NCBI GenBank assembly: GCA_018675995.1
Contig: JABGWZ010000269.1
Coordinates: 1 to 64,000, forward strand
Direction of reading: 5' to 3'
Length of the DNA: 64,000 bases
Source of the DNA: Opitutia bacterium
GTDB lineage: Bacteria; Verrucomicrobiota; Verrucomicrobiia; Opitutales; Seribacteraceae
Shown here: positions 1-64,000 of the stretch, one piece after another
Position numbering within the stretch: the stretch's first letter is position 1
Layout: each line of letters opens with the position of its first letter
Position numbers and translations under genes: made by a program
The notes under the pieces: generated by a model
The model's database searches: none
Seen by the model: the letters and a program-made list of their open reading frames with translations, nothing else
What the model was told of the DNA's origin: nothing

Positions 1-371
1 CTGAATCCCTCGTGATCCTCAATGACGTGATCGGCAGGCAACAACGCAAAGGCCGCATCCTCGCCTTCCTGCTCCACCAGCAACGCCGCCAAGCCCACCG
101 CCGCAGCCGTGTCCCTGCCCTCCGGTTCACCGATCACCTTTTCGGGCAGCAAGCCCGGACAACTTTGCAAAACCGCATCCCGTTGCGCGGTGTTGGTTAT
201 GACGTAAACTCTTTCCGGGGGAACAAGACCATCCAAACGTTCAATTGTCTGGGAGAGCATGGGAGAGTTCCCAACAATCGGAAGAAGATGCTTGGGTCGC
301 TTGAGACGGCTTTGCGGCCAAAAACGCTCCCCCTTTCCGCCAGCCATGATAACTACAAACCTGTTCTTCAT
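1..371 (-). CDS. manC: Mannose-1-phosphate guanylyltransferase (partial, runs off left edge)
   Basis: Reverse-strand translation from ATG at 371: MKNRFVVIMAGGKGERFWPQSRLKRPKHLLPIVG..., the nucleotidyltransferase GGxGxRxWPxSR...PKxxL signature. Not in the supplied ORF track because it is truncated. Confidence 0.88.
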   Translation of the reverse strand, partial: MKNRFVVIMAGGKGERFWPQSRLKRPKHLLPIVGNSPMLSQTIERLDGLVPPERVYVITNTAQRDAVLQSCPGLLPEKVIGEPEGRDTAAAVGLAALLVEQEGEDAAFALLPADHVIEDHEGF

Positions 372-491
372 CCCTTCAACCCATGCCACGAAGGTTATGA
401 ATAGCGAGTATAAAATCGGATTTTCATACCACACTTGCCATCCTAGAATGGATTGATTATGGTTAAGCTTTTATTTATATTTATATTAGGC

Positions 492-2276
492 ATGAAACGT
501 AGCCATCACTGCAATCAACTTCGCAAAGACAACGCCGGATCTCCAGCCACTTTAATTGGATGGGTAGATTCCTTACGCGACCACGGAGGCGTCTTCTTTT
601 TAGACTTACGCGACCGGGAAGGAAAAACTCAGGTCGTACTCGACCCCGAAAACCAAACTCTTTCCGAACTTTTCCCCAAGCTCAAACCCGAGAGTGTAAT
701 TGAGGTAAAGGGAGAAGTACGCAACCGCGATGAAGGCACTGAGAATAGCAACCTAGCAACTGGTGACATCGAAATCTTTGCCAGTTCAATCATTGTTCAT
801 AACCAGTCAAAAACCCCTCCCTTCCCCATGGACGACACCGCTGACAAGGTGGGTGAAGACCTGCGCCTTACCTACCGCTATCTCGACCTCCGCCGGGAAA
901 GTAACTTGAACACCCTAAAACTTCGCCACCGGGCATCCATGGCAATCCGGGAATATTTTGACAAGCAGGACTTTCTTGAAATTGAGACACCAATGCTCTT
1001 TAAAAGCACGCCTGAAGGTGCCCGTGAATTTCTCGTTCCAAGCCGTTTGAATGAAGGGAAATTTTACGCCCTGCCCCAGTCCCCACAGCAATATAAACAA
1101 ATGCTCATGGTGGCCGGAATCGAACGCTACTATCAACTCGCCCGTTGTTTTCGCGACGAAGATCTTCGGGCTGACCGTCAACCCGAGTTTACTCAGGTCG
1201 ACCTCGAAATGTCCTTCATCGACCGCGAGGATATGTATGCCCTGATTGAAGGACTGCTCTCCACCGTATGGAAAGAAACCCTTGGCGAGGAAATTACCAC
1301 TCCGTTCCTTCGCATGCCTTACAACGATGCAATGAATCGTTTCGGTTCGGACAAACCAGACATGCGCTTTGCTATGGAAATTCAGGACTTCTCCGAAGAC
1401 TTTCGCGAATCGGACTTCAAGGTATTTGCCGGCACCGTACAATCTGGTGGATGTGTAAAAGCTTTCAATGCCAAAGGTCTTGCAGATATTACTCAGGGCG
1501 AACTTAAACATTTGGAAGAAACGGCAAAGTCCCTTGGTGCTAAGGGTCTCGCTTTTATTAAATCTGAAGGAGGAGAATGGAAATCACCCATCCTCAAATT
1601 TTTATCCGATGCCGAACAGGAAACCCTCAGGAGCAAACTCGAAGTTGGAGATGGGGATATTGTATTCTTTGCCGCCGGCCCCTGGGAAAGTTCCTGTAAT
1701 ATCCTAGGTCGTATCCGCCTGGAAGCAGCCACACTTTTGGAAAAACGGGGTCAGGCACTTCGCAACCCGAAGGATTGGAAGTTTCTATGGGTGATTGATT
1801 TTCCACTGATGCACTTCGAAGAGGAGGAAGGTCGATATGTCGCCTCCCACCACCCTTTCACCGCACCGGTGGAGGAAGATTTGCCCTTACTCGAATCCGA
1901 GCCCAAAAAAGTACGAGGTCAACACTATGACATCGTACTCAATGGAGTGGAACTTGGTGGGGGAAGTATTCGTATCCATCAACCCGATGTGCAAAAGAAA
2001 ATCTTTGAGGATGTTCTCAACATCCCTGCGGATGTGGTAAAAAGCCGATTTGGATACATGCTGGAATCTTTTGAATATGGTGCCCCACCCCATGGTGGAA
2101 TTGCACTCGGTCTCGACCGTCTGGTTACCATCCTCGCAGGTAAGGAAAGTATTCGTGATGTGATCGCCTTTCCCAAAACCCAGAAGGGACAGGATCTGAT
2201 GACTGATAGCCCGGGAACCGCCACCGAACGCCAACTCCGCGACCTAAAAGTTAAGTCGATCGCAGAAGACGCTTAA
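492..2276 (+). CDS. aspS: Aspartyl-tRNA synthetase
   Basis: Class II aaRS motifs: QSPQQYKQMLMVAGIERYYQLARCFRDEDLRADRQPEFTQVDLEMSF and GIALGLDRLV. The ORF opens at 453 but the ATG at 492 (MKRSHHCNQLR) fits better. Confidence 0.96.
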   Translation: MKRSHHCNQLRKDNAGSPATLIGWVDSLRDHGGVFFLDLRDREGKTQVVLDPENQTLSELFPKLKPESVIEVKGEVRNRDEGTENSNLATGDIEIFASSIIVHNQSKTPPFPMDDTADKVGEDLRLTYRYLDLRRESNLNTLKLRHRASMAIREYFDKQDFLEIETPMLFKSTPEGAREFLVPSRLNEGKFYALPQSPQQYKQMLMVAGIERYYQLARCFRDEDLRADRQPEFTQVDLEMSFIDREDMYALIEGLLSTVWKETLGEEITTPFLRMPYNDAMNRFGSDKPDMRFAMEIQDFSEDFRESDFKVFAGTVQSGGCVKAFNAKGLADITQGELKHLEETAKSLGAKGLAFIKSEGGEWKSPILKFLSDAEQETLRSKLEVGDGDIVFFAAGPWESSCNILGRIRLEAATLLEKRGQALRNPKDWKFLWVIDFPLMHFEEEEGRYVASHHPFTAPVEEDLPLLESEPKKVRGQHYDIVLNGVELGGGSIRIHQPDVQKKIFEDVLNIPADVVKSRFGYMLESFEYGAPPHGGIALGLDRLVTILAGKESIRDVIAFPKTQKGQDLMTDSPGTATERQLRDLKVKSIAEDA

Positions 2277-2331
2277 AGCTTCACATTTGTTATAGCCCTC
2301 CGGCTGCCCAATTGTTTAATTTCATAAATTA

Positions 2332-4683
2332 ATGGGCACTCAATTTATTTCAGTTTTTTTCATCCTCTTTCTCTCAACGGGAGTATGTGTTCTATCCATA
2401 CTCGGTGATTCATCAAAAAGCGAAGAATCCATTAGCAGTCGGTATGTACGCTCCGACGAGATCGGTCCGAGATTTCAAAAGGCATACCAGCCATTGAAAT
2501 TAAATTATCAATGGAAGAATAATGGGATCATCTTAAAATCAGGAAAAGGAAAGACTGCCCAAGAGGAATTCATCGATGGCAAAACCGGTAAAACAAAAAA
2601 ATCTGCTCCTATAAATTCGGCCAAGAACGAAGATGATTCTTCATTTCTACCCCCTCAATCACGCTGGAGTCGCAGTCCCTCCAATTCCGATAATGTATCC
2701 ATCACCTTTGAAAATTCCTTTCCCCGTACGGTCCGTATTTACTGGGTAGATTTTGAAGGGGGTCTTAAAAACTATGGAACAATCCCACCCCGTGGCAATA
2801 TGATGATATCTACCTTTGCGGGCCACCAATGGGTACTCGATTTCTCCGCGAACGATCTGACCGGTATATTTACCACCTCCAATCATGACTGTATTGCCAA
2901 GATTGATTCCCGCTCCCGCCGGGTAGCAATGAAACAATCCACGCCCGTCCCCAAGCCTAAATCCACTCCTCCTTCAAAACTGATCATTCGCGAGCATAAT
3001 GTCTGGTTAATCAAAAAAGATAAAGAAGACATTCAACTTACCCACAAAGGTACGGAGGAAGATTTCTTCCTTAATGAATTTCGCTACTCGCCTAATAAAC
3101 GCCACGCACTTGGTTTTCAATCCACCCGGGTCATTCCCCGCAAGATCCCCCTTGTTCGGAGTTCTCCCAAAGATCAGGTTCAACCGAGCATTGAATACAT
3201 CAACTACCCCAAGCCTGGCGATCCCCGTCCTCAACGTCGCCCCATCCTCTTTGACCTGAAAAAAAAGACCGCCATTCAGGCCGATGAATCTTCATTTCTT
3301 GATTCCTGGTCTGTCCAATTTAAACACTGGGCAAAGAACAGTCGGTCCGTACATATTCTTTTTAATAAACGTGGACATCAAGAACTCGCCCTTCTTTCAA
3401 TCGATAGTTCAAGCGGAAAAGTAACCGACCTTGTACGGGAATCTCCTGATACCTTTGTGGATTATTCCCAAAAAACCATGCTTCACTGGCTCGACCAGTA
3501 CGGGCAGTTAATCTGGGCGAGCGAACGAAATGGATGGAATCATCTCTACCGGATCGATGCTACCACCGGGCAAGTAATCAATCCGATCACCAAAGGAAAT
3601 TGGCTCGTTCGCAAAATCGAACATGTGGATGAAAAAAATGAAATCATTTGGTTTTCCGCCATGGGAATCCACCCGGATCAGGATCCCTACCATCTTCATC
3701 TAGCCAAAGTAAACTTTGACGGATCCGGCCTCACCATTCTGACTGAGGGAGACGGAACCCACCACTGGGAGTTCAACCCTGAACGCACCCTATTCGTGGA
3801 CCGCTGGTCCAGGATTGATCATCCGGAAGTTGTCGAATTACGATCCGCCCGGGATGGTTCACTCATCAAAGAACTCGCACGGCAGAATATTTCGGCTCTG
3901 ATGGAGGAAGGATATTCCATGCCCATTCGCTTCTCCGCACCCGGACGGGATGGAAAAACCATGATTCACGGATTTCTCATCAAACCGACCGATTTTGATT
4001 CCCACCAAACTTATCCAGTGATCGAAAATATATATGCCGGTCCCCATGGCTTTCATGTCCCTAAAAAATTCGGACTCCAGATTTCCATGAGAAAACTGGC
4101 TGAACTCGGATTTATAATTGCCAAAATTGATGGAATGGGCACGAACTGGAGATCCAAAAAATTCCATGATCATTGCTGGCAAAATTTAGCTGATGCCGGC
4201 TTTCCCGATCGTATTGCCTGGCTCAAAGCGGCCGCTGAGAAATATTCCTGGCTCGATCTTTCCCGGGTCGGAATTTATGGAGGAAGTGCCGGTGGACAAA
4301 ATGCCCTATCCGCCCTTCTCCACCACGGAGAATTTTACAAAGCTGCGGTCAGCGACTGTGGATGCCATGATAACCGGATGGATAAAATTTGGTGGAACGA
4401 GGCATGGATGGGAAAAGTCGGTCCCCACTATGAAGAAAGCTCCAATGTATTCCATGCACATAAACTACAGGGTGATCTTATGCTTACCGTCGGAGAACTT
4501 GATAAAAATGTCGACCCGGCATCCACCCTTCAGGTGGTCGATGCCCTCGTCCGTGCAGGCAAGGATTTTGAATTCTATATGATTCCCGGGGCCGGGCATG
4601 GTATTGGGGAAGGGAAATATTTATTCCGCAAACGGATAGACTTTTTCGTCCGCTCTCTCCTCGGCATTGATTCCAAAAGGTAA
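2332..4683 (+). CDS. S9 (DPP-IV/prolyl oligopeptidase family) serine peptidase with N-terminal VHL-beta-like domain
   Basis: Nucleophile elbow GIYGGSAGGQNA, Asp region GELDKNVDP, His in PGAGHGIGEG. VHL-like stretch VSITFENSFPRTVRIYWVDFEGGLKNYGTIPPRGNMMISTFAGHQWVL. N-terminal signal-like segment. Confidence 0.88.
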   Translation: MGTQFISVFFILFLSTGVCVLSILGDSSKSEESISSRYVRSDEIGPRFQKAYQPLKLNYQWKNNGIILKSGKGKTAQEEFIDGKTGKTKKSAPINSAKNEDDSSFLPPQSRWSRSPSNSDNVSITFENSFPRTVRIYWVDFEGGLKNYGTIPPRGNMMISTFAGHQWVLDFSANDLTGIFTTSNHDCIAKIDSRSRRVAMKQSTPVPKPKSTPPSKLIIREHNVWLIKKDKEDIQLTHKGTEEDFFLNEFRYSPNKRHALGFQSTRVIPRKIPLVRSSPKDQVQPSIEYINYPKPGDPRPQRRPILFDLKKKTAIQADESSFLDSWSVQFKHWAKNSRSVHILFNKRGHQELALLSIDSSSGKVTDLVRESPDTFVDYSQKTMLHWLDQYGQLIWASERNGWNHLYRIDATTGQVINPITKGNWLVRKIEHVDEKNEIIWFSAMGIHPDQDPYHLHLAKVNFDGSGLTILTEGDGTHHWEFNPERTLFVDRWSRIDHPEVVELRSARDGSLIKELARQNISALMEEGYSMPIRFSAPGRDGKTMIHGFLIKPTDFDSHQTYPVIENIYAGPHGFHVPKKFGLQISMRKLAELGFIIAKIDGMGTNWRSKKFHDHCWQNLADAGFPDRIAWLKAAAEKYSWLDLSRVGIYGGSAGGQNALSALLHHGEFYKAAVSDCGCHDNRMDKIWWNEAWMGKVGPHYEESSNVFHAHKLQGDLMLTVGELDKNVDPASTLQVVDALVRAGKDFEFYMIPGAGHGIGEGKYLFRKRIDFFVRSLLGIDSKR

Positions 4684-4722
4684 GCTCTTTTATTTCTTGG
4701 TCTAATTAATCAAGCTAGTCCT

Positions 4723-4760
4723 TGCCATTGCAAGGAGTGAGCCAAGCGAGGGAATTGACA
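4723..4760. repeat. Possible degenerate copy of a short dispersed palindromic repeat
   Basis: TGCCATTGCAAGGAGTGAGCCAAGCGAGGGAATTGAC resembles the (CATTGCGAGGAGCGAAGCGACGNGGCAATC)-type dispersed repeats. Only one copy seen here. Confidence 0.25.
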
Positions 4761-5018
4761 ACTATTTCATCTCAAGCAAGGCTGTCTAACTGTGTCTTTG
4801 CTTAATCGGTCGCAGTTGATTACCACCGGCCTCTAGCCATGACTTAAACAAAACTCATCTATAAATAATTGTGAAACTTATTAAGCCTGCCAAGTTCACG
4901 AAATAGTTCACAACTTGATGAAAACCTGAATACCAAGGTTCGATATAGGTGAATATTTTTTACACTTCGATGAAAAAGATTCATGGAAAATTTGCACTTT
5001 TTTTATCGATTCAAAATC

Positions 5019-5035
5019 TTGGCATGGCTCATGCA
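5019..5035 (+). promoter_or_regulatory. Sigma54 (-24/-12) type promoter upstream of amt1
   Basis: TTGGCATGGCTCATGCA against consensus YTGGCACGNNNNTTGCW. GG and GC are separated by exactly 10 nt. Lies 64 nt upstream of the amt ATG. Confidence 0.72.
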
Positions 5036-5098
5036 TCCTGTAATTCGAATGATATATCTATTAAGTTTAAATAATTGAATATTAACAACTAACAAAAA

Positions 5099-6526
5099 AT
5101 GAATACTAAAAACGCATCACTAACCCGCATAGGTGCCGCACCTTGGAAGTTCTTACTTCTGGCAGCAGCTTTGCTTTTTTCTTACGCCCTACCCGTTCAC
5201 GCAGATGATCATGAGGAAGCAGACGCTTCGTCAGAAGCAGCCGTCGAAGAGGAGTCTGGTCCAGTTGACGACTACAACGAGTTACTCGAAGCTCAGGGGG
5301 AATATGCTCCGGCTTATGACTTCTTCACCACATCGATGCTATGGACTGTAATTGCTGCGGCATTAGTTTTCTTAATGCACCTCGGGTTTGCCACATTGGA
5401 GTCTGGGCTTTGCCAGCAGAAAAATGTGGTAAATGTTCTCTTTAAAAATGTATTTATTATTTCCATAGGTGTGGTTACTTATGCCTTTTTTGGATTTAAT
5501 ACACACTACCCAGGAGATTTCAATGGATGGTTTAGCTGGGGAGGTATGATTGGCGATTTAAACGCAGATGGTGGAAACACTTGGGGATACGGCGGACTAG
5601 GATTAGCCATGACCGGGTTTGGTGACTTTATCTTTCAAGCCATGTTTGCCGCAACGGGTGCAACTATCGTCTCTGGAGCAGTAGCTGAAAGAGTTAAACT
5701 CGGTTCCTTTATGATTTTCGCTGTTCTTTTTGTTGGTTTTGCTTATCCGGTTGCCGGTTCATGGCACTGGGGCGGAGGTTATCTTGCAAGCCTTGACATT
5801 CCTTTCAAAGATTTTGCAGGCTCAACCGTGGTTCATGCATTTGGTGGATTCGGAGCTTTGGCATGTGTAATGGTCCTTGGACCAAGAAAAGGAAAATATA
5901 CCGAAAATGGTATCAAACCAATTCCAGCTCACAGTTTTCCGCTTGCTGCAATTGGAGTATTCTTACTCATGTTTGGCTGGTACGGATTTAACGGTGGATC
6001 AGTGCTTTCCGCAGAACCAGGTGCATTAGGTCTTGTTTTCACAACCACCACATTAGGAGCCTGTGCAGGTGCACTCGGAGCAATCGCGGTCTCTTGGTTC
6101 ATGCTCAAGAAACCAGATCTTTCCATGGCATTAAATGGTTTATTAGCCGGACTGGTTGGAATAACCGCAAATGCAGATGTAATCTCCGTCGGAAATGCCC
6201 TGATTATCGGATTAATTGCAGGTGCAATTGTTGTGGTATCAATTATATTCTTAGACAAATCCAAGATTGATGATCCAGTGGGTGCTATTTCCGTTCATGG
6301 CGTTTGCGGAATTTGGGGCACCATCGCAGTTGCCATTTTTGGTGAGGGAGATTTCTCAATGGCTTCGCAAATTCAGGGTGCAGTACTTGTAAGTGCATTT
6401 GCATTTATCTTCTCTTATGTTGTATTCTCAATCCTCAAAGCAGTAATGGGAGTACGAGTCAGTGAAGAGGAAGAAGAAAGAGGTCTTGACATATCTGAGC
6501 ATGGTCAAGAAGCATACACAAACTAA
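5099..6526 (+). CDS. amt: Ammonium transporter (Amt family)
   Basis: Multi-TM protein with ATLESGLCQQKNVVNVLFKN, conserved His in STVVHAFGGFGAL and SVHGVCGIWGT; N-terminal signal peptide. Confidence 0.94.
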   Translation: MNTKNASLTRIGAAPWKFLLLAAALLFSYALPVHADDHEEADASSEAAVEEESGPVDDYNELLEAQGEYAPAYDFFTTSMLWTVIAAALVFLMHLGFATLESGLCQQKNVVNVLFKNVFIISIGVVTYAFFGFNTHYPGDFNGWFSWGGMIGDLNADGGNTWGYGGLGLAMTGFGDFIFQAMFAATGATIVSGAVAERVKLGSFMIFAVLFVGFAYPVAGSWHWGGGYLASLDIPFKDFAGSTVVHAFGGFGALACVMVLGPRKGKYTENGIKPIPAHSFPLAAIGVFLLMFGWYGFNGGSVLSAEPGALGLVFTTTTLGACAGALGAIAVSWFMLKKPDLSMALNGLLAGLVGITANADVISVGNALIIGLIAGAIVVVSIIFLDKSKIDDPVGAISVHGVCGIWGTIAVAIFGEGDFSMASQIQGAVLVSAFAFIFSYVVFSILKAVMGVRVSEEEEERGLDISEHGQEAYTN

Positions 6527-6561
6527 TCGTTGTTCTTACACCACAATACAATCAAATATAA

Positions 6562-6912
<351 letters not shown>

Positions 6913-6948
6913 ATAAGTTTCGGCTTTTGCCGATCAAATATTAAACAC

Positions 6949-6984
6949 AAAAGACCCGATTCCTAGGAATCGGGTCTTTTTTTT
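6949..6984 (+). terminator. Rho-independent terminator after glnK1
   Basis: Near-perfect hairpin aaaagacccgattcc/ggaatcgggtctttt followed by a T tract. Confidence 0.9.
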
Positions 6985-7073
6985 ATACAATTTGTTAAAG
7001 TAGGTATCCTAGAGTTCCTCAGCCCACCTAAAACATGTATGTTATTTATTCATTTTTATAATGAATTTTAATC

Positions 7074-7090
7074 ATGGCAAGATTCTTGCA
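7074..7090 (+). promoter_or_regulatory. Sigma54 (-24/-12) type promoter upstream of amt2
   Basis: ATGGCAAGATTCTTGCA; GG and GC separated by exactly 10 nt; about 100 nt upstream of the amt2 ATG. Confidence 0.7.
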
Positions 7091-7189
7091 ACGAAGATAA
7101 TAACATGTGCAAATTCTATTATAATATTTCGATTACTTTCTCATAATTTTTAATCGTGTCGCATGCCCACCTAACAATGACTCAATAAC

Positions 7190-8581
7190 ATGAATAAGAT
7201 ACCAAGCCTAAAACTCTGTTTCCCCATTATACTATTTTTAACCTTTATTTTTTCAGGGTTTGCCCAAGACTCGAACAAAACTGAAAAGGATACAATTAAT
7301 ATTGAGAATGTCGCTGACGACCAAACTGTGGCAATTGAAGAAGAGGCGGAAACAGCAACATTGGATACGGGTAACACAGCATGGATGATTACAGCGACTG
7401 CCTTGGTTTTGTTTATGACCCTTCCCGGACTGGCTCTATTTTATGGTGGATTGGTACAATCCAAAAATGTCCTTTCAGTACTCATGCAATGTTTTGCTAT
7501 TGCCTGCTTGGCATCTCTACTTTGGGTGGTCTGCGGCTACAGCCTGTCTTTAACTCCTGGGGAAAATGAATGGCTAGGAGGTACTTCTGCCTTTTTCTTA
7601 GAAACATTAAGTTTAAATAATTTGAACGGCGACTTTCCAGAATCAGTTTGGATAATTTTTCAAATGACTTTTGCGATTATAACTCCAGGTTTGATTGTGG
7701 GTGCATTTGTTGAAAGAATCAAATTTTCTGCAGTTCTTCTATTCAGTGGTCTTTGGTTATTGGTCGTATACTTTCCTGTCTGCTACTGGGTTTGGGGAGG
7801 CGGATGGCTTGCAGAAAAAGGTGTAATTGATTTTGCGGGTGGAATCGTGGTTCATGCTACAGCTGGAGCTTCTGCACTTACACTAGCTTGGATGCTAGGC
7901 CGCAGACAAGGTTTTCCTAAAACTTTGAAACCCCCACACAACCCAGGAATGGTTATGATTGGTGCATCCATGCTTTGGGTTGGTTGGTTTGGTTTTAATG
8001 CGGGTAGTGCCGCTGCAGCCAATGAAAGTGCAGGAATGGCGATGTTAGTGACCCATATTTCTGCTGCCACTGCAAGTTTGGTTTGGATGTTCATTGAATG
8101 GAAAAAAACCGGCAAGCCAGGCTTGGTCGGAATCGTAACCGGCACCATTGCCGGCCTCGCAACTATAACACCTGCTTCCGGCAGTGTGGGTCCGATGGGT
8201 GCCATTATAATCGGAGCTTCCGCCGGGATAATTTGCTACTATGCATGTGGGTTTATCAAAGAAAAACTCGGAATTGATGACTCATTGGATGTGGCTGCAG
8301 TTCACGGAGTGGGCGGTATCTTAGGCACACTCATGGTAGCCTATCTGGGTTGGAAGGGAGAATTAGGCGGTCTCGGAATCAACCTTGGTAGTTGGACAGA
8401 TCAGCTTGTGGTTCAAGCACAGGGATGTGTTGCTGCAATTGTGATATCAGTTGTCGCAACTTATTTAATTGTAAAAATCATATCCCCACTGTTGGGTGGA
8501 AGTATTCGAGTTTCTGAAGAAGATGAAACAAAGGGGCTTGACCAAGCGCTGCATGGCGAGAATGCTTATACTCTTAAATAA
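7190..8581 (+). CDS. amtB: Ammonium transporter (AmtB-like clade)
   Basis: NTAWMITATALVLFMTLPGLALFYGGLVQSKNVLSVLMQ, conserved His in GIVVHATAGASAL and AAVHGVGGILGT. Confidence 0.94.
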   Translation: MNKIPSLKLCFPIILFLTFIFSGFAQDSNKTEKDTINIENVADDQTVAIEEEAETATLDTGNTAWMITATALVLFMTLPGLALFYGGLVQSKNVLSVLMQCFAIACLASLLWVVCGYSLSLTPGENEWLGGTSAFFLETLSLNNLNGDFPESVWIIFQMTFAIITPGLIVGAFVERIKFSAVLLFSGLWLLVVYFPVCYWVWGGGWLAEKGVIDFAGGIVVHATAGASALTLAWMLGRRQGFPKTLKPPHNPGMVMIGASMLWVGWFGFNAGSAAAANESAGMAMLVTHISAATASLVWMFIEWKKTGKPGLVGIVTGTIAGLATITPASGSVGPMGAIIIGASAGIICYYACGFIKEKLGIDDSLDVAAVHGVGGILGTLMVAYLGWKGELGGLGINLGSWTDQLVVQAQGCVAAIVISVVATYLIVKIISPLLGGSIRVSEEDETKGLDQALHGENAYTLK

Positions 8582-8601
8582 ACTATTTTTTAAATACTTA
8601 A

Positions 8602-8946
<345 letters not shown>

Positions 8947-8954
8947 GACCTTCT

Positions 8955-10784
8955 TTAAATTAGACTATTTAAAGTCCAAAGCAACCAGGCAACGGTTGCA
9001 TATAATGGAAATGCCATTGCCTGCTTCAATGTGTCCATCCATGCTCCAGGCTTAGGTAAGCGGCTTATCAACTTTGGATAAACCGAAAGCAATAGGTACG
9101 GTGTGGATAACCCAAAGGCTATACTTGTAAATACGATTATAGATGACAACCATGGCATCGCCAAAGCTGCTCCCACAGCCACACCCAGAAACGGAGCCAT
9201 GCATGGAGTGGCAACCACTGTGGCTAAAAAGCCGGAAAAGAAAGATCCCAGGTAACCCGATTTTTGAGATAACTTTCCACCCACCCCGGTCATAGACATA
9301 CCGATGTCAAAAACTCCGCTCAAATTGAGTGCAAAAATGAAAAGAAATACAGCCAAGACAAAAACGAAAATAGGCTCCTGTAGTTGAAAACCCCAACCTA
9401 TATCATCTCCAAGGCTTTCCCGCAACCCAAGCAATACCCCAACCAAAATCCAAAAAGAAAGAATCACACCAAGTGTAAAAACCACGCCATGCATCCGAAT
9501 TTTCTTTGGATTTTCTCCTGCTTGCTTAACAAAAGACATAATCTTTAACCCAATTACAGGAAAAACGCAGGGCATAAGATTAAGAATTACACCACCAATG
9601 AAAGCAAATCCAAGAATTCCCCAAAAACTGGCTACCTCAGTTTGAAAAAAAGATTCTTCGCCCTCAAGTGTATTAAGGACAATTTCAGTGGTTAAAATTT
9701 CTGGTAACAAAACGCCCTCGCTATCCGATCCATCAGACACCTGTGGCGGATGGTAAATATATAAAGGAACGCCTTCTCGTCCGTATTTTTGGAGAGTATT
9801 CAAAATGACTGGGCCTCGTTTCGTCCAGTCTGCCTGTAATGCAACCACACCCAACTCATGAAACTTCTCAATAATGGACTCTTCTTTATAAACCCGTTTA
9901 TTAATTTGGCATGATGCACACCAACGGGCGGTAAAATCAATAAATATAGCTCGCCCCTGAGAAAGTAATAACTCCTCTTTTTCAGGGCTCCATTTCTCCC
10001 AGTTGATTTGCACGCCCTTATCGATGGTCTTACCTGGGAAACCCACCCATACACCAAGAGCAAGTAGAACAAAAGCAAGCAATTTTGATAAGGTGACCGA
10101 TCTGGATGATTTAAGAATATGGCTCGTTTTTCCGTACAACCAAATACCCATGGCAACAAGAATGAGTCCAAACATAACCATTAGTTGGTTTAATCCGGTT
10201 TCAATTTCGGGGGTAGATAGAATTTGCTTAGGGGAAACTGGAGAAATTGGGTCCTGACTATCAACTTCCTTGAGATCAAAATTATTTAAAATAGTTTTAG
10301 ACGAAATTGGAATTTCCAAACGAAAATTCTGTTCATAAGGAATACAACTTTCCGGACTGCAAACTAAAGCTGAAAAAGTTCCTTTCAGAATAATTAAATC
10401 ATTTTCGAAACTTGTATTTGCAGTGGTCTCAAAATCAGACTTAAGGAAAAAGTTCCCTTTATGTACAAAGCTAATAGTGCCATCAGATTCATATGATATT
10501 GGCTTAGGAAAAACGGGATTAGATATTTGAACCCCCTTTGGAAGATCCCATTCTATAGTAGTGGGGTATCCGCTTTCACCGGCAGGGTTTGAATAAATAT
10601 GCCAACCATCAGCAAGATTCACTTCCACTATGACAAGGGATCCGTCTCCAACTTTTATACTCTTCGCTTCAGCCGTAATTGATGCATCAATGAGATCGTC
10701 AACCTGCTGGCCAAACCCGAATTGATTAAGTACACAGAAAATTAATAAATTTAATCTCCAATGAAATGAAGCCAGTCTTGGCAT
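8955..10784 (-). CDS. dsbD: DsbD-like thiol:disulfide interchange protein with rearranged domain order
   Basis: N-terminal DsbD-alpha-like (VCSPESCIP), thioredoxin-like gamma (DFTARWCASCQ), then DsbD TM core (NLMPCVFPVIGLK ... VVATPCMAPFLGVAVG). All six redox cysteines present. Confidence 0.86.
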   Translation of the reverse strand: MPRLASFHWRLNLLIFCVLNQFGFGQQVDDLIDASITAEAKSIKVGDGSLVIVEVNLADGWHIYSNPAGESGYPTTIEWDLPKGVQISNPVFPKPISYESDGTISFVHKGNFFLKSDFETTANTSFENDLIILKGTFSALVCSPESCIPYEQNFRLEIPISSKTILNNFDLKEVDSQDPISPVSPKQILSTPEIETGLNQLMVMFGLILVAMGIWLYGKTSHILKSSRSVTLSKLLAFVLLALGVWVGFPGKTIDKGVQINWEKWSPEKEELLLSQGRAIFIDFTARWCASCQINKRVYKEESIIEKFHELGVVALQADWTKRGPVILNTLQKYGREGVPLYIYHPPQVSDGSDSEGVLLPEILTTEIVLNTLEGEESFFQTEVASFWGILGFAFIGGVILNLMPCVFPVIGLKIMSFVKQAGENPKKIRMHGVVFTLGVILSFWILVGVLLGLRESLGDDIGWGFQLQEPIFVFVLAVFLFIFALNLSGVFDIGMSMTGVGGKLSQKSGYLGSFFSGFLATVVATPCMAPFLGVAVGAALAMPWLSSIIVFTSIAFGLSTPYLLLSVYPKLISRLPKPGAWMDTLKQAMAFPLYATVAWLLWTLNSLI

Positions 10785-10802
10785 AGCAATAGAGGGATCG
10801 TC

Positions 10803-12242
10803 TTAGGGTAAAAATAAGTTTTCCTGAAACGTTCCCCTCGAGCTCTCGGCAAATTCCTTGGCCGATGCAGAGAGAGAGGATGGCCAGCTTGTGTATTTAG
10901 GCAGACTGAGTATGAAATGCGTTTTTGGAATTTCATCAAAGCCCACCTCCAAGCTAGAAATAAAATTCTCAAATGTAACCCCCCATGGAAGTTCATCGTA
11001 AATAATTTTACTGCCCCCCTTCATTGATATTCCTAATTTTGCCAAAGCCATTTTTTCAGCTTCCTGCTCACTCGATGGAAGTAAATCAACCGGTGTAATC
11101 GCATAGAACCATTTCATTGCAGTTTCTCTCGTCAAGGAGCTTACAGATGTTGAACTTGTAAATGAAGTAGTGAACCTTTCAAAATTAATATTACCTAATC
11201 CACCGTAATGGGAACGGGGAACCTCAGCACGGTCGAAATCGGGGAGGTTGCCGGAAATTACGAAAACAAGATCTGGATCAAAACTGATAGCAGTGCTTAA
11301 TGCGTACCATGGCCCAACAATCCCAATCGATGGTTTTGTGTAAAGAACTTCTTTGGGATAATATTGGTTTCGTTCCACTTTTATTGATTCTTTGGTTTCG
11401 CCCAAGCTGTTAATCCAATCCTCCGCATATTTCTTATTTTCTTTTGATGCTTTGAGAATAGTTGGACCTAAGGCTGATGCTTCTCTTAAATTCCAATACA
11501 TCACAAGGTTGAAATAGGCGTTGGGAGATAGGCTGAGAATTGATGAAATAAGACCCTTCTTAATTTTGTTAAATTGGATAACAGATTCTTTACTTTCGAG
11601 CACATATGTGCCTACATCGAGGAGGTAAACTACATGCCGACCGTCATAAGTCTTGCCAAGAAAACTTACATCCTTAGGAAGATCAGGTGCATCTAGTTGT
11701 GGTAAAATAGATGGCTTTTTAAAAAGTTCTGACCTGGGATTTGGTTGATCTGAACGATATTTCCCGGAATTTGGCACTGGATCGGATGGTTCATTTGCAA
11801 TTGGAGCCTCAAACTTAACTTCCTCAGGAACAGTTTTCGCAGAGAAAAGAGGTTCACTTAACGGAGGGACCTCAGAAACACTGACAATTGGTTGATCCAA
11901 TGGGTTTTCAGTTTTGCCAAGCCATAAACTTTCCAACTTAAGATCATTTAATATGATATAATAAGCCCCAAACGCAATGAGACCCATATTGATTAGAATG
12001 CTCATAAAGAGCAGGATATTAGATCCCTTACTTCTCTTTACTCGTTTTGACCGAACCGTTGATTTTGAAGCTAGAGAAGATTCAAATAGCTTGCCACCAT
12101 TTTGAATTAAATGATCGTGCCATTTTTGAAACTCTTCCTCAGGCACACCATACTTTTTGCTCTGCTCACTTTTAGAAACATTGCGAATAATCGACTCAAG
12201 GACGATTCTTAGTTTTTGCTCTCCTGAAAATTCGTTGGCCAT
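10803..12242 (-). CDS. Membrane protein with N-terminal transposase OrfA-like HTH, one TM and a vWA-like domain
   Basis: MANEFSGEQKLRIVLESIIRNVSKSEQSKKYGVPEEEFQKWHDHLIQNGGKLFE (HTH_Tnp_1-like); TM ILLFMSILINMGLIAFGAYYIIL; HVVYLLDVGTYVLE (vWA-like). Start moved from 12293 to ATG 12242. Confidence 0.65.
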   Translation of the reverse strand: MANEFSGEQKLRIVLESIIRNVSKSEQSKKYGVPEEEFQKWHDHLIQNGGKLFESSLASKSTVRSKRVKRSKGSNILLFMSILINMGLIAFGAYYIILNDLKLESLWLGKTENPLDQPIVSVSEVPPLSEPLFSAKTVPEEVKFEAPIANEPSDPVPNSGKYRSDQPNPRSELFKKPSILPQLDAPDLPKDVSFLGKTYDGRHVVYLLDVGTYVLESKESVIQFNKIKKGLISSILSLSPNAYFNLVMYWNLREASALGPTILKASKENKKYAEDWINSLGETKESIKVERNQYYPKEVLYTKPSIGIVGPWYALSTAISFDPDLVFVISGNLPDFDRAEVPRSHYGGLGNINFERFTTSFTSSTSVSSLTRETAMKWFYAITPVDLLPSSEQEAEKMALAKLGISMKGGSKIIYDELPWGVTFENFISSLEVGFDEIPKTHFILSLPKYTSWPSSLSASAKEFAESSRGTFQENLFLP

Positions 12243-12255
12243 TAGAGTTGTATTA

Positions 12256-12993
12256 TTAAACGATGAACCTTTCGCGCGCAACAGCCAAACCACTCAACGC
12301 AGCAGTCTCTACCCGCAATGTATTCTTCCCTAAAGTGAAGAAAGAAAAACCACTTTCCTTGGCTAAATCCTCTTCACCTTGGCTCCACCCACCCTCCGGT
12401 CCAATAAAAATTGTGATTATTGAAACCCGAGAAAAAGAGATATCTTCACACTTTTCAGCGAAAGAAGACAAACTACCAAATAGCACTACTTCCTTGTCAT
12501 CCATTTTCTCAAGGTGATTTGAAAACCTCACCGGTGTATCAAATACGGGGATCCACGGGTTTCCAGACTGCTTACAGGCTTCTCGGGCAATTTTTTCCCA
12601 TTTTTGTATTTTATTCAGAATATTGCTGTCCTTTAATTTAGCTTCAGTCCTATCCGTAAGGAGGGGAAACAAGCGGTCTACTCCCAACTCAGTTAATGGG
12701 CGGATCATATCTTCCCATCGATTTCCCTTAAGTAAGGAAATTCCCATTTGAAAGAAAGGTTTCGGCCTTGGAGCAAGCCTCTTTTCCAAAACAGCTAATT
12801 GAACACTCCTTTTAGCTACTTTTTCTATCTTAGTTTTATAAACAGCACCCTGTCCATTTAAGGCTTCAACATCGTCACCTTCTCCCAATCGTAAGACTTT
12901 GAGGAGATGATGACTTTCGACTTCATCCAAATGAATCGTACTCTCATTAGCTGCGGAAATTTGTTCAAAAAAAGTTCTGATTGTGCGGGACAT
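12256..12993 (-). CDS. rsmE: 16S rRNA (uracil1498-N3)-methyltransferase
   Basis: SHHLLKVLRLGEGD, QMGISLLKGNRWEDMIRPLTELGVDRLFPLLTDRT, IFIGPEGGWS, GKNTLRVETA. Confidence 0.92.
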   Translation of the reverse strand: MSRTIRTFFEQISAANESTIHLDEVESHHLLKVLRLGEGDDVEALNGQGAVYKTKIEKVAKRSVQLAVLEKRLAPRPKPFFQMGISLLKGNRWEDMIRPLTELGVDRLFPLLTDRTEAKLKDSNILNKIQKWEKIAREACKQSGNPWIPVFDTPVRFSNHLEKMDDKEVVLFGSLSSFAEKCEDISFSRVSIITIFIGPEGGWSQGEEDLAKESGFSFFTLGKNTLRVETAALSGLAVARERFIV

Positions 12994-13090
12994 ATTAGTT
13001 GTTTAAAGAAAAAGAGTTCCATTTGGCAATCTTCCTGTACCCTGAATATTATGAATAAAGTTTTTAAATCCTACAAGCAGTCAACTCCCA

Positions 13091-13660
13091 ATGAGAATTA
13101 GTGGAGGACAAGCAAAGGGAATTCCGTTACATGTTCCCAAAGGTGTAAATTTAAGACCGGCCACAGAAGCAAACCGAGAAAGATTATTTTCATCCTTGGG
13201 CGAAAGTATTATCCAAGCATCTTTTCTTGATTTATTTGCCGGAACTGGATCGTATGGACTAGAAGCCATTAGCCGGGGGGCACAAGACGGAGTTTTTGTA
13301 GAGAACAATCGAAAGGCACAAAGCTCCCTCAAAAATAATTTAGCTAAGGTATGTAAAAGTGCTCATGTCAACCCAAGCTGTGGAACCGTTCAGTGCCGAG
13401 ATGTTATAGAATTCCTCAAAAATGAAAACCAATCATTTGACCTAGTTTTCCTTGACCCCCCCTACCCTTTGTTTCCAAAAATTGGAAATCTACTTTTTGA
13501 AATAATCAGGGAAAAAGAGATATTGAAAAAAGATGGTCTCCTCATTCACGAAGCACCATCGGAGGCAGATGATAATTTCACTGGATGGAAAATCCTCAGA
13601 AAAACTGGCAAAAGTAAAAGAGGGTCACCCCAGTTTCGATTCTTTCAATTATTGGATTAG
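13091..13660 (+). CDS. rsmD: 16S rRNA (guanine966-N2)-methyltransferase
   Basis: MRISGGQAKGIPL, FLDLFAGTGSYGLEAISRGA, FLDPPY motif. Confidence 0.93.
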   Translation: MRISGGQAKGIPLHVPKGVNLRPATEANRERLFSSLGESIIQASFLDLFAGTGSYGLEAISRGAQDGVFVENNRKAQSSLKNNLAKVCKSAHVNPSCGTVQCRDVIEFLKNENQSFDLVFLDPPYPLFPKIGNLLFEIIREKEILKKDGLLIHEAPSEADDNFTGWKILRKTGKSKRGSPQFRFFQLLD

Positions 13661-14394
13661 GGGTTCCAAAATTGCCCGACAACCTGACTCAAGGAAGCAA
13701 CAACAGCTGTTTCCTGCCTGAGAACTCGAGATCCCATTGAAAGCAAAGTAAAATCTTGGTTCCGTAATTGATCTCTTTCAGATTTGGACCAACCCCGTTC
13801 TGGACCAACCGCAAGTGTAAAATGATCGAATTTATTCAAAATCATAGAACAGATTGCTTTTTTACTTTCATAATTATCCATCGCTATACGACAGGATTGC
13901 CCAGGTTGAGCGATTAGGCAGTCGCTCAGATCCTTCCAAACTTCACACACAGGTATATGGGTCGAGAAAGACTGCTCAGCCCCTTTTTTAATTTTATCCC
14001 GCCACTCGCCGGTTTCCCACAACCGGCTCTTTCGGTAAGAATTTTCCGACTTATCAGCCCCAAAAAAATGTATTTCTTTCACTCCCATCGAGGTGGCTTG
14101 ATCAAGAATTTTCCGACAAGTTTGCGGTCGTGACAACCCCACAATTAAGTTGACCGGAAAGTGATCACTTGAATCACCCTCATTCCATTTGACCGACATC
14201 CTCAGAGAAACTTTCGACTTTTCAAGCAGCTTAGCTTTTCCTTTCGGACCATTTAGAACCCCTACATCCAATTCACTCCCAACCTCCAATTTTAAAACCT
14301 TAACCACATGCTCAGCAATTTTCCCGTCGATAGGAAATTCGAAAAAAGGGAGTTTCTCATCGAGAAGAATAATATTCAATTCATGCAGAGCCAA
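13657..14394 (-). CDS. RsmE-family rRNA methyltransferase paralogue
   Basis: AEHVVKVLKLEVGSELDV, LIVGLSRPQTCRKILDQATSMGVKEIHFFGADKSE, AVGPERGWS, GSRVLRQETA. Confidence 0.85.
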   Translation of the reverse strand: MALHELNIILLDEKLPFFEFPIDGKIAEHVVKVLKLEVGSELDVGVLNGPKGKAKLLEKSKVSLRMSVKWNEGDSSDHFPVNLIVGLSRPQTCRKILDQATSMGVKEIHFFGADKSENSYRKSRLWETGEWRDKIKKGAEQSFSTHIPVCEVWKDLSDCLIAQPGQSCRIAMDNYESKKAICSMILNKFDHFTLAVGPERGWSKSERDQLRNQDFTLLSMGSRVLRQETAVVASLSQVVGQFWNP

Positions 14395-16136
14395 AGGGCT
14401 TGGTATGGGCGCAATGTCAGATTACCCTCTTCAAGAATTAACTCGCCACCTTTAATTAAATCTCTTGCTTTCTCGTTAGGAAAATAAGTAAGGACAATTT
14501 CTTTTTTCTTAATCTCAACCTCCTCACTCGAAAAATTAAAAAGACAAAGAATCGTCTGATTTCCATCCACTGACTTTCGTTCCAAGGCGAAAACTTTTTT
14601 CCCAAAATCTAAAATTTCTTGTGTAGCATCAGGATGAAATGCCGGACAGGATGCCCTTCTACGTAAAACACGGGTATACCATTCAAATATTCCACCGGAA
14701 TTCTCTTCTTGATTTTTCAGTAGATCATTTAATTCCTCACGATCCCACTTCCTTCGATTTATCCTTCGATTTTGTCCACTTTCCTTTACGCCTTTGTCGT
14801 AATTTGGGGTTCCACAAAGAGAGTGAAAATAAACCGCGGGAATCCCCTTCATCGCAAGGGCAATTGCTTGGGAACATAAAAACCTTTTTTTTCCCAGATT
14901 GGTATTCTTTTTATTGGAAAGTGCACCATAAAAAGTGGCATTTAATTCGTAAGGGAATTCTGAACCGTCTTCCATTTTACGCATCGATACCCTGCCCCCT
15001 GTACTTTTTATTTCTTCAGCTAAATCCAAGATCTCCTTCGTTGGCAGAATACCCTCAAGCGGCCGAACCCCGATCCCATCGTGACTGGCAGTAAAGTTTA
15101 GAAAATGACAGCCTTTGGGAGGCGGAGCTAAGTTTGTCGCCCAGTCCGAGACATGCTCTGCAGTTCCACGCAGCAAACCGTGAAGCAAAAGCGGAGGCAG
15201 AGAAAATTGGTAAACGGCATGGGCTTCATCCCCCTTACCAAAATAAGAAATATTTTCTTTGTGAGGAACATTTGTCTCTGTAAGAATAAGAACCTCTGGT
15301 GCAACCACATCTATTACATTTCTAATCAACTTAATAACCTCGTGTGTTTCCGGTAAGTGTAAACAGTTCGTGCCAATTTTTTTCCACAAAAATGCCACAG
15401 CATCAAGACGCAAAATTCGACATCCGAGAGACGCATAGAACATGATAATGTCAAGGAACTCAAACAATAGGTCCGGGCATGTCCAGTCCAAGTCTACCTG
15501 ATCCGCACTAAATGTTGTCCACACTTGCCTCTCTCCGATACGAGTTTGATAGGGGGTAAGAAGTGGACTTGCTCGAGGTCTAACAACTGATGAGAGATCT
15601 GCCTCCTCATCCCCTTCCATAATATAATTTCGTCCAGGTTCAACACCGGAAATATACTCCTTAAACCATGGGCTTTTCGATGAGCAATGATTAAGTACTA
15701 GATCAAACATTAACTCAAATTCCTCAGATAAACGAGAGACATCATCCCAATTTCCATATCGCTCATCAACCTCCCGATAGTCGACAACCGAGAATCCATC
15801 ATCCGAAGTCCATGGATAAAAAGGCAAAATATGAATGGCGGAAAAAGCGCCTTTAAGGTTTGCAGTACAAAATTCCTTGAGTGAATGGAGTGAATTTTCT
15901 CCCTGACTTGTAACCATATCCGCATAAGTGATAAGTACAGAATCTTTCTGAGAGAGAGGCTTTGCTGAAAGTGATGTCCTGTTTTTACCTACTCCATAGC
16001 GTCCGATCATTCGGTAAAACCGCTCAAGTAAATCGTCCGCTCTTTCCACACCGTAAAGTTTGGTGAATCTCTTACGGATCGTTTTTAGCTTAGCGATGGA
16101 AACATGCTTATGTGATGATGATGTGGCTGAGATCAT
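14376..16136 (-). CDS. GH13 subfamily 18-like glycoside phosphorylase (sucrose/glucosylglycerate phosphorylase-like)
   Basis: HILPFYPWTSDDGFSVVDYREVDERYGNWDDV, RILRLDAVAFLWK (nucleophile Asp), ILTETNVPHKENISYFG (acid/base Glu), ASHDGIGVRPLEG. Confidence 0.87.
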   Translation of the reverse strand: MISATSSSHKHVSIAKLKTIRKRFTKLYGVERADDLLERFYRMIGRYGVGKNRTSLSAKPLSQKDSVLITYADMVTSQGENSLHSLKEFCTANLKGAFSAIHILPFYPWTSDDGFSVVDYREVDERYGNWDDVSRLSEEFELMFDLVLNHCSSKSPWFKEYISGVEPGRNYIMEGDEEADLSSVVRPRASPLLTPYQTRIGERQVWTTFSADQVDLDWTCPDLLFEFLDIIMFYASLGCRILRLDAVAFLWKKIGTNCLHLPETHEVIKLIRNVIDVVAPEVLILTETNVPHKENISYFGKGDEAHAVYQFSLPPLLLHGLLRGTAEHVSDWATNLAPPPKGCHFLNFTASHDGIGVRPLEGILPTKEILDLAEEIKSTGGRVSMRKMEDGSEFPYELNATFYGALSNKKNTNLGKKRFLCSQAIALAMKGIPAVYFHSLCGTPNYDKGVKESGQNRRINRRKWDREELNDLLKNQEENSGGIFEWYTRVLRRRASCPAFHPDATQEILDFGKKVFALERKSVDGNQTILCLFNFSSEEVEIKKKEIVLTYFPNEKARDLIKGGELILEEGNLTLRPYQALWLCMN

Positions 16137-16141
16137 GTTAT

Positions 16142-17398
16142 TTAATAACCAGTTATGCTAGCAATAAAAGCACGCAAGTTACTGCGAACTACGGAATAAG
16201 AATAAAACTGTCGGGCCACCTCATAATTATGGTCAACAATATCGCGGCGCAAATTTGCATCCAGAAGAATTTGCTTGACCCGCTTGGCAACAGTAGGAGT
16301 TACAAAGCCATCCATGGTTAGCAGACGAAAACCCTTAGGCTCAATATCACGAACAAAGATTGAGTACCGGTTAATCAGAACCGGTTTACGGAAATAAATT
16401 GCTTCCAAAAGTGCATTGCCAAATCCTTCGTACAAACTTGGGTAAGTAACAAAATCAGCATGCAAGTAGAGATCCCATAGAGTATAAATTTTCTTCCCCT
16501 CCGAATCTCGTTGCCTAACTTCCCCAACTCGGTCAGCTACAACTCGCATATCAACACCCTCCTCTTTAGCAAGTTGCTCAAGCATTCCAAGATACTCATA
16601 TCCTTCATCTCCAGCTTCATGTGAGATAACAAGTTTACAGCGGGGGTCTTTTAGCAGGCTGACCAACTTTATGGCCTGCTCAATTCCCTTCCTTGGAACA
16701 ACACGGGTCGGTTGAAGTATAAAAAAATCATCGTCCGCCAATCCAAGTTCGGCCCTAACATCAGATGCATAATCGTCCATGCGATCGGGCGGGTTATCAA
16801 AATCAAAAACATTAGGAATTACAAGTGATGATAATCCCTTTCGCAATGCAAGTTGCTCCTGAGCTTCCTGGTTAATAACAACATTTCGCATGTTTGGGAA
16901 TTTTGGAGGAAAACTCATATCGAGGTATTCTGGTACTGAATTTACCGAAAAGCGGGTTCGCTCCCAGGAAAAATCGTGATGATGAGCAATAGCAGGTATC
17001 TGAGTTTCAGAAAGAAATTCTGTTAAAGCAATGCCTAGCGGAACATGCATAGGGATGGCTAAACAATTTTGGGGTATCAGTATATCGATATCATACTTCT
17101 CCACAAATCGATAAAGCGTGCTTTTTAAATAGTCAACTAGGTCCCTTATTCTTTCAGATACAAAACGGTCTCTTTGTCCTGAGCCCCAAATTCTTTCATT
17201 AATCCACTTATTCTCCGAAAAACCAAAATAAGCTTCAGGCACAACAAAACTAATATCTGGATCCCGGTCGCTTTGCCCACTATACCAGTAGCTAATGTGA
17301 CGATCCTCCCATAAAACTTCCGCCCACTTTGCACTCTCGAGCGAGACTCCGTCTTGACCTGCAAACCGTGTGGAAATGAACCCAATATTTTTTGACAT
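16142..17398 (-). CDS. GT4-like glycosyltransferase
   Basis: [78 protein letters not shown]. Start moved from 17467 to ATG 17398. Confidence 0.85.
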
Positions 17399-17551
17399 TT
17401 TAATTAAATTCTTGGTTATATACCAAATTTTAAACTTATTATAAAATATACCTTCTGGAGGAACCATGTTATTTTTTCAATTAATAAAAGAAAAAATACA
17501 GATTGTCGTGGCAAGATTTTGAAATATGCCTTAAAGCGTTTGTCACATATT

Positions 17552-18736
17552 ATGTTAGAAACTAGTGCCAAAGAATTTAATCTCGGAAGTTTGCTCAAGG
17601 ATTTGCCAACTCAAATTGATAAATTGAAGGAATTCAGAAAATTGGTCCTGACGGACGCAGTTTTACTGGGTGAAATTCCGTCACCAACTTTTAACGAAGA
17701 AGATCGTATAAGGCTAACTGTAGACAGATTTCGGGAAAACGGACTTGTTGACCCTGAAATTGATGAGCATGGGAATGCATCCGCAATTTTAAACGGGACT
17801 GAGGGGAGATCTTCGATTTTGGTTATGGCACACGCAGATTCTGTCTTTGATGCAAATACCCAACATGTTCTTAATGTGGGTCCGGATACAATTACGGGAC
17901 CGGGAATTTCTGATAATGCAATTGGGTTGGCAACTGTCGTCGCACTGCCCAAGTTACTTGAAATGCTTGGTATTAAGTTTAAGGATGATTTAATTTTTCT
18001 TGCCAACACAAAAAGTCTCGGTCGGGGTAACTTGAATGGTGCACGATACTTTCTAGACACAATGAAACGACCAATTAGAGCTGGCGTATGTGTTGAGGGG
18101 GCAAGCCAGGGAAGATTAAGTTACTCTGGTTTAGGTACCCTGAGGGGAGAAATACGTTTGGAAATTCCGGGGAATTACGACTGGAACCGATTTGGTTCTT
18201 CCGGTGCAGTAGGTCAGTTAACTCGGGTGATCAACCAGTTACTCGAAATCCCTCTTCCTAAAGAACCAAAAACTAAGATGATTCTTGGTGGGCTAAGTTG
18301 TGGAACGACATACAATAAAACTCCCAAGAGAGGAACTTTAAGATTCGAAATTACCAGCGAAGAGGATCAGGTAATTGATGATTTGAGGCAAAAAGTAGAC
18401 GACCTCTGTGAACAATGCTCACTCGAAAACGGAACTAAAGTCTACCTTGAAGTGGTTGCCACAAGACCGAATTGCGGTATCCCTTTCACTCATCCATTGG
18501 TAAAAGCCACACGCTCAATCATGAGCGAATTGGGGGTCACCCCGGAAGTTAATCCCAGTACAGGCGATTTAAATGTTCTTATCGAGGCAGGTCATCCAGG
18601 AGTAACCCTTGGATTGACAACTGCGGAAAACATTGGAGAGGAAAATGAAAGTCTTCATCTAGAACCACTACCCGCTGGAATCGCTCAACTTATAACTCTC
18701 CTTCAGGCAATCGACATGGGACTTTGCGAATTATGA
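17552..18736 (+). CDS. M20 metallopeptidase-fold protein, catalytic Glu pair apparently lost
   Basis: MAHADSVFD (HxD), TGPGISDNAIGLA (Asp ligand), CVEGASQG, SLHLEPLP (His ligand), but NTKSLGRGNLNGAR where GEEGLGNLRGAR is expected. Confidence 0.75.
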   Translation: MLETSAKEFNLGSLLKDLPTQIDKLKEFRKLVLTDAVLLGEIPSPTFNEEDRIRLTVDRFRENGLVDPEIDEHGNASAILNGTEGRSSILVMAHADSVFDANTQHVLNVGPDTITGPGISDNAIGLATVVALPKLLEMLGIKFKDDLIFLANTKSLGRGNLNGARYFLDTMKRPIRAGVCVEGASQGRLSYSGLGTLRGEIRLEIPGNYDWNRFGSSGAVGQLTRVINQLLEIPLPKEPKTKMILGGLSCGTTYNKTPKRGTLRFEITSEEDQVIDDLRQKVDDLCEQCSLENGTKVYLEVVATRPNCGIPFTHPLVKATRSIMSELGVTPEVNPSTGDLNVLIEAGHPGVTLGLTTAENIGEENESLHLEPLPAGIAQLITLLQAIDMGLCEL

Positions 18737-19713
18737 CTGGTGATAATAAAAAATGGCTCAACCAAAATACTTATCACCACGGTGAATTTTGGGATATTCT
18801 TAAATTGGTTAAGGAGAAAGAAAAAAAAGGACTTAAGATTTCCCTTTGCATCCCGACCCTAAACGAAGAAAAAACTATAGGTAAGGAAGTGCTTATTTTA
18901 CGCTCTGAATTAATGGAGCGTTATCCATTGATAGATGAATTTGCAATCATTGATTCGGGGTCCAAAGATAAAACCCTTGAAGTGGCCAGCAGCTATGGAG
19001 CAGACACATACCTAGCATCTGATATCCTTTCCGAGGAAGGGGACAAACGCGGGAAAGGAGAAAACTTATGGAAAGCTATTCATCAATTAAAAGGTGACAT
19101 CATTTGTTATGTGGATGCGGATATTTCGAATATTCATCCGCGTTTTGTTTATGGTTTGGTTGCTCCCTTAATCCAAAGGGCTGAAGTACAGTATGTTAAG
19201 GCATTTTACGATCGCCCGCTTAATTATTCCAACGGTCTTCGCTCAAGTGGAGGTGGACGGGTAACTGAAATACTTATACGCCCTCTCTTCTCTCTTTTTT
19301 ATCCTGAACTTACAAATATTATTCAACCATTATCCGGCGAGTATGCAGCAAGAAGAGAAGTTTTGGAAATCATTCCCTTCCCTATTGGATATGGCGTGGA
19401 AACCTCTCACCTTTTGGATCTATATTTAAAGTTTGGATTAGACGCTTTTGCTCAAACTGACCTTGATCGCAGAGTTCACAGAAACCAGACTACCAATGCT
19501 CTTGGGAAAATGAGCTTTGGCATATTACAGACCTTTATAAACAGGTTGCATAGCCAAGGAAAGATTGATCGGATCCCAGATATGGAAACATTTTATCGAC
19601 GCTTTCAGGTTGAGGATGGATCTTACAATCAACTGACTCAGGAAGTTGTGGAAGAAGAACGACCAGCTATGATAGAAGTTACTGGCTACCAAAACCGAGG
19701 ACTTTGCTCCTAA
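18733..19713 (+). CDS. gpgS: Glucosyl-3-phosphoglycerate synthase (GT81-like)
   Basis: KKWLNQNTYHHGEFWD, SLCIPTLNEEKTIGKEV, DSGSKDKTLEVA, YVDADISNIHPRFVYGLVAPLI, YVKAFYDRPL. ATG overlaps the upstream stop (ATGA). Confidence 0.9.
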   Translation: MTGDNKKWLNQNTYHHGEFWDILKLVKEKEKKGLKISLCIPTLNEEKTIGKEVLILRSELMERYPLIDEFAIIDSGSKDKTLEVASSYGADTYLASDILSEEGDKRGKGENLWKAIHQLKGDIICYVDADISNIHPRFVYGLVAPLIQRAEVQYVKAFYDRPLNYSNGLRSSGGGRVTEILIRPLFSLFYPELTNIIQPLSGEYAARREVLEIIPFPIGYGVETSHLLDLYLKFGLDAFAQTDLDRRVHRNQTTNALGKMSFGILQTFINRLHSQGKIDRIPDMETFYRRFQVEDGSYNQLTQEVVEEERPAMIEVTGYQNRGLCS

Positions 19714-19740
19714 TAGTATAATGGGGCGGAAGAACACGCC

Positions 19741-21180
19741 ATGAAAGTCGCTGTTGTACACTACCACTTGGAGCCTGGCGGAGTAACCAGAGTAATCGAA
19801 AATACTCTCGCTTCATTTGAACAAAAAGATTCCTCCATTAATCTTGTTGTACTGACAGGTCGAAAGTACAAAGGAGACAAAATTAAAAATGTGCGAATTG
19901 TTGACGGACTTGATTATGCTTCCCCAAACGATTCAGTGGACCCGGCTAAACTCAAGGAGCGAATGGAGGAGGCTGCCCTAACAGCTTTAGGGGGAAAACC
20001 GGATATCTGGCACATCCACAACCACAGCCTTGGCAAAAACCCTTCTCTCACAAAAGCAACCTCCTTAATTGCGGAGACAAACTCTTGTGTCCTTCTCCAT
20101 CCGCATGATTTTGCTGAGGACGGGCGCCCCACAAACTTTGGTGCTTTAAAAGATGTTTACCCAAAGGCATATCCAACATCCTCGAATATTCATTATGCAG
20201 TGCTCAACCATAGAGATTTTTCATTTATGGAAGGGCTTTTGAAAAACAGTGCAAGCAAAGTTCACCTTCTCGCCAATGCAATTCCTCCGATCCAAGAAAG
20301 CACCCAAACACAATCTCATTCTACTAAATTACCCGATAACCTCATTCTTTATCCAGTCCGTGCAGTACGAAGAAAAAACCTAGGCGAACTGGCTCTCATT
20401 TCCTCTGTTTACGGAGACTATTTCTTTGCTAATAGTCTGGGCCCTACAAACCCGGACTTCATTCCTACATTCAACCGATGGAAGCAGTTCTGTAAAAGCT
20501 TGAAACTTCCTGTCACTTTTGGGCTAGGAGAAGAATTTGATTACCCATTTGAAGACATAATGAATTCTGCATCTGGCGTAATCACGACCAGTATTGCAGA
20601 GGGATTTGGCTTAGGTTTTTTGGAACCTTGGACTTTTAACAAATTCCTTTGCGGTAGAAATATTTCTGAGATAACCAAAGACTTTTCCCACATGGGTATT
20701 CAACTCGAACATATGTACGATAGAATAAACATTAATCTTGATCTCCTTCCCTCAAACTCATCCCTGCAACCAAAAATTAAATCCGTTCTTACCAAATTCT
20801 TTGCAGATTATGGTCAGGATTTACCCGATCACGCTGAGAGCGAGGTCTACAATTCTATTGTGAAAAACGGACAACTTGATTTTGGTCGAATAGATGAAAC
20901 CATGCAGGAAGAAATTATTTGCTCTATTATAAAATCAGAAACAGCTCTGAAAGATATTCGAGATCAAGTACAGATAAACTGTACAAATGATCTGTTAATT
21001 CCAGAAAACAAGCAGGCTGTTCGTGAAAAATTCTCATTGGACTCTTACACTGATAAACTTAAAAATATATACTTCAACTTGGTGAATTCTCCAAAAAGTA
21101 AAATTGCGTTTGCTGATGGAAACCTACTCCTTGAGTTCTTTTTAAGACCGGAAAGGTTAAACCTTCTAAGAACTAATTAA
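19741..21180 (+). CDS. GT4-like glycosyltransferase/sugar synthase
   Basis: MKVAVVHYHLEPGGVTRVIENTL (GT-B N-terminal), LYPVRAVRRKNLGELALIS, TTSIAEGFGLGFLEPWTFNKFLCGRN. Confidence 0.75.
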   Translation: MKVAVVHYHLEPGGVTRVIENTLASFEQKDSSINLVVLTGRKYKGDKIKNVRIVDGLDYASPNDSVDPAKLKERMEEAALTALGGKPDIWHIHNHSLGKNPSLTKATSLIAETNSCVLLHPHDFAEDGRPTNFGALKDVYPKAYPTSSNIHYAVLNHRDFSFMEGLLKNSASKVHLLANAIPPIQESTQTQSHSTKLPDNLILYPVRAVRRKNLGELALISSVYGDYFFANSLGPTNPDFIPTFNRWKQFCKSLKLPVTFGLGEEFDYPFEDIMNSASGVITTSIAEGFGLGFLEPWTFNKFLCGRNISEITKDFSHMGIQLEHMYDRININLDLLPSNSSLQPKIKSVLTKFFADYGQDLPDHAESEVYNSIVKNGQLDFGRIDETMQEEIICSIIKSETALKDIRDQVQINCTNDLLIPENKQAVREKFSLDSYTDKLKNIYFNLVNSPKSKIAFADGNLLLEFFLRPERLNLLRTN

Positions 21181-24100
21181 TTATTCTTTCGGTTCCAAAC
21201 CGATCCCTTGCCCAAACAGCTTCCACCAGTTAGTAAATTTTGGCTTTGTTAAAGTTCCCTCTATTACTAGGGGCTCTTGTTTAAAAACTCTGTACCCCGA
21301 TCTTTGTTTTCCGTCAGCGAGTATATGGGTAGCTTCTAAAAAACTTGCAAAGTTTCCTTTAAACCCTGGGAAAAAACTTATTTTTAATTTATTAAGGGTA
21401 GATACTGTCCCCTTGCCTCTCAGCATAATCTCACTCCCAATCCAGTCGCTCAGTTCAAGTTCCCATTCCCCCCCATCTCTTCGAATAACACTTACTCTTC
21501 CTTTTTCAAAACTTATGTCATTTAAAATTTGCTGTAAAACTTCCATCATCTTGGTTTGAGAAGCAGACCACGCAAAAGATGCACCCAAACTAGCTTCCAT
21601 GTGGTCTTGTAAAAACTTGCCTTGCTTTGACTTAGGCAACAAGGAAAATGATAAATCTTTAAAGTCTATCTGAGTTTCACCATTAAAACTTCCCATGACT
21701 CGATTCATTTTGGATTGAAAATCAAAATCCCCCTCTATTTCCAGACCATTGTAAAAGAAGGATTTTAAAAGAGTAGCGTCGAGGTTTTCCCCCAAGAGAG
21801 TAATTTCATAATTCACAGGATCGGAAACATTATTTTCTGAAATTAAGAACTTAAGCTCACCGGATACTGGACCTCCCCCAACTTCAAAATCAAAGGAAAG
21901 GGTTTTATTTTTTTTAGAAAATAAAGCGGAGAAATTACTAATTTCTACTGATTGAAGAATAAGCAGAGAGTCGACCTTTACTTGTATGTTTTCTGGCAAA
22001 GAATGCCATGATTGAAACCCCGAAGAATCAGTGATCGAACTTAAATGACTAATACATGGAAGGAAAAGCGATTTTAGTTCACCTGTATTTATTTTTTTTG
22101 CATTTATCAAAAGTTGTTTTTTTTCTGATTCATAATTTATTTCAACATCCGAAGAGTTAAATTTTTTCAAATAAACTTTTCCCCAATGAAAATCATTTTC
22201 GCTTTTCCGAACAAATGTCCACTTGATTGGTAGAGAAAATTCTTTAGTTATTTCCTTTTTACTTTGCCCACCTAATACAAAAAAATTAACTAGTCCATCA
22301 ACAGAAACTTCATAATTGTCCTGTAATTTCCATTCGAATTTACGAATATCAACCGATGATACCTGGTACATATCATTCTTCCAAATTTCAAATAACTTAA
22401 GGAATTCAGAATTAACTCTTAGGTCATCACTGCGTATCAGTTTAATTGTCCTATTTCCATCGACTATAAATCTTAGTTTTCCCGACAAGAGTTCCTGTCC
22501 ATTGCTTGCTAACACACTTTTGTTCAGGTAACTCAATTCGTCATCTCCCTCCTTCGGGTAATAAGAAATATTCCCATTCGAAATAATTTTAAAATCTCGA
22601 TTAGGTTCAATTAATCCAAAATTCCCAGCGAGAATAAAATCATTAAATAAAAATACCGGTTTACCATCGCTTAAAACAATGCTTCCGTTGATATCTTTTT
22701 GGGTATTTTGAAAAATTAAACCGTACCGTGGGTTGTGTTTCTCGTACTCAAGTCCTTTAATCTGAATAGCTAGATTTTCTTTTTCGCTATTATGTTCTTG
22801 AACCCAATTTAATTCTCCTTTGATAAAATTTACTCGAAAGGGATTCACGACTCGAATGTCTATCGTTTTGTTATTCTGAATATTTTCAAATTCAAGGTTA
22901 CCATCTTCGACTAACCAATGATCGGATTTACAAAAACCAGACACGATTATACTTCCTTTGAAATTCAAATTCTTCGGGAACATCCCAACAAGGAAAAAAT
23001 GATTTTTAGAATCGATATTTAAAGGAAGTTTCAAGCTAAATTTAACTCCTTTTTTCTTTTGCATCTTAGTAAATAAAGGAAGTTCAAAGCTAAGATTCAT
23101 TGTGTGTTCTGAACCATCGTTTTTTTTGATTATTAAATCCTCTCCGGATAAACTCAAAATTTCATCATTTATGGCACCAATAAACCGACCACTCAACAGT
23201 GAACCTTTTTCAAAATGATTTTTAAACCGACCGATTTTAAAATTAGATAAATGAATAAGAACACCCTGAATGTTGTCCAAATTCGAAAATGACTGGGTGC
23301 TTGAAATCTCTAATTTTTCGCCTCTATTATTTTCAAACAAAAAAGAGAGTTCCTTATTTTCCCAACTCGAACCCATTACACTCGTATGAAAGTCTAACCT
23401 TCCACTCAGCGGTCCTTCTTCAGGAAAAAAAGGGGATGAAACTTGAAAATCTACCCCACCGATCAAATCAACTTTTTTAAGTTGAGAATCAAACTCGACT
23501 TTGCCATTTCCTTGAATATTTCCATTTATGAGTGATATCAATGGAGCTATTTCAATAAAATCTTTTGAATTCATACCTAATCTCCACTCACCTGAGAAAT
23601 TATTTTCTAGCGATGTGCGGAAGGCAGAAAGGGATAGTTTTGAATTTCCATGATTATCAGAATCAATAAGTAATCCAATCGACTCCTCCCTTCCATTAGT
23701 CGTGAAATTTAAGTCAAACCGACTTCCCTCTTTGACCAAGACTGTTAACACATTCTTCTGCTTTACGGTTTTTCGTTGGAAATCTACCTTTAAAAGAAAA
23801 TTCTTTTTTGAGGAAACCAGTCCCCAATTATCGGCTAGAATTTCATTCAACCGAATTTCGATAGCAGACTTAATGATCTGATCGTTTTTATCTTTGCATG
23901 CAAATAGAGAAAAAGGAACTCTTGAATTACCATGCCCAATCCTTCCGCTCATATCAATTGAATCAATGGCATAATCCATTGGGTTTTCCCGAAGATAATC
24001 AATCCACTTTCGAACACTTGTGCTTCCATCACCTATACTATTTCCACTGATATCAAAATCCATCAGCTTTAGGTGATTAATTCTAGTGCTTCCCCCAAAA

Positions 24101-24354
24101 ATCCAGTCCCATGGGGAATAAGAAAAACTTCCTTCTCCAAGGTAGAGACTAATTTTTGAATTCCCCCAGGTTCCCCCTATCAATCGCCCGGTTTGCCAAT
24201 TCAAATTAATATCTTCAAATTGCAGGTCTCCACCTTTTAAAGTGTGCGTGAGGTAAGTCTCTAGTTTACTAGGTAACCACCAACTAAAAATGACTAAATC
24301 GCACAACGCGATAGTCAAAAAAATTAAAACTGAAATCCAAAGTGGTTTTCTCAT
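21181..24354 (-). CDS. Large AsmA/TamB-like single-TM envelope protein
   Basis: 1057 aa, N-terminal TM (PLWISVLIFLTIALCDLVIFSWWL) then long beta-rich region; C-terminal DISFEKGRVSVIRRDGGEWELELSDWIGSEIMLRGKGTVS as in AsmA-like proteins. Confidence 0.5.
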   Translation of the reverse strand: MRKPLWISVLIFLTIALCDLVIFSWWLPSKLETYLTHTLKGGDLQFEDINLNWQTGRLIGGTWGNSKISLYLGEGSFSYSPWDWIFGGSTRINHLKLMDFDISGNSIGDGSTSVRKWIDYLRENPMDYAIDSIDMSGRIGHGNSRVPFSLFACKDKNDQIIKSAIEIRLNEILADNWGLVSSKKNFLLKVDFQRKTVKQKNVLTVLVKEGSRFDLNFTTNGREESIGLLIDSDNHGNSKLSLSAFRTSLENNFSGEWRLGMNSKDFIEIAPLISLINGNIQGNGKVEFDSQLKKVDLIGGVDFQVSSPFFPEEGPLSGRLDFHTSVMGSSWENKELSFLFENNRGEKLEISSTQSFSNLDNIQGVLIHLSNFKIGRFKNHFEKGSLLSGRFIGAINDEILSLSGEDLIIKKNDGSEHTMNLSFELPLFTKMQKKKGVKFSLKLPLNIDSKNHFFLVGMFPKNLNFKGSIIVSGFCKSDHWLVEDGNLEFENIQNNKTIDIRVVNPFRVNFIKGELNWVQEHNSEKENLAIQIKGLEYEKHNPRYGLIFQNTQKDINGSIVLSDGKPVFLFNDFILAGNFGLIEPNRDFKIISNGNISYYPKEGDDELSYLNKSVLASNGQELLSGKLRFIVDGNRTIKLIRSDDLRVNSEFLKLFEIWKNDMYQVSSVDIRKFEWKLQDNYEVSVDGLVNFFVLGGQSKKEITKEFSLPIKWTFVRKSENDFHWGKVYLKKFNSSDVEINYESEKKQLLINAKKINTGELKSLFLPCISHLSSITDSSGFQSWHSLPENIQVKVDSLLILQSVEISNFSALFSKKNKTLSFDFEVGGGPVSGELKFLISENNVSDPVNYEITLLGENLDATLLKSFFYNGLEIEGDFDFQSKMNRVMGSFNGETQIDFKDLSFSLLPKSKQGKFLQDHMEASLGASFAWSASQTKMMEVLQQILNDISFEKGRVSVIRRDGGEWELELSDWIGSEIMLRGKGTVSTLNKLKISFFPGFKGNFASFLEATHILADGKQRSGYRVFKQEPLVIEGTLTKPKFTNWWKLFGQGIGLEPKE

Positions 24355-24525
24355 ACTAATCTAAGTATGGGAGAAAACCTTGATGCTTTCCAACCCAATA
24401 AATCTATTGGTGTGAAATTTTTATTTTATACAAAAATACATCTAGTTTTTAAAACTAAAGAATTTTTACTGACTAAGAAAATATGTCAAATCGAAGAATT
24501 CAAAGGGAAAATTAGCAGTTATCAG

Positions 24526-24900
24526 TCAGCTTTTTCGTTTTGCTTCAAACAAGCGTTTTTCCTTCACCTTATTTGCTTCCTTACCGATCCTATCTCTTAG
24601 GTAATACATTCTTGCTCTCATAGTAACACTTTCTCGATCAACTTCGACCTTATCAATTAGTGGAGAATGAACAGGAAATACACGCTCGACACCAACACCA
24701 GAAGCAATCCGACGGACAGAGAAAGTTTCATGCACACCCGAGCCTTTTCGGGCAATTACAATTCCACCAAATATCTGAATTCGTTCTTTTTCACCTTCCC
24801 GAACACGAACATGCACTTTCACTCCGTCGCCTACCTTGAAATGGTCACGACCGTCTTTTAAATATTCCTTAGTTATTTCTTCTAATATCTGATTGTTCAT
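24526..24900 (-). CDS. rplS: 50S ribosomal protein L19
   Basis: FKVGDGVKVHVRVREGEKERIQIFGGIVIARKGSGVHETFSVRRIASGVGVERVFPVHSP. Confidence 0.97.
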   Translation of the reverse strand: MNNQILEEITKEYLKDGRDHFKVGDGVKVHVRVREGEKERIQIFGGIVIARKGSGVHETFSVRRIASGVGVERVFPVHSPLIDKVEVDRESVTMRARMYYLRDRIGKEANKVKEKRLFEAKRKS

Positions 24901-24918
24901 AATTCTTTAATCTTAAGT

Positions 24919-25617
24919 TTAATTTTTAAGTAAATCGGGACGCAGCTTTTTAGTTTTCTCCAACCTCATGGATTCTCTCCAAGCACTAATCTGAGAATGA
25001 TTGCCGGAAAGCAGGACATCTGGTACTTTCATCCCGCGAAATTCTGATGGTCGAGTGTATTGAGGATATGCCAAAAGGTGTGCTTCAAAGCTTTCGTCCT
25101 CCAATGAACCCTCACCCCCAAGAACATTGGGGATATGACGGCTTACCGCATCAATTAATACAGAAGCAGCCAAGGCTCCATTAGTGATAACATAATCTCC
25201 TACGCTAACCTCGCGAGTAACTAGATGGTCACGGACTCTTTGGTCAACTCCTTCGTAGTGACCGCTAAGTAACAACAAATGCTTTTCTTTAGATAATTCC
25301 TTACAGAGGGATGATGTAAGCGGTTCTCCATCAGGAGCCATATAAATAATCTTTGTGTGATCTTCAGCTATATCTTCGATCGCTGAAAATATTGGCTCTG
25401 GTTTCATAACCATTCCTGAACCACCGCCAAATGGTCTGTCGTCAGTCTCCCTGTGCTTACCATCCGCCCACCGACGAATGTCCAATGAATTTACTTCAAT
25501 AATTCCAGATTCGACAGCACGAGCGATTATACTTTCGCCAGTAAAACCTTCAAGTGTCTTTGGAAAGAGGGAAAGTACATCGAAACGCAGAATTGAGTCC
25601 ATTTTGCGAATCATCAC
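24919..25617 (-). CDS. trmD: tRNA (guanine37-N1)-methyltransferase
   Basis: DDRPFGGGSGMVMKPEPIF, LLSGHYEGVDQRV, SVGDYVITNGALAASVLIDAVSRHIPNVLG. Confidence 0.97.
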   Translation of the reverse strand: MMIRKMDSILRFDVLSLFPKTLEGFTGESIIARAVESGIIEVNSLDIRRWADGKHRETDDRPFGGGSGMVMKPEPIFSAIEDIAEDHTKIIYMAPDGEPLTSSLCKELSKEKHLLLLSGHYEGVDQRVRDHLVTREVSVGDYVITNGALAASVLIDAVSRHIPNVLGGEGSLEDESFEAHLLAYPQYTRPSEFRGMKVPDVLLSGNHSQISAWRESMRLEKTKKLRPDLLKN

Positions 25618-25657
25618 GAAAAGTAAAAAACATATACAAAGAAACGCTCAACAAAGC

Positions 25658-26338
25658 CTAGTCGTCCTTCGGTTCCTCTGTTGCTTTCTTTGGACTGGGT
25701 TTAGCTTTTTCGTCTGCAGCAGGCTCTTCCTTCTTGGAGTCTACCTCAACAACGGGTTCTTCTGATTTGGCTTCCTCTTTCGGAATTTCAGTTTGTTCAT
25801 CCTTCACCTCTTCCTTATTCTCCTCTGCAGCAGACTCTTCTTTCTTGGGCTCTACTTTTGCGACCTTCTCTTCGGACTTGGCTTCCTCTTTCGGTGTTTC
25901 AGCTTGTTCAGCCTTCACCTCTTCCTTTTTTTCCTCTGCATCAGGCTTTTCCTTCTTGGCATTTTCATCTACTGCCGGTTCTTCTGCATTGGATTCACCT
26001 TTGGTTGCTTCCATTGTTGGCGCAGCTTTACCTTTCTTAGCACGAGCAATTCTTTTAGCGGCTTCTTTTTCTGAACGATCGAGCCACTGATCAGGAGTGA
26101 GACGGCCCTGCCTGATCAAACTTTTCGCCGTGTCAGTTGGTTGTGCACCAACACCAAGCCAATGATCGATACGTTCCATTTTGAGTTTCAACTCCTCTGT
26201 ACGAGCATGAGCCTTAGGGTTGTACGTACCCAAAACTTCTATAAATTTGCCGTCTCGTCTAGCTGTGGATGGTGCTACCACCATGCGATAAAATGGTGCG
26301 TGGCGAGCACCGTGTCTTTGCAACCGAATCTTGATCAT
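25658..26338 (-). CDS. rpsP: 30S ribosomal protein S16 with long acidic/basic repeat extension
   Basis: MIKIRLQRHGARHAPFYRMVVAPSTARRDGKFIEVLGTYNP, then about 140 aa of E/K/A/P-rich tail with internal repeats. Confidence 0.94.
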   Translation of the reverse strand: MIKIRLQRHGARHAPFYRMVVAPSTARRDGKFIEVLGTYNPKAHARTEELKLKMERIDHWLGVGAQPTDTAKSLIRQGRLTPDQWLDRSEKEAAKRIARAKKGKAAPTMEATKGESNAEEPAVDENAKKEKPDAEEKKEEVKAEQAETPKEEAKSEEKVAKVEPKKEESAAEENKEEVKDEQTEIPKEEAKSEEPVVEVDSKKEEPAADEKAKPSPKKATEEPKDD

Positions 26339-26522
26339 AATCTAATGAGTAAGTAAAGGGGAAGAATTTATTGAAAAGCTTTTAATCAAAGGAATTATCA
26401 AGCAAATTGTCAATGCAAAACCCTAATCCTGAGACCTCCACACACTCTGCTTCAATAAACCTTCAGTAAATGCCATTGGAATCTTGTCTTTTTTCAAACG
26501 GTCGTTTAAATATTTCACTTTC

Positions 26523-27194
26523 ATGGATTCCACCTGCATGCCAAAACGAGCAAATGGGCAAAAAACAAAAGCTCGTTTACTTAGTACTACTGAAAAGTTG
26601 TTTGCTTCGCATGGTTTTGCTGGTGTCACCATGAGAGGAGTAGCGACAATGGCACAAACTAACATTGCTTCTGTTAATTATCATTTTGGCACCAAGGAAG
26701 CGATGGTATTAGAAATGCTGAAATCTAAAATTGGACCCATAAATAAAAAAAGAAAAGAGAGGTTGGCTGAAGCGAAACACAATTCATGTAACAACCCGTT
26801 ACCAACTTCTGAGATTTTCAGAGCCCTTATCCTGCCCGTCGGCGAAGAAGTACAAAAACACTTTTCCAACCAGTCAAACATTGTAAACATCATTTCTCGT
26901 AGTTTTACTGAACCAGCAAGCTTTTTAGAAAAAATACATAAACATTTTTTTGGGGAATTATCTCAAATTTTCATCGATGAATTGAAATTAACTTACCCTG
27001 ATGCAAATGAAGATGATATTTATTGGAATTTCCATTTTGCTATTGCTTCAATGCTTGGAGCATTTGCACAGCATCGAAGAATAAAAGATCTAACACAAGG
27101 GAGATGTAATGAAAATGCTATCTCTGAAATGATTAAACGATTAATAAAATTCGTTTCCTCTGGATTTGAAGCCGGCATGAATATAAAATTATGA
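26523..27194 (+). CDS. TetR family transcriptional regulator
   Basis: TKARLLSTTEKLFASHGFAGVTMRGVATMAQTNIASVNYHFGTKEAM, classic TetR HTH; ATGA-coupled to the efflux genes. Confidence 0.92.
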   Translation: MDSTCMPKRANGQKTKARLLSTTEKLFASHGFAGVTMRGVATMAQTNIASVNYHFGTKEAMVLEMLKSKIGPINKKRKERLAEAKHNSCNNPLPTSEIFRALILPVGEEVQKHFSNQSNIVNIISRSFTEPASFLEKIHKHFFGELSQIFIDELKLTYPDANEDDIYWNFHFAIASMLGAFAQHRRIKDLTQGRCNENAISEMIKRLIKFVSSGFEAGMNIKL

Positions 27195-28606
27195 CAAATT
27201 GGCACATCCTTATCACCGTATCCCCACTCCTGCTTCTATCCTGTCAAACTAGACAATTAGAACAGATTCCTACAAGTGACTCCAAGATCCCTCATAGTTG
27301 GTCAACTAAAATTAAAGAATTATCATCTGATAACAATCAAACCTTTTGGGCTGAATCCTTTAATATTCAAAGGTTGACCGAATTAATAACACTTGCTCAG
27401 AAAAAAAACCCAGATCTGATATCTCTTACTGAACTTACAATTGCCACAGGCGAAGGTGCCACGATTGCTGGTACCAAACTCATGCCGATTGTAAATGCAG
27501 AATTAACCGGTTCACGTACCAAAAGAAATCTCATAGGGTTCAATTTCCCAGACAGCTCAACCTCCTTTACCACAAACAGCTTTAGCTCCGGAATTAATGT
27601 AAGTTGGGAACTTGATCTTTGGGGGAAAATTAAAGACTCTCACTCATCCTCCTTGAAAAGGTTTAATGCAACACTTGCGGATTTAAGTGCAGCACGACTT
27701 TCTCTTAGCGGACAAGTAGCAAAGACTTGGTTCGCAGGGCTTGAAAATAGCTTACAGATCAAACTTACTCAAAAAACGGTCAATACATACGCTCAAAATC
27801 GCTCTTTTATAAACGAACGTTATCGAAAAGGGCTCGCGACCGCATTGGAACAAAAGCTAGCTGAAGCAAGCTACCAATCTTCCCTGAGCATTCTCGCACA
27901 AAGAGAGAGGCGTCGCAATCAATTGGCACAATCCCTTCAATTATTTACTGGAGAGTATCCAAGTGGGGAACTTGATTTCAATGCGAGTGAAAATCTCCCT
28001 GATCTACGACTTCCTCAACTACCTCCGATTCCCTCGAAGGTAGTTCAATCTCGCCATGATTTAACCTCTGCTTTCATGACTCTTGAAGCAGCAGGCCTCG
28101 ACTTAAAAATCGCAAAGAAAAACCTGCTTCCTTCTTTTACACTGATAGGGGGACCTGGGAGTCGTGCTGAAAGTATAAAAGATTTATTAGATGAAAAATA
28201 TCGAGTGTGGGATATTTCTGGTGGAATCAGCCAACCGATCTTTCAGGCGGGCAGGCTAAAAGCAGGGATAAGAAAAGCAAAAGCCATGCAAAACTCTGCA
28301 CTAGCTAACCTAAAAACTCTGACACTTCGTGCTTTTTCTGAAGTCGAGGATTCTCTCAACTCGGATATTTTATTGGAGGAAGAAGAAAACAGTTTAGAAA
28401 CTGCGTCTCAAGCACTTTCCAAAGCTGCTGAGATTTGTTGGGAAAGGTATCAAAAAGGAGTTATTGAAATTTTTGACACATTGGATACACAGAGAAGGTC
28501 CTTTGATGCTCAAAGTCGTTTATTACAACTAAAAAAGGTTAGAGTTTTTAACAGAATTAACCTCTACCTAGCCATTGGGATGAATGCTATTCCAAACGAA
28601 TCATGA
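27191..28606 (+). CDS. TolC/NodT-type outer membrane efflux lipoprotein
   Basis: Lipobox LLLLSC; SSGINVSWELDLWGKIKDS; repeated OEP architecture. Confidence 0.9.
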   Translation: MTNWHILITVSPLLLLSCQTRQLEQIPTSDSKIPHSWSTKIKELSSDNNQTFWAESFNIQRLTELITLAQKKNPDLISLTELTIATGEGATIAGTKLMPIVNAELTGSRTKRNLIGFNFPDSSTSFTTNSFSSGINVSWELDLWGKIKDSHSSSLKRFNATLADLSAARLSLSGQVAKTWFAGLENSLQIKLTQKTVNTYAQNRSFINERYRKGLATALEQKLAEASYQSSLSILAQRERRRNQLAQSLQLFTGEYPSGELDFNASENLPDLRLPQLPPIPSKVVQSRHDLTSAFMTLEAAGLDLKIAKKNLLPSFTLIGGPGSRAESIKDLLDEKYRVWDISGGISQPIFQAGRLKAGIRKAKAMQNSALANLKTLTLRAFSEVEDSLNSDILLEEEENSLETASQALSKAAEICWERYQKGVIEIFDTLDTQRRSFDAQSRLLQLKKVRVFNRINLYLAIGMNAIPNES

Positions 28607-29820
28607 AAAACCTTGTTCTCCTAGTTTCCTGCATAATAATAATTGGCGCTGCATATCTGCTAGGTAGATATTTAATCCATAGTAAACCAAAACCCATACC
28701 CAACGAGGTTGTCGAACAACTTCCTTATGTTGATATTCTAATAGCAAAAAAAACAATACGAAAAACAACCATTGAAACATTTGGTACCGTCAAAGCTCGA
28801 ACCCAAACCAATCTAATTGCCGAGGTGTCCGGATTGATTGAAGCAGTCGCTCCTTTCTCCAAAGAATTTAACAGCTCTGTGACCTCTTTTCGAAACGGTG
28901 GATTTTTTGAAAAAGGAGATCTTCTAATAAAAATTGAAGATACAGATCTTTTGGCAAGAAAAGCGGATGCAATGGCCAATCAAAAGAGAACTGAATATCA
29001 GTTGGCACAGGAAAGAGCCCTCGCCGAGCAAGCTAAAACTGAATGGGGTGACAGAGATTGGAGCAAGGCATCAGATTTAGTTAAACGAATCCCACAAATT
29101 CAGAAAGCGGAAGCCGAAGCAAAATCAGCTCAAGCACATTACCATCTAGCAGTTAAAAACCTTGCAAGAGCTGAAGTTCGCGCTCCATTCCGAGGCCGTA
29201 TTCTTAATATTCTTGCAGATGTGGGACAACAGGTTGGAGCAGGCGCATCATCTAGTCTTGCTCAAATATATTCAATCAAAACCGGGGATGTTCATTTTTC
29301 CTTAAGTAATAAGGAGCTCTCCTTTCTTGGATTTACTGATGGTCTCTCTCAGCAATCGAAACAAATTACAGCTCAAATTTTAGATGATGATGAAAAAGTG
29401 ATTCACCAGGGATCCATCGATCGTTCGCTAGGTATTATTGACCCCAAAACTAGATTACATAACTTAGTTGCGAGCTTTGAAAATTGCTTTACTGACCCTT
29501 TCACAGGTTCATCCTTAGCAAAAAAGCCATTAGTCCTTGGTCAGTTTGTTAAACTTAAACTAATTGGACCCGAGATAGGAATATTTGTTGTTCCGATCTC
29601 CTCTTTTCGGTCAATGGATACAATTCTGATCTTAGACCAAGATAACCGGCTTAAATTTAGAAAGGTCAAAACGATTAAAAAAAATGGAGTTGATGCATGG
29701 ATCAAGACAGGAGTCAAAGATGGAGAAAAGATTTGCATTACACCCCTGGACATAATTGCAGAGGGCATGAAAGTTCGAATTTCCAAACCTGTAATTGATT
29801 CCAACAGCAGCAAATTATGA
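28603..29820 (+). CDS. RND efflux membrane fusion (periplasmic adaptor) subunit
   Basis: ETFGTVKARTQTNLIAEVSGLIEAV, NLARAEVRAPFRGRILNILADVGQQVGAG. Confidence 0.9.
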   Translation: MKNLVLLVSCIIIIGAAYLLGRYLIHSKPKPIPNEVVEQLPYVDILIAKKTIRKTTIETFGTVKARTQTNLIAEVSGLIEAVAPFSKEFNSSVTSFRNGGFFEKGDLLIKIEDTDLLARKADAMANQKRTEYQLAQERALAEQAKTEWGDRDWSKASDLVKRIPQIQKAEAEAKSAQAHYHLAVKNLARAEVRAPFRGRILNILADVGQQVGAGASSSLAQIYSIKTGDVHFSLSNKELSFLGFTDGLSQQSKQITAQILDDDEKVIHQGSIDRSLGIIDPKTRLHNLVASFENCFTDPFTGSSLAKKPLVLGQFVKLKLIGPEIGIFVVPISSFRSMDTILILDQDNRLKFRKVKTIKKNGVDAWIKTGVKDGEKICITPLDIIAEGMKVRISKPVIDSNSSKL

Positions 29821-32800
29821 TAGCATGGTTTGCTAAGAATGGCGTTGCTGCCAATTTACTTGCCGGAATCATTTTACTCGCTGGAGTCATTTCGATTCGA
29901 GGTTTAAAAATGGAGCTTTTTCCAGATTTTGACCTAGATATAGTAACCGTTTCAGCAGTTTACCCTGGAGCAGCACCGCTTGAGGTGGAAGATGGAATTT
30001 GTAAACAAATTGAAGAAAAAATTTGGGATCTCACTGGAATTAAGGAGATGACTTCTTTTGCCAGAGAAAATACAGGCGTAGTCAGCATTCAAGTTGAAAA
30101 AGGGAAAGACGCAAAAACTCTCGCTGATGAAATTAAGGTAAGAGTGGATGCAATAAGTAACTTTCCTGAAGAAGCTGAAAAGCCTATTGTCGAAGTTATG
30201 ACGGCAAAGAGACGCGTACTCGCTCTGGCAATACATGGTAAATGCGACGTGCAATCTCTTAGAAGGCTCGCCGAAAAAACTCAGGATGAACTGACAAATA
30301 TATCCGGGATTACTCAAGTTGAGATTTCTGGAATAAGGAAACCCGAAATTGGCATTGAATTATCCGAGCAATCAATGAGAGCACATGGATTAAGCTTTGA
30401 TACGGTGGCTCAGTCTCTAAAGCAAAACTCCACCGATATCCCGGGTGGGGTTGCCAGAACAACTGCCGGAGAAACACTTATCCGCACAACTGGAAAAGCT
30501 AGAATTGGGAAACAATTTGAGCAAATCGATATTGTCTCATCCCCAAATGGTTCCTCTGTTCAACTGATGGACATTGCAAATGTAAAGGATGGATTTGAAG
30601 ACAAAGTTCTATACACAGAATTTAAAGGAGAACCAGCTGTTACACTTAGAGTTTTCAGAGTAGGAAAACAAAGTCCTCTCGATATTTCTGCAAAGGTGGC
30701 CAATTATGTTAAAAATCAAGAAAAGACTCTACCAAAAGAAATCAGAATGACCGTTTGGCAAGATAGTTCTTATTACTTGCAGGGTCGTCTGGATATGATG
30801 ATTCGAAATGCTCAACATGGACTTATTCTGGTTTTTCTAGTTTTATCCTTTTTCTTACGACCATCCTTGGCGTTTTTTGTCGCACTAGGATTACCTATTT
30901 CTTTCATGGGGGCATTTGCCACAATGGGGGTAATTGGTGCATCTATTAATCTTGTTTCTTTATTTGCGTTTATAGTGGTTCTAGGAATTTTGGTCGATGA
31001 TGCTATTGTAGTTGGAGAATCAGTTTATACCTTGGGTAAGAAAGGCTTAACACCGGTTGAAGCTTCGATAAAGGGAACTCAGCTTGTTGCAATACCCGTT
31101 ACTTTTGCCATCTTAACAAGTGTAGTTGCATTTGTGCCACTCCTATTCCTTCCAGGGTGGCTAGGAAAACTAATGAAAGACATTCCACTTGTAGTCATCC
31201 CGGCACTTCTTTTTTCATTGGTAGAATCAAAGTTCATACTGCCCTACCACTTAACTTTTTGCAGGTTCAGTAATGGATCAAAAAATTGGTTCTCGCGTAT
31301 GCAAGAGGCTGTGGCTGATGGATTAGAAAAATTTATTGTAAAAGTTTACTCTCCATTTTTACTTAAATGCCTACGTGTTCGATGGCCTGTAGTGGCGTGC
31401 TTTATTGCCATGCTGATTATTACATTTTCATTAATCTTAGGTGGTCATGTCAAATCTGTCAGAGGGGTACCACCAGTTCCATCCGATTACATATCAGTCA
31501 AAATTACCATGCAAGACGGAGTACCTGCAGCGACAACTGAGCGTTCCATTCAGCGGGTTGAGAATGCAAGGCTTGAGGTAGTTTCCTACTTAGAGTCACT
31601 GGGAGAACCCAATCCATTTAAGCATGATATGCGAACCATGGGAGCACAACCTTTCTCGGGTGGACCCAAAGGCTCATCAAACATAGTAACGGGCTCAAAT
31701 ATGGGAGAAGTTAGTGTGGAGCTTATAAAATCGGAAGACCGAACTAGAAGTGCACCTCAAATTTCAGCTCTTTGGAGAGATAGAATTGAGCCGTTACCCG
31801 GGGTGAAACAACTATATTTCGGTGATGTTGCTGCAGGAGGAAGTAAAACAGCACTGGACATTGAAATTGCCGGGCAAGATTTGGAAGACATGACGCAAGC
31901 TGCATTCGAACTCAAGCAACAATTCAAAAAATACCAGGGCCTTTTCGATATATCTGATACTTATTCGGGTGGTAAGAGAGAGTTGAAACTCAACCTCAAC
32001 TCATCAGGGCATGCCCTAGGATTAACTCAAGCGGATTTGGGCAGGCAAGTACGACAAGCTTATTATGGTGACGAGATACAAAGGCTGCAGCGTGATCGAG
32101 AAGAGGTAAAGGTTATGCTACGCTACCCACTTGTAGACAGAAAAAACTTAAGTGCCTTGGCAGGGTTAAGAATAAGAACTCCAGCAGGAGTTGAGGTTCC
32201 ATTGGAGGAAGTTGCTGATACAGAGTACGGAAAGGGTTACCCCACAATCAAGCGCTCAAATCGGTCTCGTATTATTAATGTTCAATCATCAGCAGATAAA
32301 ATTATCGCCGACATTCCAAGTATTGAGCGTGATCTTGATAAATCCTTTTTACCGTTTCTTCGAACACAATTTCCAAATTTAAGATTTGCCTTTGTTGGAG
32401 AACGCAAAGAACAGAATGAAAGCGATTCAAGCCTTGCACAATCTGGATGGATTGCCCTGTTTGTTATTTATGCGCTACTTGCAATACCATTTCGGTCTTA
32501 TTATCAACCTCTCCTGATAATGTCAGTTATTCCCTTCGGACTGATAGGTGCAGTTTTAGGTCATTTGCTTTTTTCTATTCCGCTTAGTCAGCTTTCCATG
32601 TTTGGAATTGTTGCATTAACTGGAGTAGTAATTAACGATAGCTTGGTTTTGGTTCACTATGTAAACCAGAATAGTAAAACGGGGTCTCTTTTAGAAGCTG
32701 CCCAAAAAGCGGGGATGGCAAGATTCAGACCAATACTTTTAACATCATTAACCACATTTGTCGGATTGCTGCCAATTCTATTTGAACGAAGTTTGCAGGC

Positions 32801-32981
32801 ACAATTTTTAAAACCAATGGCGATTGCGATTGGTTTTGGTGTTCTTTTTGCGACCCTAATTACTCTAGTAATGGTTCCCTGCCTCTATTTAATTTTGGAG
32901 GATATTATTCAATGCCTTAAGAAACTTTTAAAGTTTTCTGGAGTTAAACCTGAAGCAGAAAGGTTTCCTGTCCAGCAATAA
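29817..32981 (+). CDS. RND family inner membrane efflux transporter (AcrB/HAE1-like)
   Basis: 1054 aa; ELFPDFDLDIVTVSAVYPGAAPLEVEDGICKQIEEKI, VVLGILVDDAIVVGESVY, GVVINDSLVLVHYVN. Confidence 0.93.
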   Translation: MIAWFAKNGVAANLLAGIILLAGVISIRGLKMELFPDFDLDIVTVSAVYPGAAPLEVEDGICKQIEEKIWDLTGIKEMTSFARENTGVVSIQVEKGKDAKTLADEIKVRVDAISNFPEEAEKPIVEVMTAKRRVLALAIHGKCDVQSLRRLAEKTQDELTNISGITQVEISGIRKPEIGIELSEQSMRAHGLSFDTVAQSLKQNSTDIPGGVARTTAGETLIRTTGKARIGKQFEQIDIVSSPNGSSVQLMDIANVKDGFEDKVLYTEFKGEPAVTLRVFRVGKQSPLDISAKVANYVKNQEKTLPKEIRMTVWQDSSYYLQGRLDMMIRNAQHGLILVFLVLSFFLRPSLAFFVALGLPISFMGAFATMGVIGASINLVSLFAFIVVLGILVDDAIVVGESVYTLGKKGLTPVEASIKGTQLVAIPVTFAILTSVVAFVPLLFLPGWLGKLMKDIPLVVIPALLFSLVESKFILPYHLTFCRFSNGSKNWFSRMQEAVADGLEKFIVKVYSPFLLKCLRVRWPVVACFIAMLIITFSLILGGHVKSVRGVPPVPSDYISVKITMQDGVPAATTERSIQRVENARLEVVSYLESLGEPNPFKHDMRTMGAQPFSGGPKGSSNIVTGSNMGEVSVELIKSEDRTRSAPQISALWRDRIEPLPGVKQLYFGDVAAGGSKTALDIEIAGQDLEDMTQAAFELKQQFKKYQGLFDISDTYSGGKRELKLNLNSSGHALGLTQADLGRQVRQAYYGDEIQRLQRDREEVKVMLRYPLVDRKNLSALAGLRIRTPAGVEVPLEEVADTEYGKGYPTIKRSNRSRIINVQSSADKIIADIPSIERDLDKSFLPFLRTQFPNLRFAFVGERKEQNESDSSLAQSGWIALFVIYALLAIPFRSYYQPLLIMSVIPFGLIGAVLGHLLFSIPLSQLSMFGIVALTGVVINDSLVLVHYVNQNSKTGSLLEAAQKAGMARFRPILLTSLTTFVGLLPILFERSLQAQFLKPMAIAIGFGVLFATLITLVMVPCLYLILEDIIQCLKKLLKFSGVKPEAERFPVQQ

Positions 32982-32992
32982 AAAGCTTCTTA

Positions 32993-33928
32993 CTAGACTC
33001 TTTTTTCGGCTGTTGCCAAGATAGTTTCAAAGAATGGCTCGTTTTCTTCTTTTGCAACAATTTCGACTTTCACCTTCTGAAAACCACAATCTTTAATTGT
33101 TTTGTAGAGTTCGTTTTCAGCAAAGCCTAACCATCGGTCATTATATAAATCCCTGGCTTTCTCAAATTGATGCTGTTTTAGATCTATAATAATTACCTGC
33201 CCACCAGGATTCAATATTCTGTATGCCTCTTGTAAAGCAACTTCAGGATGCTCCGCATGGTGAAGGGACTGACTCATCAATACGAGATCAACAGACCCAT
33301 CAGTCAGAGGAACTTTCTCGAGGTCACCGACTTTATAAACTAGGTTGGAAAGGCCGTTTTTCTTTGAGAGTTCTAATCCAATTCGAACCATACTTTTAGA
33401 ACGGTCGATACAATACACCTTTTTTGCTCGTTCTGCCAGAAGTTGTGAAATGACTCCTTCTCCAGCACCTAAATCTGCTATAGTAATTTTAGGGACGAGG
33501 CGAAGAAGAAAATGACCGATCGCATCCCAGGAACGGCCAGGAACATAATTCTTTCCGAGTCGACCAGCAACTTCGTCAAAATATCTCTCACTTGCTCTTC
33601 TTCTGCGATCTGCAATGCGTTGAAGAGCAGACATGTCAGTTTCCCAAAACTCTTCATTAGAATCAGTGCTAAGGGCTAGCCTAACCACATCAAACTGTTT
33701 AGATTGATCTATAGCTAAAGCATAAAAGGTTTTCTTCCCCTCTTTTCTGATACTTACCATGTTGTATCTTCTCAGCAAAGATAGATGACTGGATATACGT
33801 GACTGTCCCATGTCCAAGACTTCCTGAAGTTCTGCAACTGAAAGTTCTTCCTCTTTAATAAGTCGAAGCATACGCAAGCGAGTACTGTCAGATAAAACCT
33901 GAAGGATTTCAGTTATTTTCAAAGTCAC
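32993..33928 (-). CDS. ArsR-type HTH regulator fused to SAM-dependent methyltransferase
   Basis: LSDSTRLRMLRLIKEEELSVAELQEVLDMGQSRISSHLSLL plus ITIADLGAGEGVISQLLAERAKKVYCIDRS. Confidence 0.9.
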   Translation of the reverse strand: MTLKITEILQVLSDSTRLRMLRLIKEEELSVAELQEVLDMGQSRISSHLSLLRRYNMVSIRKEGKKTFYALAIDQSKQFDVVRLALSTDSNEEFWETDMSALQRIADRRRRASERYFDEVAGRLGKNYVPGRSWDAIGHFLLRLVPKITIADLGAGEGVISQLLAERAKKVYCIDRSKSMVRIGLELSKKNGLSNLVYKVGDLEKVPLTDGSVDLVLMSQSLHHAEHPEVALQEAYRILNPGGQVIIIDLKQHQFEKARDLYNDRWLGFAENELYKTIKDCGFQKVKVEIVAKEENEPFFETILATAEKRV

Positions 33929-33978
33929 AATACAAGCTCCCTTATTAAAGAAAACCTTGGGTAAAAAGAGCTAAAGGT

Positions 33979-34008
33979 GGGATGACTCATTGCTAAAATA
34001 GTCATCCC
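33979..34008 (-). terminator. Probable intrinsic terminator after greA
   Basis: Perfect 9-bp stem GGGATGACT/AGTCATCCC with T-rich tract on the minus strand. Confidence 0.6.
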
Positions 34009-34020
34009 GTAAATTGAATA

Positions 34021-35904
34021 TTATTTCTTGTCCACCCAGCGGGAAAGACCATGAACCTTCCAACTTTGGATATTACCTTCGACATCTGTTTCAACAACAT
34101 CCTCAATCTTTTTCCCTAGAAGCATCTGTCCAAGTGGAGTAAGATAAGAAAGTACATTATTATCAGGATCACTATCCCAAGCACCGAGTACAGTGTATGT
34201 ATGTTCTTTGTTAGTCGACTGATCTAAAAGTTGCACAACGGAACCGATCCCTACCGAGTCGATCGAAACATCAACGAAATCAGTGGGTTTGGCTCGCATG
34301 ATATCTGTTTGCAATTCTGATTGTCGTGCCAGCAAAACTTTCTGCTCATCTTTTGCCATATGATATTCAGCATTTTCACGAAGGTCACCATGCTCCCGGG
34401 CAGCTTCAATAGACAGTGAGTTTTCTGGGATTTTAACTTTCGTGAGCTCATCAAGGTCAGCCAACTTTTGGTCGTAACTTGATTGAGAAACTATCAAGGA
34501 ATCATCCGTAACGACTGTACCAGAACTCGAATCACTGCTAGTACCGCCATCAAGCAGATCTTGTATTTCAGGAAACCTTTTGATGAAACGAGCAAGCAAA
34601 GAACGTTTGCTTAAGTCCTCAAAGCCCGGATTAAGAATCAAGGCTTGAGCTAGATCTTGTGCATTTTCAGCACTCCCCTTACTTAGTATGTCTGGCAGTA
34701 ATTGTTTGTCTTCAGAAAGTATCTCCGCCAAAGGAATTCTGCGGGTAGATGAATTGTGCAGAGACTCATGATCAATAGCGGCAAATACTGCTGTTAATAA
34801 CCTTGGGGTAATTAAATCTTTCAATGTATCCTTAAATTTAGACATTTCGCGGAATTTAAGTAGCCAAAGTAATACCGGTGCTTTTAATGTCTGTTCACCC
34901 AAAGCATCGTTTAGGGATTTAATTAATAATTTTGATTCATCTTGATCGATGAGAAAATGGGCACATTCACCAGAAAATTTAACAATGGTATTATGCATCA
35001 AATTCAAGACAATCGGCTTCCATGTTTCAGGGTAAACACGAGTGACCAAATCTAAAAAACGATTGTGAAATCTCGTTGGCATTAAATTAGCCAAGCGGGG
35101 CAAATCTTCTTCGCATTCGCTAAGAATTGAAGCCGATGTAGGTTCAAGTTTCTCCACATCTTCTTCCACATCACGAGCAAGATTATTACGAACCCAAATA
35201 CCGTATAAGCGATCGGCATCGCTCAAATTACGAGCCTCTAATATAGCATTAGTTAAATCTTTAAGGACTTGTGGGAGATCTGCTTGGAGATCTTCTTTTT
35301 CAGCAGCTAAATCAAAAAGTTTTTCAGCTAAAACAATTTTCTCCTTCGATCTTTTCTCATCGAAGAAATCCTGCAAAATTTCCTGCTCAGGCTTGACTGG
35401 TTCATCCCGTAAAACATATGGTTCGGATTTTTTATTAGGAACAGCGACCCGCGGGTCCTTAACCAAAAGCTTCTTTGTCGCAGTCCACCATTTCTTTCCT
35501 TTAGCTGCACCAAATAAAAAATTTAGGATTCTTTCTATATCACGAGTAGGAGCACAACCATCTTCGAATTTGGATAAAATATCGATTATTAAGTCAACTG
35601 GTTCTTTTTTGGCCAATAAATTTATCTCTTCAGGATTATTCCTGTGTTTGGATATAATATGCTCATCCTCTAAAACTTCAATCTTACCTAAACAGAAGAC
35701 CGGATCCATAGCGTGGCTCTTACGCTCATCATCCTCAAAATCAATCAATAACATTTTACGCTCCTGATCGAAACCGGAGATTTTACCCAAACCCCAGCTT
35801 CTGTGAATGCAATATGCACCTTCAGTCATTGCCTCAAGGGCTTGGCGCGAGGATTCAAGGGATGGATCTGTTACAATCAGTTGATCGATGATTTCAACAT
35901 TCAT
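34021..35904 (-). CDS. greA: Long-form GreA transcription elongation factor
   Basis: C-terminal IEAAREHGDLRENAEYHMAKDEQKVLLARQSELQ (Gre coiled-coil tip with conserved acidic residues) after about 460 aa N-terminal region. Confidence 0.87.
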   Translation of the reverse strand: MNVEIIDQLIVTDPSLESSRQALEAMTEGAYCIHRSWGLGKISGFDQERKMLLIDFEDDERKSHAMDPVFCLGKIEVLEDEHIISKHRNNPEEINLLAKKEPVDLIIDILSKFEDGCAPTRDIERILNFLFGAAKGKKWWTATKKLLVKDPRVAVPNKKSEPYVLRDEPVKPEQEILQDFFDEKRSKEKIVLAEKLFDLAAEKEDLQADLPQVLKDLTNAILEARNLSDADRLYGIWVRNNLARDVEEDVEKLEPTSASILSECEEDLPRLANLMPTRFHNRFLDLVTRVYPETWKPIVLNLMHNTIVKFSGECAHFLIDQDESKLLIKSLNDALGEQTLKAPVLLWLLKFREMSKFKDTLKDLITPRLLTAVFAAIDHESLHNSSTRRIPLAEILSEDKQLLPDILSKGSAENAQDLAQALILNPGFEDLSKRSLLARFIKRFPEIQDLLDGGTSSDSSSGTVVTDDSLIVSQSSYDQKLADLDELTKVKIPENSLSIEAAREHGDLRENAEYHMAKDEQKVLLARQSELQTDIMRAKPTDFVDVSIDSVGIGSVVQLLDQSTNKEHTYTVLGAWDSDPDNNVLSYLTPLGQMLLGKKIEDVVETDVEGNIQSWKVHGLSRWVDKK

Positions 35905-36017
35905 TCAGGTAATTAATTAAGATATAAATTGGCAATTATTAACTAGAGGAAAAGCATCTAATCATAAGAAATTAAACCATATTGGCGAGAGAAAAGGAGG
36001 AGAAATACAAATGATTT

Positions 36018-37373
36018 TTATTTACTCTTAGTTTCTGGCTGCGGAACACGGAAAAGAAACCAAAAAGGAATGAGTAAAAAAAGTGCACCTAAAAAGTAAG
36101 CAAATGAAGATCCATATTTAAAAAAGATCAATCCAGCAAGTAATGGACCTATGGCTCGAGCCATAGAACCAGAAGAACGGAACACACCCAGATGAAAACC
36201 TTGATCCTGTTCATCCGAATGCAATGAAGTTAGTGAAGTTAATGTTGGACTAATAAAAGCAACGCCTGTCGACATTAAAAATAAAGATATAAAAAACCAA
36301 GATTCTCCATGCAAACTAGAAAGCATTAAAAATGCAATAAGACCAATTAAAATTCCAGCTAAAGCCATTCTTTTCTCCCCCACTCTTCCAACAAATCTTC
36401 GCACGAAAAAACCTTGGGCAAATATTAAAGTACCGCCGATTAGTAAAAACATTTTCGTTATTTGAATTGGATTATACGAAAATCTCTCAACTGCTAAAAA
36501 AGTAAGCGTAAATTCCATCCCTGAAAAAGAAATCATATAAAATAAATATGCAAGGCAAGCATCTCTTACTGCTGGGTTTTGTATTTGACCAAGTTGGAAA
36601 ATAACCGGCTTTGCATCGTTTCTTACTTTTCTTTTTTCAACGGGTAAAGTTTCTTTAAAGGAAAAGGCTAGCCACGAAAGATTAATTAAGGCTAGAAGAA
36701 AACTAATTGCGGCTGCCACCGAAAAAGGATTTAAACTTAAGGCAGAGGAAGATTCATCAGCCAAAATAAATTGAGATGCATATCCACCAAGAGCCGGTCC
36801 GACAACAAAGCCAAGTCCAAATGCAACACCTACAAATGCCATTCCCTTGGAACGTGACTCTCGAGATGTAACATCCGCAATTGATGCTGTTGCAACAGAC
36901 AAATTCCCACTAGCAATACCACTTAGTACACGGGATAGGACTAGAATCCAGAAATCTCCAGCAAAAACCCATAATCCGTACCCTAAGCAGGTTCCACCCA
37001 GTGTCATAAGTAAAACAGGTCGCCTACCAATTTTATCAGACAATCGTCCCCAAATAGGAGCAAAAAAGAACTGAAGTATGGCATAAAGAGATCCCAAAAC
37101 CCCTCCGAATATGACCGTTTCAAAACGAAAACTCTTATTTTGAACAGCACCTTCAAATGCAAGCCCTTGTATGGAGATAACAAAATCCGTAAGAATACCG
37201 CCCCCAAGCAAACTTTCCCGTTCCAGATAATGATCAAGCATTTCGGGGAACAAAGGAAAAATAACGGAAAAACCTACCATATCCAAAAAGATTGTCAGGA
37301 AAACCACCCCAAAGGTAGCTTTTTTCTTGGTAGCTAAATCTCTATCGGTATCAACTGTCATGTTTTTCATCAA
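36018..37373 (-). CDS. MFS transporter (TetA-like)
   Basis: [30 protein letters not shown], 12-TM pattern. Confidence 0.88.
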
Positions 37374-37861
37374 AGAGACTTATTTTTAGCCAATTCTGAC
37401 AGTGCTTGAGAAACATTTGGAGGAACCAGACCGGTTTCTCTATCTCCAAAAAGGTGTACCTGTTTGATTAAACTCGAACTTGTGTAAAAATATTTCTCGT
37501 TGGGCATTAAGAATATTGTTTCCAATACGGAATCTAAGTGTCTGTTCATTTGAGCCATTTGAAATTCAAATTCAAAATCTGATACTGCACGTAAACCTCT
37601 GACAACAACACTCGCACCTATCTCTTTAGCATAATCAACCAATAATCCATCAAAAGACTCGACTGAAACATTGCCGAAATGGGAAATATTTTGCTGAATA
37701 AGGTCAACTCTTCTTCTGCAATCAAAAGCTGTTTCCTTAATTATGCTATCAGTTGAAACTGCAACAACAACATGGTCTAGAATTTTGGAAGCACGTTCCA
37801 AAACATCGAGGTGACCATAAGTGACAGGATCAAAAGTACCGGGATAAATCGCAGTTTTCAT
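37370..37861 (-). CDS. coaD: Phosphopantetheine adenylyltransferase
   Basis: [57 protein letters not shown]. Confidence 0.97.
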
Positions 37862-37961
37862 ACAATGTGTATATAACTTATCGAATAATCAAAACAAGTC
37901 TACAACCAAGAATGCGTTGTTATTGCAAATAACTATTAGAGGTGTATTTATAAGGCTGTTT

Positions 37962-38573
37962 ATGAATCTGCCAAATCTTCTAACTCTTTCCCGGATTCCC
38001 TTAATGCTATTAGTAATCGCTTTATTGTACCCGTCTTCAGAAAGCACATATCAATGGGTTCGTACCTCTGCTTTATTACTTTTCCTATTTGCAGCTCTGA
38101 CTGATTGGCTTGACGGTTGGTTGGCTCGAAAAATTGGTCAAGTGTCAGAATTTGGAAAGTTTATGGATGCTCTTTCTGATAAGGTTTTAACTCTTGGTAT
38201 GTTTATTAGCCTATTAGTTCTTGATGAAATTGGGAAATGGGCACTTTTTCCTGTTTTATTAATTCTGTCCCGCGAATTGTTAATTACAGGATTAAGGTTG
38301 GTTGCTTCAGCAAAAGGCAAAATATTGGCTGCGGAAAAAGTTGGAAAACTCAAAACTGTAATCCAATTATCCTGCATTTGCCTATTTCTTGGCAAAATTG
38401 CACTCGAAGACGATTTTGGTGAAATAATCGCAGAACCTTTGCACCAAGATTTAATTCAATTCCTTCTTTTGTCTGGTAGGGTAACTTTGATAATCGCTAC
38501 TGTCATTACGGTTTTATCTGGAATTGTTTACCTTTCCAAATATTGGAATCTACTCATTGAAGATAATGAATAA
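37962..38573 (+). CDS. pgsA: CDP-diacylglycerol-glycerol-3-phosphate 3-phosphatidyltransferase
   Basis: MNLPNLLTLSRIPLML; CDP-alcohol phosphotransferase motif DWLDGWLARKIGQVSEFGKFMDALSDKV. Start placed at 37962. Confidence 0.93.
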   Translation: MNLPNLLTLSRIPLMLLVIALLYPSSESTYQWVRTSALLLFLFAALTDWLDGWLARKIGQVSEFGKFMDALSDKVLTLGMFISLLVLDEIGKWALFPVLLILSRELLITGLRLVASAKGKILAAEKVGKLKTVIQLSCICLFLGKIALEDDFGEIIAEPLHQDLIQFLLLSGRVTLIIATVITVLSGIVYLSKYWNLLIEDNE

Positions 38574-38575
38574 AG

Positions 38576-39064
38576 ATGGACTGGCTGGTTAAAAACCTAA
38601 GTACTCTTGGACCAGTCGGAACCAAGCTTCCGGCTCCTGGTACATTTGGCTCTCTGGTCGGTGTAATAATTTTTATCTTTTTGATTTCGCTATCAACCAT
38701 TCCTCCTTTCTTCATACTCCTTTTCTTTTTTCTTCTCTTCATTTTAGGTATTCCAATGTGTAGCCGAGTGGAAGTTCTTCTGGGAAAAGCCGACCCGCCA
38801 GAGGTCATATGGGACGAGTTCACAGCTGTACCTCTAGTTTATATTTTTTGCATTAATGAATTAGATTCTTTTTTCATTTTGATAACCGGCTTTGCCCTTT
38901 TTCGATTTTTTGATATCGCAAAGCCATTTGGCATCAGAAAACTTCAGCTATTACCTGGAGGGGTTGGTGTTATGATAGACGACCTAGCAGCAGCACTTTG
39001 CTCGGCTTGTCTTCTTTACTTTGTTAAAACTTTTGCTTTGTCTTTTAATCAATACCTATTCTAA
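38576..39064 (+). CDS. pgpA: Phosphatidylglycerophosphatase A
   Basis: GTKLPAPGTFGSLVG, DPPEVIWDEFTAVPLV, FRFFDIAKPFGIRKLQLLPGGVGVMIDDLAAAL. Confidence 0.92.
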   Translation: MDWLVKNLSTLGPVGTKLPAPGTFGSLVGVIIFIFLISLSTIPPFFILLFFFLLFILGIPMCSRVEVLLGKADPPEVIWDEFTAVPLVYIFCINELDSFFILITGFALFRFFDIAKPFGIRKLQLLPGGVGVMIDDLAAALCSACLLYFVKTFALSFNQYLF

Positions 39065-39072
39065 ATATTATA

Positions 39073-39375
39073 TTGATGAGTGAATCTGAACAAAACAACT
39101 CAAGCGAAATCCGATCATTCTCGTTGGAGGTTTCCAACAAAATGGGAATTCACGCTCGACCAGCGGCTATGGTCGTTCGTATTGCAACTAAGTATGATGG
39201 AAATATCTGGGTTGAGAAAGATGGTGAAAAAGTAAACGCAAAGAGTATAATGGGCATAATGATGCTTGCCGCAGCGAAGGGAACACTCCTCACTTTTCAT
39301 ATTGATTCAGAAGATGGTGAAAAGTTTGAGAAAGAAATGAGTGATCTATTTACATCTAAATTTCAGGACGAATAG
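39073..39375 (+). CDS. ptsH: Phosphocarrier protein HPr
   Basis: MGIHARPAAMVVRIAT (phospho-His site) and AKSIMGIMMLAAAKGT (Ser46-like site). Confidence 0.95.
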   Translation: MMSESEQNNSSEIRSFSLEVSNKMGIHARPAAMVVRIATKYDGNIWVEKDGEKVNAKSIMGIMMLAAAKGTLLTFHIDSEDGEKFEKEMSDLFTSKFQDE

Positions 39376-39386
39376 AAAAAGCTTAA

Positions 39387-41147
39387 TTATATTATCAATT
39401 CAGAAACGCGTTCTTCGTAAAAAGATTTCAAACATTCTTTTATTTCCGAAGGCCTCCTCATTTCCATAATTTTGGATCGAAGTTCATGAACTTCCGCCAT
39501 CGTAAACCTTCGACCAAAAAACTTTAATTCGGGCAGCATAGTACTAGTTGCACTTAAAGCATCGACACCTAAGCCGATCAAAAGTGGAAGAAAATGTGGG
39601 TCGCCAGCAATTTCTCCACATAGTGTGACTTCAATATTTTTCTCTTTTGAAACTCTAGCAATTTGCTCAATAGCGCGAATGACGGCTGGATGGTGAGGCT
39701 CATAAAGATACGAAATTTCATTATTAATCCTGTCAACTGCTAAAAGGTATTGAACTAAGTCATTCGTCCCCACACTAAAGAAATCTACTTCATCGGCTAG
39801 CATATCACTGATGGTAACAGCAGATGGGGTTTCTATCATACAACCAACCTTAATGCCATGATCAAAATCAATCCCTCTTTCTTGTAATTCAGATTTTGCC
39901 TTAGTCAAAAATTCTTTTGCTCTAATTATTTCCCCTACCCCACTAATCATTGGAAACATGATATGAACGGGACCGTGAGCACTGACACGCAAAATTGCAC
40001 GAAGCTGATCCAAAAAAATAGCTGGATGCCTCAAGCAATATCGTATTGCACGAAAACCCATAAAAGGGTTTTCTTCTTTCTCCCGACCGATAGAATCTAA
40101 TATCTTATCACCTCCCAAGTCTAAGGTACGAATAGTAACGGGTTTACCATTTGCTGCACAAACTAGGCTTAAATAATCATCTACTTGTTGGTCTTCGGTT
40201 GGAATTTCATTTTTTCTGAGAAAAGTAGACTCCGTTCGAAAAAGACCAACTCCCTCACAATTATTTTCAAGCCCTTGGATAACTTCCCGACTTGAATCTG
40301 CGTTAACAAGAAATCTTATTTTCGTACCATCTTTAGTCTCAGCAGGGAGTTCAGATTCGCCAATCAGTAAATCAGTAAGCTTTTTTCTTTGTAAATCAAC
40401 TTTTCCGTAACGAAACAAAGTTGTTTCAGACGGATTAATGATTGCCACCCCCTCGAAACCATCAATCAATAGGGTATCTGAATCAGACAGCTGTTCGATC
40501 AAACCTCGAAGACCAACCACAGCGGGAACACCGCTCGCACGAGCCATAATCACCGCATGACCTGTCCGACCACCTGTATCCGTGGCTATTCCAAGTATTT
40601 TATTTCGATCTAAAGATGCGGTATCAGATGGGCTAAGGTCTTCGGATGCTAAAATCCTTGGCTCTTCTAAAAAAGCGGTACCGGCACCAGTTTCACCGAT
40701 CAGATTCCGTAGCAATCTTTTCGAAATATCCTTGAGGTCAGCTGCACGTTCACGAAGATACTCATCTTCCAATTGGTTAAAATAATCATGATACCTTTTA
40801 GTAACTCGAAAAACGCATTGCTCAATATTATCTCCTGAATCTTGGATTTCTTTATTAATATCATCAAAAAGAGCCTGATCTTCCAAGACCAACAAATGAG
40901 CATCAAAAATTCCCGCTTCTTTTTCACCAAGATTACTGGACACTGCTTTACGAATTTCCGTAATCTGGTCTCGGGTAATATCAACCGCTGTCTTGAACCT
41001 ATCCAATTCAGATTCTCGTTCTGATTCATTTATTTGATAACTTGGAACTTCTACATCTTGATGTAAAAAGCGAAATACGGTACCATGAGCAATTCCAGGT
41101 GAACCGGGAATTCCAAAAAGTATTACTTCTTTTTTTATCTGAGGCAT
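39387..41147 (-). CDS. ptsI: Phosphoenolpyruvate-protein phosphotransferase (Enzyme I)
   Basis: TGGRTGHAVIMARASGVPAVVGL, VGLFRTESTFL, FFSVGTNDLVQYLLAVDR, CGEIAGDP. Confidence 0.96.
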   Translation of the reverse strand: MPQIKKEVILFGIPGSPGIAHGTVFRFLHQDVEVPSYQINESERESELDRFKTAVDITRDQITEIRKAVSSNLGEKEAGIFDAHLLVLEDQALFDDINKEIQDSGDNIEQCVFRVTKRYHDYFNQLEDEYLRERAADLKDISKRLLRNLIGETGAGTAFLEEPRILASEDLSPSDTASLDRNKILGIATDTGGRTGHAVIMARASGVPAVVGLRGLIEQLSDSDTLLIDGFEGVAIINPSETTLFRYGKVDLQRKKLTDLLIGESELPAETKDGTKIRFLVNADSSREVIQGLENNCEGVGLFRTESTFLRKNEIPTEDQQVDDYLSLVCAANGKPVTIRTLDLGGDKILDSIGREKEENPFMGFRAIRYCLRHPAIFLDQLRAILRVSAHGPVHIMFPMISGVGEIIRAKEFLTKAKSELQERGIDFDHGIKVGCMIETPSAVTISDMLADEVDFFSVGTNDLVQYLLAVDRINNEISYLYEPHHPAVIRAIEQIARVSKEKNIEVTLCGEIAGDPHFLPLLIGLGVDALSATSTMLPELKFFGRRFTMAEVHELRSKIMEMRRPSEIKECLKSFYEERVSELII

Positions 41148-41218
41148 AAACTTTCTAAAACTTTAAAATTATTATGATTTAAAAGTGCATGAATTGAAAA
41201 CAAAAAGAATATCGTTAT

Positions 41219-42121
41219 TTATGAATTTATCCTGGTCTCCCAAAAACCTGCCTCATCTCCTAAAGATTCTTTGATTAACTGCTCAACCGATTCTTTATCA
41301 GTGTCGTTCTGAGCAAAGCAAAAACAACAGGAGCCGCTACCCGATACTCTAAAAGACAACCCATGCACTTTTTCCATCAGTTTAAAGAGGGGTGATAAAA
41401 AAAGATATTTATTTAAAATTACTGATTCGAAGTCATTATATAAAAACTGAATTGTTGGAATTGTGCCTTTCGACCAACTACGGATACGGTTTGATGCCCA
41501 TGAGTCCTCGGAATATGAGCTTTTTTCTGAAAATCTTTGATAAAGTAATGGAGTTGAAAAACCAATTGGTGGTTGAAAGATAAATATTCTCTGCCTGTTC
41601 AAAGACACATTAACTTTATTTTCAAAATTATGAACATCCTCGCCCCGTCCTGTCACATGTGCCAATCCATTCGTAAGGAAAAAAGCGCAGTCGGAACCGA
41701 GTTCCTGGGCAATATTCCCTAACTCTGAATCACATAAAGGATTACCATTTAGTGAATTAAGCCCAAGAAGTGCAGACACAGCATCAGAACTCCCTCCACC
41801 TAATCCTGCCATGATTGGAATATTCTTCTGTATTGTCACTTTCACACCAGTTCGGTCACCCGTGACTTGGCGCCATTGCCGTACAGCTGCGCAAGCAAGG
41901 TTCTGCCCACCTGAAAGAGAATCATTCCCAATACAAATGCATGTAACTTCATCCAATAAATCTGTTTTCTCCAGGGTAACATAGTCTGACAGGTCAATTT
42001 TGCTAATGACCGACTGAATTTGATGAAAATCATCAGATCTCCTACCAGTTATTGCTAAAAATAAATTAATTTTTGCAGGAGCCGGCACAGTGATTTTTTC
42101 TATGGCTTTACTAAGTCCCAT
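41219..42121 (-). CDS. ispE: 4-diphosphocytidyl-2-C-methyl-D-erythritol kinase
   Basis: PAPAKINLFLAITGRRSDDFHQIQSV, IPIMAGLGGGSSDAVSALLGLN, VSGSGSCCF. Confidence 0.93.
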   Translation of the reverse strand: MGLSKAIEKITVPAPAKINLFLAITGRRSDDFHQIQSVISKIDLSDYVTLEKTDLLDEVTCICIGNDSLSGGQNLACAAVRQWRQVTGDRTGVKVTIQKNIPIMAGLGGGSSDAVSALLGLNSLNGNPLCDSELGNIAQELGSDCAFFLTNGLAHVTGRGEDVHNFENKVNVSLNRQRIFIFQPPIGFSTPLLYQRFSEKSSYSEDSWASNRIRSWSKGTIPTIQFLYNDFESVILNKYLFLSPLFKLMEKVHGLSFRVSGSGSCCFCFAQNDTDKESVEQLIKESLGDEAGFWETRINS

Positions 42122-42210
42122 TTGATCTTATTTAACTATCAATAAACAAAGATTGATGCGATGAGAAAGAATTGTATTGGCTCATCAATAAGAGAGGACA
42201 TGATAGTAAA

Positions 42211-42912
42211 ATGACAAATTCAAAAACCGAAGTTATCCTTGCCCTAGACGTTGAAAGTCGTGCCAAAGCAGAAAATATTTTGGAAAAAACCGGAGATGAT
42301 TTGCAATGGGTAAAAATTGGATTGCAGACTTATTTGCGGGATGGTGATAGTTTTTTGAAAGATGTTTCAGCAAGCGGTAAATCAATATTTCTCGACTTAA
42401 AATTGCACGACATTCCAAATACAATGACAAAGGCAATAGAAAGTTTGTCATCACTTCCAATTAAAATGCTTACCCTACACTCAACTGCTGGTCCGGAAGC
42501 ACTAGCAAAATGCACACAAGTGGCAAAAGAATTTCTTCCTAATACCCAATTGCTTGCTGTTACTGTTCTTACTTCAATGAATCAAGCTAACCTAAATGCA
42601 ATTGGGGTGAATATTGATATATCGAAACAAGTAGATAATTTGGCCAAAATGTCTATTGAATCAGGAATTAATGGGATCGTTTCATCTCCACTTGAATTAA
42701 TCAGGCTAAGACCACAACTTCCATCAAAAACAATTTTTGTAACCCCTGGTATTCGACCAATTGGGTCATCAAGTGGAGATCAAAAAAGAATAATGACGCC
42801 CAAACAAGCTGCTAATTCAGGGGCAAACTTCCTCGTAATTGGAAGACCCATTTTAGAAGCAGTGGAACCGAAAAAAACTCTCATAGAAATTCAGACAGAG
42901 CTTAACTTATGA
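42211..42912 (+). CDS. pyrF: Orotidine-5'-phosphate decarboxylase
   Basis: VILALDVESRAKAENIL, KSIFLDLKLHDIPNTMTKA, FVTPGIRP, FLVIGRPI. Start placed at MTNSK. Confidence 0.94.
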   Translation: MTNSKTEVILALDVESRAKAENILEKTGDDLQWVKIGLQTYLRDGDSFLKDVSASGKSIFLDLKLHDIPNTMTKAIESLSSLPIKMLTLHSTAGPEALAKCTQVAKEFLPNTQLLAVTVLTSMNQANLNAIGVNIDISKQVDNLAKMSIESGINGIVSSPLELIRLRPQLPSKTIFVTPGIRPIGSSSGDQKRIMTPKQAANSGANFLVIGRPILEAVEPKKTLIEIQTELNL

Positions 42913-43631
42913 AGCACATCGCGATTCTTCTTGCCGGTGGTTCAAGTAAAAGAATGAAACAACCGGGAAAGGATAAACTTTTACATCCAATCAAAGAAAC
43001 CAATGCATTTCGTCTTTGCTATAAAGCTTTCACCGGATCATTAGAGATCGAAAAAATAGTTATTGTCTATCGTGATGAGGATCAAAAAGCATTATTAAAA
43101 AAAGAAATCGATCTTGTTAACCAGGAATCACGAAGGGATTTAAAACCAGTTTTCACTCAAGGTGGTAAAGAAAGAATGCACTCTGTTGCCAATGCATTGG
43201 CAAACTGCCCAGAATCATGTGAATTTGTATATATTCATGACTGTGCTAGACCAATGATAACTTCAGCAACTATCGACAAACTAAAGAATATTGTTTCCAA
43301 GGAAGGTGCTGCAGTAATAGCTAGACCATTACATGATACAGTTAAAAAAATCTTAGACTTTGCCCCTAAAAAGAACACACTTTTGTCTTTAACTGAAACA
43401 GTTGATAGGGAGGAGCTATGGATAATGGAGACACCACAATGCTCAAACATTGGCTGGCTTAAAGAAGGCATTAAGATTGCAAAAGAAAAAAACATACTCG
43501 TCACTGATGAGGTATCAATTCTTGAACTAGTTGCAAAACCCGTTTCGCTTGTAAATATCAATTATCCAAACCCTAAAATCACTGCACCGGCAGATTTGAC
43601 TTTTATAAATTTTCTACTTTCTCAAACATGA
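42909..43631 (+). CDS. ispD: 2-C-methyl-D-erythritol 4-phosphate cytidylyltransferase
   Basis: AILLAGGSSKRMKQPGKDKLL, YIHDCARPMIT; ATGA-coupled to pyrF and ispF. Confidence 0.92.
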   Translation: MKHIAILLAGGSSKRMKQPGKDKLLHPIKETNAFRLCYKAFTGSLEIEKIVIVYRDEDQKALLKKEIDLVNQESRRDLKPVFTQGGKERMHSVANALANCPESCEFVYIHDCARPMITSATIDKLKNIVSKEGAAVIARPLHDTVKKILDFAPKKNTLLSLTETVDREELWIMETPQCSNIGWLKEGIKIAKEKNILVTDEVSILELVAKPVSLVNINYPNPKITAPADLTFINFLLSQT

Positions 43632-44119
43632 CACTTGATACACCAATTTTAATTGGACATGGATATGACTTGCACCGGTTTGCTCGTGGCAGGAAACTCA
43701 TTTTAGGAGGGGTGGAAATACCATCAGAGATGGGTTTGCTCGGTCACTCCGACGCCGATTGCCTAATACATGCATTATCTGATGCGATTTTAGGCGCACT
43801 CGGACTACCAGACATTGGTCATTATTTCCCGGACAGTTCCCCGGAAAATAAAGATTTAGACTCGTTAATTATCCTAAAAAAAGCAGTAACGGAGACAGGG
43901 AATCAAGGTTTTAAACTTGGAAACATTGATCTTACACTTGTTTTGGAAGAGCCAAAGATTGCTCCCTACTCTAAGCAAATCAAAGAAAAACTTTCTGACT
44001 GCTGCGGACTTGAAGTCGAACGGATTGGTATAAAGGCAACTACAAACGAGGGATTAGGAGCAATCGGCAGAAAGGAAGGAATTGCTGCCTTCGCTGTATG
44101 CACCTTAATTAAAGACTAA
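43628..44119 (+). CDS. ispF: 2-C-methyl-D-erythritol 2,4-cyclodiphosphate synthase
   Basis: GHGYDLHRFARGRKLILGGVEIPSEMGLLGHSDADCLIHALSDAILGALGLPDIGHYFPD. Confidence 0.97.
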   Translation: MTLDTPILIGHGYDLHRFARGRKLILGGVEIPSEMGLLGHSDADCLIHALSDAILGALGLPDIGHYFPDSSPENKDLDSLIILKKAVTETGNQGFKLGNIDLTLVLEEPKIAPYSKQIKEKLSDCCGLEVERIGIKATTNEGLGAIGRKEGIAAFAVCTLIKD

Positions 44120-44120
44120 C

Positions 44121-44537
44121 TTAACAAATAATTTGATCGGCTTCAAAAAAGCGATTAATCTCTGTTAGTGCGGATTCCGGACTATCTGAGGCATGAACAA
44201 TATTTCTCATTCGATCTGTGCCAAGATCGCCTCGAATTGTACCCTTAGGAGCAATTGTAGAATCAGTCGGACCAACTAGGTCACGAACACCTTGAATAAC
44301 ATTCTCTCCCTCTAATGCTAATGCGAGTACTGGACATGAACTCATAAAAGCTGCGATTTCAGGAAAAAAAGGTAAATCAGCAACATGTGCATAATGTTCG
44401 CTCAAAAGGGCGTCATCAAGTTGAACGACTTTACTTCCAATTATGGAATAGCCTGCATTTTCAAAACGACTGATAACCTCACCAATATGAGAATTTTCAA
44501 CACAATCGGGTTTTAATAAGATAAGTGATCTTTGCAT
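44121..44537 (-). CDS. ndk: Nucleoside diphosphate kinase
   Basis: RSLILLKPDCV, NIVHASDSPESALTEINRFF (active-site His). Confidence 0.95.
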   Translation of the reverse strand: MQRSLILLKPDCVENSHIGEVISRFENAGYSIIGSKVVQLDDALLSEHYAHVADLPFFPEIAAFMSSCPVLALALEGENVIQGVRDLVGPTDSTIAPKGTIRGDLGTDRMRNIVHASDSPESALTEINRFFEADQIIC

Positions 44538-44587
44538 AAATATAAGGGAAGAGTAAAACTATTCACGATAGTAAATAGACAAATTTG

Positions 44588-47122
44588 TTACGAAGATTTT
44601 TGATCGTTATTTTTATCTTCAGTTGAAACTGAAACTTTTTCGGAAACTTCATCTTGAGAGAAATAAAGTTTGGGATCATCATTATCTGTAATTAAGACAT
44701 GAATGGATTTGTTTTTCCTCAGACTGCCTCCTAAGACTTCTTCCGCGAGAGAATCCTCTAGGTATTTTTCAACGGCACGCCTTAGAGGGCGTGCACCAAG
44801 TTTGTTATCATATCCTTTATCAATGAGAAACTCCTTTACTTGATCAGAAATAACTAACTTCAATTTTTTATCCTTTAACCGATCGGTTACCTTTTCAAGT
44901 TCAAGGTCTACAATTGCGCGCATACTTGCCTTTACCAAAGGGCGGAAAATAACAATTTCAGTCAATCTATTCAAAAACTCAGGTTTGAATGTTTTCTTAG
45001 CTTCGTCCATGATTTTGTCTTTCGTACTGTCAAAATCATCTTCTGAGTTTCCTGAGGAAAAGCCAAGTGAGCTATTTCTTTGCAGTATATGAGCCCCAAC
45101 ATTGGAAGTCATAATCAAAATGGTATTTCGAAAATCGACTTTCCTTCCTAAACTGTCAGTTAGACGACCATCTTCCAATATTTGTAATAATATTTGAGCT
45201 ACATCTGGATGTGCTTTTTCTATTTCGTCAAACAATATAACGGCATAAGGTTTCCTGCGAATAGCCTCAGTTAGTTGTCCACCTTCCTCATGTCCAACAT
45301 AACCAGGAGGTGAACCGATCATCCTCGAAACAGCATGTTTTTCCATGTATTCTGACATATCAATCTGAATCAAAGAGTCTTGGTCACCGAAAATTCGTTC
45401 AGCAAGAACTTTGGCTAGATGAGTTTTACCAACGCCAGTTGGTCCAAGAAACATAAAAGACCCAATTGGTCGTTTTGGATCTTTCAGGTCAGCTCGCGAG
45501 CGCCTGAGTGCTTTGGATACAACTTCAGTTGCAAAATCCTGTCCAACAATTTGTTTTCTCAGTTCAGATTCTAATTTAAGAAGTTTCTTTGACTCTTTAG
45601 CCTCCATTCGGTTCAAAGGAATACCCGTCCAGTCAGCTATAACTTGAAGCATGTCATCTTCATCAACATTGGCACGTTCCTCTTCGCGACTCTTCTTCCA
45701 TTTTTCAAGGACTCTTTCTCTTTTAGCTCTTAGTTTCTTTTCCTTGTCCCGAGCTTCAGCAGCTTCCTCAAAATTTTGGTCGGAAATAGCAGTCTCTTTA
45801 ATCATGCAAACTTCTTTAATCTCATCCGAAAGTTTCTCGATTTCAGGTGGTCTCTTTAGGGATTCCATCCGAGATCTAGCACCAGCTTCATCAACTGCGT
45901 CTATTGCTTTATCTGGTAAAAATTTTCCAGTTACATACCGATCAGTGAGCTTTGCAGCAGCGACAAGTGCTTTATCAGTAAAATTAACATTGTGGTGCTC
46001 TTCGTATTTTGGGCGGATTCCCTTCAAAATTAGAACTGTATCATCAACCGATGGTGCTTCCACCTTGACTGACTGAAATCTTCGATCCAAAGCACTATCC
46101 TTCTCAATATACTTTCTGTATTCAGCAAGGGTTGTGGCTCCGATACACTGCAGTTCACCACGACTCAAAGCAGGTTTAAAAATATTTGATGCATCCATCG
46201 CTCCTTCTGCTGCACCGGCTCCTACAATTGTATGCATCTCATCAATAAATATTATGATATTCTTAGCTTTCTTAAGCTCATCCATCACCGCTTTTATTCG
46301 CTCTTCAAATTGTCCCCGATACTTTGTACCCGCAACCATCAAAGCCAAATCCAATGTAACTACTTTCTTGTCAAGAAGGTTTTCCGGCACCATACCTGAT
46401 GCGATTTGCTGCGCTAAACCTTCAACAATGGCAGTTTTACCAACACCAGCTTCGCCGATTAGCACGGGGTTATTTTTAGTCCTCCTGCATAGAACCTGCG
46501 TAACTCGCCTGATTTCGTTTTCACGACCAACAACAGGGTCCATTTCACCATTCTTAGCAATTTCTGTCAAATCCCTACCAAATGCCTTGAGTGCAGGTGT
46601 TTTTTGATCTTTGCCTTTTTCCTCAGTTGATCCGCTTCCGACAACCGAAGGTTCAGATTCTTCACTTGATGAAAAATTAGGATCTAACTCAGATAGAATT
46701 TCATTACGACACCTCTCAACATCTACATCTAAAGACTTTAAAACTCGGGCTGCAACGCCTTCACCTTCTCGAAGTAAACCAAGCAAAATATGTTCTGTAC
46801 CTACATAGCTGTGATTCAAAGATTTAGCCTCCTTCCCTGCTAATGCTAGAACCTTTTTAACCCTTGGGGTGTAAGGGACATTACCAGAAGGTTTTGCCTC
46901 AGGACCTAGACCAACCTGTTCATCAACGGCTTGTCGAACGGTATCAAGATCCAACCCCATTTTCTGTAAAACATTAACGGCAACGCCTTGTCCAAGGTTA
47001 ATTAAACCAAGCAAGAGGTGCTCTGTCCCGACATAATTGTGGTGAAATCTATCTGCCTCTTTCCTTGCAAGAGCCAAAACTTGTTGTGCACGAGGGGTGA
47101 AGTTACTCATCGGTTCAGACAT
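44588..47122 (-). CDS. clpC: ATP-dependent Clp protease ATP-binding subunit ClpC
   Basis: Two Clp-N repeats, Walker [17 protein letters not shown] and [15 protein letters not shown]-like middle segment [17 protein letters not shown]. Confidence 0.96.
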
Positions 47123-47160
47123 ATTATATTTTATACCCTTCTATTTAATAAAGTCAATTA

Positions 47161-48228
47161 TCAGCTATTTAAGACTAAGGATGGAGTTCGCGCAAAATGG
47201 TTGCGTAAAACTTCTGCTCTTAATTCATCTCTACTTGACGGCTCAATCGATTTACCGGCAGAAAATTGCACATGACCGGGTTGAATCTCAATAAACATCT
47301 TATCAGCAAGTCCGCGAAATTTTTCAGGTAACATACCAAAATCAGTCGCTAACCTGACGAGAGAAAGAAGATCCATTGCTTCGGAACTTTGCATCAAATG
47401 ACAGGTTTTCAATATTCCGATTGCACGACTCATCTTATCCGTAAGCTTAGTCCTGTCATCCTGTAGAAGTTTCTCGCGGGCATTATTTTCCTGCTGAACC
47501 AAACTTTTAAGAGTCGTATTCAAACGATCAATAATTGCAACCTCTGACTCGCCGAGCGTTTGTTGATTAGAAATTTGAAAAATACTGCCATTTGCATCGG
47601 AACCCTCACCAAATAATCCTCTTACCGCGATACCAAGTTGGTTAACAGCATTAATGACCTTGTCCATATTTTTAGACATAACTAAACCAGGTAAGTGCAT
47701 CATTACAGATGCTCTCATTCCAGTTCCTAAATTAGTGGGACAAGCGGTTAAAAAGCCCAACTCACAATCATAGGCATAGTTTATGGCAGATTCTATTCCA
47801 GAATCAACCGCATCAGCAGCCTTCCATACAGAATTAAAATCCAAACCAGGTCGAAGAACCTGAATTCTCAGATGATCCTCCTCATTAATCATGATACAAC
47901 AGGAACGATCGGGACTTAAAACAATCCCTGATCCCTCATCGACTTGAGACAACTCTGGACTGATCAAATGTTGTTCAACTAAGATTTGTCTATCTAATTC
48001 ACTTAAATCATCTACCTCTACAGAGATAGAATCGTTTAAGTGCTTAATTCCACTAAGTGCTTCAATGCATTGTGATAACACGGCCCGTTTTTGAGATACT
48101 TCTGCCCGACCAGGAAAAGGAAATTGCCTGAGGTTTCGAGCTAATCGAATTCGAGTACTCAAAGTAACCGGAATTGCTTTGGGAGTTTTCTTCCCTTTTA
48201 CTTCCTGACTGAGTATGTTGTGAAACAT
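47161..48228 (-). CDS. mcsB: Protein arginine kinase McsB
   Basis: VTLSTRIRLARNLRQFPFPGRA, INEEDHLRIQVLRPG, CPTNLGTGMRASVMMHLP, RGLFGEGSDANGSIFQISNQQTLGESE, C-terminal RDELRA. Confidence 0.94.
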   Translation of the reverse strand: MFHNILSQEVKGKKTPKAIPVTLSTRIRLARNLRQFPFPGRAEVSQKRAVLSQCIEALSGIKHLNDSISVEVDDLSELDRQILVEQHLISPELSQVDEGSGIVLSPDRSCCIMINEEDHLRIQVLRPGLDFNSVWKAADAVDSGIESAINYAYDCELGFLTACPTNLGTGMRASVMMHLPGLVMSKNMDKVINAVNQLGIAVRGLFGEGSDANGSIFQISNQQTLGESEVAIIDRLNTTLKSLVQQENNAREKLLQDDRTKLTDKMSRAIGILKTCHLMQSSEAMDLLSLVRLATDFGMLPEKFRGLADKMFIEIQPGHVQFSAGKSIEPSSRDELRAEVLRNHFARTPSLVLNS

Positions 48229-48240
48229 GTGAATTCCCCC

Positions 48241-48729
48241 CTACGCCTTAGCTTTGGTTTTACTTTCTAGGTCACGTAGTTCATCTCTTAGCTTCGCCGC
48301 TTTTTCAAAATCCTCTTTTTCAACTGCTTCACTTAATTCTCCGCGTAAACTCTCAACTGATCGCTCAAATTTAATCCTTGAAACCGAACCAGCAGGCACC
48401 TTACCTAAGTGCTTCGTCCCTGCGTGCATTCCATCTAGAAGAGGATCAAGCACTGGGCGAAAAACATGATAACAAGCCTCACAACCCAAACGCCCACCCT
48501 TTTTGAATTCCTGATGAGTGGTACCACAACTCTCACAAACCATTGAATTTCCACCCGTATCGACTTCAAGCTCAACTTTATCCATTAAGCTGCTGATGGA
48601 GAGGTTTTCCGGATTTGTTACACCCTTAGCTTGTGCACAAGACTCACACAAGTCCATTTTATGCATCTGACCGTTAAGAATTTGTGTTAGATGAACAGTC
48701 GCTTGTTTGTCACAATGATGGCACTTCAT
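48241..48729 (-). CDS. mcsA: McsA-like zinc/UVR protein, activator of McsB
   Basis: Four CxxC motifs (CHHC, CESC, CESC, CEAC) and UVR motif LSEAVEKEDFEKAAKLRDELRDLE. Confidence 0.92.
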   Translation of the reverse strand: MKCHHCDKQATVHLTQILNGQMHKMDLCESCAQAKGVTNPENLSISSLMDKVELEVDTGGNSMVCESCGTTHQEFKKGGRLGCEACYHVFRPVLDPLLDGMHAGTKHLGKVPAGSVSRIKFERSVESLRGELSEAVEKEDFEKAAKLRDELRDLESKTKAKA

Positions 48730-48828
48730 ATTTTCGTAATTAAATTAAAATAATAGCTTACTACTTTTTAAAGTAAATTCAATGCGGATCATAGAAATTG
48801 TATAAAGAATAATTTCATGAAAGTATGA

Positions 48829-49701
48829 CTACTGAGTAAGATGCTCTCCATCTGTTAGTACCTTCTGACGAAATAAGTCTATCAGTTGTTGAGTCATAGC
48901 CCCAGGCACTCCATTCCCGACCTCCCTGTGATCGACTTCAACACATGGTATAACCTCAGCTGCAGTCCCGGTCAAAAAGCACTCGTCTGCGGTCCACAAA
49001 TCATACCTTGTCAAAGCCTGCTCTCGGCAAGGAAACCCAAGTTCTTCAGCAAGGTCAATTACCGCACCGCGGGTAATCCCCCTCAGTGAGCCTGCATCCA
49101 AAGGAGGGGTAAAAATAACTCCTTTAGAAATGATGAATACATTATCTCCGGTACACTCGGCAATCTCACCCTTATCATTAAGCATAAGTGCTTCCTGGTA
49201 CCCTACCTTCTTTGCTTCAATTTTTGCTAATATATTGTTTAAATAATTTAAACTTTTAATGGCAGGGGGAAGTGCTGATGCATTTATCCGACGGGTTGGA
49301 ACAGAAATAATCTTCAGACCATTTTTGTACAATTCTTCGGGATATAACTGAATATCGTCAGCAATGATAATTACATTTCCGGGTCCACAACCGTCTGGAG
49401 TCAATCCAAGATGTCCAGGACCACGTGTAACAACTAAACGAACATACCCATTTTGCAGATCATTAGCTAAACAAGTATCGCAAACCGCCTTCTTAAACTG
49501 CTCCCGTTTTAACGGTAAATCTAAAAGAATTGCTTTTGCTGAATATTCCAATCGCTCAAGGTGCTCCTCAAGTTTAAAAACACATCCGTTATACAAGCGT
49601 ATACCTTCGAAAACTCCATCGCCATATAGCAATCCGTGGTCAAAAACCGATATCTTAGCATCTTCTTTCGCAACTAAATCTCCATTTAAGTAAATTTTCA
49701 T
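48829..49701 (-). CDS. ilvE: Branched-chain amino acid aminotransferase family (class IV PLP)
   Basis: VFDHGLLYGDGVFEGIRLYNG, SLNYLNNILAKIEAKKVGYQEALMLNDKGEIAECTGDNVFI. Confidence 0.9.
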   Translation of the reverse strand: MKIYLNGDLVAKEDAKISVFDHGLLYGDGVFEGIRLYNGCVFKLEEHLERLEYSAKAILLDLPLKREQFKKAVCDTCLANDLQNGYVRLVVTRGPGHLGLTPDGCGPGNVIIIADDIQLYPEELYKNGLKIISVPTRRINASALPPAIKSLNYLNNILAKIEAKKVGYQEALMLNDKGEIAECTGDNVFIISKGVIFTPPLDAGSLRGITRGAVIDLAEELGFPCREQALTRYDLWTADECFLTGTAAEVIPCVEVDHREVGNGVPGAMTQQLIDLFRQKVLTDGEHLTQ

Positions 49702-49760
49702 ACCTATGTTACTTATGAAGTAAATTATCGCCGATTGCGAGAATCAAGAGAAAAGGTTAT

Positions 49761-51743
49761 TCACCTATTCGCAATTAAGTGCTCTACCACACTGGGATCG
49801 GCTAAAGTCGATATATCACCTATTTCATCCGTTTCATCAGTGGCGATCTTCCTTAATATTCTTCTCATAATTTTACCCGACCTAGTCTTAGGCAAAGCTG
49901 GGGCCCAATGAATTTGATCAGGTGTTGCAATAGGGCCAATTACGTTTCGAACTTGATGCCTTAACTCCGCTCTTAGTTCATCGGAATAATCAACTCCGGC
50001 GTTTAATGTTACAAATGCATAGATGCCCTCTCCTTTAACTTCATGTGGAAAACCAACCACTGCAGATTCCGCAACTGAAGAATGCGCAACCAAGGCACTT
50101 TCAACTTCAGCAGTACCCATTCGATGCCCCGAAACATTTATAACATCGTCCACACGGCCGGTTATCCAATAATATCCATCTTCATCCCGACGACAACCAT
50201 CGCCGGTAAAATAATAACCCTTATATTGTTGAAAATAAGTACTCTCAAAGCGCTCATGGTCCCCATAAATGGTTCGCATTTGCCCTGGCCACGGTTCCTT
50301 CATTGCCAAAACTCCGCTCACGCCATTTCCCTTAATCTCTTGCCCCGTTTGAGGGTCAAGAATCATTGGTTTAACCCCAAAAAATGGAAATGTAGCAGAT
50401 CCAGGTTTCAGCGGAGTTGCTCCTGGAAGGGGTGATATAAGAATCCCCCCCGTTTCCGTTTGCCACCATGTGTCAACAATCGGACATCTTTCCTTTCCCG
50501 CATTTCGATAATACCAACGCCATGCCTCTGGATTGATAGGTTCTCCAACGCTTCCCAATATGCGTAGACTTTCCAACTTGTACTTATTTGGCCATTCCTC
50601 ACCGGCGGCAGCAATGGCACGAATCGCAGTAGGAGCGGTGTAAAATTGATTAACCTTCCACTTTTCAATTCCCTGCCAATACCGATCGGGGTTAGGATAT
50701 GTTGGAATACTCTCAAACATTAGAGTCGTCGCACCATTTGCAAGGGGGCCGTAAACGATGTATGAATGACCGGTTATCCAACCGATATCAGCAGCACAGA
50801 AGTAAATGTCATCCTCATGATAATCAAAAATATATTTGTGCGTGGTTGCGGTGTACACCATATATCCTGCCGTTGTGTGCAATACACCCTTTGGTTTCCC
50901 AGTAGACCCGGAAGTATAGAGTACGAAAAGGGGATCCTCCGCATCCATTTCCTCGCACGGACAGTCAACACTTGCCTTTTCCATTTCCTCATCCCACCAG
51001 AAATCTCGCCCGTCTTTCATTTCACAAGTAATTCCAGATTCATCTGCCAAACGACGAACCACGATACAGGTTTGTACATCATCGTCCATCTGTGATGAGG
51101 CTTTATCCATCGCTTGATCAGCATTGGGTTTCATTGGGATCGCTTTCGCTCCACGAAAAGTTCCATTTGCAGTAATAACTGTTTTACAGGAAGAATCGAC
51201 AATCCGATCGGATAAAGCCTCTGCTGAAAAGCCTCCAAAAACTACCGAATGCACGGCACCCATTCGGGCACAAGCAAGCATAGCTATTGTCGCCTCAAGG
51301 ACCATTGGCATATAAATCGATACTCGATCTCCTTTCTTAACCCCCTTGCTTTTCAAGACGTTTGTAAACTTACAAACCTGTTCATGCAATTCCCTGTAGC
51401 TTAATGTTTGATCCTCTCCGGGTTCGTTACCTTCCCAGATAATAGCCGTTTTATCGGGTCGGAGATCTAAATGCCTATCAACGCAATTATAACATACATT
51501 TGTTTTTGCTCCGCTAAACCACTTTATATCAATAGGCCCCTCACCCATGTTATAATTGTAAGAACTAACTTGATTCCATTTTTCAAACCAGTGAAATTCA
51601 GATGCAATATTTGACCAAAAACCAGACGGGTCCTCAATACTCTTTTGGTATTCTTTGCGATATGCATCCAAACTACCAACATGGGCTTGATTGGAAATAT
51701 TTTCGGGTGGATTAACTAATGCGGAGAGGTCTTGTTCACTCAT
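49761..51743 (-). CDS. acs: Acetyl-CoA synthetase
   Basis: [56 protein letters not shown]. Confidence 0.97.
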
Positions 51744-51820
51744 AATTTAAAAGAATTAAGGATTTTTTAACTTTTAGGCGATTGCCCTTCGCTTGTCGAT
51801 GAGTTTTAAGATAGGAATTT

Positions 51821-52879
51821 ATGTTAACTAAGGAATTAGATTACGAGCTACCATCCGAATTAATTGCACAATCTCCGGTCAAGCAGCGAGATCAATCCAG
51901 ATTACTGCTCTACAATCGAAATACTGAAGAATTAAGTCACCATTCATTTAATGAACTTCCCAATCTGCTACCACCAAACCTTTCGATTTTCAGAAATAAT
52001 GTTTCTGTTCTTAAAGCACGTATTTATGGAAAAAGACAAAATGGAGGGAATGTTGAGTGCCTCCTCCTTAAACCAGAAGAATCTTTAAAAAATACTTGGA
52101 AGTGCCTAGTTAAACCTGGAGCCAAAACTCTTAAAGCAAAAAAATTTGGATGGGACGGAGAGTATTCAGCTGAAATTATTGAAAAAACAAAATCCAACGA
52201 ATATGTTGTTAAATTTATTCTGTATAAGGATTCTGATCCAACCTCACTTGCTCAAAGAATTGGCAACCTTCCTCTTCCCCCATATGTCCGTCGCCCAATC
52301 GACTCAACTGACGAGATTCGATACCAAACCGTATATGCGAGAAATGAGCATCGGTCCGCAGTTGCCGCACCCACGGCTGGTCTCCATTTTACTCCAAATG
52401 TATTTTCTAAACTTGAGTTACTTGGACATAAAATACACGACTTAACCTTATCTGTTGGGTTGGGAACATTTCGTCCGGTTGAAACCGAAAAGATTGACGA
52501 CCATCCAATGCATGAAGAAGAATACTTACTGCCTCCTGAAACCCAAAGAGCTCTTTTTGCCAAAACTCGTAAGCACCTCGCAATCGGAACCACTTCAGTC
52601 CGGTCAATCGAACATTATTTGTCTGAATTTCAAGTTCCAAGCGATCAAGATCTTAAATTGGAAACCAATCTTTTTATTAAACCACCCTACAATTTTTCGG
52701 GGATTAATCATTTACTCACAAATTTCCACTTACCCGGATCGACTCTTCTTTGCTTAGTTGCTGCTTTTCTAAAACCAGGTGAAAAAACTGGACTCAAAAT
52801 TCTGAAAAAAATATACGCAAAGGCAATTGAAGAAAGATACCGCTTTTTTTCATACGGCGATTCTATGTTGATTTTGTAA
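51821..52879 (+). CDS. queA: S-adenosylmethionine:tRNA ribosyltransferase-isomerase
   Basis: DYELPSELIAQSPVKQRDQSRLL, SAVAAPTAGLHFTP, GLGTFRPVETE, NHLLTNFHLPGSTLL. Confidence 0.96.
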   Translation: MLTKELDYELPSELIAQSPVKQRDQSRLLLYNRNTEELSHHSFNELPNLLPPNLSIFRNNVSVLKARIYGKRQNGGNVECLLLKPEESLKNTWKCLVKPGAKTLKAKKFGWDGEYSAEIIEKTKSNEYVVKFILYKDSDPTSLAQRIGNLPLPPYVRRPIDSTDEIRYQTVYARNEHRSAVAAPTAGLHFTPNVFSKLELLGHKIHDLTLSVGLGTFRPVETEKIDDHPMHEEEYLLPPETQRALFAKTRKHLAIGTTSVRSIEHYLSEFQVPSDQDLKLETNLFIKPPYNFSGINHLLTNFHLPGSTLLCLVAAFLKPGEKTGLKILKKIYAKAIEERYRFFSYGDSMLIL

Positions 52880-52965
52880 TGCATCTTTGTGGAAGATTTA
52901 CAAAAGTACATTAAAATATTTACATGAGTTGAACTTAACCCATTCGAAAAAATGAATTTTAAACT

Positions 52966-53760
52966 CTACTCCGAAACTTCAAGTTTCTTCGATGTCTGAT
53001 TGAAGTAAACTTTTCTAGGCAATGCCTGTTTAATAAAATACAACCAATCTCCATTACGATGACGAAAAATATGTGGATATATACCAGGACTTGTCCAAAG
53101 CCATTTTTCTGAAGGACTCCACATCCATAATGAATTTTTTTGATTATTATTGCTAAAAAGCCAACCATGGTGCTGATGGTATATCCAATTATTGTCGTTC
53201 TCGAAATAATTACCGAACCAATTAGAGCTTTTCCAACCAAGTTGGGATAAATTAAAAGAGTCAGAAAGAACGCCCTTGTTCGTTTTTGCTGTATCACTGC
53301 TTTCGTTTGCAGCAGAATCTAACTTTTTCAAACGGATGAATAAAGTTGCTGAAAGACCATTAGATGATCCATTGATTAGTACGCGTGTGTTAGCATCGAT
53401 GGATTTGGCAGATGCAAAGCCTTCTTGAATTATTAAGTTTGAATTAGCACTTTCCCAAGAAATTTCAGATTGAGAAAGTGGAGATAAAGATCCATCATCA
53501 TAACGAATAATAGCTTCCAATTGAGATAACTCACCTGAATAAAGAGAGGAAAACTCTGATTTGACAACTAATTCGTCAGGGACAATTAGTTGATTAATTA
53601 ATCCAACCCGGTTTAAAATGGATGAAGGCGAATGACGATTTAGTCCATAAAAAGTACCGCCAATAAAACCTTCATTAGTTACTTCTGCTGACACAATGCT
53701 AACCATAGACAATAATGTGAAAATTGCCGTGCTTAGCATTGTAAAAAGGTTTGTTCGCAT
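52966..53760 (-). CDS. Secreted protein with Ig-like middle region and Trp-rich C-terminal domain
   Basis: Signal peptide; W-rich C-terminus WFGNYFENDNNWIYHQHHGWLFSNNNQKNSLWMWSPSEKWLWTSPGIYPHIFRHRNGDWLYF. Confidence 0.7.
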   Translation of the reverse strand: MRTNLFTMLSTAIFTLLSMVSIVSAEVTNEGFIGGTFYGLNRHSPSSILNRVGLINQLIVPDELVVKSEFSSLYSGELSQLEAIIRYDDGSLSPLSQSEISWESANSNLIIQEGFASAKSIDANTRVLINGSSNGLSATLFIRLKKLDSAANESSDTAKTNKGVLSDSFNLSQLGWKSSNWFGNYFENDNNWIYHQHHGWLFSNNNQKNSLWMWSPSEKWLWTSPGIYPHIFRHRNGDWLYFIKQALPRKVYFNQTSKKLEVSE

Positions 53761-53868
53761 GATGATAATATAAACATGTAGGGTTCACTTATTTTGGTCA
53801 ATAAAAAGATCATTTCAATAAACATGAATTATCGACAAATCTAATAAGCTAATGTAAATTGGTGTAAT

Positions 53869-54534
53869 ATGTTCATTTCAATCAAAAGCATAGTTACAAT
53901 TTTGATTTTTTTACTATCAATGGTAAAAATCATCAATGCAGCGATATCCTACACTTTTGAACCGCTGAGAAATCATAACAAAATTGAGGTTATATTAAGC
54001 AAAGGAGAGTTTTTTGGGGAAGGTCAGGTAAAAGGCTTTTTTGGTAATGTACTTGGCGAAATCAATTTTTCAATGGATAAACCGTCCATGACCAATGGGA
54101 CAGTTTTAATTGATGCTAAGTCCCTGTATTTTGGTTATCACAAGGTTGATGGTGATGCAAAAAAAAGAACTTGGTTAGATGTTGGCGAATTCCCCCAAAT
54201 TGTATTCAAATTGAATAGTTTGGAAAATATCCAGTGGTCTAACGATATTGTCAAAGCTGATGCTCGGGGTACTCTCTCTCTTAAAAATCTTTCGCGCCAG
54301 ATTAGTTTTCCTGTTATCATAAAACATGGTCATTCCATGCGAAAAAAATTTGACGGGATACCTGGAGATTTACTTTTTCTCAAAGGTGAATTTCAAATTA
54401 GCAGAGAATTTCTTGGTATAAATCCAGGTAAAATGCTCAATATAATAAAAGACAGCATACAAATTAAAATTTCCCTGATAGGATGCACGCAAGGTAAAGA
54501 CCCTTTACTTCCTTCAAAACTTTTCCTTCGGTAA
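53869..54534 (+). CDS. YceI-like secreted protein
   Basis: Signal peptide; ISYTFEPLRNHNKIEVILSKGEF...GTVLIDAKSLYFGYHKVDGDAKKRTWLDVGEFPQIVFKL. Confidence 0.75.
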   Translation: MFISIKSIVTILIFLLSMVKIINAAISYTFEPLRNHNKIEVILSKGEFFGEGQVKGFFGNVLGEINFSMDKPSMTNGTVLIDAKSLYFGYHKVDGDAKKRTWLDVGEFPQIVFKLNSLENIQWSNDIVKADARGTLSLKNLSRQISFPVIIKHGHSMRKKFDGIPGDLLFLKGEFQISREFLGINPGKMLNIIKDSIQIKISLIGCTQGKDPLLPSKLFLR

Positions 54535-54541
54535 TATTTAA

Positions 54542-55120
54542 TTAACCCGGGTGCCAAGTGAGAGCATGACACAATGCCAACCCCAAGGCATCGGATTGAT
54601 CAAATGGTAAAGGGCTTGGCAGATTTAACATTTGAGAAAGCGTTTGGGACATTTGTTCTTTACTTGCTCGTCCAAACCCTACGACCGCCTGCTTAACCCG
54701 AAGAGGAGCATACTCGAAAACTGGAACTTCTCTTATCGCCGGTGCGGACAAGGCAGAACCTCTTGCTGCGCCCATAATTTGTGCCGTTTTAAAATTTTGC
54801 ACATAAATTGTTGCCTCACAGGAAACATGCCTAGGCTTCCACACTTCAAGTAAGTGAGCAACAGCTTCATGGATTCGACCGAGGCAGGAAATCGAGTCAA
54901 TTTTTGGTTTTAATACAAGGGTCTGTGAATGAAGTAGTTGGTAGGAATTTGCCTTACACTCAAGCACTGCCAAACCAGTTCCGCGCAGACTCGGATCGAT
55001 CCCTAAAATCCTTCCTTCGAATGGAACCTTCCTCAACAAAATCTTTGCATCCATATTTGTGGACTTTTTCGATTGACCAGCTAAATGCTGAGCCCAAAGT
55101 TTTCGTGAACTTTTGCTCAT
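54542..55120 (-). CDS. ruvC: Crossover junction endodeoxyribonuclease RuvC
   Basis: ILGIDPSLRGTGLAVLE, ATIYVQNFKTAQIMGAARGSAL, FDQSDALGLALCHAL. Confidence 0.92.
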   Translation of the reverse strand: MSKSSRKLWAQHLAGQSKKSTNMDAKILLRKVPFEGRILGIDPSLRGTGLAVLECKANSYQLLHSQTLVLKPKIDSISCLGRIHEAVAHLLEVWKPRHVSCEATIYVQNFKTAQIMGAARGSALSAPAIREVPVFEYAPLRVKQAVVGFGRASKEQMSQTLSQMLNLPSPLPFDQSDALGLALCHALTWHPG

Positions 55121-55129
55121 TAAATCACC

Positions 55130-55927
55130 CTACAAAATCATACGAAGACCAGCGAGCACTATAAAAAACCAAACTAATTTTTCAAAAAGTAACTGATTAA
55201 TGTGCTTCACAATAAATGGGGCAACGCAGGCACCAATAACGGCAGGAATAAACATCCAACAACTAACTGACATTGAATCAATAGTGATAATTCCCAAATC
55301 TACCATAAAAGGAACTTTAATCACATTAACAATCAGAAATAACCAAGCTGATGTACCAATAAATGCGTATTTCGGTAAAGCCATGGCTAAAAGATAAAGT
55401 TGAGCGATTGGACCAGCGGCATTAGCGAGCATAGTGGCAACTCCCCCCAGTAAACCAAAAAACAACCCTAATATGATTGAGCCCTGTCGGTTATTTTCAA
55501 CTCGAGAATCCTGAGCCTTGTCATGCTTACGAATTTTAACCAAGAAATGGAGAACAGTCATGCTGAGCAAAATCGAACCTATAACATATTTTAATTGCCT
55601 AACCCTTCCATCGCCCTCCTGAAAGTAATCAAAAATCCACCATCCAAAAACCGTCCCCACAATAAAACAGGGCAGTAAACGGAAAATAAATTTCCATTCA
55701 GTATGCTTCCGATAAACGAGCGTTGCAGTTAAGTCAGCCGCAATTAAAACGGGCAACAAAAGACCTACCGAAAGAGGAACTCCGGCCAAACCTATCGCAT
55801 CTTCCAAAACCAACGCGTACATGGCTACAGTTAGATTACCTGCCCCGGGTAGTCCGCCTTTACTCATTCCCATGATCAAGGAACCTAAACATAAGATTGT
55901 CCAATGAGTGTATGAAAGAGCTTCCAT
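55130..55927 (-). CDS. TauE/SafE family sulfite exporter-like permease
   Basis: SLIMGMSKGGLPGAGNLTVAMYAL, multi-TM, LGGVATMLANAAGPIAQLYLLAM. Confidence 0.88.
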   Translation of the reverse strand: MEALSYTHWTILCLGSLIMGMSKGGLPGAGNLTVAMYALVLEDAIGLAGVPLSVGLLLPVLIAADLTATLVYRKHTEWKFIFRLLPCFIVGTVFGWWIFDYFQEGDGRVRQLKYVIGSILLSMTVLHFLVKIRKHDKAQDSRVENNRQGSIILGLFFGLLGGVATMLANAAGPIAQLYLLAMALPKYAFIGTSAWLFLIVNVIKVPFMVDLGIITIDSMSVSCWMFIPAVIGACVAPFIVKHINQLLFEKLVWFFIVLAGLRMIL

Positions 55928-55973
55928 TTTAAAATATATGCGTAACTGGCAGCTTAATTAATTTTCAACAATT

Positions 55974-57056
55974 TTAAACTGCTTTAAAAAAAGTCCCGTC
56001 TTTAACTTCAAATGTTTCCCAAGTCTGTCGGTCATCACCTTCGGGGAAAGAGGTCCCTGTAGCAAAGACCTGTGCTTCATCAGGAAGTAATTTTTTAAAA
56101 TTTTCCTTACGCTCAACATCGAGTTCACCAATAACATCATCAGCCAGAACAACAGGAATCCGACTCGTTGCCTCTCGTAAAAAATCAAACTCTGCTAATC
56201 TCAACCCCAAAACTAAACCTTTCTGCTGACCTTCAGATGCAAAAGTTCTCGCATCCCTTCCTTCTATATTAAGTTCAAAATCATCTCGGTGTGGTCCACT
56301 GCGCGTGGAACCGAATTGACGATCCTTTAAGCGGTCTCTTAAAAGTTTTAGGCTTAATTCATCCTCAGTACGAACAACTAAATCGGGACGATAAAACAAT
56401 GTGGCAACTTCCCTTCCTCCAGTAAGCGATGAATAGTAATTCCTTAATGAATTTGAAAGTTTTGGGAATGCTACCTCCCTAAGCTGAAAAACTTTATTTG
56501 CAGCGGGTATTAAGATACGCTCAAATGCATCTAATTCTTTGTCGCTTCCATTATGTTTAAGCAAAGAATTCCTATCCTTCAATGAACGATGGAAAGATTG
56601 CAAAGCTTCAAAATATTCAGGAGAGGATGCTGACAAAAGCATATCAAGCCATTTACGCCTCTCTGCAGGGCCATCTCGTACCAGTCGAAAATCCCTTGAT
56701 GATAAGCAAACCGAGGGGAAGCACCCCAGATAATCCGCTAATCGCTTAATTTTTTCCCCATCGACCTCAAGGCTCTTAGGCCCTTTTAATCGAAACCCAA
56801 AGAGAATTTCAGCAGTTTCTAAAGTTTCATCTTCAAACTTAAAAAAAAGCCTGCTTTCATTTTTGCCACCCATTACTAATCCATCAGTCCCAGCTTTTCG
56901 AAAAGATCTTAGGTTCGAAGATAATCCGATCGCCTCTAATAAATTAGTTTTACCTTGGCCATTCGATCCAATAAAAAAAACACGCCTTGAAGAAAAATTA
57001 AGACTAGCTGCCTCAATATTTCGAAAATGCTCCAAGTTTATTGAAAGAAGTTTCAC
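55974..57056 (-). CDS. recF: DNA replication and repair protein RecF
   Basis: LEHFRNIEAASLNF, FIGSNGQGKTNLLEAI, RSGPHRDDFELNIEG, FASEGQQKGLVLGLRLAE, LADDVIGELD. Confidence 0.94.
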   Translation of the reverse strand: MKLLSINLEHFRNIEAASLNFSSRRVFFIGSNGQGKTNLLEAIGLSSNLRSFRKAGTDGLVMGGKNESRLFFKFEDETLETAEILFGFRLKGPKSLEVDGEKIKRLADYLGCFPSVCLSSRDFRLVRDGPAERRKWLDMLLSASSPEYFEALQSFHRSLKDRNSLLKHNGSDKELDAFERILIPAANKVFQLREVAFPKLSNSLRNYYSSLTGGREVATLFYRPDLVVRTEDELSLKLLRDRLKDRQFGSTRSGPHRDDFELNIEGRDARTFASEGQQKGLVLGLRLAEFDFLREATSRIPVVLADDVIGELDVERKENFKKLLPDEAQVFATGTSFPEGDDRQTWETFEVKDGTFFKAV

Positions 57057-57065
57057 CTTGAAATT

Positions 57066-58208
57066 TCAAAGAGATAACACCGAAGAGCTCACTGAATCAC
57101 TACGAAGTTCTTTGTATACAATGCAAAATGCAGACAACAGCTTTCGCCAATCTGATTGGCTATGATCGAAGTAAGAACTTACCCGAACCAACCTATGCCC
57201 CTGCCCCGTTGTTAAACCATAATGATCTGCAATTCCACTGCCTTGTTCTTTCCCAACCGAACAAGCAGAACCTGTGGAAACCTCAAAGCCAAGCTTATCG
57301 AGTTTCCCTACCCAACGAAGGTTTTCGTAGTCAGGCAATAATACCATCGATGTGTTCCATAGTCTCTTTTTACCTAAACCCAAAATCTGTGAATTAGGTA
57401 TTCCAGCCAGTATTCCCTTATCAAATTCATCTCTCCACAAAGCACGGTTATTCACTTCAGCAATTCTTTCTTGGGCATCCCTTAATGCGACCATCATGGA
57501 TACGATAGCCGGATAGTTCTCCGTCCCTCCTCTAAGACCAAATTCCTGTGACCCTCCCAACTGCATCTTCACCGGAGCCTTCGTTGCAAGCCACCCAATT
57601 CCTTTTGGCCCACAAAACTTATGTGCACTCGCAGAAAATGAGTCACAAGTACAAAGACCGCTGGTATCCAATTTACCAACCCATTGTGTGGCATCACAAT
57701 GGAAATAAACGCCATTGCTCGAACAAACTTCTGCCAATTCCTGCCAAGGCTGAAGAACTCCAGTTTCATTATTAGCGGCCATTAACGAAACCAAGGAAAT
57801 CTTTTCTGTTTCAATTATTGAACAGGTTTCATCTAAATTCACAAGTCCGTTACCATCAGTTGGCATGTATATAATTTTTTGATCAAACCAATACTTTGCT
57901 GAGTCAATCACACTTGGATGCTCAAATGGAGAAACTAAACAGCTTCCTTTTAATTTCAACCCAGTTGAGAAATGAGCAAAAATAGCATTATTTGCCTCCG
58001 TTGCTCCAGAGGTGAATATTATCTGATCTTTCTTAAAAGAAAACAATCCTGCCAATTCTTCTCTCGCTTGTTCAAGTTTAGCACGAACACGAGATCCTGC
58101 ACGGTAGGGAGAGGATGGGTTTGACCAGTCTTCCAACAGCGAGACATCATAGGAAGAAAGGGCATTGTGACCCAGTGCCGTGGTCGCGTTGTTGTCAAAA
58201 TACAACAT
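57066..58208 (-). CDS. Cysteine desulfurase (NifS/IscS-like)
   Basis: YFDNNATTALG, IFTSGATEANN, SASAHKFCGPKGIGWL (PLP Lys), STGSACSVGKEQ (catalytic Cys). Confidence 0.92.
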   Translation of the reverse strand: MLYFDNNATTALGHNALSSYDVSLLEDWSNPSSPYRAGSRVRAKLEQAREELAGLFSFKKDQIIFTSGATEANNAIFAHFSTGLKLKGSCLVSPFEHPSVIDSAKYWFDQKIIYMPTDGNGLVNLDETCSIIETEKISLVSLMAANNETGVLQPWQELAEVCSSNGVYFHCDATQWVGKLDTSGLCTCDSFSASAHKFCGPKGIGWLATKAPVKMQLGGSQEFGLRGGTENYPAIVSMMVALRDAQERIAEVNNRALWRDEFDKGILAGIPNSQILGLGKKRLWNTSMVLLPDYENLRWVGKLDKLGFEVSTGSACSVGKEQGSGIADHYGLTTGQGHRLVRVSSYFDHSQSDWRKLLSAFCIVYKELRSDSVSSSVLSL

Positions 58209-58222
58209 TCAACAAGTTCCCA

Positions 58223-58972
58223 TTAAGGTTTCGAAACCGCAGGAATAATCAACTTCTGTCCCAGTTTTAGACTGTCCTTACTTGAAAGCGAATTTCGATT
58301 TGCCTGAAAAATTTGTTCTATATAACTCGAATCACCATAAAACTTTCGGCTAATCCCATAAAGACTGTCTCCTTTTTGAACAACATATGTTCTCGCAAGG
58401 GGTGGAGTAACAAAAGAAGGCTCGTTTTTAATTTGCTGAACTTTTGAGTTACGGACTGGTAATGGTGGTTCATTATCGCGAATATCTCGTTCAGTCAACG
58501 GCAGACCTAGACGAGCTTTCAAATCAGCCACCTCTCTCATTAATCGATTGTTTTGCTCTCTCAAATCGAGAGAATCCAGGTAATCGGCATAAGGTTCGCC
58601 AGGAAGTTCACGAATGATTTCTCGCTCAGCGGTGACGATTAATTGTCTGACTTTAGGGGCTTCTTTCGAATTATTTTCCAACAGCAGGAATCTTTGGAAA
58701 TGATAAATTGCAGCAACAGGATCTTTTCTTGATTCTAAATTGAGAAAAAGCATACCCACCTGTAAATGAGATTTTGGGCAGTGCATCGTACGGCGTGTAA
58801 CTGCAAGAAACTCCTCCAATGCATCTTCATCATTTCCGACCTTTAACAGAGAAAGTGCACGTTGGAAGCCGGAATCATTTTCTTCCTTAACATTTAGTCC
58901 ATCTTGCTCGCATGAGCTCAAAAATATTAAAAGAAAAAAGATAAAAATTTTGCTCACAAAATACCCTTTCAA
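58223..58972 (-). CDS. LysM-domain lipoprotein
   Basis: Lipobox LSSC; C-terminal YVVQKGDSLYGISRKFYGDSSYIEQIFQANRNSLSSKDSLKLGQKLIIP. Confidence 0.88.
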   Translation of the reverse strand: MKGYFVSKIFIFFLLIFLSSCEQDGLNVKEENDSGFQRALSLLKVGNDEDALEEFLAVTRRTMHCPKSHLQVGMLFLNLESRKDPVAAIYHFQRFLLLENNSKEAPKVRQLIVTAEREIIRELPGEPYADYLDSLDLREQNNRLMREVADLKARLGLPLTERDIRDNEPPLPVRNSKVQQIKNEPSFVTPPLARTYVVQKGDSLYGISRKFYGDSSYIEQIFQANRNSLSSKDSLKLGQKLIIPAVSKP

Positions 58973-59392
58973 CTAGTTCCCAAGGTAACTAAATATTAAA
59001 TCCCTAGTATGGGGCATCGAACGATGTTCCCAAAGAAATAAACCCTGCCATGTACCCAACTGGAGAGCCCCTTCGTAAAAAGGTATAGTTTCACTCGTTC
59101 TCGTAAGTGCCATCTTAATGTGCGAAGGCATATCATCAGGACCTTCATAAGTATGGGTAAAATCGGGGTCATTTTCAGGAACTAATTTATTCAAGTACCT
59201 CTCAAGGTCTACCCTAGCAGATGGATCCGCATTTTCCATTAGAACAAGACTACAGCTAGTGTGACGCACAAATACCGAAACAACCCCGTCCGACAGCTTA
59301 GATTCACCTAGTCCATCAGCAACCAACTCAGTAATCTCATAAGTCCCCTGCCCGTTTGTGGTAAATTTGTAACCTTTTTTATAAACTCCCAT
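58973..59392 (-). CDS. YjbQ/UPF0047 family protein
   Basis: VFVRHTSCSLVLMENADPSARVDLERYLNKLVPE, MPSHIKMALTRTSETIPFYEGALQLGTWQGLFLWEHR. Confidence 0.9.
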   Translation of the reverse strand: MGVYKKGYKFTTNGQGTYEITELVADGLGESKLSDGVVSVFVRHTSCSLVLMENADPSARVDLERYLNKLVPENDPDFTHTYEGPDDMPSHIKMALTRTSETIPFYEGALQLGTWQGLFLWEHRSMPHTRDLIFSYLGN

Positions 59393-59481
59393 TCAGTTAA
59401 GCATTTATACAAATACTATTTATGGAAGGAAAATACATTTGGCAAGGAATTGATCATCAACTTTAAAATGCGTCCTACTGA

Positions 59482-60096
59482 CTAGCACCTAAGTTCTGTT
59501 TCTGAGTTTAGCCAAACCGAAAGCGAATGCATCAGATGCTTAACTCTGTTAGTTGGGGGATTCTGCTCAGACACCCTAGTTTTTAATATCTTCATTCCCA
59601 GATCATGATCTGGTTTATTAAGATTAGTCAACCAGTCCTGCTCGACGGGCAACCCCTCAGACCTACCGAATCGAAAGACAGTTTTGAACCATACAATAGC
59701 TGGGTCATACCCCTGCACCAAGGCATCTAATGAACGAAGAAGGAGTTTCTCTTTTGGAACTGTATCCTGCAAATGGGTACCATTATCCAAAAAGAAACGA
59801 GCCATTTTTGATGCGTAATAAAAACATTGATGTTTTCGGGCAAGTTCGGTTCTTTTTTTTAATATCTGAAAATCAGAAACAAAGGGAAGACCAGAAGTAT
59901 CGCTCTTTCGGTTAAGGGAAAACTCAACATCATCAAATAAATCCGGTGGTGGGTGGGAACGGTTTCCTTTGCTTATTCGAAGGAGAACTTTCTGAAGGCC
60001 GCATTTCCCAGAAAAAAAATCAATTCGTAAATGTGAATCTCCAGTCTCAATACGGTTGAGGATTGTTCCCTCGACTAGTTGAGAATTCGAACTCAA
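59482..60096 (-). CDS. recO: Probable DNA repair protein RecO
   Basis: N-terminal OB-like EGTILNRIETGDSHLRIDFFSGKCGLQKVLL; FRFGRSEGLPV in the C-terminal half; divergent. Confidence 0.55.
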   Translation of the reverse strand: MSSNSQLVEGTILNRIETGDSHLRIDFFSGKCGLQKVLLRISKGNRSHPPPDLFDDVEFSLNRKSDTSGLPFVSDFQILKKRTELARKHQCFYYASKMARFFLDNGTHLQDTVPKEKLLLRSLDALVQGYDPAIVWFKTVFRFGRSEGLPVEQDWLTNLNKPDHDLGMKILKTRVSEQNPPTNRVKHLMHSLSVWLNSETELRC

Positions 60097-60150
60097 AACA
60101 ATTAGTGCTGGAAATAAAACCAGTTAAGCTTTAGATCGGATTTTGTCTCA

Positions 60151-60882
60151 CTAGCCCATTTTCTCCTTAGATGAAGTTGAAACTTTATCATTCGAACTTG
60201 AAGGCCTTTCCAAATCATTGCATTCATTTTTCAATGTCTCTGCAGCATTATGAGGTATAACTGCTCCTCCTGAAATAAGCATCTTCATCCCTTCACCAAC
60301 ACTCATTTTTAAAGGATAAATATCCTCTGGAGGCAGCATCAGTAAAAAACCGCTTGTTGGATTGGGTGTTGTTGGTACGAAGACATTGGTAAGTGGTGTA
60401 CCAATCACCTCAACTGTTTCACCAGATGCTTCATTAGTCAGAAAACCAAGAACATAACAGTCTTTCCTCGGATATTCGATTAGGACAACGCTTTTGAAAA
60501 CGGCTCTATTTTCTTTTCCGAAAGTTTCTACAATTTGTTTAACTGAACGATAGACTGTGTTAATAAATGGAACTTTTCCCAAAACTTTTTCCGTAGAAGA
60601 AATAAAGAATTTGCCCAATACATAATTGGACAAAAATCCAAGTACAGTTAAGGATAAAACTCCCACAATCAATCCCACAAAGCCAAGTATAGATTCCAGT
60701 CCAAAAAAGAAACTTTCCTCACTTAATCCAAGCTGGGTAACTAATCGGGTAACTGGTTCTTTGAAAAGATCGAGTAAAAAATCCAGAACAAAAATAGTAG
60801 TCCCCAATGGTAAAAAGATCAGTAGACCCGTAAGAAATGCGTTTCGAAACTTACGAGATAGAGATGTGGTTTTGATTGGCAC
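60151..60882 (-). CDS. DUF502-family membrane protein
   Basis: FRNAFLTGLLIFLPLGTTIFVLDFLLDLF, FINTVYRSVKQIVETF, PTTPNPTSGFLLMLPPEDI. GTG start at 60882 avoids overlap with ybeY; the ORF track extends to 60966. Confidence 0.82.
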   Translation of the reverse strand: MPIKTTSLSRKFRNAFLTGLLIFLPLGTTIFVLDFLLDLFKEPVTRLVTQLGLSEESFFFGLESILGFVGLIVGVLSLTVLGFLSNYVLGKFFISSTEKVLGKVPFINTVYRSVKQIVETFGKENRAVFKSVVLIEYPRKDCYVLGFLTNEASGETVEVIGTPLTNVFVPTTPNPTSGFLLMLPPEDIYPLKMSVGEGMKMLISGGAVIPHNAAETLKNECNDLERPSSSNDKVSTSSKEKMG

Positions 60883-60892
60883 TTTTAATTCG

Positions 60893-61363
60893 CTAATCGG
60901 CTGCGGAACGTGAAGCGAGAAGAAAATGAGGCCAAAGATCATCTTTTTCAATAATCTCAAGTGCATTAGCTTCTTCGCGTTTCATTATTTTACGATCATT
61001 TGCATTCTTATCATCAAATCCAACAAGGTGCAGCAATCCGTGGATTAGATAAAGACTAAGTTCTTGATCAAAAGTTAGTTTTTCATTATCAGAAAATTCG
61101 ATTGCCTGATCAACAGAAACGCAAATTTCACCAACCAAATCATTTTCTGGGTCTGCCGGAAATGTAATTACATCTGTTGGCCGAAAATCGTTTAAGAACT
61201 GACCATGTAATTGAGAATGATCTTCTTTGTTAAGAAATACAACCGAGAGCACACCCTTAGAGTTACAATTATAGCTCGAAGCAACTCTCTTAAAAAAAGC
61301 ATTGATCCGCGCTTCACTGACTGACAGTGAAGGATAAAGGTTAGTTATTTCAATCGTGAACAA
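60893..61363 (-). CDS. ybeY: Endoribonuclease YbeY
   Basis: LIHGLLHLVGFDDKNAND (HGxLHxxGxDH-like with D in place of the last H), TDVITFPAD. Confidence 0.9.
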   Translation of the reverse strand: MFTIEITNLYPSLSVSEARINAFFKRVASSYNCNSKGVLSVVFLNKEDHSQLHGQFLNDFRPTDVITFPADPENDLVGEICVSVDQAIEFSDNEKLTFDQELSLYLIHGLLHLVGFDDKNANDRKIMKREEANALEIIEKDDLWPHFLLASRSAAD

Positions 61364-61408
61364 GACCGTAAAAATAGATGATTATTTATCGTAAGGTTAA
61401 GAACTTGA

Positions 61409-63877
61409 TTACTTACCATTGGTATCACTCTCGTTTTCATCGTCAGGATACTCAATTCGGGAATGCAGCATATTTAATGTTGTCTTAGTAAAACTCTCCT
61501 TAATCTTGGCTACTTCCTCCAGAGTAAGCGGGCATTCGTCTAACTGATTATCCTCCAACCTGTCTTGAAAAATTTTCTCGAGCAGTTCTTCAACACTATG
61601 ATGCGTAACCTTTGGAAGGCTCCTTGCAGCCGCTTCCACTGAATCGGCAAAAAAGATAATCGCACTTTCCTTAAACCTGGGTTTGGGACCGTCATAACGA
61701 TAAGTCGACTCATCAGGTTCATCGTCAGCTAATTCTCCATAAGGCAGCTTTTCCTGTTTGATTTTTTTCTTTGCTTGGTGAAAAAAATACTTCACTAAGG
61801 TAGTCCCATGATGTTGCCTGATTACATCACGAATAATCTTTGGTAATCTATTTTCCCTAGCCATATCAATTCCTTCCTTCACATGGCTTTTTATTATCAG
61901 TGCACTCATTGCTGGGTTTTGTCGATTATGTGGATTACCAAACTCCCCTTGATTCTCATTGAAATAATGTGGCTGAACCATTTTTCCGATATCATGAAAC
62001 AAAGAACAAGCTCTGCAAAGAATTGGATTTGCACCCACTGCAATCGCTGCATTTTCGGATAAATTGGCCACCATTAAACTATGGTGATATGTGCCGGGTG
62101 CATCGACTTGCATCTTTCGAAGAAGAGGATGATTAAAATCTGTTAATTCAAACAGAGTCGCATCTGTCGCAACTTTAAATGCATTTTCAATCAGGGGCAT
62201 TACAGCAAGGACCAAGCCACCGGTAAAAACTCCCATTAGCAAAGAGGCAACGGCATGATTCATTAGGCTTACCCCTCCGCCCCCGGAGACAAAACCAATA
62301 CCCAAAGATAAAACTGCACCCGTTAATCCAGCCAATGCTCCTGCTTTTAGTGCACCCCCTCGCAACCGGATTTCTCTGCAAAAATACGCCCCTACTAAAG
62401 CAGCACCCAGTGAGTTTGAAAATGCCTCAACTCCAGAATTTTGCATCGTGGCATGGAAGATACTTGTCATTAATGCCGATAACGCAGCCATTCGTGGTCC
62501 AACTGTTATCATTACAACCATAGGTGCAAATGCGACCGGAATAAGGTACGGAATTAAGCCCACTAAAAGAGTATTTTCGCCAAAAAGATCGGTCGAACCA
62601 AGCTCAAGGATAAACCTTGATAAGGAAAGATTAGCAAGAATTGCAACAGCAACTATGGTTGATCGAATGGTATCTCTCCAAAAATTGGGCAAAACAAGGC
62701 TAATGTAAAAAATGGCTATTAAAAAAGTCACCAATGTTATAAAAATTCTTTTAGGCAAAAGATCTCGATCCGAAGTTGTAAGAGAAAGGAACTCCATATA
62801 TTTCTCCAAATCAACCTTACTCAATTTGCCTCCTTTTTTAAGAATGGCCTCTCCTTCTTTCACAATAACTAATGGTGGGTCCATCTCAGCAATTGCCCGG
62901 TCCTGTGCTGCGGTGGTAGCTTCCCTGTCTATATTCCTTAAAAATAACCCTTTCCTGACAAATGACGAAAGAGAATCTGCAAAATCATTCCTGAACTGCT
63001 GTGCTGAAAATGATGAATTTTCATCTCCACTCTCAATAAAGTCTTCAAGTATGAGCCCAGATTCTGGGAACGGTCCGTCGCTGCTCAGGTGTTCCTCTAT
63101 TTCAGTCAGGGATTTTGAAAATTCAGGATATTTCAACATTATTTCTCTAGCATCCACATTAAACCGTAATCCATTCTGAATTCCTGTTATTATAACAAGT
63201 TGGTTGGACAAAGACAGCATCGCGGAATTAATTTGATTTGTAGCATTAGTTTCCGATAAAAACTTCTGATCCACCGAGGGAAACTTAACTACACCGGTTA
63301 AATGTAGCTTTCCCAGGAGGTTAGAAATTTTTTCAAAAAAACTTTGTTTCCCTGAAAAGTTTTTCCAATGTAACAAATTTACAAGTTCGTCCTCAGTTAA
63401 TTCTAAATTAAAATTTGTTAAGAGCTCATCACTTAAAGAAACTCGAGCTGTAACTCGTGATTCTTCGTCCATAGATGATAACAGGGTGAGCCCCTCCTCT
63501 AAACGCAAAAGGGCACTTTTGAAACTCTCCTCGCCAACTAAATTCCTCGCAAATTCCCTCGGGGTACTGCTTCTTATCCATTCCTCTTCTTCGGTTCTGC
63601 GCACTTCACTTTCATAAGTAAAAGATCTGTCAGAATAAATATTTTCTGGGGCAACTTCCCCAAGAGAGCGAAGTCCAGGTGGATCCTGCCCAACAAAACA
63701 GATAAAAACGATCGCCGCAGCGAAAACAGCGGTGAAAAAACCTTGCTTACCAAATTTTTCCCAAAATCCACGTAATCCTTGAAAATCAACCTCATCTTCG
63801 TTTACCTCGTCCAATCCTTTCCTCCTGCGAGCAAGATCCCTGCTCCGTTTTTTACGCAATGATTTTTTTTCTTCCAT
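61409..63877 (-). CDS. pgpH: 7TM-HD family c-di-AMP phosphodiesterase PgpH-like
   Basis: 7TM region plus PGTYHHSLMVANLSENAAIAVGANPILCRACSLFHDIGKMVQPHYFNENQ. Confidence 0.92.
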   Translation of the reverse strand: MEEKKSLRKKRSRDLARRRKGLDEVNEDEVDFQGLRGFWEKFGKQGFFTAVFAAAIVFICFVGQDPPGLRSLGEVAPENIYSDRSFTYESEVRRTEEEEWIRSSTPREFARNLVGEESFKSALLRLEEGLTLLSSMDEESRVTARVSLSDELLTNFNLELTEDELVNLLHWKNFSGKQSFFEKISNLLGKLHLTGVVKFPSVDQKFLSETNATNQINSAMLSLSNQLVIITGIQNGLRFNVDAREIMLKYPEFSKSLTEIEEHLSSDGPFPESGLILEDFIESGDENSSFSAQQFRNDFADSLSSFVRKGLFLRNIDREATTAAQDRAIAEMDPPLVIVKEGEAILKKGGKLSKVDLEKYMEFLSLTTSDRDLLPKRIFITLVTFLIAIFYISLVLPNFWRDTIRSTIVAVAILANLSLSRFILELGSTDLFGENTLLVGLIPYLIPVAFAPMVVMITVGPRMAALSALMTSIFHATMQNSGVEAFSNSLGAALVGAYFCREIRLRGGALKAGALAGLTGAVLSLGIGFVSGGGGVSLMNHAVASLLMGVFTGGLVLAVMPLIENAFKVATDATLFELTDFNHPLLRKMQVDAPGTYHHSLMVANLSENAAIAVGANPILCRACSLFHDIGKMVQPHYFNENQGEFGNPHNRQNPAMSALIIKSHVKEGIDMARENRLPKIIRDVIRQHHGTTLVKYFFHQAKKKIKQEKLPYGELADDEPDESTYRYDGPKPRFKESAIIFFADSVEAAARSLPKVTHHSVEELLEKIFQDRLEDNQLDECPLTLEEVAKIKESFTKTTLNMLHSRIEYPDDENESDTNGK

Positions 63878-63891
63878 GGTAAAAATATCTT

Positions 63892-64000
63892 TTATTCCTT
63901 GCTCGATTCGTATGCTGAAATGATCTTGCTCACCAATGGATGTCTTACCACATCTCCATGATCAAACTCGTGAAAATGAACATCTTCAACTTTAGATAAA
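63892..64000 (-). CDS. phoH: PhoH family ATPase (C-terminal fragment, runs off right edge)
   Basis: Reverse translation ...LSKVEDVHFHEFDHGDVVRHPLVSKIISAYESSKE*, matching the PhoH C-terminal DVVRHPLV signature; sits next to pgpH-ybeY. Confidence 0.85.
   Translation of the reverse strand, partial: LSKVEDVHFHEFDHGDVVRHPLVSKIISAYESSKE

Follow-up and report, generated by a model that had tools for sequence, protein, structure and literature searches.

The gene analysed here lies on the minus strand at 8955-10784 of the window, i.e., the whole 64,000-nucleotide stretch of DNA that was examined, and its open reading frame runs from ATG to stop and encodes a protein of 609 amino acids. On one side of it, at 5099-8946 (plus strand), there are two AmtB-GlnK pairs in tandem, an arrangement conserved across the family to which the window belongs (family f1); the transporters are only about 32% alike and the PII copies are close. 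On the other side lies the gene of a conserved 496-aa protein without a Pfam match (P496; 10803-12293, minus strand), which adjoins the permuted gene at f1 loci that carry type C or C0 (defined below), and further on two RsmE-like genes (12256-12993 and 13657-14394, minus strand) flank an RsmD-like gene (13091-13660, plus strand). The neighbours (ammonium transporter, PII and rRNA methyltransferase genes) give no hint of substrates. The features assigned to the gene, with the evidence for each, are as follows:

8955..10784, minus strand: whole gene, permuted DsbD-type thiol-disulfide reductase of 609 aa (ORF, Pfam; same order intact in 30 species genomes)
10710..10784, minus strand: N-terminal signal-type segment, residues 1-25 (predicted helix 2-22; no cleavage data)
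10290..10709, minus strand: alpha domain, residues 26-165, with C142 and C147 (PF11412 at 43-154; Foldseek)
10014..10199, minus strand: TM7/8 hairpin, residues 196-257, ahead of gamma (canonical TM6-to-gamma profile, TsoB profile, predicted helices)
9645..10010, minus strand: thioredoxin gamma domain, residues 259-380, with CASC at 289-292 (PF13899 at 261-346; Foldseek)
8958..9632, minus strand: TM1-6 core (CcdA-like), residues 385-609, ending in TM6 (PF02683 at 388-602; six helices)
8955..8957, minus strand: stop codon immediately after TM6 (equivalent place in all intact type-C relatives)

Canonical DsbD consists of the alpha domain, TM1-8 and the gamma domain, in this order, and its electron route is known (PMC4460558). 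The Pfam scan of the window protein returned DsbD_N at 43-154, Thioredoxin_7 at 261-346 and DsbD_TM at 388-602, each of them exceeding the Pfam cut-off (36.5/25, 44.8/27 and 55.7/27.1 bits, respectively), and for comparison the same scan of a canonical relative (L070) gave DsbD_N, DsbD_TM and Thioredoxin_7. Alpha is separated from gamma by two hydrophobic segments (198-216 and 230-248), and the C terminus falls within TM6. An earlier note, made from the letters alone, had read the protein as alpha, TM7/8, thioredoxin gamma, TM1-6 and stop, with two TM segments between alpha and the thioredoxin domain; this order is borne out by Pfam and by the TM6-to-gamma and TsoB profiles described below, and the domain search returned the permuted and not the canonical order. 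The six redox cysteines which the note took to be retained are all present, in three pairs: C142/C147 in alpha, C289/C292 in gamma, and C406 (in NLMPCVFP) with C528 (in ATPCMAPF) in the core. The cysteines of core and gamma are kept in 40 of 40 rows with the same block order, and those of alpha in all 35 rows that retain this domain. The description of the protein as circularly permuted holds for the part composed of TM1-6, TM7/8 and gamma, and not for alpha, which stays fixed at the N terminus. The rearrangement equals a swap of the TM1-6 block and the TM7/8-gamma block: the TM8-gamma join is kept, the TM6-TM7 join is lost and a gamma-TM1 join is gained, and thus the criterion of circular permutation is met. 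The block order of the window protein and the homology of each of its blocks are established by these data.

The block orders of relatives were assigned by segment profiles across all fetched loci. Type A is the canonical order (alpha-TM1-6-TM7/8-gamma), type B is alpha-gamma-TM1-6-TM7/8, type C is the order of the window protein (alpha-TM7/8-gamma-TM1-6), and C0 is type C without alpha. Types A, B and C are all three rotations of a ring of TM1-6, TM7-8 and gamma, each of them without one join. In the bacterial order of the window at least 237 of the 373 genomes have a match, and in family f1 gamma runs directly into TM1 in 33 of 33 matching genomes. The search of Verrucomicrobiota for relatives of the same order, which the note had put forward as a check, found intact type C in three genera and 30 species genomes: 19 belong to g1, the genus of the window, 7 to g2 and 4, all C0, to g4. 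It also found the third rotation, type B, to which both genomes of genus g3 belong. The g4 proteins (L022-L024, L041, L042, L214; 461-463 aa) have no alpha and are a pure TM7/8-gamma-TM1-6 rotation, and the second Ig-like domain is lost in the window protein and in L004 and L047. In one g2 genome (G770, locus L218) a frameshift exactly where TM8 meets gamma disrupts the type-C gene. The break, at about base 1440-1520 of the reverse strand, separates an alpha-TM7/8 frame from a gamma-core frame, and it may be a sequencing error or reflect a real split protein. One could suspect that a chimeric contig or faulty binning scrambled the pieces of a canonical gene, as the source assembly is a draft of 293 contigs, but independent projects produced 30 species genomes in which the same order is intact and has the same neighbours (one record, AG-430-C07, has a single-cell-style name, as inferred from its title), and this recurrence at one syntenic locus together with purifying selection (dN/dS of 0.10-0.25 in four pairs, one with saturated dS) rules the artefact out almost completely.

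Type B also exists beyond f1, commonly in family f19 and in a few Puniceicoccales records; the other sampled families are, among the matches listed, canonical by match order, and those fetched are canonical. One genus of f19 (g39) contains both canonical and gamma-first types (G200 and G227 versus G356). In two proteins of canonical order (L032, L093) a stretch of about 110-115 residues, similar to the second Ig-like alpha domain of relatives, lies between TM8 and gamma and not before TM1. No type C was found outside f1 among the matches listed in the order (373 genomes) and in the phylum (388), and none was seen in the Planctomycetota sample (246 genomes); the whole-genome surveys were limited to Verrucomicrobiota and Planctomycetota, and divergent examples may have escaped. 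Ten divergent proteins of Planctomycetota (L162-L171, about 27% identity) have gamma ahead of the core, with TM7/8 weak or undetected. Since these proteins also place gamma before the core, gamma-first orders probably arose more than once. In a plasmid search, which was read for spans only, the top Pantoea match was canonical.

The phylogeny was inferred from concatenated blocks re-ordered to the canonical order (support is given as bootstrap/SH-aLRT). Type C is monophyletic (98/92), it is sister to the type B of g3 (100/99), and both are nested among type A, while the remaining type B proteins (B1) form a separate clade (100/100). The position of type C within type A shows that it is derived and that the canonical order came first. 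The AU test rejected a single clade of all type B proteins (p = 1.6e-5) and did not reject a clade uniting B and C (p = 0.148), thus gamma may have moved to the front once, early on, with a step from B to C afterwards. The gene neighbourhood is evidence independent of the tree: at the C and C0 loci dsbD lies between RsmD-RsmE-P496 and GlnK-AmtB-GlnK-AmtB. The GlnK/AmtB side is kept at the type-B locus of g3 and is absent from every type-A or B1 locus examined, some of which are short. From the tree and the common locus we conclude that types B and C of f1 are orthologues and that the change between them took place in situ; type C probably arose from, or alongside, a type-B gene at the same locus. 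The ancestor of f1 may have had type B, with the path A to B to C, or type C, with the path A to C to B.

The hairpin preceding gamma was compared with a profile of the TM6-to-gamma stretch of 64 canonical relatives, picked by position only. All 41 type-C rows, among which the window gene and some others are present more than once due to overlapping fetches, were hit by this profile at the hairpin before gamma (E from 4.5e-21 to 3.5e-12), and elsewhere in the type-C proteins its best score was -1.2 bits. A profile-profile comparison gave a probability of 99.6% (E 1e-23). In the NCBI TsoB/DsbD profile, residues 196-382 of the window protein correspond to positions 402-545, and residues 383-609 to positions 180-391. 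Taken together, the two profiles indicate that the cut lies just after TM6 and that TM7/8-gamma moved as a unit. In the alignment the TM8-gamma join of canonical relatives is retained in type C, and the linker from gamma to TM1 is short (4-6 residues between profile ends). These results also bear on a reading without any permutation, in which domain shuffling fused an unrelated two-helix anchor and a thioredoxin to a CcdA core lacking TM7/8. Hairpins are easy to acquire, and CcdA without a gamma domain is a natural independent module (PMC4460558); however, the hairpin is specifically homologous to canonical TM7/8 by profile, its join with gamma is the same as in canonical relatives, and in the tree of concatenated blocks the sister of type C is the type B of g3, in whose proteins, encoded at the same locus, TM7/8 follows TM6. 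The TM6-to-gamma profile rules out an unrelated anchor, and we consider such a fusion very improbable.

For the origin of the permutation itself we infer an in-frame tandem duplication of the TM1-8-gamma region followed by loss of the outer parts; the site of end trimming would then decide which rotation results, gamma-TM1-8 or TM7/8-gamma-TM1-6. This route remains an inference because no duplicated intermediate (e.g., TM7/8-gamma-TM1-8) was seen among about 200 loci, and 123 translated frames downstream of type-C stops contained no remnant of TM7/8, gamma or core. We consider it likely, though short of certain, that one bacterial order holds a single membrane electron carrier in all three cyclic block orders, with the change between B and C made in place at one locus.

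The earlier note had expected that moving an even number of TM segments keeps gamma periplasmic, and the topology agrees with this expectation. The TM7-8 loop has a mean net charge of +4.0 in 40 homologues (range +2 to +6), the TM1-2 and TM5-6 loops average +2.1 and +2.0, TM2-3 averages -2.4 and TM3-4 is neutral; the mean is -15.4 for the alpha stretch and -5.4 for that of gamma. These charges place gamma outside, and by the positive-inside rule and the AlphaFold model both alpha and gamma are predicted, by computation only, to be periplasmic, i.e., the thioredoxin domain is not put in the cytoplasm. The AlphaFold2 model of the window protein (pLDDT 85.6, pTM 0.71) contains eight TM helices where they were expected from the proposed order, namely 198-220 and 227-248, then gamma and then six core helices; the placement of the domains relative to each other in this model is uncertain at such a pTM. 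In the weaker, lower-confidence model of canonical L070 the same helices occur in canonical order and correspond one-to-one to those of the window protein. Foldseek matched alpha with the N-terminal domain of ScsB (6c29) and the N. meningitidis DsbD n-domain, and gamma with E. coli DsbD gamma (2fwg, 1uc7), while a PDB sequence search gave weak thioredoxin matches only.

The domains, the six cysteines and the predicted sidedness are common to the window protein and canonical DsbD/ScsB (PF11412, PF02683, PF13899; NF001419), and its TM1-6 core is about 50-67% identical to that of canonical relatives in its bacterial order. The block order differs, however, and the whole protein scores 67 bits with NF001419, below the cut-off of 330. 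Thus, of the features of canonical DsbD, eight TM segments and periplasmic alpha and gamma are met (as predictions only), and the linear order and the NF001419 score are not. Both features that define the DsbD/ScsB superfamily by content, three domains in one chain and three Cys pairs, are met. The protein belongs to this superfamily by content, and probably also by function, but neither its block order nor the NF001419 cut-off qualifies it as a canonical DsbD. Its core block is CcdA-like, but CcdA has neither alpha nor gamma and lacks TM7/8, and the definition of CcdA as a TM1-6 core without these three parts is not met. TsoB (a rhodanese/DsbD fusion selenoprotein, NF045694) is the best-scoring NCBIfam model for core plus gamma; the window protein scores 133 bits where the cut-off is 805, the profile of TsoB runs canonically from core to TM7/8-gamma, and no rhodanese domain was found by the Pfam scan, so that it does not qualify as TsoB either. 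Type B (f19, Puniceicoccales, g3 and the divergent Planctomycetota proteins) is a rotation of the same ring in which gamma alone has moved and TM7/8 still follows TM6, whereas in type C TM7/8 and gamma moved together.

A comparable case is that of VKOR and DsbB, related by a circular permutation (ABCD to CDAB) at 12-14% identity, with the ancestral order undetermined (PMC4555120). There too a membrane disulfide/thiol carrier is permuted by helix pairs, and duplication and deletion have been proposed (PMC4555120). Unlike VKOR and DsbB, the DsbD relatives are about 45-80% identical in the core, the three rotations coexist and the derived order is identified. In 2015 the VKOR/DsbB pair was called the first case in polytopic helical membrane proteins (PMC4555120), and a 2020 paper stated that circular permutations were not observed in membrane proteins (PMC7162841). 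We found no paper on a permuted DsbD, although only open-access text was searched.

We propose with high confidence that the gene encodes a transmembrane thiol-disulfide reductase of the DsbD/ScsB superfamily whose membrane-plus-gamma part is circularly permuted; that it works like DsbD is inferred, without experiment, and its chemistry is probably the ordinary DsbD electron relay. From the conserved cysteines, the topology, the models, the Foldseek matches and the known DsbD route (PMC4460558), cytoplasmic thioredoxin would reduce C406/C528 of the TM1-6 core, the core would pass electrons to C289/C292 of periplasmic gamma, and gamma would hand them through C142/C147 of alpha to periplasmic substrates. 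The alpha step is not universal, since genus g4 has no alpha. Placing TM7/8-gamma ahead of the core would leave every block on its normal side of the membrane, because TM7/8 is an even hairpin and the six-TM core stands alone in CcdA. The hairpin presumably keeps its usual packing site, for which there are no contact data.

An alternative to this proposal is that the permutation alters function, for instance the choice of substrate or partner. Gamma, which hangs free as the C-terminal domain in the canonical order, is in type C anchored on both sides, to TM8 and, by the short linker, to TM1, alpha is dispensable in g4, and the second Ig-like domain has been lost in the proteins named above. 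Against this, none of the cysteines or core motifs has been lost, there is no measured sign that constraint has relaxed or shifted, and an alpha-less form exists also without permutation (Pantoea L141, core-TM7/8-gamma only). We thus regard altered function as possible but unlikely, and retain the ordinary relay.

The permuted gene encodes the sole DsbD_TM (PF02683) match in the source assembly, which is 92% complete, and no second protein of this kind, neither a canonical DsbD nor a CcdA, was found elsewhere in it. Together with the purifying selection this suggests that the gene is probably needed by the cell. The same genome also encodes (L002, contig 76) a soluble 288-aa protein consisting of a DsbD_N alpha domain only, which is present in many f1 genomes.

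Among soluble proteins, natural circular permutation is a familiar phenomenon; in polytopic helical membrane proteins it is, to our knowledge, hardly documented. The re-ordering of DsbD blocks is a rare and unusually well-resolved natural case in a multi-helix membrane protein, as closely alignable relatives occur in three rotations within one bacterial order and the derived order is identified. For annotation it carries a warning, since whole-length DsbD models miss the permuted proteins (67 of 330 bits). The coexisting rotations make it directly testable what limits the order of co-translational helix insertion sets on a membrane protein. If our reading is true, no other natural circular permutation among polytopic helical membrane proteins is as well resolved, with both ancestral and derived orders known, and the insertion order of DsbD helices would not be fixed by folding.
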